Assembly (NCBI GenBank): GCA_025350815.1
Contig: JANXXE010000030.1
Coordinates: forward strand, 1 to 56,055
Direction: 5' to 3'
From: Myxococcales bacterium
GTDB lineage: Bacteria > Myxococcota_A > Polyangia > Fen-1088
DNA length: 56,055 nucleotides
Shown here piece after piece: positions 1 to 56,055 of the stretch; position 1 is the first letter of the stretch, and every line of letters begins with the position of its first letter. A program made the position numbers and the translations under genes. The notes under the pieces were generated by a model. That model saw only the letters and a list, made by a program, of their open reading frames with translations, searched no databases and was not told the DNA's origin.

Positions 1-729
1 CAGTTCCTGGCCGCGGCGCGCGCGGCCGCCAACGCGTGGAACACGGCGATCGTACCGTCGCGGGGAATGGCGACCTGCAGCGGTCTGTCCCTGAACATTG
101 CATCAACGGACCAGGCAGAGGGGCCTGCGAGCCAAGACGACAGGAACCGGCTGACCTTTCGTCGCCGGCAGTGGCGCAGGGAGCCGTTTAACCCGGCGAT
201 GGACGCGCCCTACGATCCAGCCGCACTCGCAATCACCACCGTGCTGGCCAGGCGCGGAGCCATCTTTGACACCGATGTCGAGGTGAACGCTGTGAACTTC
301 AAGTGGGCCGACGTCGCGGCTGGGGGCACGGCGGCCTTCGATGCGCAGGACGTTCAAAACACCCTCACCCATGAATTCGGACATCTGATAGGGCTCGATC
401 ACAACTGCCTCGTCGAGGGGGGGCCAAGTGGCAAAGACAATGCCGGCAATCCCATCCCCAACTGCAAGATGGCCTCCCCGGCCGTCAAGGCGGCCACGAT
501 GTACGCCTCGGTCGTCCGCGGCGACACAACCCGGCGCACCCTTGAAGAAGACGACAGCACCGCTGTGTGCGACCTTTACCCCATCAAATCGGCCGTCCTG
601 ACCTGTCCCCAATCCGTGGATGACACGGGCGGGTGCGCGGTCAGCGGTCGATCCCGTTCGGGTGGCCCCGGATTGTTCGGGCTGCTGCTGGCGATTGGCC
701 TAGCGGCCCGCCGCCGCGTCCGTCGCTGA
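1..729 (+). CDS. Matrixin-like zinc metalloprotease with MYXO-CTERM-like tail (5' partial)
   Basis: The reading frame is open to the left edge, so the true start lies outside the window; the in-frame ATG at 67 is probably internal. The part seen has the metzincin zinc motif HEFGHLIGLDH, coded at about 373-405, and a following Met-turn-like segment (ATMYAS), typical of matrixin/M10-type secreted proteases. The C-terminus has a cysteine followed by a Gly/Ser-rich linker, a short hydrophobic helix (LFGLLLAIGLAA) and an arginine cluster. That layout resembles the MYXO-CTERM sorting signal of myxobacterial surface proteins. The product is therefore probably exported and held at the envelope. Its 3' end overlaps the convergent lipoprotein gene by 30 bases. 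The fold and active site are well supported; the substrate is unknown. Confidence 0.85.
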   Translation, partial: QFLAAARAAANAWNTAIVPSRGMATCSGLSLNIASTDQAEGPASQDDRNRLTFRRRQWRREPFNPAMDAPYDPAALAITTVLARRGAIFDTDVEVNAVNFKWADVAAGGTAAFDAQDVQNTLTHEFGHLIGLDHNCLVEGGPSGKDNAGNPIPNCKMASPAVKAATMYASVVRGDTTRRTLEEDDSTAVCDLYPIKSAVLTCPQSVDDTGGCAVSGRSRSGGPGLFGLLLAIGLAARRRVRR

Positions 730-1947
730 GCGCAGCGGCGTCAGCGCCACATCGGCCAGTTGTAGATGCTGTCCGGCGTCTATCAAGAAGGGTCCGCGTC
801 GCGCGGCTGATCGATTGTCACACACCCATTCGATCCGGCACCGGCCGGGGGGCAGGTCCACGATGACAAAACGGCCAGCGGCATCCGTGGTCGCCGTGCG
901 CGACAGAGACTGGCGCAGCAATTTGTCGGCCGGCAGGACCGCGGCCTCCGCGGCCATCGGCAGGGATCGCGGTAAGACCGAGAGATCATCGACGCCGACG
1001 GCGGCGGCAAACACCGTCGCGGTGACACCCGCCAGACCTGTGCCACGTTCGTCGACAACGCGCCCGGCGACCTGCGCGGCTTTCGGCAGGAAAAGGGCGA
1101 GATCGGGCGCAGTTGAATCCGACAGGCGAATCTCACTGGGCGCAGGCGACGCAAAACCCGGAGCGCGGGCGAACACCTGGTAGCGCCCCGGGGGCAGGGG
1201 GCCAAGGACGAAGCGCCCGCCCGAGTCGGCGCTGGCCAGTTCCGGGCAATCGTCGGACGGCGTCGCGAGGATCTCGACCTCAGCCCCCGGTAGTGCGTGG
1301 CCGCTGCCATCCGTGACGCGGCCCTTGACCAGTCCCGCGGGTGCCAGCACAAGACGCGCGGGTGGCACCCAGCCCGTGGCCGCGTCGACAGTCAGGGTCA
1401 CGGCCACCGAGGCCTGCCCCGCCGCCGACGCGCGCAAGGCGAACTTGCCCTGGCCCAGCCCGCGAAAGGCGAAGGTGCCCCGCCCGTCAGTTGTGGCCCG
1501 CCGGGCTGCTGGCAGGCCGGGGCCGTTGAGGATCACGCGCGCACTGCCCACCGGCGCGCCATCGAGGCGAAGAACCAATCCACCCATTGTGCGCCCTTCG
1601 CCCTGCACCCGCAGGACAAGGGGCCGGCCAGGGACGGTGACCGGATCAACTTGTCGCGCCCCGAATCCGGGCGCCTCGACCATCAGGGCCCACGCACCGG
1701 CCGGCAGATTCGCTAGCAGAAATTGACCGTCGTCGCCCGAGCGGGCCTCGACCACGCGCGTGCGATCCTGACCCGCCGGCCAGGCGAAGATCACGGCCTG
1801 CGGCACCGGCGCACCGTCGTCGTCGGCCACCTTGCCCTGCAGGGTGAACAGCGCCGGGGTCGGCGACCGACACGCAAAGCCGGCCAGGCCGGCGAAAAAC
1901 ACCAGTGCGGATGCCCAACCCATCAGCGATTTGCTTGCGAACCGCAT
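700..1947 (-). CDS. Putative lipoprotein with carboxypeptidase-regulatory-like repeats
   Basis: The 415-residue product starts with a basic-hydrophobic signal (residues 1-25) ending GFAC, so Cys26 may be lipidated; the -3 position is not ideal for a lipobox. The rest is a string of beta-sandwich modules of the CarboxypepD_reg/SpaA-like type. Each has the pattern G-x-V-x-D-x-x-G-x-P-[LV]-x-x-[AV] followed by T-D-x-x-G-x-F and an L-P-x-G-x-[YWC] turn, seen near residues 36-110, 115-195, 205-280 and 290-395. Such modules are usually structural or ligand-binding parts of cell-surface proteins. No enzyme domain is visible. The gene diverges from rpmB with 37 bases between the starts. Confidence 0.75.
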   Translation of the reverse strand: MRFASKSLMGWASALVFFAGLAGFACRSPTPALFTLQGKVADDDGAPVPQAVIFAWPAGQDRTRVVEARSGDDGQFLLANLPAGAWALMVEAPGFGARQVDPVTVPGRPLVLRVQGEGRTMGGLVLRLDGAPVGSARVILNGPGLPAARRATTDGRGTFAFRGLGQGKFALRASAAGQASVAVTLTVDAATGWVPPARLVLAPAGLVKGRVTDGSGHALPGAEVEILATPSDDCPELASADSGGRFVLGPLPPGRYQVFARAPGFASPAPSEIRLSDSTAPDLALFLPKAAQVAGRVVDERGTGLAGVTATVFAAAVGVDDLSVLPRSLPMAAEAAVLPADKLLRQSLSRTATTDAAGRFVIVDLPPGRCRIEWVCDNRSAARRGPFLIDAGQHLQLADVALTPLRSATDAAAGR

Positions 1948-1984
1948 CGGTCGGTGTTAATCGTACGCCCCTCCGGAGGTTCCC

Positions 1985-2176
1985 ATGCCAGCGCAGTGTG
2001 CCATCTGCAGCAAGCAACGACGCGTTGCCAATAACGTCAGCCATTCGAACATCAAGACCAAAAGCGTTCAGCGTCCGAACTTGCAGCGCGTGCATGCGAA
2101 CGTGAACGGGACGCGAACACACATTCGCGTTTGCACCCGCTGCATTCGCTCTGGTCTGGTTACCAAAGTCGCCTAG
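1985..2176 (+). CDS. rpmB: 50S ribosomal protein L28
   Basis: This 63-residue protein matches the short zinc-binding (C+) form of L28. It has Cys5-x2-Cys8 near the N-terminus and Cys50-x2-Cys53 near the C-terminus, and the family pattern GTRTHIRVCTRCIRSGLV. It is a component of the large ribosomal subunit. A clear Shine-Dalgarno GGAGG lies at 1975-1979, five bases before the ATG. Its stop TAG (2174-2176) interlocks with the stop of convergent ridA in a CTAG palindrome at 2173-2176. The C+ form suggests that zinc-limitation control through a C- paralog elsewhere is possible; none is present here. Confidence 0.97.
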   Translation: MPAQCAICSKQRRVANNVSHSNIKTKSVQRPNLQRVHANVNGTRTHIRVCTRCIRSGLVTKVA

Positions 2177-2565
2177 TCGAGAACGGCGACCGCGTCGATC
2201 TCGATCTGGGCGCCCTTCGGTAGTCCCGCCACCTGGACGGTCGCCCGAGCAGGCGGTGCGCCTTTGAAGTACCCGGCGTACACGTCGTTGACGATCGCGA
2301 AGTTTTGTAGATCCGTCAGGTAGATCGTCGTCTTCACCACGGACGAAAAGGTCGCCCCCGCCGCGGCCAGAACGGCCCCCAGGTTCTGCATCACGCGATC
2401 TGCTTCGGCGCGGACGTCACCTGCGCCGGTGATTTCGCCCGTTGCCGGGTCGATGGGGATCTGGCCCGAGCAGTAAAGGGTGCGTGTTCCGCGGGCGGCG
2501 ATGGCCTGCGAATAAGGTCCGATGGCTTTGGGCGCGCCGTTGGTGGCGATTGGGTCTCGTGACAT
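2173..2565 (-). CDS. ridA: RidA family enamine/imine deaminase
   Basis: RidA (YjgF/YER057c/UK114 family) hydrolyses reactive enamine and imine intermediates made by PLP enzymes such as threonine dehydratase, and acts as a cytosolic trimer. The 130-residue product carries the family hallmarks GPYSQA (16-21), YCSGQIP (31-37), the substrate-carboxylate arginine Arg107 in PPARATVQV, and Glu122 in IEIDAVA. The frame runs on to 2625, but the ATG at 2565 gives the usual N-terminus and length. It is convergent with rpmB and divergent from the DUF721 gene, so it is probably transcribed alone. Several PLP enzymes are encoded nearby, which fits its housekeeping role. Confidence 0.95.
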   Translation of the reverse strand: MSRDPIATNGAPKAIGPYSQAIAARGTRTLYCSGQIPIDPATGEITGAGDVRAEADRVMQNLGAVLAAAGATFSSVVKTTIYLTDLQNFAIVNDVYAGYFKGAPPARATVQVAGLPKGAQIEIDAVAVLD

Positions 2566-2643
2566 GCGCGCGATGATAGCACCGTGCGGCGAAGGGGGAT
2601 TCGTCTTGCACAGTATGGGCGCCAATCGTTACGGTGAAGGCGC

Positions 2644-3009
2644 GTGAGTTACAGCAAGGGTCCGCGGCCCCGTCCCCGTCCGCGACGGCCCAATATTCCC
2701 GCGCCCGAGAGCATCAGCGATCTGATGGGCAAGATGCTGGCGCGCCTAGGCGGCGAGGATCGCGCGCTGGAACAGAAGGTTTTTGGCTGCTACAGCGCCG
2801 CCGTCGGCGAGATGTTTCGCAAGCAGGCGCAGCCAGACGCCCTGCGCGGGCACACGCTGTTCGTACGGGTGACAAGTTCGGCCCTGGCGCACGAGGTGAC
2901 GATGTTGCGTCGGGACATCATCAACCGCATGGCGGTCACGCTGGGCCCGGACGTGGTGACGGACATTCGCACCCGCATTGGCACCGCGACCGTCGAGGCC
3001 GCCGGCTAA
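2644..3009 (+). CDS. DUF721 / DciA-like protein
   Basis: The 121-residue protein has a basic, proline/arginine-rich N-terminus (residues 6-17) followed by a DUF721 domain at about residues 22-115, with the family pattern LxVRVxSSxLxxEVxxLRRxIINRM. DUF721 proteins include DciA, which loads or operates the replicative helicase DnaB in bacteria without DnaC. The start is GTG at 2644, preceded by a GAAGG-like ribosome site. Its 3' end is 7 bases from the convergent trpA stop. The family is clear; the DciA role is inferred from family knowledge. Confidence 0.8.
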   Translation: MSYSKGPRPRPRPRRPNIPAPESISDLMGKMLARLGGEDRALEQKVFGCYSAAVGEMFRKQAQPDALRGHTLFVRVTSSALAHEVTMLRRDIINRMAVTLGPDVVTDIRTRIGTATVEAAG

Positions 3010-3016
3010 GTCAGCG

Positions 3017-3829
3017 CTAAGACGTGAGGGCAGCGCGCAGGGTGGCCACGAAAGCACGCAGGTCCGGAACAGGGTCGCGCCCATCGGCGACCGCCTTTTC
3101 AATCAGTCGAACGGCCGCGCTGCCCACCACCACCGCATCGGCAAAGCTGCCGACCGCTCGCGCATCGTCGGGCGTGGCGATTCCGAAGCCCACGGCCACG
3201 GGAAGTCTCCCTCCTGAAAGGGCGCGGATCTCGGCGACGTGGCGGCGCGGCCCGGTGAGGTCCGTCAGCTTGGCGCCCGTGATGCCGGTCATCGACACGT
3301 AGTACAGAAAGCCGCTGGCCATCTCGGCGATGGCGCGGGCCCGGTCGGGCGTGGTGGTAGGGGCCAACAGTGGAATTAGATCAATGTCTTGCGCACGCAA
3401 TGCTAAAGCAAGATCTGGGTCCTCGGCGGCCGGCCAATCGACGCACAGCACGCCGTCGACGCCCGCCTGCCGCGCGGCCTGCGCAAACGCGACGGGCCCG
3501 CGCACCATGATGGGATTGGCGTACCCGAACAAGATAAGGGGCACCGTCGGCCTCGCGTCCCGCAGCGCCCGACACAGCGCCAGACTGCTGGTCAGGCCGC
3601 CGCCGCTTTTCAGGGCGCGCCGCATGCCCGCCTGAATGGCTGGGCCATCGGCCGAGGGATCGCTCCAGGGGACGCCGACCTCCAGGATGTCAGCGCCCGC
3701 GTCGGCTGCCGCCACTAACAAACGCCGGCTGGTATCGAGGTCTGGATCGGACGCCGTCAGGTACAGCACCAGGGGCTTGCGGCCCTCGGCGCGGGCGCGG
3801 CTGAATGCCTCGGCGATGCGCGTGCCCAT
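3017..3829 (-). CDS. trpA: Tryptophan synthase alpha subunit
   Basis: TrpA cleaves indole-3-glycerol phosphate to indole, which is channelled to TrpB. The 270-residue product is a full-length TIM barrel with catalytic Glu50 in ILEVGVPWSDP and Asp61 in PSADGP, plus the phosphate-binding GFGIATPDDA and VVVGSA loops. The start overlaps the trpB stop as TGATG, the usual coupling for subunits made in equal amounts. No trpC, trpD, trpE or trpF lies in the window, so the early pathway genes must be elsewhere. Confidence 0.97.
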   Translation of the reverse strand: MGTRIAEAFSRARAEGRKPLVLYLTASDPDLDTSRRLLVAAADAGADILEVGVPWSDPSADGPAIQAGMRRALKSGGGLTSSLALCRALRDARPTVPLILFGYANPIMVRGPVAFAQAARQAGVDGVLCVDWPAAEDPDLALALRAQDIDLIPLLAPTTTPDRARAIAEMASGFLYYVSMTGITGAKLTDLTGPRRHVAEIRALSGGRLPVAVGFGIATPDDARAVGSFADAVVVGSAAVRLIEKAVADGRDPVPDLRAFVATLRAALTS

Positions 3830-5043
3830 CAGTGCAGCTCCACGCCGAGGGCCTTGGCCACCGTGCCCATGTCCTTGTCACCGCGACCGGACAGCGACAC
3901 CAGGATAACCGCCCCGTCGGGCAGCGCGCGCGCGATCTCGGGCAAGGCAGCGATGGCGTGGGAGCTTTCGAGCGCGGGCAAGATGCCCTCGGTCCGCGCC
4001 AGGCGCTGAAATGCGTCGAGGGCCTCGCGGTCGGTGACGGCCAGGTACTGCGCCCGGCCCGTGTCCCGCATCAGCGAATGTTCCGGACCGACGCCCGGGT
4101 AGTCGAGACCGGCCGAGATGGAATGGGCTTCGGAAATCTGCCCGTCGTCGTCGCACAGCACGTACGAGCGGGCGCCGTGGAGCACCCCCACCCGCCCGGC
4201 GTTCAGCGTCGCCGCGTGGCGGCCGGTGCTGATGCCATCGCCCGCGGCCTCGACGCCGTACAGGCGCACGCCCGCGTCGGGCACGAACGCATGAAACAGG
4301 CCCATCGCGTTCGAGCCGCCGCCCACGCAGGCGACGGCCGCGTCGGGCAGGCGACCGGCGGCGGTCACGATCTGCTGGCGCGCCTCGCGGCCAATGATGG
4401 CCTGCAGGTCGCGCACCAGCGTCGGGTACGGGTGCGGCCCCGCCACCGATCCGATGATGTAATGGGTGTCGCGGACGTTCGTGACCCAGTCACGCAGCGC
4501 CTCGTTCATGGCGTCCTTCAAGGTGGCCGTGCCGTCGCTGACCGCGTGAACCTTGGCGCCCAGCAACTTCATGCGAAAGACATTCAGCGACTGGCGCTCG
4601 ACGTCGACCGAGCCCATGTAGATTTCACATGGCAGGCCGAACAGCGCGCAGGCGCTGGCGGTGGCGACACCGTGCTGGCCGGCCCCTGTCTCGGCGATGA
4701 TGCGCGTCTTGCCCATGCGCCGGGCCAGCAGCGCCTGGCCGAGACAATTGTTGATCTTGTGCGCGCCCGTGTGGCAGAGATCCTCGCGCTTCAAAAAGAT
4801 GCGTACGCTGCGGCCGGTGGCCTTCAGGATCTCGGCGGCAAGGCGCGTCGCCTCGGTCAGCGGCGTCGGCCGACCGACATAGTCGCGGTTCAGGCGATCC
4901 ACCTCGGCCAGGAAAAGCGGATCCCTGGACGCCATCTGCCACGCTGCGGTCAGCTCGTCCAGCGACGGGATCAGCGCCTCGGATACGTAACGGCCCCCAA
5001 AAGAGCCAAATAGCCCGGGACGCGGTATAGAGGCGGTGGACAT
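3829..5043 (-). CDS. trpB: Tryptophan synthase beta subunit
   Basis: TrpB condenses indole with L-serine using pyridoxal phosphate. The 404-residue protein has the PLP lysine Lys96 in HTGAHKINN, the phosphate loop GGGSNAMG (241-248) and the conserved [10 protein letters not shown] segment (118-127). The ATG at 5043 has no obvious Shine-Dalgarno. It lies only 36 bases from the start of the divergent Cys4-protein gene, so the two promoters must overlap. It is coupled to trpA by a TGATG overlap. This is TrpB1-like in length and motifs. Confidence 0.97.
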
Positions 5044-5055
5044 CGGGTTGCCGCC

Positions 5056-5086
5056 ACTATATGCCTTGAAGTCTGAGCCATGTCGA
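5056..5086 (-). promoter_or_regulatory. Possible trpB promoter with a very short leader
   Basis: On the minus strand TCGACA (5086-5081, five of six matches to TTGACA) and TATAGT (5061-5056, five of six to TATAAT) are separated by 19 bases, somewhat longer than ideal. Transcription from it would begin only a few bases before the trpB ATG at 5043. This agrees with the absence of a ribosome site there. The -35 box would lie inside the first codons of the divergent gene at 5080. This is a weak, motif-only call. Confidence 0.3.
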
Positions 5087-5400
5087 CGTCCAGCCCGCTG
5101 ACCCCATCCGAAAATTTCGACCCGGAATCCCGTCGCCTGTGCCCCGATGGGGCGTGCATCGGCGTGCTGGACGAACGTGGCCGCTGCAAGGAATGCGGGC
5201 TGTCGGACGGCGGCGCGGCGCCTGGCATTTCAGAATCGCCAACGGCCCCCGCATACGACGAAGGCGATCAGGCCGCCGCGCCGGTGTCCCCGGGCGACGC
5301 CTTCGATCCCGATCGAGCCCTGTGTCCCGACGGAGCCTGCGTCGGCGTCATCGGCGCTGACGGTCGCTGCAAGATCTGCGACAAGAGCCAGGACGCGTAA
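5080..5400 (+). CDS. Small protein with two tandem Cys4 (zinc-ribbon-like) modules
   Basis: I do not recognise a named family. The 106-residue protein is a direct duplication of a short module, FDP...LCPDGAC.GV....GRCK.C. It gives C-x4-C-x9-C-x2-C at Cys21/26/36/39 and again at Cys82/87/97/100, joined by an acidic, alanine-rich linker. The spacing suggests two small zinc-binding knuckles. A disulfide-bonded form is unlikely because there is no signal peptide. It heads the sulfur-carrier/PLP-enzyme gene run, 3 bases before the CoA-binding gene. A role in zinc or sulfur handling or protein interaction is possible but unproven. Confidence 0.8.
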
Positions 5401-5403
5401 CCG

Positions 5404-5763
5404 GTGCCGTCGGTGGCCATCATCGGCGCGTCCACGGACCGCAACAAATTCGGCAACAAGGCCGTGCGCGCGTACGTCCGCCAGGGTTGGACGGTGTTTC
5501 CCGTGAACCCGAACACGGTCGTCGTGGAAGGCCTTCGTAGTTACGCGAGCATCACGGACATTCCAGGCGCGCTGGATCGCGCGTCTCTGTACGTTCCGGC
5601 GAAGGTCGGCATCGGCCTGCTGGGCGCCATCAAGAGCAAGGGGGTCGGCGAGCTGTGGGTCAACCCCGGGGCGGAAAGCGACGCCTTGCTCGCCGAGGCG
5701 GCCCGCCTGGGACTGACCACCGTCGAGGCGTGCAGCATTCTCGATATCGGCACCACACCATGA
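5404..5763 (+). CDS. CoA-binding domain protein (YccU-like)
   Basis: The 119-residue protein is a single Rossmann-type CoA-binding domain (CoA_binding_2). It has VAIIGAST near the N-terminus, the VFPVNPN strand-turn and the LWVNPGAES segment typical of YccU-like proteins. Stand-alone members bind coenzyme A or a nucleotide, but their physiological role is poorly defined. The start is GTG at 5404, 3 bases after the preceding stop, and its stop overlaps the cysK start as ATGA. Translation is therefore probably coupled to the cysteine synthase. Confidence 0.88.
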   Translation: MPSVAIIGASTDRNKFGNKAVRAYVRQGWTVFPVNPNTVVVEGLRSYASITDIPGALDRASLYVPAKVGIGLLGAIKSKGVGELWVNPGAESDALLAEAARLGLTTVEACSILDIGTTP

Positions 5764-6704
5764 ATCACGCGCCGGCCGTCAGCAGCATGATTGAATTGAT
5801 CGGGGGAACGCCCCTGGTGCGGCTGCGCCACCTGCCGGGGCCGAACAGCGCCGACGTGTTCGTGAAATGCGAGCAGTTCAACCCAGGCGGATCGGTGAAG
5901 GATCGCGTGGCCCTGGCCATGATCCTGCAGGGCGAGCGCGAGGGGCTTCTGGTGCCGGGCAAGTCAGTGATTGTCGAGCCGACCTCGGGCAACACGGGCG
6001 TCGGGTTGGCACTGGTGTCCGCGGTCAAGCGCTATCGGCTGATCCTGACCATGCCGGACAATATGTCGCTGGAACGGCGAACACTGCTGAACGCATACGG
6101 CGCCGAAGTTCATCTGACGCCGGCGGCGCAGACCATGACGGGGGCCGTGCGGCGCGCGATGGAATTGTGTGCCGAGAACCCAACGTACGTGATGCCCCAG
6201 CAGTTCAAGAACCCCGCCAACGTCGCGGCGCACCGCCGGACGACGGGGCCCGAGATCGTCGCGCAGCTGCAAGTAGCGGGGATGCGCGTACCGGATGCCT
6301 TCGTGGCGGGCGTCGGGACGGGCGGCACCATCACCGGCGTCGGCCAGGTCTTGCGGCGCAAATTTCCCGCCGTGCGAATCATCGCCGTCGAGCCGGCCGG
6401 CAGCGCGGTTTTAAGCGGGCAGCCGGGCGGCGAGCACCGCATCGACGGCATCGGCGCGGGATTCGTCCCCGAAATTCTGGACCGCGCGCAGATCTCCGAG
6501 GTGCGCACGATCGCCGACCAGGAGGCGCAGCGGGTGAAGCTGGATCTGGCGCGGCGCGAGGGCCTGCTGGTCGGGATCTCGTCGGGAGCCGCGGTCAAGA
6601 TCGCCCTGGACGTCGCGCGCGAGATGGGACCCGGGCGGACGGTCGTGACGGTATTGCCCGATACGGGTGAACGCTATTTCAGCTCGGACGAGTCCTTCAC
6701 GTGA
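5760..6704 (+). CDS. cysK: Cysteine synthase A-type PLP enzyme
   Basis: This fold-type II PLP enzyme replaces the O-acetyl group of O-acetylserine with sulfide to give cysteine. The 314-residue product has the PLP lysine Lys47 in NPGGSVKDR, the substrate loop PTSGNTG, the phosphate loop GTGGTITG and the C-terminal GISSGAA segment. The frame runs upstream to 5655. The ATG at 5760 overlaps the previous stop (ATGA), gives the normal family length, and is preferred. The next gene overlaps by GTGA. It differs clearly from the second synthase at 9623, so the cluster encodes two cysteine synthase-like enzymes. No serine acetyltransferase gene is nearby. Confidence 0.93.
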   Translation: MNHAPAVSSMIELIGGTPLVRLRHLPGPNSADVFVKCEQFNPGGSVKDRVALAMILQGEREGLLVPGKSVIVEPTSGNTGVGLALVSAVKRYRLILTMPDNMSLERRTLLNAYGAEVHLTPAAQTMTGAVRRAMELCAENPTYVMPQQFKNPANVAAHRRTTGPEIVAQLQVAGMRVPDAFVAGVGTGGTITGVGQVLRRKFPAVRIIAVEPAGSAVLSGQPGGEHRIDGIGAGFVPEILDRAQISEVRTIADQEAQRVKLDLARREGLLVGISSGAAVKIALDVAREMGPGRTVVTVLPDTGERYFSSDESFT

Positions 6705-7426
6705 CCACCGAATCGACGGGGGCCGGGGTCCTGCTGATCGGCGCGGGGGGCCTTGGATGTGGGACGGCCCTGGCACTGGCTGCGGCCGGCATCTCGCCAC
6801 TGACGGTGGTGGACGACGACCATGTCGAGGAAAGCAATCTGCACCGGCAGGTCCTGTTGTCCGCCAAGGATGCCGGGCGTCCCAAGGTGTTGGCGCTGGC
6901 GGAGACCCTCGGCGAACGGTTTCCGTCGGTGAAGGTTCGCCCGATCGCCCAGCGCTTCGATGCGGCGAACGCCGTGCGCCTGCTGGAAGACTGTGATGTC
7001 GTGGTGGACGGCTCGGACAATCTGGCGACGAAATTTCTCGCCAACGATGCCTGCGTACTGGCCGGCAAACCCCTGGTCCATGCCGCCGCGGTCGGAACGG
7101 GGGGGCAGTTGCTGACAGTGCCGCGGGGCGGACGGCCTTGTTACCGCTGCCTTTTCGAAGAGCTGCCGGCACCCGAGGCCGACGCGCCGTCGTGTTCCGA
7201 GGTGGGTGTTCTGGGGCCCGTGCCTGGGGTGCTGGGCGCGCTGCAGGCCTGCGAGGCGGCGCGGATTCTACGCGGTGAAAGTCCCGCCTTCGCTGGGCGG
7301 CTCATCCGGTATGATTCGCCGCTCATGACGATGGGCGCCATTCGATTTCGGGCCAATCCTTCCTGCCGCGTTTGCGGCACCCATCCGTCCATCACGGCGG
7401 CATCGCTTGAGGAGTGCGTTTCATGA
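6701..7426 (+). CDS. ThiF/MoeB/HesA-type E1-like adenylyltransferase (catalytic copy)
   Basis: These enzymes adenylate the C-terminal glycine of MoaD/ThiS-type carriers before sulfur transfer. The 241-residue product has the ATP loop GAGGLG (14-19), VVDDDHVEESNLHRQ with Arg49, Lys63 in GRPK, Asp103/Asp106 in VDGSDN, and a Cys4 zinc site at Cys147/150 and Cys222/225. Cys165 in SCSEVGVLGP aligns with the catalytic cysteine region of MoeB/ThiF. The odd feature is the N-terminus. It begins only 13 residues before the ATP loop and lacks the RYxRQ helix of MoeB. That element is present in the degenerate paralog at 9003. There is no rhodanese domain, so the sulfur donor is not evident. It overlaps its neighbours by GTGA and ATGA. 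Confidence 0.92.
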   Translation: MTTESTGAGVLLIGAGGLGCGTALALAAAGISPLTVVDDDHVEESNLHRQVLLSAKDAGRPKVLALAETLGERFPSVKVRPIAQRFDAANAVRLLEDCDVVVDGSDNLATKFLANDACVLAGKPLVHAAAVGTGGQLLTVPRGGRPCYRCLFEELPAPEADAPSCSEVGVLGPVPGVLGALQACEAARILRGESPAFAGRLIRYDSPLMTMGAIRFRANPSCRVCGTHPSITAASLEECVS

Positions 7427-8673
7427 GTTTCGTCAAAGGGCTGTCTTGTCGCGAGTGCGGAAATATTTATCCCAAGGCGCCCGTGCACGTGTGCGAGTAC
7501 TGCTTCGGTCCGCTGGAAATCACCTATGACTACGATGCGGTCGGCAAGATCCTCAGCAAGTCAGTGATCGCGTCGCGCGCGCCGTCGATGTGGCGTTACG
7601 CCGAACTGCTGCCGCTCGACAATCCGCCGTCGGTCGGTCTGCAGACGGGCATGACGCCGCTGGTGCGCGCGGATCGCCTGGCCAGGCGCCTCGGGGTTCG
7701 CGAATTGTGGGTGAAGAACGATTCGGTCAGCCACCCCACCTTGTCATTCAAGGACCGCGTGGTGTCCGTCGCCATTTCGAAAGCGCGCGAGTTCGGAATT
7801 CCCATTGTCGCGTGCGCGTCGACGGGCAATCTGGCGAACGCCACGGCCGCGCAGGCGGCGTCTGTGGGCATGACGGCGGTGATTTTGATCCCGCATGATC
7901 TGGAGCCGGCCAAAGTAATGGCGACCAGCGTGTACGGCGCGCACGTCGTGGGCGTCAAGGGCACCTACGACGATGTGAACCGCCTGTGCTCGGAGATCGC
8001 GGGGAAGTACGGCTGGGGTTTCGTCAATGTGAACCTGCGGCCGTTTTACGCCGAGGGTTCAAAGTCCTACGGCTACGAAATCGCCGAGCAACTGGGCTGG
8101 AAGCTGCCGGCGCACGTCATCACGCCGATGGCGGGCGGGTCGCTGATCACCAAGATTGGCAAGGCCTTCAGCGAGCTGACCAAGCTGGGCCTGTGTTCGG
8201 CCGCCAAGACCAAGATTCATGGCGCCCAGGCCGAGGGCTGCGCGCCGATTGCCTCGATGGTGATTGAAGGGCGTGATGCGATGAAGCCGGTCAAGCAGCC
8301 GCAGACCATCGCCAAATCCCTGGCCATCGGCAATCCGGCGGACGCCTTTTACGCGCGGCAGACGATGCTGGGCTCGGGCGGGTTCGCCGCGGCGCCGACG
8401 GATCCGGAAATCATCGACGGCATGCGCATGCTGGCCGAGACGGAAGGCATCTTCACCGAGACGGCGGGCGGCGTGACGATGGGGGCGACCCGGCGCCTCA
8501 TCGAACAAGGCCACATCGGCAAGGACGACGGGCCGGTGGTCATTTGCATCACGGGCCAGGGGTTGAAGACCCAGGATCCGTTGGTCGAGGTCCTGCCGCG
8601 TCCGGATCTCATCGGGCCGCGCCTGGCGGACTTCGACGGATTGCTCGGCGGGCCCCTGAGGGGCCTGGTCTAG
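7423..8673 (+). CDS. thrC: Threonine synthase with N-terminal zinc ribbon
   Basis: Threonine synthase converts O-phosphohomoserine to threonine using PLP. The 416-residue protein has a small Cys4 knuckle (Cys9, 12, 24, 27), then a fold-type II domain with PLP lysine Lys110 in HPTLSFKDR and the ASTGNLANA loop. The ATG at 7423 is chosen because it overlaps the previous stop (ATGA) and has an excellent ribosome site, GAGGAG at 7409-7414; an upstream GTG at 7414 would overlap that site. A GC-rich hairpin (GGCCCC-TGA-GGGGCC, 8651-8665) lies at its 3' end. Its place inside a sulfur-carrier cluster leaves open an atypical substrate, but the sequence reads as an ordinary ThrC. Confidence 0.9.
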   Translation: MSFVKGLSCRECGNIYPKAPVHVCEYCFGPLEITYDYDAVGKILSKSVIASRAPSMWRYAELLPLDNPPSVGLQTGMTPLVRADRLARRLGVRELWVKNDSVSHPTLSFKDRVVSVAISKAREFGIPIVACASTGNLANATAAQAASVGMTAVILIPHDLEPAKVMATSVYGAHVVGVKGTYDDVNRLCSEIAGKYGWGFVNVNLRPFYAEGSKSYGYEIAEQLGWKLPAHVITPMAGGSLITKIGKAFSELTKLGLCSAAKTKIHGAQAEGCAPIASMVIEGRDAMKPVKQPQTIAKSLAIGNPADAFYARQTMLGSGGFAAAPTDPEIIDGMRMLAETEGIFTETAGGVTMGATRRLIEQGHIGKDDGPVVICITGQGLKTQDPLVEVLPRPDLIGPRLADFDGLLGGPLRGLV

Positions 8674-8719
8674 GGCCCGGCTTCTTCTGATACTCTCAAA
8701 ACCCAAGGAGACAGACATC

Positions 8720-8998
8720 ATGGCAACGGTTCGCATACCCACCCCCCTGCGCAAGCTCACCAACGGCAAAGAAGAAATCGTAACCGCGGGTGCCACCGTC
8801 GGCGAATTGATCGCCAGTCTCGAAGCCCAGTTTCCCGGCATCAAGGAACGCATCTGCGACGATGCGGGCAAGGTGCGCCGGTTCGTGAACATCTTCGCCA
8901 ACGACGAGGACATTCGCTTTTTGCAGAACCTCGACACGCCGGTCAAGGATTCGGACGAGATCTCGATCGTGCCCGCCATCGCCGGCGGCCTTTTCTAG
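8720..8998 (+). CDS. MoaD/ThiS/CysO-like sulfur carrier protein with blocked C-terminus
   Basis: The 92-residue beta-grasp protein belongs to the MoaD/ThiS superfamily and has the family segment DEISIVPAIAGG near its end. Mature carriers end in Gly-Gly, which is adenylated and turned into a thiocarboxylate. This one continues past Gly89-Gly90 with Leu91-Phe92, so two residues must be removed before activation. The JAMM protease encoded at 10612 is the obvious candidate; comparable blocked carriers are known (QbsE/QbsD in Pseudomonas, HcyS/HcyD in Wolinella). The CysM-like enzyme nearby suggests a CysO-type role in cysteine synthesis. The gene follows thrC by 46 bases with a strong ribosome site, GGAG at 8707-8710. 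Confidence 0.92.
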   Translation: MATVRIPTPLRKLTNGKEEIVTAGATVGELIASLEAQFPGIKERICDDAGKVRRFVNIFANDEDIRFLQNLDTPVKDSDEISIVPAIAGGLF

Positions 8999-9002
8999 TC
9001 TG

Positions 9003-9626
9003 ATGTCCCTTTCGCCCGCGGCTGTCCGCCGGTACGGCCGGCAGATTGCCCTGCCCGAAATCGGCGCCGAGGGCCAGTTGGCCTTTGGCGACGCCGAGGT
9101 GGCACTGGTCGGCGACGGCGTCTCCGTCGACTGCGCCGCCAGATACCTGACCGCGTCCGGGGTTGGCCGCCTGCGCTTTGTCACCCGCGCCGACTGGCCG
9201 CAGCAACTGGGCGACTGGTTGGAGAGCCTGCGCGGCGCCAGCGTCGTCGTGCGCGCCGGTTTCGAGGACGATGCGATGGTGCGGGCGTCCTTGCGCCTGG
9301 GCATTCCGACGGTGGTGATGCGGGCGCGGCGCGAAGCCGTCGATCTGGTTGCCTTCCGTCGCCACGGGCCCTGCCCCCACGGTACCCGGGATTTCCCCGT
9401 CGCTGCCAGCGCGTCCATCGAGACCGAGGACGACGTTGCGGGCGCGCTCGCCGGATCGCTGGCCGCGACGGAAACGCTGTGGATCCTGGCGCATCCCGCC
9501 GACGGCCCGCGGGCGCGGCACCTGCGTTTGCCGCTGGACGGTCGCAACCCGACGGCCGCGGAGATCCCCTGGTCCCCTGAATGCTTCTTGTGCGGGGGCA
9601 CATCCACCGAGGCGACGTTTTCGTGA
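9003..9626 (+). CDS. Degenerate ThiF/MoeB-like protein (possible non-catalytic E1 partner)
   Basis: The 207-residue protein starts like MoeB: RRYGRQIALPEIGAEGQ (residues 9-25), with Arg13 in the place of MoeB Arg14. The next strand and loop read VALVGDGVSV instead of VLIVGAGGLG, so the nucleotide-binding glycines are lost. I find no counterpart of the VDxDxVxxSNLxRQ arginine, the adenylation lysine or the catalytic cysteine. Only one CxxC (ECFLC) remains near the C-terminus. It begins 4 bases after the carrier stop and overlaps the CysM-like gene by GTGA. It is unlikely to adenylate on its own. An intact frame and tight coupling argue for a retained function, perhaps as partner of the E1 at 6701. 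Confidence 0.8.
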   Translation: MSLSPAAVRRYGRQIALPEIGAEGQLAFGDAEVALVGDGVSVDCAARYLTASGVGRLRFVTRADWPQQLGDWLESLRGASVVVRAGFEDDAMVRASLRLGIPTVVMRARREAVDLVAFRRHGPCPHGTRDFPVAASASIETEDDVAGALAGSLAATETLWILAHPADGPRARHLRLPLDGRNPTAAEIPWSPECFLCGGTSTEATFS

Positions 9627-10615
9627 CCGACATCGACATCGACATCGACGAAGACAGCGACAAGGAGGCCGTCGACCGGGCGCGCGGGCGCGTGGCCGAA
9701 ACGATCACCGATCTCATCGGCCACACACCGATGGTGCGGCTGCGATCGTTTGATCGGGCGTTCCCTGGCATCGAGATCTGGGCCAAGTGCGAGTTCCTCA
9801 ATCCGGGTGGCTCGGTCAAGGATCGCGCCGCCTACCAGATGATCGCGGATGCGATCGAATCGGGGGCGCTGGATCGGCATCGCGTGGTCATCGATTCCAG
9901 CAGCGGGAACACAGGCATTGCGTATTCGCTGATCGGCGGTGCGATGGGGTTCAAGGTCACCCTGGTGTTGCCCGGCAACGTCTCGTGGGCGCGGCGGAAA
10001 ATCAGCGAGGCCTTCGGGACCAAATTGGTCTTTTCAAGCCCAATGGAAGGCTCGGACGGCGCGATCAATCTGTGCCGCGAGCTGGTCGACGCTGACCCGG
10101 ACAAGTATTTCTATCCGAATCAGTACGCGAACGAATCCAACCCTCGTGGGCACTATCTGACCACGGCACCGGAGATCTGGGATCAAACCGCGGGGCGCGT
10201 GACGCATTTCGTGGCGGGTATCGGGACCAGTGGCACGGTCATGGGCACGGGACGGCGCCTGAAGGAATTGCGGCGTGAGATCGAGGTGTGGGCGGTCGAG
10301 CCGGACCAGGCGCTGCACGGTCTCGAAGGCCTCAAGCATATGGCCAGTTCGATCGTGCCGGGCATTTACCATCCCGGTCAGTTGGACGGCGTGCTGCCCA
10401 TCGGCACCGAGGAAGCCTGGGACGTCAGCGAAAAGTTGAGCCAAGAGGAAGGCATTCTGGTGGGCCATTCCTCGGGTGCGGCGGTCGCGGGCGCCCTGCG
10501 CCTGGCCAAACGCCTGGTGGCCGAGGGCAAGCCCGGGGTCATCGTCACCGTCTTCCCGGATCGCGCGGATCGCTATTTCGAGGCCCCCACCGCCAAGAGG
10601 TTGCCTGGACCATGA
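9623..10615 (+). CDS. cysM: CysM-like cysteine synthase
   Basis: This fold-type II PLP synthase has 330 residues, with Lys66 in NPGGSVKDR, the SSSGNTGIAY loop, phosphate loop GTSGTVMGTG and a C-terminal GHSSGAA segment. The stretch YPNQYANESNPRGHY resembles the CysM group, which includes the mycobacterial enzyme that uses O-phosphoserine and the CysO thiocarboxylate. The start is GTG at 9623, overlapping the previous stop (GTGA); an ATG at 9581 would intrude further into the upstream gene. The N-terminus is unusually acidic (Asp-Ile repeats from a GACATC microrepeat). The carrier and JAMM genes on either side support CysO-type chemistry; the acceptor substrate is inferred. Confidence 0.9.
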   Translation: MTDIDIDIDEDSDKEAVDRARGRVAETITDLIGHTPMVRLRSFDRAFPGIEIWAKCEFLNPGGSVKDRAAYQMIADAIESGALDRHRVVIDSSSGNTGIAYSLIGGAMGFKVTLVLPGNVSWARRKISEAFGTKLVFSSPMEGSDGAINLCRELVDADPDKYFYPNQYANESNPRGHYLTTAPEIWDQTAGRVTHFVAGIGTSGTVMGTGRRLKELRREIEVWAVEPDQALHGLEGLKHMASSIVPGIYHPGQLDGVLPIGTEEAWDVSEKLSQEEGILVGHSSGAAVAGALRLAKRLVAEGKPGVIVTVFPDRADRYFEAPTAKRLPGP

Positions 10616-11085
10616 GCATCCCAGTTCATCCCGTCGTCAGCGCCGAAGCGCTGGCGGCCATCTACGCCCACGCCGCGCGCGACTACCCGAAGGAATGCTG
10701 CGGAATTATCTTCGGGCCGCGCGAGGCTGACACGGCCGACACCGCGCGTGCCTGCGCCAACATCCAGGACGAACTGCACGCCGAAGATCCGGTGATGCAC
10801 ACGCGGGATGGGCGCACGGCCTACAACCTGGGTGCAGGCGATCTGTTCGCATTACAAAAAAGCTTACGGGGCCCGGCGCCCGCCAAGATCGTGTATCACT
10901 CGCACGTCGAGGTTGGCGCCTACTTCAGCGACACGGACCAGGCCGCAGCGCGCATGGACGACGAGCCGACCTACCCGGTCGAATATCTGGTCGTCGACAT
11001 CAAGGCCGACGGGGCCCATGGCGCGGCGCAATTCGCGTGGGATCAAGGCCTCAAGCGCTACGTCGAGTGCCGTCGGTATCCGTAG
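10612..11085 (+). CDS. JAMM/MPN+ metalloprotease (M67, Mec-like)
   Basis: The 157-residue protein has a complete JAMM zinc site: Glu28 in YPKECCG, His96 and His98 in YHSHVEVGAYFSDTD, Ser106 and Asp109 (H-x-H-x7-S-x2-D). Bacterial stand-alone members process MoaD/ThiS-type carriers. Mec in mycobacteria releases cysteine from CysO-Cys, and QbsD trims the carrier tail. Here it could do either or both, because the carrier at 8720 has two extra residues after Gly-Gly. The ATG overlaps the cysM stop (ATGA). It is the last gene of the run; 121 bases or more follow before the next coding start. Confidence 0.93.
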   Translation: MSIPVHPVVSAEALAAIYAHAARDYPKECCGIIFGPREADTADTARACANIQDELHAEDPVMHTRDGRTAYNLGAGDLFALQKSLRGPAPAKIVYHSHVEVGAYFSDTDQAAARMDDEPTYPVEYLVVDIKADGAHGAAQFAWDQGLKRYVECRRYP

Positions 11086-11118
11086 GCCTTCATCCCACCG
11101 GGCGCCGTTCGGATGAAT

Positions 11119-11162
11119 CCGGAAAAGGGCTGTAAGGTTCGCGGGTTTTAAGAATTTTCCGG
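11119..11162. repeat. Spaced inverted repeat upstream of the MFS gene
   Basis: CCGGAAAA (11119-11126) and its exact reverse complement TTTTCCGG (11155-11162) are separated by 28 bases, in the spacer between the JAMM protease gene and the transporter. The spacing is too wide for a simple terminator stem. It could be two half-sites for a regulator, or chance. The rest of the spacer shows no gene. Confidence 0.3.
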
Positions 11163-11272
11163 CTTCCGCCGAATCAACACGGCGTGGCAGCCAAGTTGGC
11201 CTAACCTTGGAAGGCGTGGACGATCCCCCCCTTCAGCGTCGCAGCGGGCGGCGCGTCACGATTCCGGCAGCG

Positions 11273-12478
11273 ATGGCCCCCTTGCTGCTGGAGTTCCCTG
11301 CCCTGGACCGGCGCATCTGGATCCTGGCGGCAGCGCGCTTTGTCGTGACCGCGGGATTTGCGGTGGTCATGCCCTTTTTGGCCATGCATCTGGCGGTCGA
11401 ACGCCAGATCCCCGTCCTTCAGATCGGCATGTTGTGGACCGTCGTCGGCGCGTGCAGCGCCTCGATGCAGTGGGTGTCGGGGCAGGTCGCCGATAGGATA
11501 GGCCGCCGCCCCGTCATCATCTCGGCCATGATCGTCCGATCGCTGAACCTGGCGGCTCTGGGTTGGGCGGTGGGGTCACATGCCTCGTTCCTGGCCATCG
11601 GCGCGCTGTGCGTGATCAACGGTGCCATGCGGGCCTTCTACGATCCGGTGGCGTCCGCGGTTCTGGCGTCGCTGACCCTGCCCGAAGAGCGGGTGGCGGC
11701 GTTCTCGCTGCACCGGGTGGGCAGCAGCCTGGGCTGGGCGGCCGGCCCCATGGCGGCGACCTTTGCAGCCGACGTGTCCTACGGTCTGCTGTTCTACGTG
11801 GCGGCGCCGCTGACCCTGATTGCGGCAGCCGCGATGGCCACCATTCGCGAGACGCGGCCTGAAAAGGTCCAGCCGAAAATGCGTGTGTCCGAGTTGCTGG
11901 CCTTCCGCAAGGACAAGCCCTTCGTGCGCTTCTTGTGGGCGACGGCGGCGTTCTACCTGCTGCAAACGCAGATGTATCACATCATGGCCATCTACGCGGC
12001 CAAGTACCTGGGCCTGAACCGCGCGCAGGTGGCAACCTTGTTCACACTGAACGGGATCCTGGTCGTGCTGCTGCAACTTCCGTCGGTGCGCCTGATTCGC
12101 CGCATCGGGACGACGGGCGCGTTGGTACTGGGATCGCTCGGCTACTTCGCCAGTTACCTCGGCTGCTGCATGGCCATCGGATACTTTTCCCTTCTGTGCT
12201 GCGTTGCCCTCATCACCTTCTGCGAGATCATCGCCCTGCCCTCGCAGCAAACGGCCGTGACGGAAATGGCACCCCACAACAGCGTGGCGGCCTACGCGGG
12301 GCTGTATGGGCTGGTGCAGGGCGCGGCGCAGACCGTGGGGCCCATCTTCGGAACGTCGTTGATCGAATTCGTATCGCCCCGGGGTGCATGGATCATTTTG
12401 GCGATCCTGGGCCTGGCGGCCGCGTTCGGCTACAACGCCACGCAGCGGCCGACGGCGCGACAGATCATCAAGATCTAG
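11273..12478 (+). CDS. Major facilitator superfamily transporter
   Basis: The protein has about 401 residues and twelve predicted membrane segments in two six-helix halves. The MFS motif A lies between helices 2 and 3 (SGQVADRIGRRP), and a cytoplasmic loop near the middle contains ETRPEKVQPK. This looks like a drug:H+ antiporter or small-solute exporter; the substrate cannot be read from the sequence. The frame extends upstream to a TTG at 11207 and a GTG at 11216. I prefer ATG 11273 because it places about 14 residues before the first helix, but no start has a good ribosome site. The stop interlocks with the convergent oxidoreductase stop in CTAG (12475-12478). Confidence 0.85.
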   Translation: MAPLLLEFPALDRRIWILAAARFVVTAGFAVVMPFLAMHLAVERQIPVLQIGMLWTVVGACSASMQWVSGQVADRIGRRPVIISAMIVRSLNLAALGWAVGSHASFLAIGALCVINGAMRAFYDPVASAVLASLTLPEERVAAFSLHRVGSSLGWAAGPMAATFAADVSYGLLFYVAAPLTLIAAAAMATIRETRPEKVQPKMRVSELLAFRKDKPFVRFLWATAAFYLLQTQMYHIMAIYAAKYLGLNRAQVATLFTLNGILVVLLQLPSVRLIRRIGTTGALVLGSLGYFASYLGCCMAIGYFSLLCCVALITFCEIIALPSQQTAVTEMAPHNSVAAYAGLYGLVQGAAQTVGPIFGTSLIEFVSPRGAWIILAILGLAAAFGYNATQRPTARQIIKI

Positions 12479-13452
12479 ACTGCCAGCACGGTTGACCCGG
12501 TTGTCCTGCGCGCTTCAAGCGCCGTGTGGGCGGCGGCGGCCTCGGACAGCGAGAAGACCTGCCCAATCTTGACCCGGACCTTGCCCTCGCCCACCACTGC
12601 AAATAGATCCGCCGCCATGGCCCTCATACGCGCAGGCGTGCTGGCGTAGGATCCGATGGTCGGTCGGGTCAGGTACAGCGAGCCTTTGCCGCTGAGGATG
12701 GTGATATCGAAGGGCGGCACCAGCCCCGACGACTGGCCGAAGCTGACCATCAGGCCCAGCGGCGACAGGCAGTCGAGTGAGCCCATGAAAGTGTCCTTGC
12801 CGACGCCGTCGTAGGCCACGCGCACGCCGCGGCCGCCAGTGATCTCCCGAACGCGCTCGACGAAATTCTCGCGCGTGTAGACGATCACGTGATCGCAGCC
12901 GTGCGCGCGGGCCAGTTGCGCCTTGTCGTCGCTGCTGACGGTGCCGATGACGGTGGCGCCCAGATGCCGCGCCCACTGGCAGGCCAGCAGGCCGACGCCC
13001 CCCGCGGCGGCGTGAAACAGAATCGTGTCGCCGGGAACGATCTGCGTGGTCTGGCGCAACAGGTACTGCGCCGTCAGGCCCTTCAGCATCATCGCTGCCG
13101 CGGTCCGGTCATCGATACCTTCGGGGATGCGGACCACCTTGTCGGCGGGCACGACCCGCTCCTGCGCGTAGGCGCCAAGCGGACCCGAGCAATAGGCGAC
13201 GCGATCCCCCGGCCGCAGATCCGCCACCCCGGGGCCGACCCCGGTGACCACGCCGGCGGCCTCTAGTCCCGGCGTGAACGGCAGGGCCCCGACCTTGTAG
13301 ACACCCGAGCGGTGATAGACGTCGATATAATTCACCCCGACGAAGGTGTGGCGCAGACGAATCTCGCCGGCCGCGGGCGCTGGGACTGCGACGTCCTGCC
13401 AGGAAAGAACGCCGGGGCCGCCAATCTCGAGGACGCGAATCGCCATGGGCAT
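12475..13452 (-). CDS. NAD(P)H:quinone oxidoreductase (zeta-crystallin/QOR family)
   Basis: This is a zinc-independent medium-chain dehydrogenase/reductase of 325 residues. It has the QOR signature FVGVNYIDVYHRSGVY, no catalytic zinc cysteine pattern, and the NADPH loop HAAAGGVGLLA at about 149-159. Such enzymes reduce quinones with NADPH, usually to limit oxidative stress. The ATG at 13452 is preceded by AGAAGG at five bases; an in-frame second ATG lies at 13446. The gene diverges from hemE with 68 bases between the starts and shares a CTAG stop with the MFS gene. Confidence 0.92.
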   Translation of the reverse strand: MPMAIRVLEIGGPGVLSWQDVAVPAPAAGEIRLRHTFVGVNYIDVYHRSGVYKVGALPFTPGLEAAGVVTGVGPGVADLRPGDRVAYCSGPLGAYAQERVVPADKVVRIPEGIDDRTAAAMMLKGLTAQYLLRQTTQIVPGDTILFHAAAGGVGLLACQWARHLGATVIGTVSSDDKAQLARAHGCDHVIVYTRENFVERVREITGGRGVRVAYDGVGKDTFMGSLDCLSPLGLMVSFGQSSGLVPPFDITILSGKGSLYLTRPTIGSYASTPARMRAMAADLFAVVGEGKVRVKIGQVFSLSEAAAAHTALEARRTTGSTVLAV

Positions 13453-13520
13453 GGGTACCTTCTAGCAAATCCCCGCACGGCAAGGTGCCCGCGGCGACGG
13501 GTTGAGGTAAAAGGTTCGTC

Positions 13521-14549
13521 GTGGAAGCGCGCTCGTTGTTTATTCGTGCCTGCCAGGGTGAGGCAACGCCCCGCCCGCCCCTGTGGATGATGCGTCAGGC
13601 GGGGCGCTACCTGCCGGAATACCGCGCCATCCGGGCCGGCGTGACGTTTTTGGATCTGTGCAAGAACCCGACCCTGGCCGCCGAGGTCACGTTGCAGCCG
13701 ATTCGCCGCTTCGGATTCGACGCCGCGATCTTGTTTTCGGATCTGCTGGTTCCGCTGGAGGCGATGGGCCTGCCGGTCGCGTTCACCGAACAAGGCCCCA
13801 GCATCGCCGAACCCGTCCGCACGCCCGCGGATCTGGAGCGCATGTCGGCTTTCGATCCGGCGAAAGCTACGGCCTTCGTGCTCGACACCATTCGCCTGGT
13901 GCGCGCGGCGCTGGGCGAAGTCCCCTTGATCGGTTTCGCCGGCGCTCCGTTTACCGTCGCGACCTACGCCATTGAGGGCAAGACGTCGAAAAGATTTCTT
14001 GAGACCAAGAAGTTTTTCTATCGTGAACCCGCGGCCGCACGGCGCCTGCTGGCACTTCTTGGCGAGGCGACGGCGGCCTACTTGCTGGCGCAGGTCGCGG
14101 CGGGCGCGCAGGCCATCCAGATATTCGATTCCTGGGTGGGCGTGGTGTCGCCCGAGGACTGGGACGAATTTGTCTTCGAACCGACGGCGGCGCTGGTCGC
14201 GGCGGTGCGCAAGTCAGGCGTTCCCGTGATCTACTTTCCGAATGGCGCGACAACCCTGCTAGAGCGCGTCGCCGGTGTGGGCGCCGACGTGTATGGCATC
14301 GACTGGCGCTTGCCGCTGGACCAGGCGCGCGAGCGTCTGCATCGCGGAGGCGCGAAGAATTTCGCCGTGCAGGGCAATCTCGATCCGGCCGTGCTGCTGG
14401 GCCCGGCGGAACGAATCGTCGCGCAAACTGCCGACGTCCTTCGGCGCGGCGGCCGTCAGGGCCACGTCTTTAACCTGGGTCACGGCATCAATCCCGAGAC
14501 CCCGCTCGAAAGCGTCGAGGCCCTGGTTCGCGCCGTGCGGGAAGGGTAG
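13521..14549 (+). CDS. hemE: Uroporphyrinogen decarboxylase
   Basis: HemE removes four acetate carboxyls from uroporphyrinogen III to give coproporphyrinogen III. The 342-residue product has both family signatures, PLWMMRQAGRYLPEYR (20-35) and GFAGAPFTVATYAIEG, with catalytic Asp74 in LFSDLL. The start is GTG at 13521 with AAAGG upstream. It is the first gene of a hemE-hemH-hemY run. The coproporphyrinogen oxidase needed between hemE and hemY is not in the window. Confidence 0.97.
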   Translation: MEARSLFIRACQGEATPRPPLWMMRQAGRYLPEYRAIRAGVTFLDLCKNPTLAAEVTLQPIRRFGFDAAILFSDLLVPLEAMGLPVAFTEQGPSIAEPVRTPADLERMSAFDPAKATAFVLDTIRLVRAALGEVPLIGFAGAPFTVATYAIEGKTSKRFLETKKFFYREPAAARRLLALLGEATAAYLLAQVAAGAQAIQIFDSWVGVVSPEDWDEFVFEPTAALVAAVRKSGVPVIYFPNGATTLLERVAGVGADVYGIDWRLPLDQARERLHRGGAKNFAVQGNLDPAVLLGPAERIVAQTADVLRRGGRQGHVFNLGHGINPETPLESVEALVRAVREG

Positions 14550-14558
14550 CCGCGCTTC

Positions 14559-15530
14559 GTGCTGGGGATCGTGGCCCTGAACCTGGGCGGGCCGGATTCG
14601 CTGGACGCGGTCGAGCCGTTCTTGCGCAATCTGTTTGCGGATCCTGATGTCATCCAGCTGGGCTGGGCGCGGCCGCTGCAGCCGTTCCTGGCGCGGTTCA
14701 TTGCGCGGCGGCGGGCGCCGTTTTCACGCGAGGCCTACCAACAAATCGGCGGACGGTCACCCATCGGGGAAGAATCCGCCGCGCAGGCCAACGCCATCGC
14801 CGCGGCACTGGTCGCGCGCGGACAGCCCGCCTGCGGGTACACGGCGATGGGCTGCTGGCATCCGTTCTCGCACGAGGCCGTCGCTGCGATGAAAGCGGAT
14901 GGCATCCAGCGCGCCGTCGCCGTGCCGCTGTTCCCGCACTTTTCGCCCAGCACCACGGGATCCTCGTTCAAGGCCCTGGACCACGCCATCGCCGGCAGCG
15001 GCATCGGGCTGTGTCGGGTCGAACGCTACCCGGATGCACCGGGCTACATCGCGGCGCTGGCCGATCGCGTTCGCGAGGCGGTGGCCACTTTGCCCGAAGG
15101 GGATCGCGACAGCGCCCCGGTGCTGTTTTCCGCCCACGGCCTGCCCGAGTCGTATATCCAGCGCGGCGATCCATATCTCGACGACATTCGAATCACGGTT
15201 GCGGCCGTCACGCGGCGACTGGAACTGGGTGCACGCGCGCAGCTGGCCTTTCAAAGCAGGCTGGGCCGGCAGAAATGGCTGGACCCCTACACCGAGGACG
15301 CGCTGGACAAACTGGCAGACGCCGGACACAAGTCGGTCGTCGTCTGCCCCGTCGCCTTCACGGGCGAGCACGTCGAGACCTTGCAGGAGATCGACATCAT
15401 CTATCAGGAACGGGCCCGCGCACGCGGCATCACGCATTTTGCGCGGGCGCGCACGGTCGGATGTCACCCGGCCTTCATCGACGCGCTGGCCACGTTGGCG
15501 TCTGCGGCCGCCACGAAAGCTTGGCCGTGA
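14559..15530 (+). CDS. hemH: Ferrochelatase
   Basis: HemH inserts Fe2+ into protoporphyrin IX. The 323-residue product has the metal-site His193 in FSAHGLPESY and Glu270 in AFTGEHVETLQE, the two key residues of the family, and the N-terminal LNLGGP. The start is GTG at 14559, nine bases after the hemE stop. Its stop overlaps the hemY start as GTGA. The genes form one coupled unit for the end of heme synthesis. Confidence 0.96.
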   Translation: MLGIVALNLGGPDSLDAVEPFLRNLFADPDVIQLGWARPLQPFLARFIARRRAPFSREAYQQIGGRSPIGEESAAQANAIAAALVARGQPACGYTAMGCWHPFSHEAVAAMKADGIQRAVAVPLFPHFSPSTTGSSFKALDHAIAGSGIGLCRVERYPDAPGYIAALADRVREAVATLPEGDRDSAPVLFSAHGLPESYIQRGDPYLDDIRITVAAVTRRLELGARAQLAFQSRLGRQKWLDPYTEDALDKLADAGHKSVVVCPVAFTGEHVETLQEIDIIYQERARARGITHFARARTVGCHPAFIDALATLASAAATKAWP

Positions 15531-16846
15531 AGATCTTCGTCGCGGGGGGCGGCATTTCGGGCCTGACCCTTAGCCACCATCTGATGGTCGCCGGTCACGA
15601 CGTGACCTGCTTCGAGCCGTCGGAGCGACCGGGCGGCGTCATGCGCACCGAGCGCCGGTCGGGTTTTCTGTGCGAAGTCGGCCCGCAGGGCATTCTGGAT
15701 GGGTCACCCGAAACACGCGCCCTGATCGATGATCTGGGCCTGGTCGACGAGATCGTGCGTCCGGCGCCGTCGGCGCGTCGACGCCTGGTCTTCGTGCGCG
15801 GGCGGCTGCGCACGGTTCCACAGGATCCCCTGTCGTTGTTGTCGTCTGACCTGCTGAGCGCATCCGGGAAGCTGCGTCTTTTGCGCGAGCCCTTCGTGAA
15901 GCCGCGCACCGACGGGGAAGACGAGTCGCTGCTGGACTTCGGCGTCCGGCGGCTGGGGGCCGAGGCGGCGCGCCACCTGGTCGCGCCCGCAGCAATCGGA
16001 GTTTTCGCGGGCGACGCAGCGAATCTTTCCCTGCGCAGCACGTTTCCGCGACTGGCGGCGCTGGAAGCACGACACGGCAGCCTCCTGAAGGGCCTGCGCG
16101 CAGCCCGGCGTGAGGGCAGCGCCCCGGGACGGATGTTTTCTTTTCGCGAGGGCCTTGAACAATTGCCACGGGCTCTCGCGCGGCGATTGGGGCCACGTCT
16201 GGTGCGCACCGAAATTTCCAGCATCGCGCACGACACGACCGGCTGGCAGGTCAACAACACCGGCGCGCGTGCAGCCGCCCTGGTTCTTGCGACGTCACCG
16301 CCTGTCACCGCCGCCTTGCTGGACGGGCCTGAGCCGGAGGCAGCGGCGCTGCTGCGGCAGGTTCATCTGGCCCCCGTGGTGGTGCTGTGGCTGGGCTTCG
16401 CGCGGGCGCAAATCGGTATGAACCTGGATGCCTATGGATTCCTGGTCGCCCGGGGCGAGGGGCCGGCGCTGCTGGGTTGTCAGTTTGAATCGTCGGTCTT
16501 TCCGGGCCGAGCACCCGCCGGCGGGGCGTTGCTGCGGGTCATGCTGGGCGGCGCTTTCGAGCCCGACATCATCCGGCTAGGTGACGACGCGCTGATCGAA
16601 CGAACGTGCCACGAGTTGCAAATGATCGCGGGTTTGGAGGCGCGCCCCGACTTCACGGGCGTGTGGCGCCACCCTGCGGCGATTCCGCAATATCAGGTCG
16701 GGCACGAACGGCGCGCGTTGGATATCGAGGCTGCCGTGGGTCGCCACCCGGGCCTGCACGTCATCGGCACCGCGCTCCGGGGCGTGGGGGCCAACGACTG
16801 CATTCGCAACGCGGTGGCGCTGGCCAAAACCTTCGGTCAGGCCTGA
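15527..16846 (+). CDS. hemY: Oxygen-dependent protoporphyrinogen oxidase (HemY type)
   Basis: HemY is a FAD enzyme that oxidises protoporphyrinogen IX to protoporphyrin IX. The 439-residue product has the FAD dinucleotide motif VAGGGISGLTLSHHL, the following ERPGGVMRTE segment, the CEVGPQGI stretch, and a C-terminal FAD motif ending VGANDCIRNA. The frame is open from 15011, but the GTG at 15527 overlaps the hemH stop and places the FAD motif at the N-terminus, as expected. An oxygen-dependent enzyme here suggests that at least the last steps of heme synthesis are aerobic. Confidence 0.94.
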   Translation: MKIFVAGGGISGLTLSHHLMVAGHDVTCFEPSERPGGVMRTERRSGFLCEVGPQGILDGSPETRALIDDLGLVDEIVRPAPSARRRLVFVRGRLRTVPQDPLSLLSSDLLSASGKLRLLREPFVKPRTDGEDESLLDFGVRRLGAEAARHLVAPAAIGVFAGDAANLSLRSTFPRLAALEARHGSLLKGLRAARREGSAPGRMFSFREGLEQLPRALARRLGPRLVRTEISSIAHDTTGWQVNNTGARAAALVLATSPPVTAALLDGPEPEAAALLRQVHLAPVVVLWLGFARAQIGMNLDAYGFLVARGEGPALLGCQFESSVFPGRAPAGGALLRVMLGGAFEPDIIRLGDDALIERTCHELQMIAGLEARPDFTGVWRHPAAIPQYQVGHERRALDIEAAVGRHPGLHVIGTALRGVGANDCIRNAVALAKTFGQA

Positions 16847-16858
16847 ACACGCGCCCGA

Positions 16859-18220
16859 TCAGACGTGGGCCAGGCCCATCACCCAGACGACCATCTGGAT
16901 GTAAATGATGATGCCCAGCACGTCGACGATGGATGCAATGAAAGGTCCCGACGAAACGGCGGGGTCGAAACCCAGACGCTTGATCAGCAGGGGCAGCCCG
17001 GCGCCCACCACCGAGCCGAAGGTCACGCAGGCGACCAGCGACAGGCCGACGGCCGCCGCCATGCCGCCGCGGCCGCTGTGCCCGACGAAGATCGCCCGGA
17101 TCACGCCGATGGTCCCCAGGATGCCGCCCAGAACCAGGCCCATGCGCAATTCGCGCCACAGGATCCGAATGGCGTCCCCGACCCCGAATTCGCCCAAGGC
17201 CATGCCGCGAATCACCAGCGACGAGGCCTGGCTGCCGGTATTGCCCCCAGACGAAATGATAAGCGGCAGGAACACAGTGATGGCGCCGACGGTCGCGGTC
17301 GCCCAGCCGTAGTGTTCCAGAACGCTGGCGGTCAGAATCTCGCCCAGGAAGATGGCGGTCAGCCACACCGCGCGCTTTTGCACGAAGGTCCAGAACGCCG
17401 TCTCGAAGTACGGCGTCTCGGTCGGCTGCATGGCGCCCAGTTTCTGGATGTCCTTGGCCTGTTCTTCCTGGATGACCGACACCACGTCGTCGACGGTGAC
17501 GATGCCCAGTAGCTTGCGACCGGCGTCCACCACGGGCAGCGCCAGCAAGCCGTAGCGCTGAAAAATTCGGGCGACGTCCTGCTGGTCCATCTCGGGCGGG
17601 ACAGACATGACGTCCGAATTCATGACGGCCGAAATCGGCTGCCCCACCCGCGCCAACACCAGATCGCGCAGCGACACGGATCCCAGTAGCGTGCCGTTCG
17701 GGTCCAGCGCATAGGCCTCGTCAATCGGTTCCATTTCCTCGGCGGTGCGGCGAACCTCGTCGATGGCGCGCTCGACCGTCGTCTCGGGGCTAAGCGTGAC
17801 GTAGTCGGTGGTCATCAGACCACCCGCCGACTTCTCAGGATAGCGAATCAGCGCGCGGACATCGCGCGAGGCCTCGCTTTCGAGGCGGTTCAGCAGGTCG
17901 GCGCGAATGTCGGGCGATAGATCCCGGAACAGATCGGCGCGCTCGTCGGCCGACATGGCATCGGCCACCCGCGCGGCGAGCGACCGATCGAGTTTTTCGA
18001 CCAGCTCGACGCGGCGGGTGTGGTTCATCGCGTCCAGCGCCGACGCCGCCGCCACGATGGGCAACGAGGCCAGCATGGTCACGGCGGTATCGGGCGTCAG
18101 ACTTTCAATCACGTCGGCCAGATCGGCCGCGTGCAGCTCGTCGGCAAGTTCGGTCGCGTGCGACGGATTCGCCCGCAGCGTCTCTTCCAGGTCAGGGGCT
18201 AGAAGGCTGGCGAGACGCAC
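16859..18220 (-). CDS. mgtE: MgtE family magnesium transporter
   Basis: MgtE is a Mg2+ channel gated by its own cytosolic magnesium sensor. The 453-residue product has the helical N domain (about 1-125), a pair of CBS domains (about 130-255), a connecting helix, and five membrane helices from about 285, including the pore segment PLIISSGGNTGSQAS. The start is GTG, with a G-rich ribosome site (18231-18235). Only 24 bases separate it from the FG-GAP gene on the same strand, which leaves no room for an Mg2+ riboswitch leader. It may be co-transcribed with the two upstream envelope genes. Confidence 0.95.
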   Translation of the reverse strand: MRLASLLAPDLEETLRANPSHATELADELHAADLADVIESLTPDTAVTMLASLPIVAAASALDAMNHTRRVELVEKLDRSLAARVADAMSADERADLFRDLSPDIRADLLNRLESEASRDVRALIRYPEKSAGGLMTTDYVTLSPETTVERAIDEVRRTAEEMEPIDEAYALDPNGTLLGSVSLRDLVLARVGQPISAVMNSDVMSVPPEMDQQDVARIFQRYGLLALPVVDAGRKLLGIVTVDDVVSVIQEEQAKDIQKLGAMQPTETPYFETAFWTFVQKRAVWLTAIFLGEILTASVLEHYGWATATVGAITVFLPLIISSGGNTGSQASSLVIRGMALGEFGVGDAIRILWRELRMGLVLGGILGTIGVIRAIFVGHSGRGGMAAAVGLSLVACVTFGSVVGAGLPLLIKRLGFDPAVSSGPFIASIVDVLGIIIYIQMVVWVMGLAHV

Positions 18221-18244
18221 GATGATTCCCCCCGGGTCAGGCGG

Positions 18245-19630
18245 TCAATTGCCGAAGCAGCGCGGATCCGCAGGACCACCCGGAAGCTGGAAGTAGGTGA
18301 AAACTTCCTTGCGCGAGCCGATTGACAACAGCGTGCGGTCGCCCGCCGCGGCACCTGTCGCACAAGCGGGCGCCGCGAACTTCAGTTCGGCGATGCTGTT
18401 TCCAAACCCGCCGTGGTCCTCTGGATCGTGGTCGCCGACCTTGGCGAACAGCGAACCGTCGGAACGGAACACGAACACCTGCCCCCCACCCGGCACGGAC
18501 CGGTAGCTGAGATCGGGTGCGCTGACTACCAACTCGGGACCCGGCATGCCGTCGACATCCACCGCTGCGACGCGGGTACCGAACCCGCCTGTCACCCCGC
18601 CGGGCGGCACGTCGGGAACCTGCAAAACGCGGGCGGGCATCGACGTGGCGGTGATGGGCCCCAGGTAAAGGAAGGCCCGCTCCGGGGGCGCGCCGACCAA
18701 AAGATCGTCCTTCTTGCCGTCGCCGTCGAAGTCACCCACGGCCAGTGAAGTCCCGAACGCCGAGGCGGTGGCGGCTGCCAGATCGGCCGGCGCCGACAAG
18801 ACGACCGGGCAGTCCAGAACGCCGCCCACCTTGGCCATGATCAGGACCGTGCCCGGTGCGCCATCGTGCGGGGCACCGACCGCGATCTCGTCGGCGTCGT
18901 TGCCCTGGAGAAAGTCGCCGACGGCCACAGCGCGGAAGCCTGCGACGCCGGACTGGTACAGCGGCTCTGACAGTTCCACACCCGCGCATTTTGGTTGGGC
19001 GCTGGCGATGAAAACTTTGTCCTTCTGCTCGCTGCCGTCTTCGTACAGCACAACGTCGGTCTGTGAGACCGCGACGAAATCCTGTGCCGTGGGCGAGCCG
19101 CTGATGTTGCCGGCCGCAACGCCCAGGCCCAGCCGCCGGGAACCAGTCGGCGGTTCGGCGCCCTTGATCAAAACGAATTCGAGGCCCAGATCCCCTGCCT
19201 TCACGCTGAGAAAAAACAGCCTCCCATTACCCGGCATGGTCGACGTCGTGCCGTAGTTGGGCGAGCCGAGCAGCACCCGCCCGTCCGCCAGCAGAGCGGC
19301 ACTTTTGACCGCGCCCTTGCCCGCGATCATGTCTGCCAGAACGGCTTCGGGAATGTTGTGCGGCACCACGCCGCCGACGGCATCAAAGTCCATCACCGCC
19401 ACGCTGGGGTTTTCCGGGGATGCCGCCAGGAAACGCGCCACAGCCTTCGCATTGCCCCTGGGTGGATCCAGGGCCAGCAGCACGCGACCGAAATCCCCGC
19501 TGCTGAAGCCGTCGGGCGCGGTAACGCTGGCTACGGGGGCCTTCACAACGGTCTTGTCGAATTCGCGCCAGTCGCAGGCAAGACCGGGCGCCAGGGCCAA
19601 AAGGGTCACGAAGACAAAACGAGGGGTCAT
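18245..19630 (-). CDS. FG-GAP repeat putative lipoprotein
   Basis: The 461-residue protein has an N-terminal signal (LLALAPGLAC) with possible lipidation at Cys19. It carries several FG-GAP/integrin-alpha-like beta-propeller blades, the clearest being FGTSLAVGDFDGDGKKDDLLVGAP, split here as FGTSLAVGDFDG and DGKKDDLLVGAP; the DxDGD loop resembles a calcium site. It probably sits in the cell envelope as a structural or binding protein. The ATG at 19630 overlaps the PEGA gene stop (TAATG) and has GGAGG upstream. The frame continues to 19960, but that part is a shadow inside the PEGA gene. Confidence 0.85.
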   Translation of the reverse strand: MTPRFVFVTLLALAPGLACDWREFDKTVVKAPVASVTAPDGFSSGDFGRVLLALDPPRGNAKAVARFLAASPENPSVAVMDFDAVGGVVPHNIPEAVLADMIAGKGAVKSAALLADGRVLLGSPNYGTTSTMPGNGRLFFLSVKAGDLGLEFVLIKGAEPPTGSRRLGLGVAAGNISGSPTAQDFVAVSQTDVVLYEDGSEQKDKVFIASAQPKCAGVELSEPLYQSGVAGFRAVAVGDFLQGNDADEIAVGAPHDGAPGTVLIMAKVGGVLDCPVVLSAPADLAAATASAFGTSLAVGDFDGDGKKDDLLVGAPPERAFLYLGPITATSMPARVLQVPDVPPGGVTGGFGTRVAAVDVDGMPGPELVVSAPDLSYRSVPGGGQVFVFRSDGSLFAKVGDHDPEDHGGFGNSIAELKFAAPACATGAAAGDRTLLSIGSRKEVFTYFQLPGGPADPRCFGN

Positions 19631-21114
19631 TAGAACCTCCCCCACGCCGCGAAGCCCGCCCCACTGGGGACGCCCACGGGACCGAGGCCCACAGCGCGCT
19701 GGTCGACCTCGGCCGTGCTGTCCGGCCCCGATGTCACGAAATTTACCAGGGCAATGATGCCAGTCAGCGTCCCCAGCGCGAACAGGCCGTCGGCGCCGAT
19801 GGCGTACAGCTTGCCCTTCTGGACGCGCGGATCGTTGTTGTCCAGCAGCAACGACGTATTGGCGGCGTCGGCGCGCAGATCCTTCTTCAACTTGTTCGCC
19901 TGCAAGCCCAGGTAAGTGCCGGCGCCAACGAACACCGCTGACACGACAGCCGAGGTCCACGCGCGTGATCGCGAAGGTTTCTGCGAGAAGCGAATGTCGA
20001 CCGTGGTCTCGGCCGAGCGTTCCACGGTCACATCGCCGCGATAGGTTTCCATATCCTCTTTCGTCACCTCGACCTTGTGTGGTCCGGGCGGCACCAGGAA
20101 CACGCAGGGCGTCTTGCAGGCTGCCTTCCCGTCGACCGTCAGCTGCCCGCCTTTGCTTTGCTTGCCGACGACCGTCACCCAGCCGTTCGAAACCTTTTCA
20201 AGCGGCACCATGTGCACCGTGGCCGTCCCCGGCGGCACCTCGATCTCGCGCTTGGCTGACAGGTATCCGGGTCGCTCGACCCACACCGTGTGCTTGCCCG
20301 GATTCACCGTGCCCGTGTACGGCGTGCGACCGATGGCGCCGATCTCGCGCTTGTCGAGGAACACGTCGGCGCCGGGGACATTCGAGGCGATCTCGATCCA
20401 GCCGAGGTAATGTTCTTCGGACAGCGCGATGTAGACCTCGTAAACCTTGTCGGTGCGCGGGCTGATGGTGCGCTCCTCGGACTTGTGGCCCTTGGATTCC
20501 AGGATCAGCTTGACCTCTTTGGGTTCCAGCGAGCCCTGCCACGGCGTTTTCGCAAACACACCCTTCTTCTTGTCGTCGAGGTAAATGCTGGCACCCGCGG
20601 GCTTCGAATCGATGACGACCAGGCCCTTGGTCGCAATCGCCGGCAGCACCACCATGGCCGCCGGGGCGCCGGGCGCGGGCGCGACACCGGGGGCGGCGCC
20701 GGGCACGGGCGCCGGCGGGGGCGGCGGCGGCGCCAACAGCGCGCGCAAACTCTGGACACGCGTCCTGACGTCTTTGGCGTCGTTCGCCTCGGGATCCTTC
20801 TCCAGGTACTTCTCGAAGAACTGAACCGCCTGGTCCAGCTTCTTGTCCTTTTCGTACGACACGGCGACGTTGAACAAGAACGCCGGGAAGGGCTTCTTGT
20901 CGTAGGCCGACAGAAACTTGATGGCCGCGTCCGCGTAGTGTTCGCGCAGGTACAGCGTCTGCCCTTCCTCGAATTCGCCCTTCGCCGCGGTCAAAGCCGC
21001 GTCGGCCACAGGCGCTGCGACCACAGGGTCGGCCGCGCGCGCAACGCCCCGCCCGATCGGCGCCACCACTGCGCCCGCCACTGCCAATCCAACAACAAGC
21101 CGTAAACCATTCAT
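19630..21114 (-). CDS. Exported PEGA-domain protein with TPR-like N-terminus
   Basis: The 494-residue product has a signal peptide (residues 1-28, ending ARA-AD), then a TPR-like helical region (about 40-118) and a proline/alanine-rich linker. Several PEGA-type modules follow (about 165-365), with turns such as SKPAGASIYLDDK, SNVPGADVFLDK and GQLTVDGK. Two hydrophobic segments (about 383-402 and 440-462) follow. PEGA modules are surface-associated beta folds common in myxobacteria. It is coupled to the FG-GAP lipoprotein gene by a TAATG overlap, so the two may form one envelope assembly. No enzymatic motif is visible. Confidence 0.83.
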   Translation of the reverse strand: MNGLRLVVGLAVAGAVVAPIGRGVARAADPVVAAPVADAALTAAKGEFEEGQTLYLREHYADAAIKFLSAYDKKPFPAFLFNVAVSYEKDKKLDQAVQFFEKYLEKDPEANDAKDVRTRVQSLRALLAPPPPPPAPVPGAAPGVAPAPGAPAAMVVLPAIATKGLVVIDSKPAGASIYLDDKKKGVFAKTPWQGSLEPKEVKLILESKGHKSEERTISPRTDKVYEVYIALSEEHYLGWIEIASNVPGADVFLDKREIGAIGRTPYTGTVNPGKHTVWVERPGYLSAKREIEVPPGTATVHMVPLEKVSNGWVTVVGKQSKGGQLTVDGKAACKTPCVFLVPPGPHKVEVTKEDMETYRGDVTVERSAETTVDIRFSQKPSRSRAWTSAVVSAVFVGAGTYLGLQANKLKKDLRADAANTSLLLDNNDPRVQKGKLYAIGADGLFALGTLTGIIALVNFVTSGPDSTAEVDQRAVGLGPVGVPSGAGFAAWGRF

Positions 21115-21309
21115 GGGCGACGAGCTTGCGCCAACGTCCGACGGCGATCAAGGGGTTCCATGCCCTGATTTCGAGGCGCCGCGGACGCCCGATGGGCGGA
21201 AAACAGGCGCGCATTTTCCCACGTCGAGCGGCGATAGTTCCTTACATCCGTGCGCAAAATCGACGCTGGTGAACAGGCGGGCCGTGCGCGAATCAGGTAT
21301 CGTCAGGCC

Positions 21310-23676
21310 ATGGGAAAGCCGATCAACGAGGTGGCGGTGCTGGGATCGGGAATCATGGGCGCCGCCATCGCCGCCCATCTGGCCAACGCCGGCGTCCGCG
21401 TGTTGCTGCTGGACCTGCCGCCGAAGGACGCCCCCGCAGGCGATCGCCGCGCCCGCAACCGGGTCGCTGCCGACGGTCTGGAACGGGCGCGCAAGGCCAA
21501 GCCAGCGGCGTTCGTCTCGCGCCGCTTCGACACCCTGGTCAGCGTCGGCAATCTTGAGGACGATCTGGCCGCCGCCGCTGGCTGTGACCTGATCATCGAG
21601 GCCATCGTCGAAAATCTGGCCATCAAGCAGGCGCTGTACGCGCGCATCGAGGCGCTGGGCGGCGACGCGGTCGTCACGTCCAACACCTCGGGGCTGCCCA
21701 TTCACGATCTGATGGCCGGCCGCAGCGCGGATTTTCGCAAGCGCTTCTGCGTGACCCACTTCTTCAATCCGCCGCGCTACTTGAAGCTGGTCGAGATCGT
21801 CGCGGGCCCCGACACGTCGTCGGCCTCGCTGGCGCGCGCCGAACAGTTGTGCGGCCAGGTGCTGGGCAAGGGACTGGTTCGCGCCAAGGACACGCCCAAC
21901 TTCATCGCGAACCGCATCGGCACCTTTGCGCTGCTGCGGGCACTGGACGTGGCCGTGAAGGAAGGCTACACCGTCGAGGAAGTCGACATGGTGCTGGGGC
22001 CGGCGACCGGGCGCCCGAAAAGCGCCGTCTTCCGCACGGCCGATGTGGTGGGCCTGGACACCCTGGCCCACGTGGCCAGGCACTGCCACGAGGCGCTGGT
22101 CAACGACGAGCGGCGCGAGGTCTTCGCCATCCACCCTGTGTTGCGCCAGATGCTGGACAAAAAATGGCTGGGCAGCAAGACCGGCCAGGGTTTCTACAAG
22201 AAGAAGGGTGATGTCATCCTTCAGTTGGATCTGAAGACCCTGGAATACGTTCCGATGGCCAAGCCGCGCTTTGCGTCCATCGGCGCCACCAAGGGCGTGG
22301 ACGACGTCGATGAACGACTGCGGCGGATGGTGGCGGGCGATGATCGCGCGGCGTCTTTCGCGCGTACGATCCTGTTCGAAAGCCTGATCTATTCGGCCGT
22401 TCGCCTGGGTGAAATCGCCGACGACGTCGCCGACATCGACCGCGCCATGCGCTGGGGCTTCGGCTGGGATCGCGGGCCTTTCGAGACCTGGGACGCCCTG
22501 GGGGTCAAGGCGACCGTCGACAAGATGAAGGCCGCCGGCCTGACTGTTCCGGACTGGGTGACCGCGCGACTGGCCGCGGGCGAAGATCGCTTCTACAAGA
22601 AGGACAGCCCCACCCGTTCGCAACAGCTGCGGCGCGGCGGCGGCTACAAAGACATTGCCCCCGACGCGGGCACGCTGTCCCTGGATGCGATTCGAACCGG
22701 TACGACCGAGGTTCTTCGCAACAGCAGCGCGTCGATCCTGGATGTTGGGGACGGCGTGTTTTGTCTGGAATACCACTCGAAGATGAACGCGCTGGACCCG
22801 GACATCGTCGCGCTGACCCAGAAGGCGGTCACACGCGCGGAACAGGACGGCGTCGGGCTGATCATCGGTAACGACGGCGCGGATGCCTTCTGCGCCGGCG
22901 CCAATCTGTTCGCGCTGATGGTCGCCATCGGACAGGGCAACCTGCAGGCGGTGTCCGAGATGGTGGTGGGCTTCCAGAACGCCTGCCAGCGCACCCGTTA
23001 CGCGCGCGTGCCCGTCGTCGCCGCGCCCTTCGGCCTGGCGCTGGGCGGCGGCTGCGAGGTCGTCCTCGGCTGCCAGACGGTCCGGGCGGCGTCGGAACTT
23101 TATCTTGGATGCGTCGAGGTCGGCGTGGGTTTGATCCCGGCGGGCGGCGGCTGCATGGAAATGGCGGCGCGCGCATCCGACCGTGGCACCGACGATCCGG
23201 GGTTCGATCTGCTGTCGATCGTGAAGGGCGCGTTTGAAACCTTCGCAATGGCCAAGGTATCCAGCAGCGCCGAGGACGCGCGCGATTTGGGTCTTCTGCG
23301 CCACGGCGACACCATTTCACTGTCCCGTGAAACCTTGCTGGCGGACGCCAAGCAAGTGGTCCTGGGGCAGGCGCGCGCGGGTTACCGTCCCCCGCCCCCG
23401 CGGCGCATCCGGGTCATCGGCGAATCCGGCGCCGCGACGCTGAGGTCGGCGCTGGGCAGCCTGGCCGAAGTTCATAAGATCAGCGAGCACGACCACAAGA
23501 TCGCCAACCACCTGGCGCGCATCTTCAGCGGCGGCAATGTCCCCGCGGGCGCCGCCGTCAGCGAGCAGGCGATCCTGGACCTTGAACGCGAGGCGTTCCT
23601 TTCACTGTGCGGCGAGGAAAAAACCAAGGCGCGCATCCAGCACATGCTCAGCAGCGGCAAACCCCTTCGGAACTGA
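21310..23676 (+). CDS. 3-hydroxyacyl-CoA dehydrogenase / enoyl-CoA hydratase fusion (FadN-like)
   Basis: This bifunctional beta-oxidation enzyme has 788 residues. The dehydrogenase comes first, with NAD motif VLGSGIMGAAIAAHLA at residues 10-25 and conserved HFFNPP. A crotonase domain follows at about 470-690, with the oxyanion segment FCAGANLF and the GCVEVGVGLIP acid residue. That order is the reverse of FadB and matches Bacillus FadN in both order and length. The frame extends upstream to GTG 21250. ATG 21310 is preferred because the NAD motif starts ten residues later, as usual. Its stop is 11 bases before the thiolase start, with AGGAA between them. The 195-base divergent spacer upstream holds no gene. 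Confidence 0.93.
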   Translation: MGKPINEVAVLGSGIMGAAIAAHLANAGVRVLLLDLPPKDAPAGDRRARNRVAADGLERARKAKPAAFVSRRFDTLVSVGNLEDDLAAAAGCDLIIEAIVENLAIKQALYARIEALGGDAVVTSNTSGLPIHDLMAGRSADFRKRFCVTHFFNPPRYLKLVEIVAGPDTSSASLARAEQLCGQVLGKGLVRAKDTPNFIANRIGTFALLRALDVAVKEGYTVEEVDMVLGPATGRPKSAVFRTADVVGLDTLAHVARHCHEALVNDERREVFAIHPVLRQMLDKKWLGSKTGQGFYKKKGDVILQLDLKTLEYVPMAKPRFASIGATKGVDDVDERLRRMVAGDDRAASFARTILFESLIYSAVRLGEIADDVADIDRAMRWGFGWDRGPFETWDALGVKATVDKMKAAGLTVPDWVTARLAAGEDRFYKKDSPTRSQQLRRGGGYKDIAPDAGTLSLDAIRTGTTEVLRNSSASILDVGDGVFCLEYHSKMNALDPDIVALTQKAVTRAEQDGVGLIIGNDGADAFCAGANLFALMVAIGQGNLQAVSEMVVGFQNACQRTRYARVPVVAAPFGLALGGGCEVVLGCQTVRAASELYLGCVEVGVGLIPAGGGCMEMAARASDRGTDDPGFDLLSIVKGAFETFAMAKVSSSAEDARDLGLLRHGDTISLSRETLLADAKQVVLGQARAGYRPPPPRRIRVIGESGAATLRSALGSLAEVHKISEHDHKIANHLARIFSGGNVPAGAAVSEQAILDLEREAFLSLCGEEKTKARIQHMLSSGKPLRN

Positions 23677-23687
23677 GGAACCAACCC

Positions 23688-24851
23688 ATGCGCGACGTCG
23701 CCATTCTTTCTGCGGTCCGGACGCCCATCGGTCGGGCGGTCAAAGGCAACCTGCGCTATACGCGCCCCGACGATCTGGGTGCCCTGGTGGTCAAAGAGGC
23801 GCTTGGCCGCGCTGATGTGGCCGGCACCGCGATCGAGGATTTGGTGTTGGGCTGCGCGCACCCTGAAAGCGAGCAGGGCCTGAACGTCGCCCGCATCGTC
23901 GGACATCTGGCCGGGCTGCCCGATGAGGTCGCGGCGATGACCATCAACCGCTTCTGTTCGTCGGGCCTGCAGGCCGCCAGTGTCATCGCCGACCGCATCG
24001 CCGTGGGCGCGATCGATGCGGGTCTGGCGGGCGGCGTCGAATCGATGTCGATGATCCCGATGGGCGGCGCGCGCGTGTCCCTGAACGCCCGCCTGGTCGA
24101 CACCTTTCCCGACGCGTACATCCCCATGGGCAACACGGCGGAAAACGTCGCGCGCAAATTCAATATCAGCCGCGCCGACCAGGATGCCTTTGCCCTGCGC
24201 AGCCACGAAAAGGCTGTGGCCGCATGGGCGGACGGACGCATGGCCGCCGAGGTCATCCCGGTCGTCACGCGCATCTTCGAGGACGGCGCCTGGCGGCCCA
24301 TCACCGTGGACAAGGACGAGGGACCCCGCGCCGATACGACGCTGGAAAAGCTGGCGGCGCTAAGGCCCGTCTTCGATCCGACGGGCAGCGTGACGGCCGG
24401 AAACTCGTCGCCCATCAACGACGGCGCGGCGGCGGTGGTGTTGATGGATGCGGACCGGGCGCGCGCCCTGGGCAAGAAGGTGCGGGCGTATTTCCGTGGC
24501 TTTGCCGTCGCGGGCGTGGCGCCGTCGATCATGGGAACCGGACCGGTTCCGGCGGTGCGCAAGCTGCTGGGCAAGGCGGGACTTACGGTGGATCAGATTG
24601 ATCTCTACGAGGTCAACGAGGCATTCGCGTCGCAGGCCGTGTACTGCCTGCGTGAGCTGGCCCTGCCGCAGGACCGCGTGAACGTCAACGGCGGTGCGAT
24701 TGCGCTGGGCCATCCGCTGGGCGCGACCGGAGCGCGACAGATCGCCACCGCCCTGCACGAACTGGAACGCCGACGGGCCCGGTATGCGGTGATTACGATG
24801 TGCGTCGGCGGCGGCATGGGTGCCGCGGGTCTGATCGAGCGCGCGTCCTAG
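23688..24851 (+). CDS. fadA: Acetyl-CoA C-acyltransferase (thiolase)
   Basis: The 387-residue thiolase cleaves 3-ketoacyl-CoA to acetyl-CoA plus a shortened acyl-CoA. Nucleophile Cys90 lies in INRFCSSGLQA; the C-terminal GHPLGATGARQ and CVGGGMGAA supply the catalytic His and second Cys. The ATG at 23688 follows an AGGAA ribosome site and gives the normal N-terminus; the frame itself extends to 23607. Together with the preceding fusion enzyme it completes the last three steps of beta-oxidation. The stop lies by a small GC palindrome (CGGCCTCAGGCCG, 24854-24866) that also covers the stop of the convergent ATPase gene. Confidence 0.94.
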   Translation: MRDVAILSAVRTPIGRAVKGNLRYTRPDDLGALVVKEALGRADVAGTAIEDLVLGCAHPESEQGLNVARIVGHLAGLPDEVAAMTINRFCSSGLQAASVIADRIAVGAIDAGLAGGVESMSMIPMGGARVSLNARLVDTFPDAYIPMGNTAENVARKFNISRADQDAFALRSHEKAVAAWADGRMAAEVIPVVTRIFEDGAWRPITVDKDEGPRADTTLEKLAALRPVFDPTGSVTAGNSSPINDGAAAVVLMDADRARALGKKVRAYFRGFAVAGVAPSIMGTGPVPAVRKLLGKAGLTVDQIDLYEVNEAFASQAVYCLRELALPQDRVNVNGGAIALGHPLGATGARQIATALHELERRRARYAVITMCVGGGMGAAGLIERAS

Positions 24852-24858
24852 CCCGGCC

Positions 24859-25563
24859 TCAGGCCGCAGTGGACGCGTCGCGACCGGCCTGTCGCTGGTC
24901 TGCGATGATGCGGCCGTCGCGAAATCTCACGACACGCTTGGCATAGGCGGCAACCGCCGGTTCGTGCGTAATCACGACCACCGTCATCCCCGCCGCATTG
25001 AGATCGCAGAACAATTCCATGATCTGACCGGTCATTTCTGTATCAAGCGCGCCGGTCGGCTCGTCGGCCAGCAACAGCACGGGTCGATTGACGATCGCCC
25101 GCGCAATGGACACACGCTGCTGTTGCCCACCAGAAAGTTCGCCGGGGGAATGCGTCAGGCGATCGCCCAGGCCGACACGCTCGAGGGCGGCACGCGCCCG
25201 CGCCCGACGCTCGTCGCGGGGGACGCCGGCATAAACCATCGGCAGTTCGACGTTCGCCAGGGCCGAATAGCGCGGCAATAGATTGAAAGCCTGAAATACG
25301 AAACCAATTTTCTGATTGCGAAAACTGGCCAACGCCGAATCAGAAAGCGAGGACACGTCCTGCCCGTCGAGGATGTAGCGCCCGGAAGTCGGCAAATCGA
25401 GCGTGCCCAGAATGTTCAAGGCGGTCGATTTACCCGAGCCCGATGCGCCCATTATCGCCAGCAAGTCCCCGGGGCCGACCGACAGGTCGACCTTGCGAAG
25501 GGCGTGGACCTCGGTGGAACCACTGACGTAGACCTTGGAGATTTCCTCAAGCTGGATCAGCAC
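24859..25563 (-). CDS. ABC transporter ATP-binding protein (MacB/LolD type)
   Basis: The 234-residue ATPase has Walker [10 protein letters not shown], the [14 protein letters not shown] signature, Walker [13 protein letters not shown] and the H-loop ITHE. The [20 protein letters not shown] segment is typical of the MacB/LolD group, which drives mechanotransmission rather than direct transport. The GTG at 25563 is chosen; the frame continues to 25842, but that part is low in family similarity and overlaps the divergent adaptor gene. It is transcribed away from the three adaptors and the permease, yet is the only ATPase available for that permease here. Confidence 0.93.
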
Positions 25564-25730
25564 GCGGGCTGATTGTAGCGCGCCGGATTCCGCGGCGCCT
25601 ACAGTTCCCAATCGCCAGCCCAGCGTGGGTTGAGCGCGGTGCGTGGGATCACATTCAACGCCACCGTCGGATACCGAATGCGGTTGCCCAATGGCGGGGT
25701 CGCCTTCGTCGGCTACACTGACGCGACTTC

Positions 25731-26927
25731 GTGTTGTATCGATCTTGTTTGTGGCTTGTCGTTTCGTGCCTGGCCTGCACCCGCGTGCAGTCGAGCCCCC
25801 TTTCCGACGCGCCCGCGCATGGGCTTTTGGACCTGGTCGCACGACGGGGCGATTTCGAGAAACGCCTGCTGCTGACCGGTGAGGTAGATGTTCTGTCGGC
25901 GACCGAACTGAAGGCCCCGCGCCTGCATACGCAGCGCTCGCCCATTCGCTGGCTTATCGAAGGTGAATCCGTTGAGGTCAAGAAGGGTCAGAAGATTGCA
26001 GAGATCGACAACACCACCCTATCCACGCAACTGCGCGACAAGACGTTGGCGGTGGCCCAGGCCCAGGTCGAGATAGAACGTCAGAAGTGGCAAGACGCAC
26101 TGGTCGAGACCGACCGTCAAGTCGATGCGGATCGCAAGCGGGCGCTATGGAAGCGGGCTCAGCTGGATGCCGATGTACCGCCCAATATCTTGCCCAAGAG
26201 GGACTTTCTCGAAAAACAGCTTGCCCTCAAGCGCGCCCAGGCCGAACTCGACCGCGCCGAGGAAGCCGTCAAGGAGCAGCAGCGAACGGCCCAGATGGAT
26301 CTTGAACTTCGGCAGCTGAATCGGGAGAAGGTGGAGCGCGAGGTGCGTTGGACCGAGGAAGCCATCTCCGCGCTGACAATCCGCGCGCCTGCCGATGGCC
26401 TGGTGATTGTCGGCGATCACCCGGAAGGCAGAAAGTTTCAGGTCGGGGACGACATCATGATGGGCGTGACCATTGCCCGGATGCCGACGCGGTCGCGCAT
26501 GCGCGTGCGGGCCGGCCTCAGCGACGTGGACGACGGCCGCGTTGAGGTCGGAATGGCGGCGTTCGTCACCCTGGATGCGCGCCCGGATCGCCGTTTCGCT
26601 GGGACAATAGCCGAGGTCAGCCCCGTCGCTTTCGAGATATCCGACAAATCCCCCCGCCGCGTATTCCGTGTGGCCGTCGATTTGACCGATGAAGACGCCA
26701 GTGTCCTTCGCCCAGGTCTTTCGGCGCGGGTCGAGGTCGTGGCGGCACGGATGGTCGGCAAGATTCTGGTCCCGCGCGCGGCGTTGGATTTCTCGGCCCT
26801 GCCCTACCGGGTGCAACTGGCTGACGGCAGCAGCGTGGAGGTCACGCTGGGCGGCTGCAACCCGATCGTCTGCGTGGCAGAAAGCGGAGTCGACGAGGGC
26901 ACCCCCTTGCGGCAGGTCGCGCGATGA
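25731..26927 (+). CDS. Periplasmic adaptor (HlyD/MacA-like) lipoprotein, copy 1
   Basis: The 398-residue membrane-fusion protein begins with a short signal and a lipobox-like VVSC, giving a likely lipid at Cys13. It has a lipoyl half-motif (IRWLIEGESVEVKKGQKIA), a long charged coiled-coil hairpin (about 85-200), the returning half (LTIRAPADGLVI), then beta-barrel and membrane-proximal domains ending about 385. Such adaptors link an inner-membrane ABC permease to an outer-membrane channel. The start is GTG at 25731. It shares ATGA coupling with the next adaptor. No TolC-like gene is in the window. Confidence 0.87.
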   Translation: MLYRSCLWLVVSCLACTRVQSSPLSDAPAHGLLDLVARRGDFEKRLLLTGEVDVLSATELKAPRLHTQRSPIRWLIEGESVEVKKGQKIAEIDNTTLSTQLRDKTLAVAQAQVEIERQKWQDALVETDRQVDADRKRALWKRAQLDADVPPNILPKRDFLEKQLALKRAQAELDRAEEAVKEQQRTAQMDLELRQLNREKVEREVRWTEEAISALTIRAPADGLVIVGDHPEGRKFQVGDDIMMGVTIARMPTRSRMRVRAGLSDVDDGRVEVGMAAFVTLDARPDRRFAGTIAEVSPVAFEISDKSPRRVFRVAVDLTDEDASVLRPGLSARVEVVAARMVGKILVPRAALDFSALPYRVQLADGSSVEVTLGGCNPIVCVAESGVDEGTPLRQVAR

Positions 26928-28123
26928 AGCGACTTGTATTTCTGTTGGTCGTTCTATGTTCCTGCGGGCGGACGCCCACCCGCGATGCCGAGGTATGGGC
27001 GACCGTCACACGCGGGGATCTCGAGATCGAAGTCGACGTCAGCGGCGTCCTGCGGGCGAAGCGTGCCGTCCCCGTGAGTACCCCGACCGTTCTCGGCATG
27101 TGGGACTTCAAAATCGTCCGCATGGCGCCGGAAGGCTCGGAGATAAAAGAGGGGGCGCCGGTGCTATTCCTGGACCCCACCGACGCCGAGAAATGGCTTA
27201 TCGAGCGAGCGACCGAACGCGACCGCATCGCGAAAGAGGTCTCGCAGAAAGAAAATGACCTGGAGCTTGGCCGTAAGGACGCCGACCTGCAGGTGGCGGA
27301 GGCCGACGCTACCCGACGCAAGGCCGACCTCAAGGCCGACCTGCCCGCCAAATACACGGCCGAGATCACCATGAAGCTGGCCAAGCTGGACTCCGAGGCG
27401 GCTGCGGCAGAGTTGCGCATGGCCCGCCGCCGCCGTGAGCAGCTAATCCACCTGGGCGATGCGGAACTCAACTTTCTGAGACAACGCCTCCAGCAAGCCA
27501 GCGCCCGGGTCCAGGAGGTACAGGCGGCCATTCGCAAGCTGACCGTACGAGCCCCGGCATCGGGCCTGGTTGTCTACAAGGCAAACTGGCGCGGCGAAAA
27601 GAAGAAGGTGGGCGATTCCTTCTGGGGCGGCGAGGTCTGTTTGGAGATTGCGGACATCTCGGACATCGTCGGCACCGGCCAGGTGGAAGAAATCGACTCG
27701 GCCCAGGTCGCCGTGGGCCAGACCGTCAACCTGCATCTGGAAGCCTTTCCCGAGCTGGAATGGACGGCGCATCTGGCGCGCTTGAAACCGAATGTCTTCC
27801 GGCAGTCGCCGAAGAATCCGATCAAGGTCATTGGTGTCGAGATGGATCTGTCCAACGTCGATCGTGCCCGGATGCGCTTGCAGATGCAGTTTCGTGGACG
27901 AATCGAGGTCGAGCGGCTGCGGGGGGCGCTGATCGTTCCGCTGGATGCGGTCTTCACCCGCCCGAGCGGACCGGTGGCATTCAGGAAGACCCCGGTGGGT
28001 TTTCAGCAGGTACCCGTGAAACTGGGCCGCAAAAATCGCTCGCACGTGGAGGTGCTGGAGGGCCTGGTCGCCGATGATCGTGTGTCCCGGCGCGACCTTG
28101 AAAATGGAGAGCCCCGTTCATGA
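26924..28123 (+). CDS. Periplasmic adaptor (HlyD/MacA-like) lipoprotein, copy 2
   Basis: This 399-residue adaptor has the same layout as its neighbours: a signal with LCSC (lipidation likely at Cys14), lipoyl half (IVRMAPEGSEIKEGAPVL), coiled coil at about 90-205, and second half LTVRAPASGLVV followed by beta domains. The RGEKKKVGDSFWGG insertion after the second lipoyl half distinguishes it from copies 1 and 3. Its start overlaps the stop of copy 1 (ATGA), and its own stop overlaps copy 3 in the same way. The protein is clearly diverged from the other two, so this is an old duplication and not a recent one. Confidence 0.87.
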   Translation: MKRLVFLLVVLCSCGRTPTRDAEVWATVTRGDLEIEVDVSGVLRAKRAVPVSTPTVLGMWDFKIVRMAPEGSEIKEGAPVLFLDPTDAEKWLIERATERDRIAKEVSQKENDLELGRKDADLQVAEADATRRKADLKADLPAKYTAEITMKLAKLDSEAAAAELRMARRRREQLIHLGDAELNFLRQRLQQASARVQEVQAAIRKLTVRAPASGLVVYKANWRGEKKKVGDSFWGGEVCLEIADISDIVGTGQVEEIDSAQVAVGQTVNLHLEAFPELEWTAHLARLKPNVFRQSPKNPIKVIGVEMDLSNVDRARMRLQMQFRGRIEVERLRGALIVPLDAVFTRPSGPVAFRKTPVGFQQVPVKLGRKNRSHVEVLEGLVADDRVSRRDLENGEPRS

Positions 28124-29430
28124 CCGGAGCTGCGCGACAACTTTGCCTGGGCCTGGCCCTGGCCCTGTGTGGCACCGCCTGCCTCGGCGGCGGCACGGAC
28201 GGCAATACGGAAGGTGTTCCCACCTTCATGGTGACCGAATCGCCCTTCAGTCGCACTGTGCGGGCCGAAGGTCTTCTGAAACCTGTCAAAACCACATTGC
28301 TGGTCGCCCCTGCCTCTGCCCTGGAGGTGCTGACGATTTCCTGGATGGCAGAGGACGGGACCCCGGTGAAGAAGGGTGACGTCGTCGTTCGCTTCGATCC
28401 CACGGATGCCAGTCGCTGGTTGCAAGTCGGCAAGGCCGACCGCGACGCCGCCGACCGGCGCATCGACAAGGAACGGGCCACCAGCGACAGTTCACTCAAC
28501 CAGCGCCAGCGTCAGGCCGTCGTGTCGCGGGAAGAGCTGGCCAATGCCAAACAACTTGGCAAAAAGGATCCCCGTTACTTCCCCCGCTCCGAGGTCATCG
28601 AATCAGAAATCGACGTCGGGATGTACAACCAGCGTATCGAACATGCGCATGCGGCGCAGGCCGTCGAGGTGAAGCTGGCCGCCAGCAAGATCGACCTTTT
28701 GGAGGTGGACCGCGAACGCGCCGACTACCAGACGCGCAAGGCAAGAAGTGCCCTCGGCGGTCTGGCGTTGCGCGCCCCGCACGACGGCACTTTCCTGCTG
28801 GAGCGATCGGCCGGCAACAACAGGCGCAGTGGGATGCTGAAGGTGGGCGAGCGCGCCTTTCCGGGAATGCGCGTCGGGGAAATCGCGACCTCCGAAAAGA
28901 TGACTGCGGAGGTCTACATCATCGAAGGGGACGCGGGCGGCGTGGCCCCGGGGAAATCGGCCATCGTCGTCCTTGAGGCGCGCCCGGACATCACGATGAA
29001 GGCCCACGTCGTCAAGGTCGATCCCTTTCCGAAGGCCATCGAAGTGGACGTGCCGGCGCATTACTTTGCGACGACCCTGGATATCGATGCGGCAACGGCG
29101 GGACTGAAGCCCGGCCAGCGCCTGCACGCCACCCTGGTCCTGGAGGAGCAGGCCAAGGCCCTGGTCGTGCCACGACAAACCGTCTTCAAGGATGACGATC
29201 AGACTTTCGTCTACCGCCGCCGGTCGGCCGGCGAGGGATTCGACCAAGTTCGCGTCAAGCTGGGGCCCGGCACCGTCGGTAGGATTGTCGTTGCCGAGGG
29301 CCTGCGTCCCGGCGACCAGGTGGCGCTGCGCGATCCCAGGGTCTCTCTGGATGACACCGCAAGCGGCGGTCGACCGGGGGCGGCGTCGGCGGGCGTGGGC
29401 GCGCCCGGCCGCCCAAGTGCGGTCCAATGA
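28120..29430 (+). CDS. Periplasmic adaptor (HlyD/MacA-like) lipoprotein, copy 3
   Basis: The longest adaptor (436 residues) has a signal ending GTAC (probable lipoprotein), lipoyl half ISWMAEDGTPVKKGDVVV, a coiled coil at about 100-210, then LALRAPHDGTFLL and beta-barrel/membrane-proximal domains. A glycine/alanine-rich tail of about 35 residues follows. It overlaps copy 2 and the permease gene by ATGA, so all four genes should be translated as one unit. Three distinct adaptors beside one permease is unusual; MacA-type adaptors normally assemble as homohexamers. Confidence 0.87.
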   Translation: MTGAARQLCLGLALALCGTACLGGGTDGNTEGVPTFMVTESPFSRTVRAEGLLKPVKTTLLVAPASALEVLTISWMAEDGTPVKKGDVVVRFDPTDASRWLQVGKADRDAADRRIDKERATSDSSLNQRQRQAVVSREELANAKQLGKKDPRYFPRSEVIESEIDVGMYNQRIEHAHAAQAVEVKLAASKIDLLEVDRERADYQTRKARSALGGLALRAPHDGTFLLERSAGNNRRSGMLKVGERAFPGMRVGEIATSEKMTAEVYIIEGDAGGVAPGKSAIVVLEARPDITMKAHVVKVDPFPKAIEVDVPAHYFATTLDIDAATAGLKPGQRLHATLVLEEQAKALVVPRQTVFKDDDQTFVYRRRSAGEGFDQVRVKLGPGTVGRIVVAEGLRPGDQVALRDPRVSLDDTASGGRPGAASAGVGAPGRPSAVQ

Positions 29431-30665
29431 AGATTGGTGAGGCTTTCCGTTCGGCGGTCGACGGCGTGGCGTCACACAAACTGCGCACCGGCCTGACCAT
29501 GCTGGGGATCATGTTCGGTGTCGGCGCGGTCATCTCGATTCTTTCGATTGGCGCCGGCGCCGCCAAGCAGGCACAGGCGTTCATCGATCAGATGGGCCTG
29601 CGCAACGTTCTCATTCGCGCGCGGCAGCTGCGCCCCGACGAACTGCAGGAGGCCCGCAAGCGCTCACTGGGCCTTTCGCTGCGGGACGCTGAGGCCATCC
29701 GTGAAGCGGTGCCCGGCGCTGAACTTGTCGGCCCCAAGCTGAAGATCGAGCCGTGGCGGGTCCTGGCGGGCGCCGCCAAGACAGAGGCGTCGGTCTATGG
29801 CGTGTCGTACCGGCACCGCGATCTGGTCAACATCCCCGTCGTCGAAGGGCGTTTCATCGATGCCCTGGACGAACGCGAGCACGCGCAGGTGTGCGTGATC
29901 GGCGCCGCCGTCCGGCGCGAGTTGTACGACTTTCGCCCAGCCCTGGGCGAGCGTTTGAAGGTCAACGACCTATGGTGCGAAATCATAGGTGTGCTGGCCG
30001 ACCCTGCGGCCATGGCGGGCGGTAGCTCGAGCGCCACATCGGCCAGCGCCCCGGCGCGCGAGATCTACATGCCGGTCAGTACGGCGGCCCGCAAACTTGA
30101 ACACGAGCCCCTGGCCTCGCCGCTGGACGAGATCGTTGTCCGACTGGCGCCAGGAACGCCATCGCGCGAGACCGGCGCGGTCATCAAGACGCTGCTCGAC
30201 GGATTGCACGGGGGCGTCGACGACTACGAAATCGTCGTGCCCGAAGCGCTGCTTGCGCAAAGCCGTCAGACGCAGCGCCTGTTCAACATTGTCATGGGGT
30301 GCATCGCCGGGATCTCGCTGCTGGTCGGCGGCATCGGCATCATGAACATCATGTTGGCCTCGGTCCTGGAACGCACGCGGGAAATCGGCCTTCGCCGCGC
30401 CATCGGGGCACACCGCTGGGACATCTGCCTGCAGTTCCTGGTCGAGTCCTTCTCGATCAGCGCCTTCGGGGGATTGATTGGCGTGGCCATCGGCATCAGC
30501 CTGGCGCATTTTGTGGCCAGCTACGCGCACTGGCCGACGGTGGTCACCCTGGCATCGATTGCGCTTTCGATCGCCGTTTCGATGGTCGTCGGCATCGTGT
30601 CGGGGCTGTACCCGGCACTGCGCGCCTCGCGGGTCTCGCCCATCGCGGCGCTTCGCTACGGCTGA
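29427..30665 (+). CDS. MacB-type ABC transporter permease
   Basis: The 412-residue permease has one N-terminal membrane helix (about 22-45), a large periplasmic MacB-PCD-like domain, and three C-terminal helices with the FtsX/MacB segments GGIGIMNIMLASVLERTREIG (given as GGIGIMNIMLASVL and ERTREIG) and GLYPALRASRVSPIAALRYG. It lacks the fused ATPase of classical MacB, so it must use a separate subunit; the divergent gene at 24859 is the natural candidate. The start overlaps the third adaptor stop (ATGA). The cargo is unknown. Confidence 0.93.
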   Translation: MKIGEAFRSAVDGVASHKLRTGLTMLGIMFGVGAVISILSIGAGAAKQAQAFIDQMGLRNVLIRARQLRPDELQEARKRSLGLSLRDAEAIREAVPGAELVGPKLKIEPWRVLAGAAKTEASVYGVSYRHRDLVNIPVVEGRFIDALDEREHAQVCVIGAAVRRELYDFRPALGERLKVNDLWCEIIGVLADPAAMAGGSSSATSASAPAREIYMPVSTAARKLEHEPLASPLDEIVVRLAPGTPSRETGAVIKTLLDGLHGGVDDYEIVVPEALLAQSRQTQRLFNIVMGCIAGISLLVGGIGIMNIMLASVLERTREIGLRRAIGAHRWDICLQFLVESFSISAFGGLIGVAIGISLAHFVASYAHWPTVVTLASIALSIAVSMVVGIVSGLYPALRASRVSPIAALRYG

Positions 30666-30679
30666 CCGCCGCCTCGGGC

Positions 30680-32392
30680 TCAGCGCTTCCGCATCCAGGC
30701 TTTCGCCGCGGCCAGGCGCCGTTCCAGTTGCCGGACCGTGGCCTCGGTGATGCGGCGAATGCCGACGCGGCGGTTCAGTTCGGCGTTCACCTCGGGGTGG
30801 CGCTTGCCGGTGATATGGACCAGCTCGATCACAATCTGGCTGTTCAGCTCGCGCAGCTGCCGACGACGGGCCAGGGCGCCGGTGGCGGGCGGCGGCGCTG
30901 CCTCGGCTTCTGGCAAGGGCACGGCTGACACCGGGGGCGGTGGCAAGAAGGGAAATGCCTCGCCGGGAATCGGGGCCAAATCCGGGATCTCCTCGCCCTG
31001 TCCTTCGTCGTACAGGCGCACCTGTTCCAGCGGCCGGCCGTGCTCGTCCAGTGGCACCGCCGAAATGGCCGCGAATAGCGACAGTTGCTCGTCCGGCAGG
31101 GGATCGCCTTGCCGCCCGCGCGGCTGCCCGGGCTCGTCCCCCGTCTGCGGCCCGTCCTCTTCGCGCTTGCGCAGACTGTGACGGCGCTGTTCCGCAATCT
31201 GGGCGGCGAAGGTGCGCAGGCGCAGATCATCCGGGATAAACATATACGCCGTCTGCCGGCCCAGCTTGGCGTTCCAGCGCACCACCCGACCGACGGCCTG
31301 GCGAAAGAACAGTTCCGTGACTGTGTTGGTGGCATAGACGCCCAGACACAGCCGCGGGATGTCGACCCCCTCGGATATCATGCGCACCGCCACGATCCAG
31401 GGGGCGCTACCCGTAGCGAATTCCGCGATCTTGCCTGACGCCGCCGGATCGTCCGACGTGGCGACCGTGGCCGACACCCCCAGGTGTTGCCGCATCATCT
31501 GGGCGATGCCGCGCGCGTGCTGCTGGTCCGTCGCAATGACCAGCCCACCCGCCCGCGCATCCCGTCGGCGCAGATGCAGCAACTGCGCGTGGGCCTGCCT
31601 CAAGACCGTCGGCAACCAGTCCCCCTCGACGGCGAGGGCCGTGCGCAGGCGTTGGCTGGCCAGCGGCCGTCCCAGGCGATCATCGAAGGTGGCCTGATAC
31701 ATCTGCCCGTCCGGTGCCGTCCACTCCATTCGCCCGTTGATGCGCGGAAAATAGACGGGTCGAACCACCGTGCCTTCGCTGAGCGCCTGCCCGTAACCGT
31801 ATTCATAGTCGGCCCGCGCCAGTTCATCGTCGTAGCGCACGAAAGGAATCGTGCTGTCGTCCGACCGAAACGGTGTGCCCGACAAACACAGGCGTCGCGG
31901 GGCATGTTCGAATGCGATCCGAACGGCATCGCCCCAGGAACGGCTTTCGCCCGCGTGGTGAATCTCGTCCAGGACGACCAGGGCGCCCCGTACCAGCGGT
32001 CGCAGTGCCTCGGGATTGGCGGCGACCTGTTGATAGGTCACGACCACGCCGTGCACATCCGACGGCAGCGTTCCGTATCCCGATGACCAATCGGCATCCA
32101 GGTGAATGTCGAATCCCTCGGCGGCGTGCGCCCACTGTCCCTTCAGATGCTCGGTGGGAACGACCACGACAAGGCGACTGACCCGGCGGGCGACCAGGGC
32201 ACGGCGGGCCGCGCTGAGCGCGAAGGCCGTCTTGCCGGACCCCGGCGTGGCCACCGCCAGAAAGTCCGGACTGGCGGACGCCTCGAACAACTCCAGCGCC
32301 TCCCGCTGCCAGGCCCGCAGGCGGATCGCCGTCGACGGTCTGTGGGGGGCGTCCCCGTCGGCCTCGCGAAACTCGGCTGGGAAGTGGTTCAT
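30680..32392 (-). CDS. Superfamily 2 DEAD/DEAH-box helicase
   Basis: The 570-residue SF2 helicase has Walker A ATPGSGKT (48-55), DEIHH (motif II, 142-146), motif III SGTP and a second RecA domain with SEGVDIPRLCLGV and QAVGRVVRW (motif VI). It resembles Ssl2/RAD25-like DEAD/DEAH proteins of DNA repair or restriction-linked systems. The C-terminal 150 residues are proline-rich, then basic and helical. No nuclease or methylase partner is adjacent. The start is ATG 32392; an in-frame TTG at 32410 is possible. A 171-base spacer to the gene upstream on the same strand holds nothing recognisable and probably contains its promoter. Confidence 0.85.
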   Translation of the reverse strand: MNHFPAEFREADGDAPHRPSTAIRLRAWQREALELFEASASPDFLAVATPGSGKTAFALSAARRALVARRVSRLVVVVPTEHLKGQWAHAAEGFDIHLDADWSSGYGTLPSDVHGVVVTYQQVAANPEALRPLVRGALVVLDEIHHAGESRSWGDAVRIAFEHAPRRLCLSGTPFRSDDSTIPFVRYDDELARADYEYGYGQALSEGTVVRPVYFPRINGRMEWTAPDGQMYQATFDDRLGRPLASQRLRTALAVEGDWLPTVLRQAHAQLLHLRRRDARAGGLVIATDQQHARGIAQMMRQHLGVSATVATSDDPAASGKIAEFATGSAPWIVAVRMISEGVDIPRLCLGVYATNTVTELFFRQAVGRVVRWNAKLGRQTAYMFIPDDLRLRTFAAQIAEQRRHSLRKREEDGPQTGDEPGQPRGRQGDPLPDEQLSLFAAISAVPLDEHGRPLEQVRLYDEGQGEEIPDLAPIPGEAFPFLPPPPVSAVPLPEAEAAPPPATGALARRRQLRELNSQIVIELVHITGKRHPEVNAELNRRVGIRRITEATVRQLERRLAAAKAWMRKR

Positions 32393-32563
32393 CAAGTCTG
32401 GCTGCCGCAATCTCGGCGAGCGGAGACTTGTAGCTGGTCGCGCGGCGGCAAGTCGAGTGCCACGAGCCTGTGGACAAAATATTCACGCGAAAGGTGCGCA
32501 TCGGACCCATAGCGGCCATCAACCACACCGACGTGGGAGGCTGTGGCCAGCGCGCCGACGTCG

Positions 32564-33485
32564 CTACGCCTGACTGTCGACGGGCGACCGCCGAAGGCTG
32601 CGCGACAGCCAACCCGTCAGATCGTCGGGCAGCGGTGACGTGAACGCCAGCGGCGCCGCCGTCCGCGGGTGCGCGAACGCCAGGTGGGTCGCGTGCAGTG
32701 CCATGCGCGGGGCATCAAGGGCATTGCGCACGCCGTATTGCGGGTCGGCCAGCACCGCGTGCCCGACGCCCCGGCAGTGAATGCGAATCTGGTGCGTGCG
32801 CCCCGTCTCCAGCGTGCAGCGAATCATCGTCGCCCGCGTGTCGAAGCGTTCCTCGACAGCGATGTGCGTGACGGCCCGGCGCCCGCCCACAGGGACGTCG
32901 ATGCGGCGAATCGCATCCGGGAACGCGCCCTGCACCACCGCCAGGTACTGACGGGTCATGTCGTGCTCACGAAAGCGCGCAGACAGAATGCGGTTGGCTT
33001 CATCGTTCTTGGCCAGCACCAGCACGCCGCTGGTGTGCAAATCCAGGCGGTGAACCACGAAGATCTCGGAGCCGTGCGCGGCCGGCCGGCGCGACAGCAG
33101 CGCGACCAGGTTGTTGCGATCGCTTTCCGGCGTGGGCGCGGTCAGCAAGCCCGCCGGTTTGAACACGACGATTAGATCTTCGTCCTCGTGCAAAACCACA
33201 TAGGCAGGCAACCGTTCCTCGTCGCGCGCGCGCGCCCTGCCCCGTCTGCTTGGTCGCCCGGACCAGCGCCTGGCCCAGGTGCGCCACCACCTTCTGGCCT
33301 TGCCTGACGGGGCGCCCCGCCATCTTGGCGCGCTGACCGTCGACGAACACGCCGCCCAGATCCAGAAGGACGCGCGCCAGGCGTCGCGACAGGTCGGGCA
33401 CGCGGGCGGCCAAGACCTGATCCAGGCGCCGCCCGTGATCGTCCGGGCCAATTTTGAAGGTGACGTTGCGCGGCTGTTCGGCCAT
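32564..33485 (-). pseudogene. RluA-family pseudouridine synthase, split by a frameshift
   Basis: Two overlapping frames make one protein. From ATG 33485 the first encodes an S4 RNA-binding domain (RRLDQVLAARVPDLSRRLARV and the GGVFVDGQRAK turn). The second, ending at 32564, encodes the catalytic domain with HRLDLHTSGVLVLAKND, where Asp is the catalytic residue, and LETGRTHQIRIH. The break falls at a (CG)6 tract (33223-33234); one more CG unit would join the frames and give about 307 residues, the normal RluA/RluC/RluD size. It could be a sequencing or assembly error, a phase-variable tract or a real mutation. The family modifies uridines in 23S rRNA or tRNA. Confidence 0.85.
33223..33234. repeat. 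(CG)6 dinucleotide tract at the pseudouridine synthase frameshift
   Basis: Six perfect CG units lie exactly where the S4-domain frame and the catalytic-domain frame of the 32564-33485 gene must be joined. Gain of a single unit (two bases) would restore one continuous frame. This makes strand slippage, or an error in reading a GC repeat, the simplest cause. Confidence 0.8.
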
Positions 33486-33504
33486 CAGGACATTGCGCGT
33501 CCGT

Positions 33505-36500
33505 TCAACGCTGCGACGCCAGGAATTCGATCAAATCACGCAGATCGCGTTTCGGCAGGATCTGGGCGAATCCGTCGGGCATGCCCGAGGCACCGCGCTC
33601 GCGGTTCTTGATGTCTGCCGTGACCAGTGACTCCGTCTTCGCTTCCGGCGTCAGGATCTGCAACTGGTCGCCCTGTTGGTTCTTGACGATGCCCGCGTGA
33701 ATGCTGCCGTCCTTCATCGTGAAGATGACGGATTCGAATCCTTCGGCAAAGCGGTTGTTTGGCAGGGCGATCGATTCCAGTAGATATGCACGGTCGCGCT
33801 TGGCACCTATGCCGGTCAGGTCAGGGCCCGCGTCGCCGCCCGCGCCACGAATCTTGTGACAGCGCTGACAGGCAACGTCCGCCCGATGCTGAAAGACCCT
33901 CTTGCCCAGTTCGGCGTCCCCGCCGACCAGGACCTCCTGATAGGGGCCTAGATCATCCTTCGCGCGACGCTCGTCGTACTTGGCAAGCTTGTCCTTCAAG
34001 GCCACCGGTGCATGGCGGAAGGCCGCCTCCAACAGGTCCAGGGTCAGCTCGGGCGGCACCTTGTGCGCCAGAAGATCGTCCATCCAACGGGACAAAACGT
34101 CCGCGGACACCGCTGGGGGAACCTTGGCCAGCGACGCCAGGGCCACCTGCCGCTCGTGGATGCTGCCGCGGGCGTTGATATGCATCAGCGTCGCCTTCGC
34201 GCCCGACGGGTTCGTCCGCAGATCCAGACGCAGCGCCGCCAGGCGGACAGTCTCGTCGGTGTCGCGGAAGGCCTGCTTGATGGCCCCGGGAAGCTCGCGC
34301 GCCTCAAGGGCGCCCAGTGTCTCCAGCGCGGCCAGCCGCAGCTTGGCCGTAGCGCGTTTCGTCGTCACCAACGGAAGAACGCGCGCGGCCAACCCACCCA
34401 GATTCAGCCGGGCGATCGCATTCACCGCGGCGATGCGCACGGGGTCCGGAGCGGACTTCAGGATAGCCGGCAAGACGATCTCCGCGGCGCCGGACGGGAT
34501 CTTCCCATCGCGGGCATCCGCCAGCGGCCGCCACAAATTCGTCACCCGATCCCGACCTGAGGGCGTCGGCCAGACGGCCAGCGTGTCCAGCGCCAGGGTA
34601 CGGGCGTCCACCGAAGCGTCTGCGCGTCCCGCCAGTACCGCCAGCCGCGTCGCCGAAGCGCTGCTGCCCTCCCGAAAATTGGCGTTTATGATGCGCGTGC
34701 TGATGGGTCTGTCAGCCGTCGGGACAGCCAGCGCCGCCAACTGCGGTATCGCGCTGGCGATGGGCAAGTCATTGACCGCCTCGGCAACCTCGCGAACCAC
34801 GCGCGCGTCGGCGTCGCCGAGAAACCGCGCCACTTCGGGCCGGCGCAGGCGCCGCAGGGCGACGACACAACCCAGTCGGGCCCAAGGCGACGGATCCTTT
34901 GCGGCGGCCGCCAGGGGCTCGACCTCTCCGATGCCGACCAGGGCCATCACGGCGGCGTGCCGGATGTACGCGTCGGTGTCCGCGTTTCGGCGCAGCAGTT
35001 CGAGCAGCGCCGGGATGTCCGCGCCCCGCCCCTCGTGGGCGAGGCCCTGCGCCGCAAAGAAACGTGTCCTCGGATCCGGGTGACTCAACATGCGAATGAA
35101 GGCGTCGTGACCGCGCGCCACCTTCGCGTCGCCCATCACGTTCAAGGCCTGCGCGCGCACCTCGGGATCCTGATCGTCGACCAAGGCCACCAGCGCCGGA
35201 ACGACGTCCGCCGTGGCGGTCTTGCGCCGGACAAGCTGGCCAAGCCCCCACAGTGCGTGCAGCCGACCCAACGCAGCCGGGCCGACCGCGCCAGAGCGGC
35301 GCGCGACCTCAAGCAAGGCCGCCGAAGCCCTCCGTTCTACAAGCTGCAGTTCTGCCTCTAGGCGAATGCGGTAGTCGGGGTGTGCCAGCAACGACACCAG
35401 CTCTGGTTCCGATCGCCTGGACATGCCCTCGGCAATCAGGCGCCGGGTCTGCAGGACAACCGGATCCTTCGCGGTGGCCGGATTGAAGATTCTGTAGATG
35501 CGGCCCCTGCCCGGCAGCGGCCAGCCCTGAACCCAGTCAAGTACATACAGCCCGCCGTCGACGCCCCATTCGATGTCCGTGGCCAGCACGCCCCAGATGG
35601 CCTGCTGCGCGTTGACCAGTTCGAAGCCTGCGCCAACGGGGCGCAGGTTGAACGAATGGACGCCGCTAGAGCTGCTTTGTCCGCGAAAATCGACCATGAA
35701 GAAGCGGCCGTCGTAGGCGGACGACAGGCCCGTGCCCGGGTAGTACGCCACGCCCGACGGGCCGTTGCCCAGATTGTCGATGGGCGGGACGATGTAGGCA
35801 GGCTGGTCCTTCGACGCCTTCTGCCACATCTTCTCGGCGTTCCAGGGCCCGCGGCTGACGGGCGTCTCGATCGACTGGTAGCCGATGCGCCAGCCGCTGT
35901 CGCCGCCTGACACCACGTACACCCAGCGCGCGCGATCGCCACCGTCGGAATTGTTGTCGCCCGTGAACAGGTTGCCGTGCTCATCGAACACAAGATCCTG
36001 CGGGTTGCGCAATCCCGTGGCGAACAGCTCCAGTTCGGACCCGTCCAGGTTGCAGCGAAATACGCCGCCGGATTCCGGTACGTCGATGCGGCCGCCCTTC
36101 GTGGGAATCGATGCACCGCGATCGCCTAGCGAAAAATACAAACGGCCGTCGGGTCCCATGCGCAGCCCGTGCAGATCGTGTCCGCCGAACGCGTAACGGA
36201 CGCCATACCCGTGCGACAGGGATGTACGCACGTCCGCGACCCCATCGCCGTTGGTGTCCTTCAAGGACCATAGGTCGGGGATGTTGGTGAAAAAGACATT
36301 GCCCCCGCGCACCAGCACCGATGATCCGATGCCGTCCAGCATCGTGTTGAACCCGTTCGCGAAAATCTTTGTCCGGTCCGCGCGGCCGTCGCCGTCACTG
36401 TCTTCCACCACAGTGACCCGTTCTGAATGCGCGACCATCGGCGCCATGTCCACGTACGTCGTGATCATCGCGGCGCGATCCTCGACGGTGCGTGACGCCA

Positions 36501-36879
36501 GCTCCTTGTCCAGCAGCTCGTCCTCGATCTTGGCCAGGCGCTCGGGCGTTGCCGTCTTCTTGAAGGCCTCGCTTGGCCATTTGGCGCGCGTCCGGTTGTC
36601 CAGGGTCCCGGCGGTGTAGCGGAAAGTTTCGGCGATATAGGCGCGGCCCTTGTCGTCGAAGGTGAACCCCACCGGATTCGCCAGCAGCGGCTCGGTGGCC
36701 CAGACACTGATTTGAAGATCTTTCGGGATCTTGATCAGTTTGATCGCCTGACTGGCCTCCGGGTACACCGCCAACGGATCGGTGGGCGACGGAAGATCCG
36801 CGGCGCGGGTCCGCACGCCAACGGTCGTTGCGACCAACAGGGCCATCACGGAAACGCCGACTTGTCGTTGCACGCCCAT
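33505..36879 (-). CDS. PVC-type membrane-bound dehydrogenase: beta-propeller, HEAT repeats and c-type heme domain
   Basis: The 1124-residue exported protein has a signal peptide (about 1-26, TRA-ADLP) and a sorbosone-dehydrogenase-like propeller (about 45-490, with EDSDGDGRADRTKIFANG, GLRNPQDLVFD and GDNNSDGGDRARW). A long array of HEAT-like repeats follows (about 500-940), then a C-terminal heme domain with CQRCH at 1004-1008 and FAQILPKRDLRDLIEFLAS at the end. This layout is typical of the large Planctomycetes/Verrucomicrobia dehydrogenase family. ATG 36879 has AGGAG six bases upstream; an ORF start at 36927 would read through the terminator. It is 19 bases from the pseudouridine synthase gene. 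It probably oxidises a sugar or alcohol and passes electrons to its heme; the substrate is unknown. Confidence 0.88.
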   Translation of the reverse strand: MGVQRQVGVSVMALLVATTVGVRTRAADLPSPTDPLAVYPEASQAIKLIKIPKDLQISVWATEPLLANPVGFTFDDKGRAYIAETFRYTAGTLDNRTRAKWPSEAFKKTATPERLAKIEDELLDKELASRTVEDRAAMITTYVDMAPMVAHSERVTVVEDSDGDGRADRTKIFANGFNTMLDGIGSSVLVRGGNVFFTNIPDLWSLKDTNGDGVADVRTSLSHGYGVRYAFGGHDLHGLRMGPDGRLYFSLGDRGASIPTKGGRIDVPESGGVFRCNLDGSELELFATGLRNPQDLVFDEHGNLFTGDNNSDGGDRARWVYVVSGGDSGWRIGYQSIETPVSRGPWNAEKMWQKASKDQPAYIVPPIDNLGNGPSGVAYYPGTGLSSAYDGRFFMVDFRGQSSSSGVHSFNLRPVGAGFELVNAQQAIWGVLATDIEWGVDGGLYVLDWVQGWPLPGRGRIYRIFNPATAKDPVVLQTRRLIAEGMSRRSEPELVSLLAHPDYRIRLEAELQLVERRASAALLEVARRSGAVGPAALGRLHALWGLGQLVRRKTATADVVPALVALVDDQDPEVRAQALNVMGDAKVARGHDAFIRMLSHPDPRTRFFAAQGLAHEGRGADIPALLELLRRNADTDAYIRHAAVMALVGIGEVEPLAAAAKDPSPWARLGCVVALRRLRRPEVARFLGDADARVVREVAEAVNDLPIASAIPQLAALAVPTADRPISTRIINANFREGSSASATRLAVLAGRADASVDARTLALDTLAVWPTPSGRDRVTNLWRPLADARDGKIPSGAAEIVLPAILKSAPDPVRIAAVNAIARLNLGGLAARVLPLVTTKRATAKLRLAALETLGALEARELPGAIKQAFRDTDETVRLAALRLDLRTNPSGAKATLMHINARGSIHERQVALASLAKVPPAVSADVLSRWMDDLLAHKVPPELTLDLLEAAFRHAPVALKDKLAKYDERRAKDDLGPYQEVLVGGDAELGKRVFQHRADVACQRCHKIRGAGGDAGPDLTGIGAKRDRAYLLESIALPNNRFAEGFESVIFTMKDGSIHAGIVKNQQGDQLQILTPEAKTESLVTADIKNRERGASGMPDGFAQILPKRDLRDLIEFLASQR

Positions 36880-36888
36880 CGATTCTCC

Positions 36889-36934
36889 TAAATAAAAAGT
36901 CCCTTGCGCAGGCCCGGCGGCCCACACAAGGGAC
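36889..36934 (-). terminator. Rho-independent terminator after gap
   Basis: On the minus strand an 8-base-pair stem (36927-36934 pairing with 36899-36906, GTCCCTTG/CAAGGGAC) encloses a GC-rich loop. It is followed by a T-rich run at 36898-36889. It lies just downstream of the gap stop and ahead of the dehydrogenase ribosome site, so the two genes are probably transcribed separately, or only with readthrough. Confidence 0.75.
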
Positions 36935-36951
36935 GTTTGTCGAAAAGTGGC

Positions 36952-39221
<2,270 letters not shown>

Positions 39222-39270
39222 GCCCATTCGCGCCAGGGCGCAATCGCCTGGTGGAAAACAGACGGCATCG

Positions 39271-39293
39271 GCGCTGCCTGTCTTCGGCAGCGC
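39271..39293. terminator. Hairpin between convergent genes
   Basis: GCGCTGCC (39271-39278) and GGCAGCGC (39286-39293) pair perfectly around a 7-base loop, in the 75-base spacer between two convergent stops. There is no T-run on either side. It may act as a two-way transcription barrier or need Rho; the call rests on position and stem strength only. Confidence 0.4.
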
Positions 39294-39296
39294 TGC

Positions 39297-40313
39297 CTAT
39301 CGCGCGAGCCAGTTTTCGTCGAAGAAGCGCAGGGCGTTTTCGCCCAGCAGCTTTCGCAGGGCCGACGGTTTCCAGCCGCGGTCCCACAGCAACTGGGTCA
39401 GGCGCGGCAAGTCCGCTGCGTCCCGCATCCCGCGCGCCAGAGGCATGAAGCCGTCGAAGTCGGAACCCAGCGCCACGCAGTCCTCACCGCCGATGCACGC
39501 GACGTGTTCGATGTGGTCGGCGACGCGCGCCAGGGCCGCGAAGGCGCCGCCGAGGTACGACGACACGAAGATGACCCCGACGATGCCGCCCCGGCGGGCG
39601 ATCTCGCGAATCTGCGCGTCGTCCAGATTGCGCGCGTGCGGGGTGACGGCGTCCGCGCCCGAGTGCGACGAGAACACGGCGCGCTCGGAGGTCGCGGCGA
39701 TGTCCCAAAAGGTCTTGCGGCTGGCGTGCGCGACATCCAGGGAGATGCCGCGTTGGTTGCACGCACCGACCAGATCGCGACCGACGGTTGACAGCCCCCT
39801 GTCGTTACGAGATCGGCACGATGTCCCGCAGGCGCTGTCCCGTTCCCACAGCGGGCCAAGGAAGCGCACCCCCGCCGCGCTCAGCCGATCCAGATTGGCG
39901 TCGCTGTCCTGATCGACGACGTAGCTGCCCTCGACGCCCAGGAACAACGACACGCGGCCAGCCGCGCGCGCCGCCCGCAGGCCGGCGGTCGTATCAGTCA
40001 GCGCCAGATCGCCAGCGTGGGCCGCACACAGCGCCCGCGCCCGATCGAGTTGCCGCCAAAAGCGTCCCGCGGCATTCACGCGAAAACCCGCAAACAACAA
40101 GCAGCCCAGGGCATCGATGCCGCCTTCCCGGATGCGCGGCAAATCCAGATCCAGGCGCGCCGGATTCCAGAATGCCGCGTGTCCGTGCCGACGCGTGAAA
40201 TCGTAGCTGACATGACTCAGCTTGGTCAGGACGTCGTTGTGCAGATCGATGACCAAAGCCTCACGGTGGAAGGCGGCGACATCGGGCGACACCACGATCG
40301 GAGAGCCGATCAT
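39297..40313 (-). CDS. Membrane dipeptidase (M19, renal dipeptidase family)
   Basis: This binuclear zinc peptidase of 338 residues cleaves dipeptides, including those with D-residues at the C-terminus. Ligand motifs are present in the family order: His25 and Asp27 in VIDLHNDVL, the bridging Glu in LGVEGSY, His in LDVAHAS, His in SSHSGA, and Asp in LGSDFDG. No signal peptide is evident, so it may be cytoplasmic and act in peptide or peptidoglycan turnover. It starts six bases after the Ser/Thr kinase stop on the same strand and may share its transcript. Confidence 0.93.
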   Translation of the reverse strand: MIGSPIVVSPDVAAFHREALVIDLHNDVLTKLSHVSYDFTRRHGHAAFWNPARLDLDLPRIREGGIDALGCLLFAGFRVNAAGRFWRQLDRARALCAAHAGDLALTDTTAGLRAARAAGRVSLFLGVEGSYVVDQDSDANLDRLSAAGVRFLGPLWERDSACGTSCRSRNDRGLSTVGRDLVGACNQRGISLDVAHASRKTFWDIAATSERAVFSSHSGADAVTPHARNLDDAQIREIARRGGIVGVIFVSSYLGGAFAALARVADHIEHVACIGGEDCVALGSDFDGFMPLARGMRDAADLPRLTQLLWDRGWKPSALRKLLGENALRFFDENWLAR

Positions 40314-40319
40314 GGGCGG

Positions 40320-41783
40320 TTAGCGTTGAAAAGGGTTCTTGAGCCCGGGGATGTCTGTCGCCCCCCTGGAGCCCGGCACGGGTGGCGGCGGAGGCGGCCC
40401 GTCGTCCGTCGGCGCGACGATGCGGCGGTAGGTCTTCTTGCCCCGCTCGGCCGTCGACGGGCGGGCGACAGGCCTGGGCGCGGGCTCCGCAGGCTTTTCG
40501 TCTTGTACCGCGGCCGCTGCCGGGGGCGTCTCGGGCGCGGGTGCCGCGGGCGCGGGCAGCGCGGGCGCCGGCTGCACGACAGCAGCGGGCGTCACGCTGG
40601 GGGCCGAAGACCCGCCGAGAAAATACACCAGCGCGCCCACGACGCCGACCGCCAGTCCCACGCCCACCAGAAGCAACCTGCCGTTGCCCCCCGGGGCGAC
40701 TCGCCCGCGACCGTCGTCCGAGGCGATGACGCTGTCGACGCTATCGCGCGCGAACAGCTGCGTCTCCGACGCACGCGCGGTGTTGGTGACGATCTGGATG
40801 GCGCTTGAGTCGCCGCCCCCGAGAGGCCGTGTCAGCCCTGCCGGTCCCGGCGCCGCGGAGGCGACGTACGCCGAGGTGCCCACCGGGATGCCCTCACCGA
40901 CGGCTATGGCGGCGTCCATCATCTCGGTCATCGTCTGCCAGCGCTTGTCGCGCTCTTTTTCGAGCGCCTTCATGACGATCGCGTCCAGCTCGGGCGCGAT
41001 ACCGAGATCCGGACGGCGGGCGCTGGGCGCGACCGGTTCCTCCAGGATGTGCTTGGTCAGCATCGCCATGAAGGAATCCGCCTGAAACGGCGTCTGTCCG
41101 GTCAGCACGTGGTACATCACGCAGCCGGCGGCGTAGACGTCGACGCGGTGATCGGCGTCCTTGCCCTCGGCCTGCTCGGGCGCCATGTATTCGGGCGTGC
41201 CGAAGATCATCCCCGTGCGGGTCAGGCGGGGCGCGTTGTCAGCCAGCCCCATGACCTTCGCGATACCGAAATCCAGCAGCTTGACGAAGTCAGGCCGGCC
41301 TTCCCGCTGAATCAGGAAGATGTTTTCTGGCTTCATGTCGCGATGGACGATGCCTTGCTGGTGCGCCGCGCGCAGCGCCTTGAAGATCTGCACGATGATG
41401 CCCTTGGCGCGCGACCACGGCAGCGGACCGTCCTGCCGGATGGCGGCGCCAAGGTCGACGCCGTCCAGATATTCCATCGCGATGTAGACAAAACCCTCGG
41501 GCGACTGGCCGAAGTCGGAAATATCGATGACGTTCTCGTGTCCGATGCGCGAGGCGCTTTTGGCTTCCTGAAGAAAGCGCGCGCTGAGATCTTCGCGGCG
41601 GGCCAGCTCGGGCGCCAGCACCTTGAGCGCGACCTTCTTCTCGATGAAGACGTGCTCGGCCAGGTAGACCGCACCCATGCCGCCCTCGCCCAGCTTTCGG
41701 ATGACCCGGTAGCGCTCGGAGATGACCTTCCCGAGGAGGGGGTCCTCCATCGGAGGAGGCGGTCGCAGCTCGCCTACGGACAT
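40320..41783 (-). CDS. Hanks-type Ser/Thr protein kinase with one membrane helix
   Basis: The 487-residue protein has a kinase domain at about 25-290: GEGGMG loop (32-37), Lys54, catalytic HRDMKPEN with Asp149, DFG (171-173) and APEQ. A linker, a membrane helix (about 370-390), and an extracytoplasmic tail rich in Pro and Ala follow. Such receptor-like kinases are abundant in myxobacteria. The start is uncertain: ATG 41783 or GTG 41801, both inside or beside a 17-base palindrome. It lies 49 bases downstream of the giant TPR gene on the same strand, so the TPR proteins are candidate partners or substrates. Confidence 0.92.
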   Translation of the reverse strand: MSVGELRPPPPMEDPLLGKVISERYRVIRKLGEGGMGAVYLAEHVFIEKKVALKVLAPELARREDLSARFLQEAKSASRIGHENVIDISDFGQSPEGFVYIAMEYLDGVDLGAAIRQDGPLPWSRAKGIIVQIFKALRAAHQQGIVHRDMKPENIFLIQREGRPDFVKLLDFGIAKVMGLADNAPRLTRTGMIFGTPEYMAPEQAEGKDADHRVDVYAAGCVMYHVLTGQTPFQADSFMAMLTKHILEEPVAPSARRPDLGIAPELDAIVMKALEKERDKRWQTMTEMMDAAIAVGEGIPVGTSAYVASAAPGPAGLTRPLGGGDSSAIQIVTNTARASETQLFARDSVDSVIASDDGRGRVAPGGNGRLLLVGVGLAVGVVGALVYFLGGSSAPSVTPAAVVQPAPALPAPAAPAPETPPAAAAVQDEKPAEPAPRPVARPSTAERGKKTYRRIVAPTDDGPPPPPPVPGSRGATDIPGLKNPFQR

Positions 41784-41796
41784 TGCCGGGCAATGT
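41780..41796. promoter_or_regulatory. 17-base palindrome over the kinase start
   Basis: ACATTGCC-G-GGCAATGT is a perfect palindrome with 8-base arms and covers the ATG at 41783-41781. As DNA it could be an operator. In the mRNA the arms ACAUUG and CAAUGU can pair around a 5-base loop and would bury the start codon. Confidence 0.4.
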
Positions 41797-41832
41797 ACCA
41801 CGGACGCGAAAACGTCGCGCCTTCAGCGCAGC

Positions 41833-44800
41833 TCAAGACACCGCGTCGAGGGCGGCGGCCAGCTCCTCGTATTCGGGCGACAGGGCGAAGTCCATCAATG
41901 CCAGGGCCAGGGGCGACCCCGCCAAGGCAGCGGGCGTGAACGGGCGTCCCTCGGCCAGCGCCAGGATCCGCAACGACGCGGCCAGATCGCCGCAAGCCAG
42001 CAGGCCCACGCGGGCCGCGGCCTCTTGCAGGGCCGCATACATGGGCGCGATCGCGAACTGCGTGGCGATCTCGGCGGCGAACGGGGCCAGCTGGATGCGC
42101 TGCTGCCGGCTCATCGCCTTGCTGACACGGGCCACGGCCTCTGCGACGGCGCTTTCGGGCAGGTCGGGATGTTGGTAGTCAGGGACGAATTGCCGAATAA
42201 CACCGGCCAAAAGGGCGCCCATTTGGACCGGACTGCTGTCGACCAGCAACTCGAAACGCGTGTCCATCAAACGAAGAAGGTAGCCAGACGCAAACCGTAG
42301 GCCCACCGGATCGAGCGCCGCGATCTCGCTGCCGATGATCATCACCGACGGATCACCCGGCTCGACGGTCATTGCCGACGGCAAGGTATTCGTGACGTAA
42401 ACGTCGAAGTTACGCACGCCCAGATCCCCCGCCAGGCGGTCTGCGACGGCGCGAAAACCGACCCCGGCGGCAAGGCGTTCGGACTTGCCCACGGCCCAGC
42501 GTTTGAGGCGGGGCTTGGCCGCGCGGCTCAAGGCCGGACCTATCACCCGCATGACATTGCCCACGCCTGCGGGAAGCGCGGCCGGCAAGGACAGCTCCTC
42601 CAGTGAAGGATTCGCCAGGGGCGCCAGGTGGCGGCCGTGCTCGGGAGGTTTGGCCCAGGCGGCGTCGCTGCGATCCTGGGGATCCTCGGACAGAACGGCC
42701 AGCAACTGGGCGGCGGCGGCCGACCCGACGTTCCGCTGTCGCCAGCGCAAAAGCGGAATCATCGAGCGCAGCGCCGACAGGTCAGTGGCGCTTTGCCGGA
42801 TGTCCTGGCGAAAAAGATTGATCGAGAGATCCAGCAAGACGTTGCGCCCTTGCGTGTCCTTGGTGCGCTCATAAAAACGAGCCAGCTCACCGATGGCCTG
42901 CAGACTGCGCGGAGATTCCTCGGTCGCTCTTTTCAGCAGATTCGCCGCGCCCCGCGTGTCCCCCGTGCGCTCGGCAGCGGTCGCCAGACGCAACAGAAAC
43001 GGAAGACGCCTTTGCGGATCCGTCTCCAGCTGCACGATCTGTTCGGTGATCGCGGCGGCCTTGCGGGGATCGTTGTGCTTGGCGTACAGCTCGGACAGGG
43101 CTTCCATCGCCTCGCGATCGGTGGCGTCGAAACGAATCACGCGCTCGTAGGCGCCGATGGCTAGCTTGGCGTCAGGCAGGCGACGCGCGTAGATATGACC
43201 GATGCGCAGGAAGATGCGGCGCAGGCTGTCGGGATCTTTGTCAAAGCGCGCCTGACGGATGTACAGCTCGGCTGCGACGGCGAACGCCCCGTCGTCGAAC
43301 TCGATGGCCGCCAGGCGGGCCAGGGCGCCAACTTCGTGGGGCTGTTCCGCCAGCACGGCCCGCATGTCGTCCTTGGCGCCCTGACGATCCCCCAACGACG
43401 TCAAAAGATCCGCCCGGGCCAGACGCAGGGACAACGCCTCGGCGGGATCTGTCGTGCCGCGCACCCGGACGGCCAGCAACTCGGCCTGACCACGGTCGTC
43501 GCCCTGACTTTCAAGAGCCTCGCGCAGGCGCGCAAATGCCTCGGGATTGGCGGGGTCAATCTGCAAAACCTGGCGTAGCAGATCCAGGCTGCGCTCGGGA
43601 TCGTCCAATTTGTGGCGCGCAATCAAACTGGCCGTAACGAGGGCTGCCACCCGGTGGGCGGGCACCGCCAGGGCGTTCGATTCCGTTTCATAGGCGGCGA
43701 TGGCCGCGGTCCAAGATCCACGACGAAGTTCAAGTTGTCGCAGCCTCAATGCGGCGGGCAGAAGGTCGGGCTCGACCCCGAGCGCGCGGCGCAACAGGGA
43801 TTCGGCCTTGTCGGAGGCGCCCAGTGCCTGCTGAATCTCGGCGGCGCGGACGAACATCGTCGCGGCCACGCGAACATCCGACCCGGGGGTTGCCACAAGA
43901 CGGTCCGCCAGGGCCTCCATGATCTGCGCCGCGCCCGCCGGAGGGGCGCCTGGGCGCAGCTTGATGGTCAGGACGCGCCGTGCGATGGCCAATGAATGGT
44001 CCGGTCGTTCAGCGGCCGCGGCCTCCACGAGCTCGTCCGCGCGGCGGCCCCCTGCCCGCCCTTCGTCCAGCAACGCAGCCAGGTAGCGCGCGGTCGTCGC
44101 GAGCGCGGGCAGGGAATCATTCGTGACCTGCGCCAGGGATTCGACGAGACGGCCGTAGTGACCCTGGCGGCCGTCATCGAGCAACAACGCCAGCCGCGCC
44201 GCCGCATTTCTGGGCGCGCATGCGACAGCAGCGCCGAGAGCCTCACGTTCGCCCTCGGCCTCACCCAGCAGGTCGGCGCGGATGCGCGCCTGTTCGAACC
44301 AGCCTGCGCTAGCGCCCGCGGTGTCCCCGGCCGCGAGGCAAGCGTCAATCTGGTCGCGGTTCAGACGCCCGAGTTCCTCGCCAGCACGCAGGATCCACAG
44401 CACCCGGCAAAGCGCGCGTTCCGCCGCGGGCGCCAGCGGACCGGACGCCAATTGCCGGTAGATCGGGACGGCCGCCGCGCGTTCGCCGGCCGCCTCAAGC
44501 AATTCCGCCCGCTGGAAATCGAGAACCGCGCGATCGTCCTCGTCAAAGATGAAATCACGGATGTCGCCGAGCACCCGCGCGCGCGTGGCGGGATCCGGGT
44601 GGACGCGGGCAAGACGTCGCAGCAGCAACACGGCGCTGGGCGGCGGCGTGGACCCTTGCACATGCTCCAGCAGGAAGGTCAACGCTTCACGTGGCGCGGC
44701 CGCCTGTATCATCCAGCCGCAGGTTTCGAGGGCCCGGTAGCTGATCGCGCCGGCCGGGGTGGCCTGACGCAGCAGCGAAACGACGGCCTGTGGCTCGTTG

Positions 44801-46992
44801 TCCCCGTTCAGCATCTCGCGCACAAGGCGCTCCGGCTCGTCGCTGGGCGAGCGGCCGACCCGCGACATCACGGGCCATTCGTCAGCGGCGTCCTGTGGCC
44901 TGGTGGCGCGGCGGATCTCGGCGGCACGCCCGCGCAGCGCCTGGGCCAGGGGCTCGGCGCCTGGCAGATCCCAGGCTTGCGCCCCCAGTTCAAGGGCACC
45001 CGCCGCGGTCTGCAGATCACCCGCCTTCAGCGCCAGGGCACTCAAGCGCCAGAAGCCAGGATCCCGTGCATCGCTGCGTACAAGTTCACGCAAAGTTTCG
45101 CGAGCGGCGACGCGATCGCCGGCGTCCCACTCGGCACCGGCGCACAGGAACAGCGCGTGGCCCCGCCGAGCCGGATCGTGTTTGGCCCACAGGTGCCACG
45201 CGCTGATCCTCAACGCAGCGTCGCCGATCGCCTCGTTCCCGAGCCGCTCGGCCGCCAGGGCCAGCGGCACGGCGCCTTCATTGAGGGACAGCTCTGCCCC
45301 GAGGACGTCGAGGGCCTCGGTCTTGCGCTGTTGGGACAGCGAGAACTCAAAAGCCCGTAGCGCGAACATTGTGCGAACGGCCGGCGAGGTCGCCGCGGCG
45401 TCAGGGCCCGCCAGGGCCGCCTCGGGTCGAAGTGCGCCGCTCTCGACAAGCTCCAGCATGTCCCGCGCCGGCAGGCGGCTGCCCGGAACGACGCTCAGGG
45501 CCTGTGTCAGCAGTGCTGCGGTTCGCGCGGCAGGCTGTCCGAGCGCGCGCGACAGACGGGCCGCCCAACGCGCAATGGCCAAATACAGGCGCGACGACTC
45601 ACCACGCGCAAGAACGACTTCCAGTTCGGACAAAGCCTCGCGAGGTTCCAGACGGGCCGCCCATTGCACACCGAGGAGGATCGCCTCGGGGCCGTCCGAG
45701 CCGCGGAGGGCACGCAATCGCAGCGCCGAGGCGCGCGGTCGGTCACCAACGGCGTCGTGCAGACGAATCGCAGCCGTGAGCAGCGGCGCCCCCGCAGCAT
45801 CACCCAGCCCAGAGGCCGCAGCGGACAAAGCGTCGGCAGCGGCGCCCGGCTGGTTGGCGGAGATGGCCCGCTCGGCCGCGGCCAAGGCACCCGCCGTGCC
45901 CTCCTGTGCCGTCGCCGCCTGCTGCTCCGGCGCGGCTGCGGGATGCGCCATATCCCACTGCTGCAACAGAATCTGATACGCCCCCCGCTCGACGTCGACC
46001 GCCGCGTCGGCAAGCGCCACCAAGGCCAGGCGGGTGCGGGCAGCATCGCCCCCCCTATCCTCCAGACGAAAGCGCGCGCGCAACGCGGTCAGGTGCGTCG
46101 GATCGGCTTGCAGGGCCCGGCCGTACAGCTCGTTCGCGGTCTCAATCTGGCCCAGCCGCTCGGCGGCGCGACCCGCCGCGATGGCCAGACGCGCGCAATG
46201 CGCATTGGCCTCTATCGTCTCGCCCCCGGCACATGCATGCAATTCGTCGGTCCACAGCGCCAGCTGATCACGCCAGTAAGACTTCTCGATAGGTGCAGCA
46301 CGGGTCTCATCGGACAGCGCCTCGGACCCAGCCGCTGTCCGCGCCGACCACAACGCTTCTTCCCCGGACAACGTCAGTGCCAAAGGCTCTGGTGGCTCGA
46401 CAGGTGGATCGATGTCCAACACCGATGGTTCAGTGGCAACCCTGGCCCCGGCGGCCGTGCGCTCCCTCGTCAACGCTGGTGCCGGCAACGCCGGCGACGG
46501 ATCCGCGTAGACCCCGGTCACCTCGGGAAGGCCGTCGGCCACCAGATTTCGTCCCGTCTTGGCCGTCTCGCCCGACGCAGGCGCCCCGGGTCCGCGGGCC
46601 TCCGCGGTCGATGCTTGAGCGGGCCCAGACGGGCGCGGTGTCTCGACCGAAGCCACGGCAGGTCGCGCCGCAGTGACTTCCAGTTGCTCGACCTCGGGAA
46701 TGAGGATCCCGATACTCTCGCCAATGGCCCCCGTATCGGGAAGCGCACCCATCAGTTCCGTCTGGTCAGGTACCGCAAAGAATGCTGGCGCCTCATCGGG
46801 CACTGGCCGAGGGGCGGACTGGGCGACCACGTCGGGCAACGCGGGCGCGTCCGCGACGACGGGCGGAACCTGCCCATGGTCGATCGGCAGCGCCGCGTCC
46901 CAGGCAGCCAGGTCACGCTCCCAGTCGACCGAATCATCCTTGAAGGGCCCTGCGGCGGGCGGACGATTCGGCGTGTCCTTGTCCTCAGCCAC
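41833..46992 (-). CDS. Giant TPR-repeat protein, copy 2
   Basis: I know no named function. The 1719-residue protein has an acidic, disordered N-terminal part (about 1-200) and a very long array of alpha-helical TPR-like repeats (about 230-1440). These show the ALG.P....A.AL....A.DP....A pattern many times. A globular C-terminal domain of about 260 residues follows and resembles that of the neighbouring protein. No signal peptide or membrane helix is seen, so it is probably a cytoplasmic scaffold. The start is GTG at 46992, one base after the stop of the upstream paralog, implying coupled translation and perhaps a complex. The kinase gene follows. Confidence 0.85.
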   Translation of the reverse strand: MAEDKDTPNRPPAAGPFKDDSVDWERDLAAWDAALPIDHGQVPPVVADAPALPDVVAQSAPRPVPDEAPAFFAVPDQTELMGALPDTGAIGESIGILIPEVEQLEVTAARPAVASVETPRPSGPAQASTAEARGPGAPASGETAKTGRNLVADGLPEVTGVYADPSPALPAPALTRERTAAGARVATEPSVLDIDPPVEPPEPLALTLSGEEALWSARTAAGSEALSDETRAAPIEKSYWRDQLALWTDELHACAGGETIEANAHCARLAIAAGRAAERLGQIETANELYGRALQADPTHLTALRARFRLEDRGGDAARTRLALVALADAAVDVERGAYQILLQQWDMAHPAAAPEQQAATAQEGTAGALAAAERAISANQPGAAADALSAAASGLGDAAGAPLLTAAIRLHDAVGDRPRASALRLRALRGSDGPEAILLGVQWAARLEPREALSELEVVLARGESSRLYLAIARWAARLSRALGQPAARTAALLTQALSVVPGSRLPARDMLELVESGALRPEAALAGPDAAATSPAVRTMFALRAFEFSLSQQRKTEALDVLGAELSLNEGAVPLALAAERLGNEAIGDAALRISAWHLWAKHDPARRGHALFLCAGAEWDAGDRVAARETLRELVRSDARDPGFWRLSALALKAGDLQTAAGALELGAQAWDLPGAEPLAQALRGRAAEIRRATRPQDAADEWPVMSRVGRSPSDEPERLVREMLNGDNEPQAVVSLLRQATPAGAISYRALETCGWMIQAAAPREALTFLLEHVQGSTPPPSAVLLLRRLARVHPDPATRARVLGDIRDFIFDEDDRAVLDFQRAELLEAAGERAAAVPIYRQLASGPLAPAAERALCRVLWILRAGEELGRLNRDQIDACLAAGDTAGASAGWFEQARIRADLLGEAEGEREALGAAVACAPRNAAARLALLLDDGRQGHYGRLVESLAQVTNDSLPALATTARYLAALLDEGRAGGRRADELVEAAAAERPDHSLAIARRVLTIKLRPGAPPAGAAQIMEALADRLVATPGSDVRVAATMFVRAAEIQQALGASDKAESLLRRALGVEPDLLPAALRLRQLELRRGSWTAAIAAYETESNALAVPAHRVAALVTASLIARHKLDDPERSLDLLRQVLQIDPANPEAFARLREALESQGDDRGQAELLAVRVRGTTDPAEALSLRLARADLLTSLGDRQGAKDDMRAVLAEQPHEVGALARLAAIEFDDGAFAVAAELYIRQARFDKDPDSLRRIFLRIGHIYARRLPDAKLAIGAYERVIRFDATDREAMEALSELYAKHNDPRKAAAITEQIVQLETDPQRRLPFLLRLATAAERTGDTRGAANLLKRATEESPRSLQAIGELARFYERTKDTQGRNVLLDLSINLFRQDIRQSATDLSALRSMIPLLRWRQRNVGSAAAAQLLAVLSEDPQDRSDAAWAKPPEHGRHLAPLANPSLEELSLPAALPAGVGNVMRVIGPALSRAAKPRLKRWAVGKSERLAAGVGFRAVADRLAGDLGVRNFDVYVTNTLPSAMTVEPGDPSVMIIGSEIAALDPVGLRFASGYLLRLMDTRFELLVDSSPVQMGALLAGVIRQFVPDYQHPDLPESAVAEAVARVSKAMSRQQRIQLAPFAAEIATQFAIAPMYAALQEAAARVGLLACGDLAASLRILALAEGRPFTPAALAGSPLALALMDFALSPEYEELAAALDAVS

Positions 46993-46993
46993 G

Positions 46994-49900
46994 CTACCTG
47001 TCCCCCGTCAGGCCCAGCACGCGGCGCTGATTGCCGTACTCATCGCCGAGCGCGAACGCAATGAGTTCGCGGGATGCCTCGGTAAGTAGGTTGTCACCGG
47101 ACGAGGCCGCCCCCGCCATCGTCCGTAGGGCCGCCCGCAGATCGCCGGCGACCAGCAGGCCAAATCGATTGGCGGCGCGCACGACTGTCGCGCGCCATGT
47201 CTCCACGTTCAGGGGCTCGGTCTCGATACGACGCGCAAAGATCTCGAGCGCCTTGAGCGATCGGCGCGGCAGGTTCTTGCCCAGGGCCTTGGCAGCCGTC
47301 CGAAATGTCGCCGCAGAAAGGTCGATCACGGATTCGCCGGAAGTCGGGACAACGGCGGTAGCACCGGCCAGGTACGCAGCGGCCGAAAACGATTCCACAA
47401 GCTCATGGACTGACAGCCGTTCAACGCACGCGGCGCCCTGCCGCAGCAGGGCCAGAGCACGACCGGTCTTGAAGCGCGCCGAGGCATCGCCACCCAGAAT
47501 GCCTCGACCCAAAATCAGGGTTGGCTCGGGCGCGTCGACGGCAAGCACGGCCAATTCGTCGCTGCCCGCGACATGAATCGTTAGCTGCGCAATCCCCAGC
47601 GAGCGCGCGGCGGCCTCGACCCAAGCCAGGCGCGGCTCGAAGCCGGATGCGATTTTCGTCTGGCGCGACACCCCGACCGCGACCAGGTCCAGCGGTGCGG
47701 AAACCGCGATCGCCTCCGCCACGTGCGGCCATATCTCGACCAGCAGCGACGACGGAGCTGCCTTCGCGTCCGGGGCGCCGAGCGCCAGAAGATTGGACAG
47801 GGCGCAAGGATGCAGAAGATCGCGGGTACGACCCCGTTCGTTACCGAGGCCGAGGGCGCCCAGTAACTGCCCGGCCGCATCGCCCAGATCAGTCAGCCCG
47901 CGAATGTGCGCCAGGATTTGCAAGCGATCCAGGCGCCGCGTGTCCAGTGGATCGCCCTGCAACAGAGAACCACGCAGGTCGCCAATGGCGCGATCGAGCG
48001 CCGCACGATCCACCTGCGAGGCCGTGACGATCTCGGCCGGCAGCCGCGCCAGTTCAGCGGCCGCGTCGCCGACGGGATCCAGCATCAGAGCGTCTAGAAA
48101 GGCGATCTGCGCTTGTGTCGGATTCTGGCGCTGATCTCGTTCGATCCGGCCGATGCGGATCGCCAGGCCCGCGCGCGCGGTCGCATCTGTCGTAAGATCC
48201 CGCAACGCCCGCAATTGCTCGATGGCGCGGCCAAAATCGCCGTCCTCCTCAAGCAACCGGATCAAATTTTCGCGCGCGACGGTGTCGCCGGGGCGGGTCT
48301 CAATCGCGGTCTGCAAGACAGTCACCGCCCGTTCGACGAGACCCATCTGCGAATACGCCTGGGCAAGATCGAGCCGCATCGGCGCCAGTCGGTCGGGCCC
48401 GGTCTCGGCGCGCATCGCCCGTTCCAGAAACTCCGCTGCCACTGAAGGGCGCCGTTCGTCGAGCGCGACGCACGCAAGATTCTGCAGGGCCTCGACGTTC
48501 TGGGCATCAAGGGCGACAATCCGTTTCCAGTCGAAGGCGGCATCGCGCGCACGACCAAGTCGCCCCGCCCGCAGCCGCGCGCGTTCGAGATAAAGCGGGA
48601 CGCGCTCGGCCGGCGTGGTTGTACGCTGGACCTTGTATGAGACGAGACGCTCAAGGGCCGCCGCATCGTCCTTTTCGGAGAAGATGCGGTGAAGCCTGAA
48701 ATAGGCCTCGTCATCGCCGGGCATGCGGTCGAGAACCTTGAGGTACAGCCGCGCGGCCTCCTGGGGGCGACGAAGATCCTCGAACAGCAAAGCCGCGCCC
48801 GCAAACATCTCGGCCGCCCGTCGCGGATCACGAAGCCTGGATCCCAGCGCGGCCAGCGCGGCGGCCTCGGCCTGACGATCACCGGCGGCGTGGGCGATTC
48901 GCCTTAGTCCCTCGGCTCCCTCGACTGACCCCGGGGCGAGATCCAGCACGCGGGCCCAGATCTCGGCGGCCACCCGCAGACGCCCCGAGGCCTCCGCCTG
49001 TTCGGCCTGTTCCGCCAGCAATTCCTCGGCCAGGGCAAGCCCCCGCGAATCGGCGCTCAGATCTTCTACGCGGGCGCGGCGTAGCTCGGCCAGACGCCCC
49101 GACCACGCGTCTGCCAACAAGTCTGTCGCCGCCACCCGGACCGGGAGGCCGTTGTCGTCAGCCGCTCTGAGCAAGGCATCGGCGGAATCGGGAAGCCCCA
49201 GGAAGTGGCGCCGAAGCCCGACGGCCGTCCAGATCTCGCGGGCGCCCGTTCGATTGTCCGGTGCGTACGACGCATCTGCGAGGCGTTCCAACCCGCGCAG
49301 AGTCTTCGCCTGGTCGGATTCGCGCACACCGGCCAGCCATTCCCACAACGCATCACCCACGTCGACCCCGGGCGGCTCCGTCGACGGCAAACCGACGGTC
49401 AGTGCCCACAGTTCAGCCTCGCGCCGCAGCGCCGTGGCCGTGACCGTTCCCTTGACCAGACCGGCGAGGTGGCGCAGCGATTCCACCTGACCGGGGACAT
49501 CGCCCGCAGCCGCCTTCGCCCGGTAGATCCCCAACGCGACGTCGATCGCTGCATCACCGCCCGCTGCATCACCGCCGTCGGCCCCTTCCAGGGCGTCCCG
49601 AAAGGCCACTGTCGCCTGTTCGCGCTCACCGGCCAGCTCAAGGGCCTCGGCCAGCGCCAATCGATCGGATGGTGAGGCGGTCACCGTCCCGCCTGCCTCG
49701 CGCAGCATCTCAATCTCCAACGCCGGACTGCCGGACCGTCGCGCCAGGTCCAGGCACCACGCGATAGCCAATGCCTCACCCGCGCGACGCAGCGGCTCGA
49801 GCGCCGCGACGGCCGCCTGCCACTGCCCGGCCCGTGCGGCCGCGGCGGCCAAGCGGTAGCGCAAAGCACGGGCCACGTCAGCTGCACCCCGCTGCTCGGC

Positions 49901-51919
49901 GCTCCGAAGTTCATCGGCGACCACTGTCGCGCGCGCTTCCGGTGTCGCGGCCGGGGCCAGCAGACGTTCGAGGGCCGCGCCCGCCGGGCAGGATGGATCG
50001 TCTTGTAGCGCTTGGCGAAGCAGCGTCTCGGTCTGGGCCCCTCGATCGCCGGACAGAAGGCGCGCAGCAAGCACGCGCAAGGCGGCGCGAACCTGGGGAT
50101 TCGTGGTCTCTTCCGCCAGGCGTTCGAGGGCACCGAGCGCGGACTGCGCGCCCCGTTCTCCGTCGATTCCGGTGACCATCGCGACATCCACCAGGCGGAC
50201 CCGGGTGGGCAGATCACCAACCACTCGGGTGATCTCATCCTGTGCGGCCAGGGCCAGGGCCGGTGCGGCCAGCAGATCTTGGTGAATCGCCACGAGAGCC
50301 TGGCGCAACTGCAGCTGTCTGCCCCCGTCGCCTGCCGTTCGCACAAGCTCGCCCTCAAAGAATGTCGCCAAGGCCCACCAGCGACCCGTCGATGCAAGCA
50401 CAGCGGCCAACCCGTCGATGGCCGGTTGGTAGGCCGGCACCAGCGCCAGCGCTCGACGAAACATTTCCTCCGCGCCCGTGGCCTCCTTGAGCACCTCGTG
50501 CCGAACGGTGCCCGCCCGCACCAGCAAGTGCGCCGCCTCTGCCGCCGCCCCGTTCGCAAGCGCGGCATCTCCGGTGGAAGCGAGTCGCTCGGCCTCGGCA
50601 GCAAATTCCCTGGCCAGCCCCTCGGCATCGCCCAGGCGCGACAGAACGCGGGCGCGCGTCAGGTGGACCAGCGATTCCAAAGGCCCCGCCGGACGGATCC
50701 GGTCGAGCGCTCCGATGGCTTCGCCCAGCGCCCCGCCCCGGGCGGCCACCTCCGCCCGACGCAACAGCGCCTCATCGACGACGACGTCGGGCAATCGCCC
50801 GTTCTGCGTGTCCAGCAATGCGGCAATCGCGTCCGGACGGCCAGCGTCGTCAGCCACATCGAGAAAATCGATGGCCGTCAGGGTATGGGTCGGGGCCAGC
50901 GGAATCGCCCGCTCCAGCACCGCGAGGGCCGCGTCCTTGGCCCCTCGTTTGAGTAGGATCTTGGCCTTCTCGCGGTACAGCGCCACGAGCAGCGACAAAT
51001 CGGGCGATCCCGTGGGCGCGTCACGGGACAGGCGAGAATCGAAAGCGTCCAGCACGCGCAGCCGCAGGTCGGGGCGATCCAGCAACAGGGACAAGCGATC
51101 CAACTCTTGCAAAATCGGCTGCAAGATCGGCTGCAAAATCGGCGCGGGAACGGCGTTGCTGGCCAGCGCCTTGAACAGCGTGTCCGCCGCACGGTTGGCA
51201 CACTCGGGCTCCGGCCCGTTGGCCATCGCGCCGCGCTGAAGACGCGCCAGTTCAACGGCGACGATCGCTCGCTGCTGCGGGTCGGGCCCCCGGGTGGACA
51301 ACGCCACAAGGGCGGACTCAATGTCCTCTTGAACACCTCGTCTCAGGGCCAGCAGCAACAACGACCACAGCGCGGCCGGATGGTCGGGTGCGGCCTCCGC
51401 GGCGGCGCGATAGCTGCGCTGGGCATCCTCGTCGCGGCCCAGTCGATCCTCGAGAATTCGGCCCTTCTCGACGTGCAGGTCCGCACGATCCGTGAGGTTG
51501 GGCAGCGCCGAAAAGCGAATCTCCGCGTCCAGCAGCCGAACGAGATTCTCCCAGAAACCCCGACCCGTGAAGATCCGCCGCAACGCCCATGCGTTCGGCT
51601 GGAACGTCGGATCGATTGTCAGCGACTGGGCATACGCCTTGGCCGCCTCGCGGGTCAGGCCGAGGGCCCGCTCACGCAAAAACGCCCCTTCATGCAGCAG
51701 GCGCGCAGAGCGCCGGGGATCGGTCCGGCCGGCGGCGGCCGCCTCGCTGTCGAACAGGGCCAGATCCTGGCGGGGATCGTTCAGTAGGGCGGCGTCCAGC
51801 CAAGGAAAGGATTCACCCGGTTCGCCGTCGGGCGTCGGGGGACTGTCGGGGCGAAGGGTGCCGGCCGCGTCCTGCCGCCAGCGATCCTCGTCGCTCCTAC
51901 CGGCAGGAGGGTTCGACAT
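46994..51919 (-). CDS. Giant TPR-repeat protein, copy 1
   Basis: The 1641-residue protein has a similar plan: a disordered acidic start (about 1-50), TPR-like repeats for most of its length (SLTIDPTFQPNAW, ALVPAYQPAIDGLA, LMLDPVGD and many others), and a C-terminal domain of about 300 residues. The C-terminal segment RFGLLVAGDLRAALR parallels RVGLLACGDLAASLR of copy 2, and EPTLILGRGILGG parallels DPSVMIIGSEIAA. No export signal is seen. Two in-frame microrepeats occur in it (49548-49577 and 51109-51143). ATG 51919 lies 144 bases from the divergent ETF-like gene. It is probably a scaffold; the function is unknown. Confidence 0.85.
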   Translation of the reverse strand: MSNPPAGRSDEDRWRQDAAGTLRPDSPPTPDGEPGESFPWLDAALLNDPRQDLALFDSEAAAAGRTDPRRSARLLHEGAFLRERALGLTREAAKAYAQSLTIDPTFQPNAWALRRIFTGRGFWENLVRLLDAEIRFSALPNLTDRADLHVEKGRILEDRLGRDEDAQRSYRAAAEAAPDHPAALWSLLLLALRRGVQEDIESALVALSTRGPDPQQRAIVAVELARLQRGAMANGPEPECANRAADTLFKALASNAVPAPILQPILQPILQELDRLSLLLDRPDLRLRVLDAFDSRLSRDAPTGSPDLSLLVALYREKAKILLKRGAKDAALAVLERAIPLAPTHTLTAIDFLDVADDAGRPDAIAALLDTQNGRLPDVVVDEALLRRAEVAARGGALGEAIGALDRIRPAGPLESLVHLTRARVLSRLGDAEGLAREFAAEAERLASTGDAALANGAAAEAAHLLVRAGTVRHEVLKEATGAEEMFRRALALVPAYQPAIDGLAAVLASTGRWWALATFFEGELVRTAGDGGRQLQLRQALVAIHQDLLAAPALALAAQDEITRVVGDLPTRVRLVDVAMVTGIDGERGAQSALGALERLAEETTNPQVRAALRVLAARLLSGDRGAQTETLLRQALQDDPSCPAGAALERLLAPAATPEARATVVADELRSAEQRGAADVARALRYRLAAAAARAGQWQAAVAALEPLRRAGEALAIAWCLDLARRSGSPALEIEMLREAGGTVTASPSDRLALAEALELAGEREQATVAFRDALEGADGGDAAGGDAAIDVALGIYRAKAAAGDVPGQVESLRHLAGLVKGTVTATALRREAELWALTVGLPSTEPPGVDVGDALWEWLAGVRESDQAKTLRGLERLADASYAPDNRTGAREIWTAVGLRRHFLGLPDSADALLRAADDNGLPVRVAATDLLADAWSGRLAELRRARVEDLSADSRGLALAEELLAEQAEQAEASGRLRVAAEIWARVLDLAPGSVEGAEGLRRIAHAAGDRQAEAAALAALGSRLRDPRRAAEMFAGAALLFEDLRRPQEAARLYLKVLDRMPGDDEAYFRLHRIFSEKDDAAALERLVSYKVQRTTTPAERVPLYLERARLRAGRLGRARDAAFDWKRIVALDAQNVEALQNLACVALDERRPSVAAEFLERAMRAETGPDRLAPMRLDLAQAYSQMGLVERAVTVLQTAIETRPGDTVARENLIRLLEEDGDFGRAIEQLRALRDLTTDATARAGLAIRIGRIERDQRQNPTQAQIAFLDALMLDPVGDAAAELARLPAEIVTASQVDRAALDRAIGDLRGSLLQGDPLDTRRLDRLQILAHIRGLTDLGDAAGQLLGALGLGNERGRTRDLLHPCALSNLLALGAPDAKAAPSSLLVEIWPHVAEAIAVSAPLDLVAVGVSRQTKIASGFEPRLAWVEAAARSLGIAQLTIHVAGSDELAVLAVDAPEPTLILGRGILGGDASARFKTGRALALLRQGAACVERLSVHELVESFSAAAYLAGATAVVPTSGESVIDLSAATFRTAAKALGKNLPRRSLKALEIFARRIETEPLNVETWRATVVRAANRFGLLVAGDLRAALRTMAGAASSGDNLLTEASRELIAFALGDEYGNQRRVLGLTGDR
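49548..49577. repeat. 15-base tandem repeat in the TPR gene
   Basis: Two copies of a 15-base unit (GCTGCATCACCGCCC, then the same with a last-base change) encode the repeated peptide GGDAA on the minus strand. The unit length is a multiple of three, so copy-number change would not break the frame. Confidence 0.7.
51109..51143. repeat. 12-base tandem repeat in the TPR gene
   Basis: Three near-identical 12-base units (GCAAAATCGGCT, GCAAGATCGGCT, GCAAAATCGGCG) encode ILQPILQPILQ on the minus strand. The unit keeps the frame, so the repeat could expand or shrink and vary the spacing of helices in the product. Confidence 0.7.
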
Positions 51920-52063
51920 TTAGATTTCCCAGAAAGGCGGCGCCAGTATGGCGGCACAAGAATCGTGGTGTCAATTCAGGTGCGCGCGCGACGGGTGGCC
52001 GGCCGTACTACAATGGCGGCGCGATGGGCATGCCCCCCCCAACGTTCCGCCTCGGGTTCCGCC

Positions 52064-53047
52064 ATGGCTAACATCTTGGTCTTCACCGATCTGCGTTCGG
52101 GAATTCCCAGCACACCGTCACGCTTCGCCCTGGGCGAGGCCCGGCGCGTTGCCGGCGAGCTCGGAGCGACGGTCTACGCGGTCGTGGCGACCGGCGACAT
52201 CGTCCCCGAGGCGATCGATTCGCTGACGAACGATCTCGGCCTCGCTGGCGCCGACAAGATTCTTTTTTGTTCTGACGCCGTCGTCGAAAAGGCGCCCCTC
52301 GATGCGACCCACGGCGGGCTGCTGACGGTTCTGGCCGACAGACTACAACCGCTGCTGTTCCTGTTTCCGGCGGGTGGCAGCGGCCCCGAACTCGGACCGC
52401 CCCTGGCCCTGCGCAGTGGCGCCACCTACTGTCCCCGGGTTCAACTGGAGATCCTGCCCGGCCTCGGTGCTGCTGATCCAACACACGGGCCGCGGCTGAT
52501 TCTGCGATATGCGCGCGCCCGCCGGGACCGACTGCGGGTCCTTGATCTCGCCCCGTCACACCGGGCGCAGCCCGTGGTCGCCACCCTGCCGGCGGGCTTT
52601 CCCCCGCATGCCCCACCCGGCGGTGTGGCGGCCGAGATCCAGATGGTCCGTTGCCCGGCTACGGTGGAGTGTCCCATCGACGAGATTTCCACAACGCCCG
52701 ACCCGACCTCCGCCATCGAACTGGCCTCGACCGTCTTGGTGGTCGACCGCGAACTGGCGATGTCACGGACGTCAACCACCCCGCTGGCGAACGTGGCCCT
52801 GGCATCGGTCGAGGACCCCGCGCTGTCGCTGGCCTGCCCCGCCCTGCTGATCTACCTGGGCGCCAGCGGCCTCGACGGTGGCGCAGTCGCCGTCTCGCCG
52901 ACAACGCACGTCGCCTTGATCGGCCCCGCGGGGATGGTCCGACAGCCCCCGCCTTTCGTCGACCTGACCTGGCAAATCGACGAGGCCGAACGAACTCGCG
53001 CGGTCGACGAGATTGTCGAAGCCCTGGCTGCAGCCGGCCTGTCATGA
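52064..53047 (+). CDS. Electron transfer flavoprotein alpha-like protein, divergent
   Basis: The 327-residue protein has an ETF-alpha-like N-terminal domain: MANILVFTDL, a GELGATVYAVVATGD strand-turn, LAGADKILFCSD and FPAGGSGPELGPPLALRSGA. The C-terminal domain does not show the usual FAD-binding elements; I find no GGRG, GQTGK or SGAIQH counterpart, and the region reads VLVVDRELAMSRTS and YLGASGLDGG instead. It may have lost or changed its flavin. ATG 52064 is chosen because family similarity starts there. The gene order is alpha then beta, the opposite of the common order, with an ATGA overlap. Confidence 0.75.
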   Translation: MANILVFTDLRSGIPSTPSRFALGEARRVAGELGATVYAVVATGDIVPEAIDSLTNDLGLAGADKILFCSDAVVEKAPLDATHGGLLTVLADRLQPLLFLFPAGGSGPELGPPLALRSGATYCPRVQLEILPGLGAADPTHGPRLILRYARARRDRLRVLDLAPSHRAQPVVATLPAGFPPHAPPGGVAAEIQMVRCPATVECPIDEISTTPDPTSAIELASTVLVVDRELAMSRTSTTPLANVALASVEDPALSLACPALLIYLGASGLDGGAVAVSPTTHVALIGPAGMVRQPPPFVDLTWQIDEAERTRAVDEIVEALAAAGLS

Positions 53048-53721
53048 AGGTCGTGGTCTGCGTCGAAAGTTCTGCGCTCGGCCGTGCCAGTCGCGCGGCC
53101 GTCGCTGCGGCGCTGGGGCTTGGCCCGGGTGCGTCCGTTACCGCTGTGTCGGCGGGCGCCACCAGGGACGGTCAGAACAGCGCCCTGGCCGAGACCCGAA
53201 GGCTGGGTGTCGACCGAACCGTCCAGGTGCTGGACCGCGCGCTGGCCGATCCCGATGTCCTGACCTTGGGGCGCGCCCTGGCGGCGGCCCTATCGCGCCT
53301 GGGGCCAGACCTTATCCTTACCGGCGCGCAGTCGGACGACGAGGGTTCGGGCGTGATGGCTGCCGCGATCGCCCACCACCTGGATTTCGTCGTCATCACC
53401 CGGGCAGAAGATATTGCCGTCGATCTGGAGCATCCCAACACGCTGTTGCTGACCGTGCGCGGTGGTGGATCTCGTCGACGTCTCCGCGTGCGTCTACCGG
53501 CCGTGGTCTCAATCAAAGAAGGCGTCCGCCGCGCACCGTTGCCCGAGAAGTCCGGGGCAATACAAGATGCGCCCCAGGTGTGGACCCTGGCCGATCTCGG
53601 AACCAGCCCGACCCCGCTGCCGCCCCGCCCCGACACCAGCGGCGCGCTGGTGCCCTTTTCGCGCAAGCCCGTCGCGGTCACGTCCGCAGCCGCCCTGGTC
53701 AGGCGGGGTTTCGGGCCGTAG
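53044..53721 (+). CDS. Electron transfer flavoprotein beta-like protein
   Basis: The 225-residue protein starts MKVVVCVESS and has the ETF-beta-type segment LILTGAQSDDEGSGVMAAAIAHHL, which forms the AMP-binding region in the family. It is shorter than typical EtfB (about 250) and ends with a proline-rich stretch. It overlaps the alpha-like gene by ATGA, which supports a heterodimer. Its 3' end overlaps the convergent CCA-adding enzyme gene by 23 bases. The electron donor is unknown; the beta-oxidation genes at 21310-24851 are far away and no acyl-CoA dehydrogenase is in the window. Confidence 0.78.
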   Translation: MKVVVCVESSALGRASRAAVAAALGLGPGASVTAVSAGATRDGQNSALAETRRLGVDRTVQVLDRALADPDVLTLGRALAAALSRLGPDLILTGAQSDDEGSGVMAAAIAHHLDFVVITRAEDIAVDLEHPNTLLLTVRGGGSRRRLRVRLPAVVSIKEGVRRAPLPEKSGAIQDAPQVWTLADLGTSPTPLPPRPDTSGALVPFSRKPVAVTSAAALVRRGFGP

Positions 53722-55102
53722 CGGCCGCACGGGTCGCCACCTCAGGCAGCAACGCCTCCAGGGTCGGTCGCGTGTTCAGCGACGAATCGTCCAGCACGCG
53801 TTCGAGCAGCGCCTCCAGCACGAGGCCCACTTGGCGACCGGCCGGAATTCCCAGCACCCGCATGATGTCGCGCCCGTCGATGACGAGATCCTTCACGCTC
53901 ATGGCGGCATCCTCCACCGTGACCTCTTCAATGCGCCTGCGCAGCTCGCCGGTTTCCTTGTCGGGATCTTCGTCGAAGCCGCGGCCGAGGACATCCGCCT
54001 CGCGCAGCGCCAACAGCGCGGGCAGATGCGCGGCGCCCACGCGGCGAATGAAGCGCCGGACCGTCCCGTCGGTCCAATCAGGCGTGTAAAAAAACATGTG
54101 GTTGACCACCAGGGCCTGCACGCTGTCGCGATCAGCGGTGCCGAACTTGAGGCGGCGGCAGATGTCGTCCGCCATCTCGGCGCCGACATATTCGTGCTTG
54201 AAGAAACTGAATTCCCCCGGCGCGTCCTCCCGCGGCTGCCGGGACCGCGGCTTGCCCACGTCGTGCAGCAGGGACCCAAAACGAACGATCGCGTCACCCC
54301 GCGTTCGATCCAGGGTCATCAGCGTATGTCGGTAGACGTCGAAGCGATGAAACCTGTTCTGCAAGCAATCCACGCCCTCCAGCAACTCGGGCATCACCGC
54401 CGCCAACAAACCGGTTTCGCGCATCAGCTCGATGCCGCGCGATGGCTGGGGGGACCCCAACAGCTTCAGCAATTCGTCGCGCACCCGCTCGCTGGACACC
54501 TTGCGAAAGGAATCCATGCCCCGCCCGATGGCGGCCAGCGTCGGCGGATCGATGGCAAAGCCCAGTTGCGCGGCCTGCCGGACGGCGCGCATGGCACGCA
54601 AGCCGTCCTCGACAAAACGTTGTTCTGCATCGCCCACCGCGCGGACAAGCCCACGCCGCAGATCGCCCTGCCCGTCGAAGGGATCGAACAGATCACCTGC
54701 AACCGCGTCGTAGGCGATTGCGTTCATGGTGAAATCTCGACGAGATAGATCTTCAGTCAATGTCGCGCCGAAGGTCACCGACGATGGCCGACGACCGTCC
54801 AGATACGCCCCCTCCCCGCGGAAGGTCGTCACCTCGACCGGCCGATGTGTCGGCGGCTCGCCCGTCAAGACCGTCACGGTCCCGTGTTTGAGCCCGGTGG
54901 GAACGGCATAGCGCATCCCGAACAGATTCATGACGGCATCGGGCAACGCGCTGGTGGCGACGTCGAAATCCTTTGGGACGCGGCCAAGCAACAGGTCGCG
55001 GATGCCGCCCCCGACCAGGTACGCCTGATGTCCCGCGCCACGCAGGCGCCGGCACACGCCCAGCACGTCGTCCGGTAACAGCTTGGGGTCAATCGGGGGC
55101 AT
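53699..55102 (-). CDS. cca: CCA tRNA nucleotidyltransferase / poly(A) polymerase family with HD domain
   Basis: The 467-residue class II nucleotidyltransferase has the motif LVGGGIRDLLLGRVPKDFD with metal aspartates Asp45 and Asp47, the RRDFTMNAIAYD motif, EDGLRAMRAVR, and an HD phosphohydrolase segment LLHDVGKPRSR (His280-Asp281). CCA-adding enzymes with HD domains are typical; the same family includes PcnB poly(A) polymerase, which cannot be excluded by sequence alone. The frame runs on to 55534, but ATG 55102 overlaps the rnc stop (TGATG) and begins just before the conserved core. Pairing with rnc fits an RNA-processing unit. Confidence 0.9.
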   Translation of the reverse strand: MPPIDPKLLPDDVLGVCRRLRGAGHQAYLVGGGIRDLLLGRVPKDFDVATSALPDAVMNLFGMRYAVPTGLKHGTVTVLTGEPPTHRPVEVTTFRGEGAYLDGRRPSSVTFGATLTEDLSRRDFTMNAIAYDAVAGDLFDPFDGQGDLRRGLVRAVGDAEQRFVEDGLRAMRAVRQAAQLGFAIDPPTLAAIGRGMDSFRKVSSERVRDELLKLLGSPQPSRGIELMRETGLLAAVMPELLEGVDCLQNRFHRFDVYRHTLMTLDRTRGDAIVRFGSLLHDVGKPRSRQPREDAPGEFSFFKHEYVGAEMADDICRRLKFGTADRDSVQALVVNHMFFYTPDWTDGTVRRFIRRVGAAHLPALLALREADVLGRGFDEDPDKETGELRRRIEEVTVEDAAMSVKDLVIDGRDIMRVLGIPAGRQVGLVLEALLERVLDDSSLNTRPTLEALLPEVATRAAATARNPA

Positions 55103-55842
55103 CACGACCGGCGATTCAAGCTGCCAGCAACAGCGGAGGCAGCTTCGAGACGTGCCAACGCCCGGGCGGCGGCGCTCTGCTGCGCCTCTTTCTTCGACTT
55201 GCCCTGCGCGCGACCGAATTCCTGGTCGCCCAGAAGGATCGCCACCTCGAAGGTCTTGTCGTGGTCGGGGCCGTCTTGCGAGATCACGATGTAGCTGGGC
55301 GCCAACTGCAACTTGGCCTGCGCCAGCTCCTGCAAGCGTGACTTGAAATCGCGCCCTGCGACCGTCTCGGCGTCGGCCAGCAACGGTGTGAACAGACGCT
55401 GCGCCACCCCGAAGGCCGCCGAAAATCCGCCGTCCTGGTAAACCGCGCCAAGCAGCGCCTCCAGCGTATCGGACAGGATCGAACGCTTTTGCCGCCCGCC
55501 GGCCTGTTCTTCGCCTCGACCAAGAAAGATCCACTGGCCAAGCCCAAGCCCCTCGGCCACCTGGGCGAGGCTAGCCTCGTTGACGATAGCGGCGCGGATC
55601 TTGGACAGCTCGCCTTCCGGATGCTCGGAAAAGTGCTGCATCAACAGATCGCTTATGACCAACGCCAGGACGGCGTCGCCCAAAAACTCGAGGCGCTCGT
55701 TGTCGCTGCGGTGTGTGTCGTAGCTCTCGTTCAGCCACGACTTGTGGGTCAGCGCGGCCTCGCACAGGGCCTCGTGTGCGAACACGTGGCCGATGGCGGA
55801 TTCGAGGGCCGCGTAGACGAATTTCTTGTCGGCGGCGATCAT
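55102..55842 (-). CDS. rnc: Ribonuclease III
   Basis: RNase III cleaves double-stranded RNA, including rRNA precursors. The 246-residue product has the signature NERLEFLGD (48-56), metal-site Asp125 and Glu128 in SDTLEALLGA, and a C-terminal dsRNA-binding domain (about 165-235, GKSKKEAQQSAAARALA). ATG 55842 is preceded by GGTGA. A perfect TATAAT lies 11 bases upstream of the start. The stop overlaps the next gene as TGATG. Confidence 0.96.
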   Translation of the reverse strand: MIAADKKFVYAALESAIGHVFAHEALCEAALTHKSWLNESYDTHRSDNERLEFLGDAVLALVISDLLMQHFSEHPEGELSKIRAAIVNEASLAQVAEGLGLGQWIFLGRGEEQAGGRQKRSILSDTLEALLGAVYQDGGFSAAFGVAQRLFTPLLADAETVAGRDFKSRLQELAQAKLQLAPSYIVISQDGPDHDKTFEVAILLGDQEFGRAQGKSKKEAQQSAAARALARLEAASAVAGSLNRRS

Positions 55843-55853
55843 GCGATCACCGC

Positions 55854-55859
55854 ATTATA
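55854..55859 (-). promoter_or_regulatory. Possible -10 box upstream of rnc
   Basis: The minus strand reads TATAAT at 55859-55854, a perfect -10 hexamer and rare in such GC-rich DNA. No good -35 lies at 16-19 bases. Transcription from it would begin only a few bases before the rnc ATG, giving a nearly leaderless mRNA. Evidence is motif only. Confidence 0.35.
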
Positions 55860-55899
55860 GCCGATGCAGGTCGGAACCCCCGCGGTCCCAGGGTTGGTC

Positions 55900-56055
55900 T
55901 CAGGGTGCAGCCGGCGCAGGGGCCGGGCCGCCACCACCTGGGTTAGTCTGACCGCCACCGCCGCCCCGGAATCCTCCGCCAAAGCCGCCCCCGAAGGCCT
56001 GCTGTCCGCCCCGGCCGCCGCCTGGACCGCCGCCTGGGCCGCCGCCTGGGCCGCC
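55900..56055 (-). CDS. Glycine-rich C-terminal end of an unknown protein (5' partial)
   Basis: On the minus strand an open frame enters from the right edge and stops at 55902-55900 (TGA). The 51 codons seen are almost all Gly, Pro, Gln, Phe and Ala, as in GGPGGGPGGGPGGGRGGQQA and FGGGFGGGFRGG, ending GPAPAPAAP. It is a low-complexity tail, partly built from a 12-base repeat. The main domain lies outside the window, so no function can be given. It is 57 bases upstream of rnc and could share its transcript. The codon choice supports a real gene, but low complexity lowers certainty. Confidence 0.55.
   Translation of the reverse strand, partial: GGPGGGPGGGPGGGRGGQQAFGGGFGGGFRGGGGGQTNPGGGGPAPAPAAP

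Follow-up and report, generated by a model that had tools for sequence, protein, structure and literature searches.

Several described systems come close to the locus analysed here. The mycobacterial CysO-MoeZR-CysM-Mec pathway combines a sulfur carrier, its activator, a CysM-type cysteine synthase and the JAMM protease Mec, which hydrolyses the carrier-cysteine adduct (PMC3227635). The mycobacterial activator, like many others, bears a rhodanese domain (PMC3227635, PMC1779556), and an operon type described in 2006, type 4c, brings together a JAMM protease, a carrier, a cysteine synthase and an E1 made as one chain fused to rhodanese (PMC1779556). Carriers with a short cap beyond the Gly-Gly that need a JAMM protease are already established, through QbsE/QbsD and through PtmS2/PtmS1 of Streptomyces, where PtmS2 has the C-terminus GG-MV, the activator is of the ordinary MoaZ type and no product is formed once the JAMM gene is deleted (PMC6006322). 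As for the activating enzymes themselves, MoeB and ThiF are homodimers in which every chain binds ATP and in which the partner's N-terminal RYxRQ helix supplies an arginine (MoeB Arg14, ThiF Arg11) that contacts the ATP phosphates (PMC13139853, PMC12355090), although this arginine finger is reported to be nonessential in both enzymes (PMC13139853). An E1 made of two different subunits, or of two domains, is by contrast regarded as belonging to ubiquitin-like conjugation (PMC12355090, PMC11354881): in SAE1-UBA2, NAE1-UBA3 and BilD, a nucleotide-dead half carrying the RYxRQ helix is paired with a nucleotide-binding half devoid of it (PMC11354881, PMC12355090). In yeast, the MoeB/ThiF-family pair Tcd1-Tcd2 also comprises an inactive subunit that provides the active subunit with an arginine finger, but the pair serves eukaryotic tRNA modification, not carrier activation (PMC13139853).

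The window (the whole stretch of 56,055 nucleotides analysed here, G000:C213) derives from an uncultured bacterium, the family-level relatives of which are mostly titled Myxococcota or Myxococcales assemblies. It contains one operon of eight closely packed plus-strand genes with overlapping ends, spanning positions 5404-11085 (Table 1), in the order CoA-binding protein, CysK-type synthase, E1a, threonine-synthase-like enzyme, carrier, E1b, CysM-type synthase and JAMM protease. Relatives whose contigs are intact (L023, L026, L027 and L030) show the same order, and L024 and L029 hold truncated copies. The original prediction had placed the carrier and the JAMM protease in one operon and in a CysM-type cysteine pathway, and both statements agree with this arrangement, the operon being CysO/CysM/Mec-like. 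M. tuberculosis CysM is among the relatives of the CysM-type synthase (3dki, E=1.7e-48), and the threonine-synthase-like gene is the most frequent neighbour of the carrier family, adjoining the carrier gene at 49 of 80 loci.

Table 1. Features of the cysteine-synthesis-like operon, with positions in the window
Feature	Position	Strand	Evidence
CoA-binding-domain protein, first in conserved block	5404..5763	+	PF13380 86 bits; same position in L023, L026, L030
CysK-type cysteine synthase	5760..6704	+	TIGR01139 389.5 bits, over cut-off
E1a, active E1 half: full ThiF nucleotide/zinc domain, no N-terminal RYxRQ helix	6701..7426	+	PF00899 214 bits
Threonine-synthase-like PLP enzyme	7414..8673	+	TIGR00260 263 bits
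Sulfur carrier (CysO/ThiS/MoaD type), 92 aa, C-terminus Gly-Gly-Leu-Phe	8720..8998	+	PF02597 E=2.3e-18
Leu-Phe cap beyond carrier Gly-Gly	8990..8995	+	sequence
E1b, pseudo-E1: RYGRQ helix with Arg13 kept, ATP-binding residues gone	9003..9626	+	E1 HMM 1-61 only
CysM-type cysteine synthase	9623..10615	+	TIGR01138 319.8 bits, best family, under its cut-off of 394
JAMM/Prok-JAB metalloprotease, 157 aa	10612..11085	+	PF14464 53.7 bits

With the mycobacterial pathway, this operon shares a homologous carrier, a CysM-type synthase and a JAMM protease encoded together, whereas the Leu-Phe cap, the split E1 lacking rhodanese and the extra CysK and ThrC-like enzymes set it apart. The resemblance to QbsE/QbsD and PtmS2/PtmS1 lies in a short cap beyond the Gly-Gly and in the clustering of carrier and JAMM genes, but the operon described here belongs to primary metabolism. 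Compared with type 4c, the gene set is the same apart from the E1, which here consists of two chains without rhodanese. This division of the operon E1 into two complementary pieces (E1a, 6701-7426, and E1b, 9003-9626) had been overlooked in the original prediction. We found no earlier description of a split sulfur-carrier E1, the function predicted for these two proteins, in open-licence papers. The genome from which the window derives additionally encodes a normal E1-rhodanese (L032).

The 92-residue carrier is a genuine ORF that begins with ATG and ends in ...IVPAIAGGLF, as originally predicted, and is assigned to the ThiS family by PF02597. The nearest solved structure is that of M. tuberculosis CysO (3dwg_C, E=8e-23), with an alignment that reaches the final Gly-Gly, where the CysO chain stops, and leaves the LF unaligned. 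The protein thus has the composition of a CysO-type carrier, a beta-grasp ThiS domain with Gly-Gly, and the Gly-Gly is present in all seven family members. What follows it differs from one member to the next: LF in the window, S in L024, SRSPA in L026, R in L027, DY in L029, C in L030 and nothing in L023, while the remainder of the carrier is 78-84% identical. Close homologs ending in plain Gly-Gly, which the original prediction had counted against a blocked tail, do exist in part, since the L023 carrier, from the same operon and family, is 83% identical and ends in GG, whereas the others keep their tails. A conserved Leu-Phe signal is ruled out by a tail of zero to five residues within a single family. 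Leu-Phe is nothing special: the tail is short and switches freely between close relatives, and the cap is dispensable as well as variable. Of 80 carriers taken from named genomes, 44 had no tail, 35 had one and 1 was cut by the contig end.

The JAMM protein has the intact zinc site that had been claimed for it. The residues E28...H96-S-H98-x7-S106-x2-D109 form the complete E...HxH(x7)SxxD site of JAMM/MPN+ metalloproteases, and all are invariant in six relatives. For the broader relation between caps and proteases, whole genomes were searched for Prok-JAB wherever the locus had none, and the hits were pooled with the local JAMM genes. A JAMM protease was encoded in 33 of the 34 genomes with a capped carrier versus 20 of the 44 whose carrier ends in plain Gly-Gly (78 genomes; Fisher p about 3e-7, with the end-cut L113 counted as capped), an association that is partly phylogenetic, as the JAMM-less genomes are nearly all Verrucomicrobiota and the independent comparisons are few, and in which the presence of JAMM in a genome does not prove action on the carrier. 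The sole capped carrier from a genome without JAMM is L083, in a 1.7-Mb assembly. Capped carriers together with JAMM occur in Myxococcota, Binatota, Chloroflexota, Dadabacteria, Omnitrophota, Nitrospinota and other groups. These whole-genome counts support the link between cap and JAMM, and the window itself, with residues past the Gly-Gly and a JAMM gene in the operon, has a capped carrier of the QbsE/PtmS2 kind. The proposed tie between capped carrier and protease is therefore a sound inference, but not a special one, the pairing being of an already known type. At nine loci, a local JAMM gene lies next to a plain Gly-Gly carrier, so the protease would have another job too. Given the operon context and these nine loci, a second, Mec-like role is likely, with hydrolysis of a carrier-cysteine adduct, by analogy with mycobacteria, as the natural candidate.

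E1a represents the ATP-binding half of an E1 without the finger helix. Its alignment with MoeB begins at MoeB residue 32, the match to PF00899 begins at profile position 22 and the match to the E1 HMM covers positions 31-254. No finger motif was found in frame upstream of E1a, and the finger helix is present in no E1a locus; a wrongly assigned start codon hiding the helix was ruled out, because the upstream frames enter other genes or meet stops. With 241 aa, E1a comprises the ThiF domain only, with neither the inserted catalytic cysteine half-domain of canonical conjugating E1s nor a rhodanese domain. Across the collected loci, the P-loop, Arg73, Lys86 and Asp130 motifs are kept in all 39 E1a proteins, Lys62 being the counterpart of MoeB Lys86 in the window's E1a, and a PDB sequence search with E1a led to UBA2 (SAE2), the active subunit of the SUMO E1.

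E1b is the reverse case. It carries MSLSPAAVRRYGRQIALPEIGAEGQ, with Arg13 at the finger position, equivalent to MoeB Arg14 and ThiF Arg11, and both R10 and R13 are invariant in the family alignment. Its match to E1 models is confined to their first ~60 positions, and GxGGxG and the other ATP residues are absent. In motif counts for which 46 full-length E1s served as the comparison set, the finger arginine was kept in 34 of 34 E1b proteins and the Arg73 motif in none of the 34; five loose P-loop matches among them are at the wrong position for an E1 or of the wrong form. AlphaFold2 gives E1b an E1-like fold (mean pLDDT 75.5, low near the finger helix): Uba4, ThiF and MoeB align to it with TM-scores of about 0.7, and APPBP1/NAE1, which is the inactive half of the NEDD8 E1, matches it in part. 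A PDB profile search with E1b led to the inactive SUMO E1 subunit SAE1; the viral fold library yielded weak ThiF-like matches only. The family varies widely in its core and in the length past the motif (about 92 to 250 residues), and E1b is about 100 aa in Sorangium, L044, L045 and L047. The AF2 fold of a minimal E1b of 102 aa still resembles part of Uba4/MoeB, and the L047 protein is confidently modelled (pLDDT 86) as a partial E1 fold with structure matches to Uba4 and MoeB.

Neither E1a nor E1b has both the ATP site and the finger helix, which are found together in each chain of the homodimeric MoeB and ThiF. By sequence, the two halves instead correspond to those of SAE1-UBA2, NAE1-UBA3 and BilD, the active half in 39 of 39 cases and the inactive half in 34 of 34. 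We infer that E1a and E1b form a predicted bacterial two-subunit sulfur-carrier E1 like SAE1-UBA2, a heterodimer indirectly backed by one fusion ORF and by retained gene pairs. It would differ from the conjugating pairs in serving bacterial sulfur-carrier metabolism, in having neither cysteine domain nor E2, and in an inactive half reduced to as little as about 95 aa.

E1a and E1b co-occur at one locus in several Myxococcota families and in Binatota, and no locus among those collected pairs E1b with a full-length E1. In a phylum-wide profile search with E1b, which was dominated by canonical E1s, only short-frame matches and the fusion were used. At the same chromosomal site of G013 (L025), which lies between genes identified by sequence as trpB and hemE/hemH homologs, nothing of the operon is left but the neighbouring E1a and E1b; at L025, L168 and L169 alike, the two genes are still neighbours and those for the carrier, CysK, ThrC, CysM and JAMM are gone. 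In G067, one 474-codon ORF, seen in this one genome, consists of an E1b part (model 3-59) followed by an E1a part (model 31-250). No CysO-type carrier of this family is found in the genomes with the isolated pair (G013, G087 and G355) or with the fusion (G067), where the pair or fusion may serve other carriers. At L076, from Nitrospirota, two full-length E1s occupy precisely the E1a and E1b operon positions, plausibly an ancestral arrangement that preceded complementary loss. In a tree of the active domain, the E1a rows cluster strongly (2 changes versus 28 in shuffles), and copy 1 of Nitrospirota is basal to the neighbouring full-length rows; the root and deep branches of this tree are poorly supported.

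The two halves do not always travel together. Eight loci, from Plesiocystis, Enhygromyxa, Paraliomyxa and relatives (Nannocystaceae and kin), have E1a and no E1b, and whole-genome searches for seven of these eight loci found no E1b elsewhere, only a normal full-length E1. Because these lineages nest inside the E1a tree, E1b was probably lost in them secondarily, and the normal E1 may stand in for it. Conversely, E1b lies next to the carrier in L084/L173, with no E1a at that locus. The E1a-only genomes are evidence against a strict necessity of E1b; since such loci exist and the finger is nonessential in MoeB and ThiF, E1b may stabilise or tune the enzyme without being absolutely required.

Taking together the observed gene content, conservation, pattern of kept and lost motifs, distribution, fusion and link between cap and JAMM, we consider it likely that the operon encodes a CysO-type relay for cysteine synthesis in which the activating enzyme is split over two proteins. 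In such a relay, the JAMM protease would trim the short cap, Leu-Phe in this case, and thereby expose the Gly-Gly. E1a, as one half of a heterodimer with E1b, would then bind ATP and adenylate the C-terminal glycine of the carrier, with E1b placing its finger-arginine helix in the E1a active site, much as MoeB and ThiF protomers do for each other and as SAE1 and NAE1 do for UBA2 and UBA3; sequence complementarity, co-occurrence and the fusion all point to this donation. A sulfur donor would convert the adenylate to the thiocarboxylate, from which CysM, or one of the other two PLP enzymes, would accept the sulfur to form carrier-Cys, as the mycobacterial pathway suggests, and the same JAMM protease would release cysteine and recycle the carrier. 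No sulfur donor is evident in the window operon. In two relatives, L170 and L167, E1a ends in a TusA domain (PF01206), and in L171 E1a and the carrier form an in-frame fusion; these fusions make sulfur transfer a more probable main role than protein tagging. The normal E1-rhodanese of the window's genome could also activate the carrier.

The part played by the protease can be read in other ways. The original prediction, in which the dual role of JAMM in GG-LF unblocking and cysteine release is the main point and the E1 is ordinary, has a chance that we would put just short of even: it draws on the cap-JAMM association over 78 genomes, on the genetic precedent of JAMM with capped carriers (PMC6006322) and on that of Mec (PMC3227635), and the dual role fits equally well with a split E1, yet the cap varies and is dispensable, and the E1 departs from the ordinary form. 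That the tail is instead neutral drift, trimmed by some other peptidase, with JAMM cleaving carrier-Cys only in a pure Mec role, would account for the patternless length and sequence of the tail among close relatives and for the retention of JAMM with plain Gly-Gly carriers; such drift is nonetheless unlikely, as capped carriers are nearly missing from JAMM-less genomes (1 of 34), with the reservation that this association is partly phylogenetic.

Two further alternatives concern the E1. E1a might work alone as a fingerless homodimer, or with the E1-rhodanese of the genome, in which case E1b would be a duplicate in decay that takes no part in activation. The reported dispensability of the finger in MoeB and ThiF and its absence from TcdA (PMC13139853), the eight loci without E1b and the wide variation of E1b in length and core are all compatible with this reading, which we nevertheless regard as improbable, because E1b has been kept in two phyla with its finger arginine intact in 34 of 34 proteins while the remainder erodes, because E1a and E1b stay together after the other genes have been lost and were once fused, and because the nesting of E1b-less lineages within the E1a tree makes the loss look secondary. 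Less probable still is a role for the carrier as a modifier of proteins, in the manner of archaeal SAMP1, with E1a/E1b acting as the E1 and JAMM as the desampylase. At 64.9 bits, the carrier exceeds the NCBIfam cut-off for SAMP1 (60 bits), and conjugating systems have E1s built in two parts (PMC12355090, PMC11354881), but the JAMM protein, at 29.5 bits, falls far under the desampylase cut-off of 130, the operon is rich in PLP enzymes of sulfur and amino-acid metabolism and contains no E2 or E3, and the TusA fusions in relatives indicate sulfur transfer.

Returning to the split activating enzyme, we lean, with some reserve, towards the view that Myxococcota and Binatota evolved a two-subunit E1 for sulfur metabolism, with labour divided as in the SUMO and NEDD8 E1s, a finger partner pared down to about 95 residues, and intermediates that survive: two full E1s at both operon positions, the split pair and the one-chain fusion. 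The survey of caps and JAMM genes provides a practical rule for annotating capped carriers. If the split is real, it would constitute a separate natural experiment in which a symmetric E1 turned into an active and an inactive half, within a cysteine-synthesis operon and once re-fused, and it would offer very small proteins with which to probe the role of the inactive half of an E1.

The two halves of the proposed split E1, E1a with the ATP site and E1b with the N-terminal arginine-finger helix, are joined in G067, a genome lacking a CysO-type carrier of the window's kind, and a Nitrospirota operon (L076) has complete E1 genes at the positions equivalent to E1a and E1b. The E1a ORFs of two further loci, L167 and L170, carry a C-terminal TusA domain (PF01206), likely a built-in sulfur donor. 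The in-frame E1a-carrier reading at L171 reflects either an E1-carrier fusion or the loss of a stop codon.

Features at the compared loci
Feature	Location	Detail
E1b-E1a fusion	L166:8083-9504 (G067:C110)	single 474-codon frame
Two complete E1 genes, Nitrospirota operon	L076, 7913-8764 and 10537-11415	either side of ThrC (threonine-synthase-like gene) and carrier
E1a and carrier capped GG-Trp-Tyr, one in-frame protein	L171:2556-3551	
Planctomycetota carrier, ~90-residue domain after Gly-Gly	L099:10001-10560	
Second ThiS/MoaD-like carrier of the window's genome	G000:C32:7761-7964 (L031)	C-terminus plain Ser-Gly-Gly

The domain past Gly-Gly in the Planctomycetota carrier resembles, by eye, NIL/ACT-type ligand-binding domains. 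A second threonine synthase of G000, the window's genome, lies ~3.8 kb from its second carrier.

Across the carrier family, the gene that most often neighbours the carrier is threonine-synthase-like (window pair at 7414-8998). It does so at 49 of the 80 loci L040-L119, among them Verrucomicrobiota and Chloroflexota loci without a nearby E1, CysM or JAMM. The enzyme may produce threonine or may use the carrier's sulfur.
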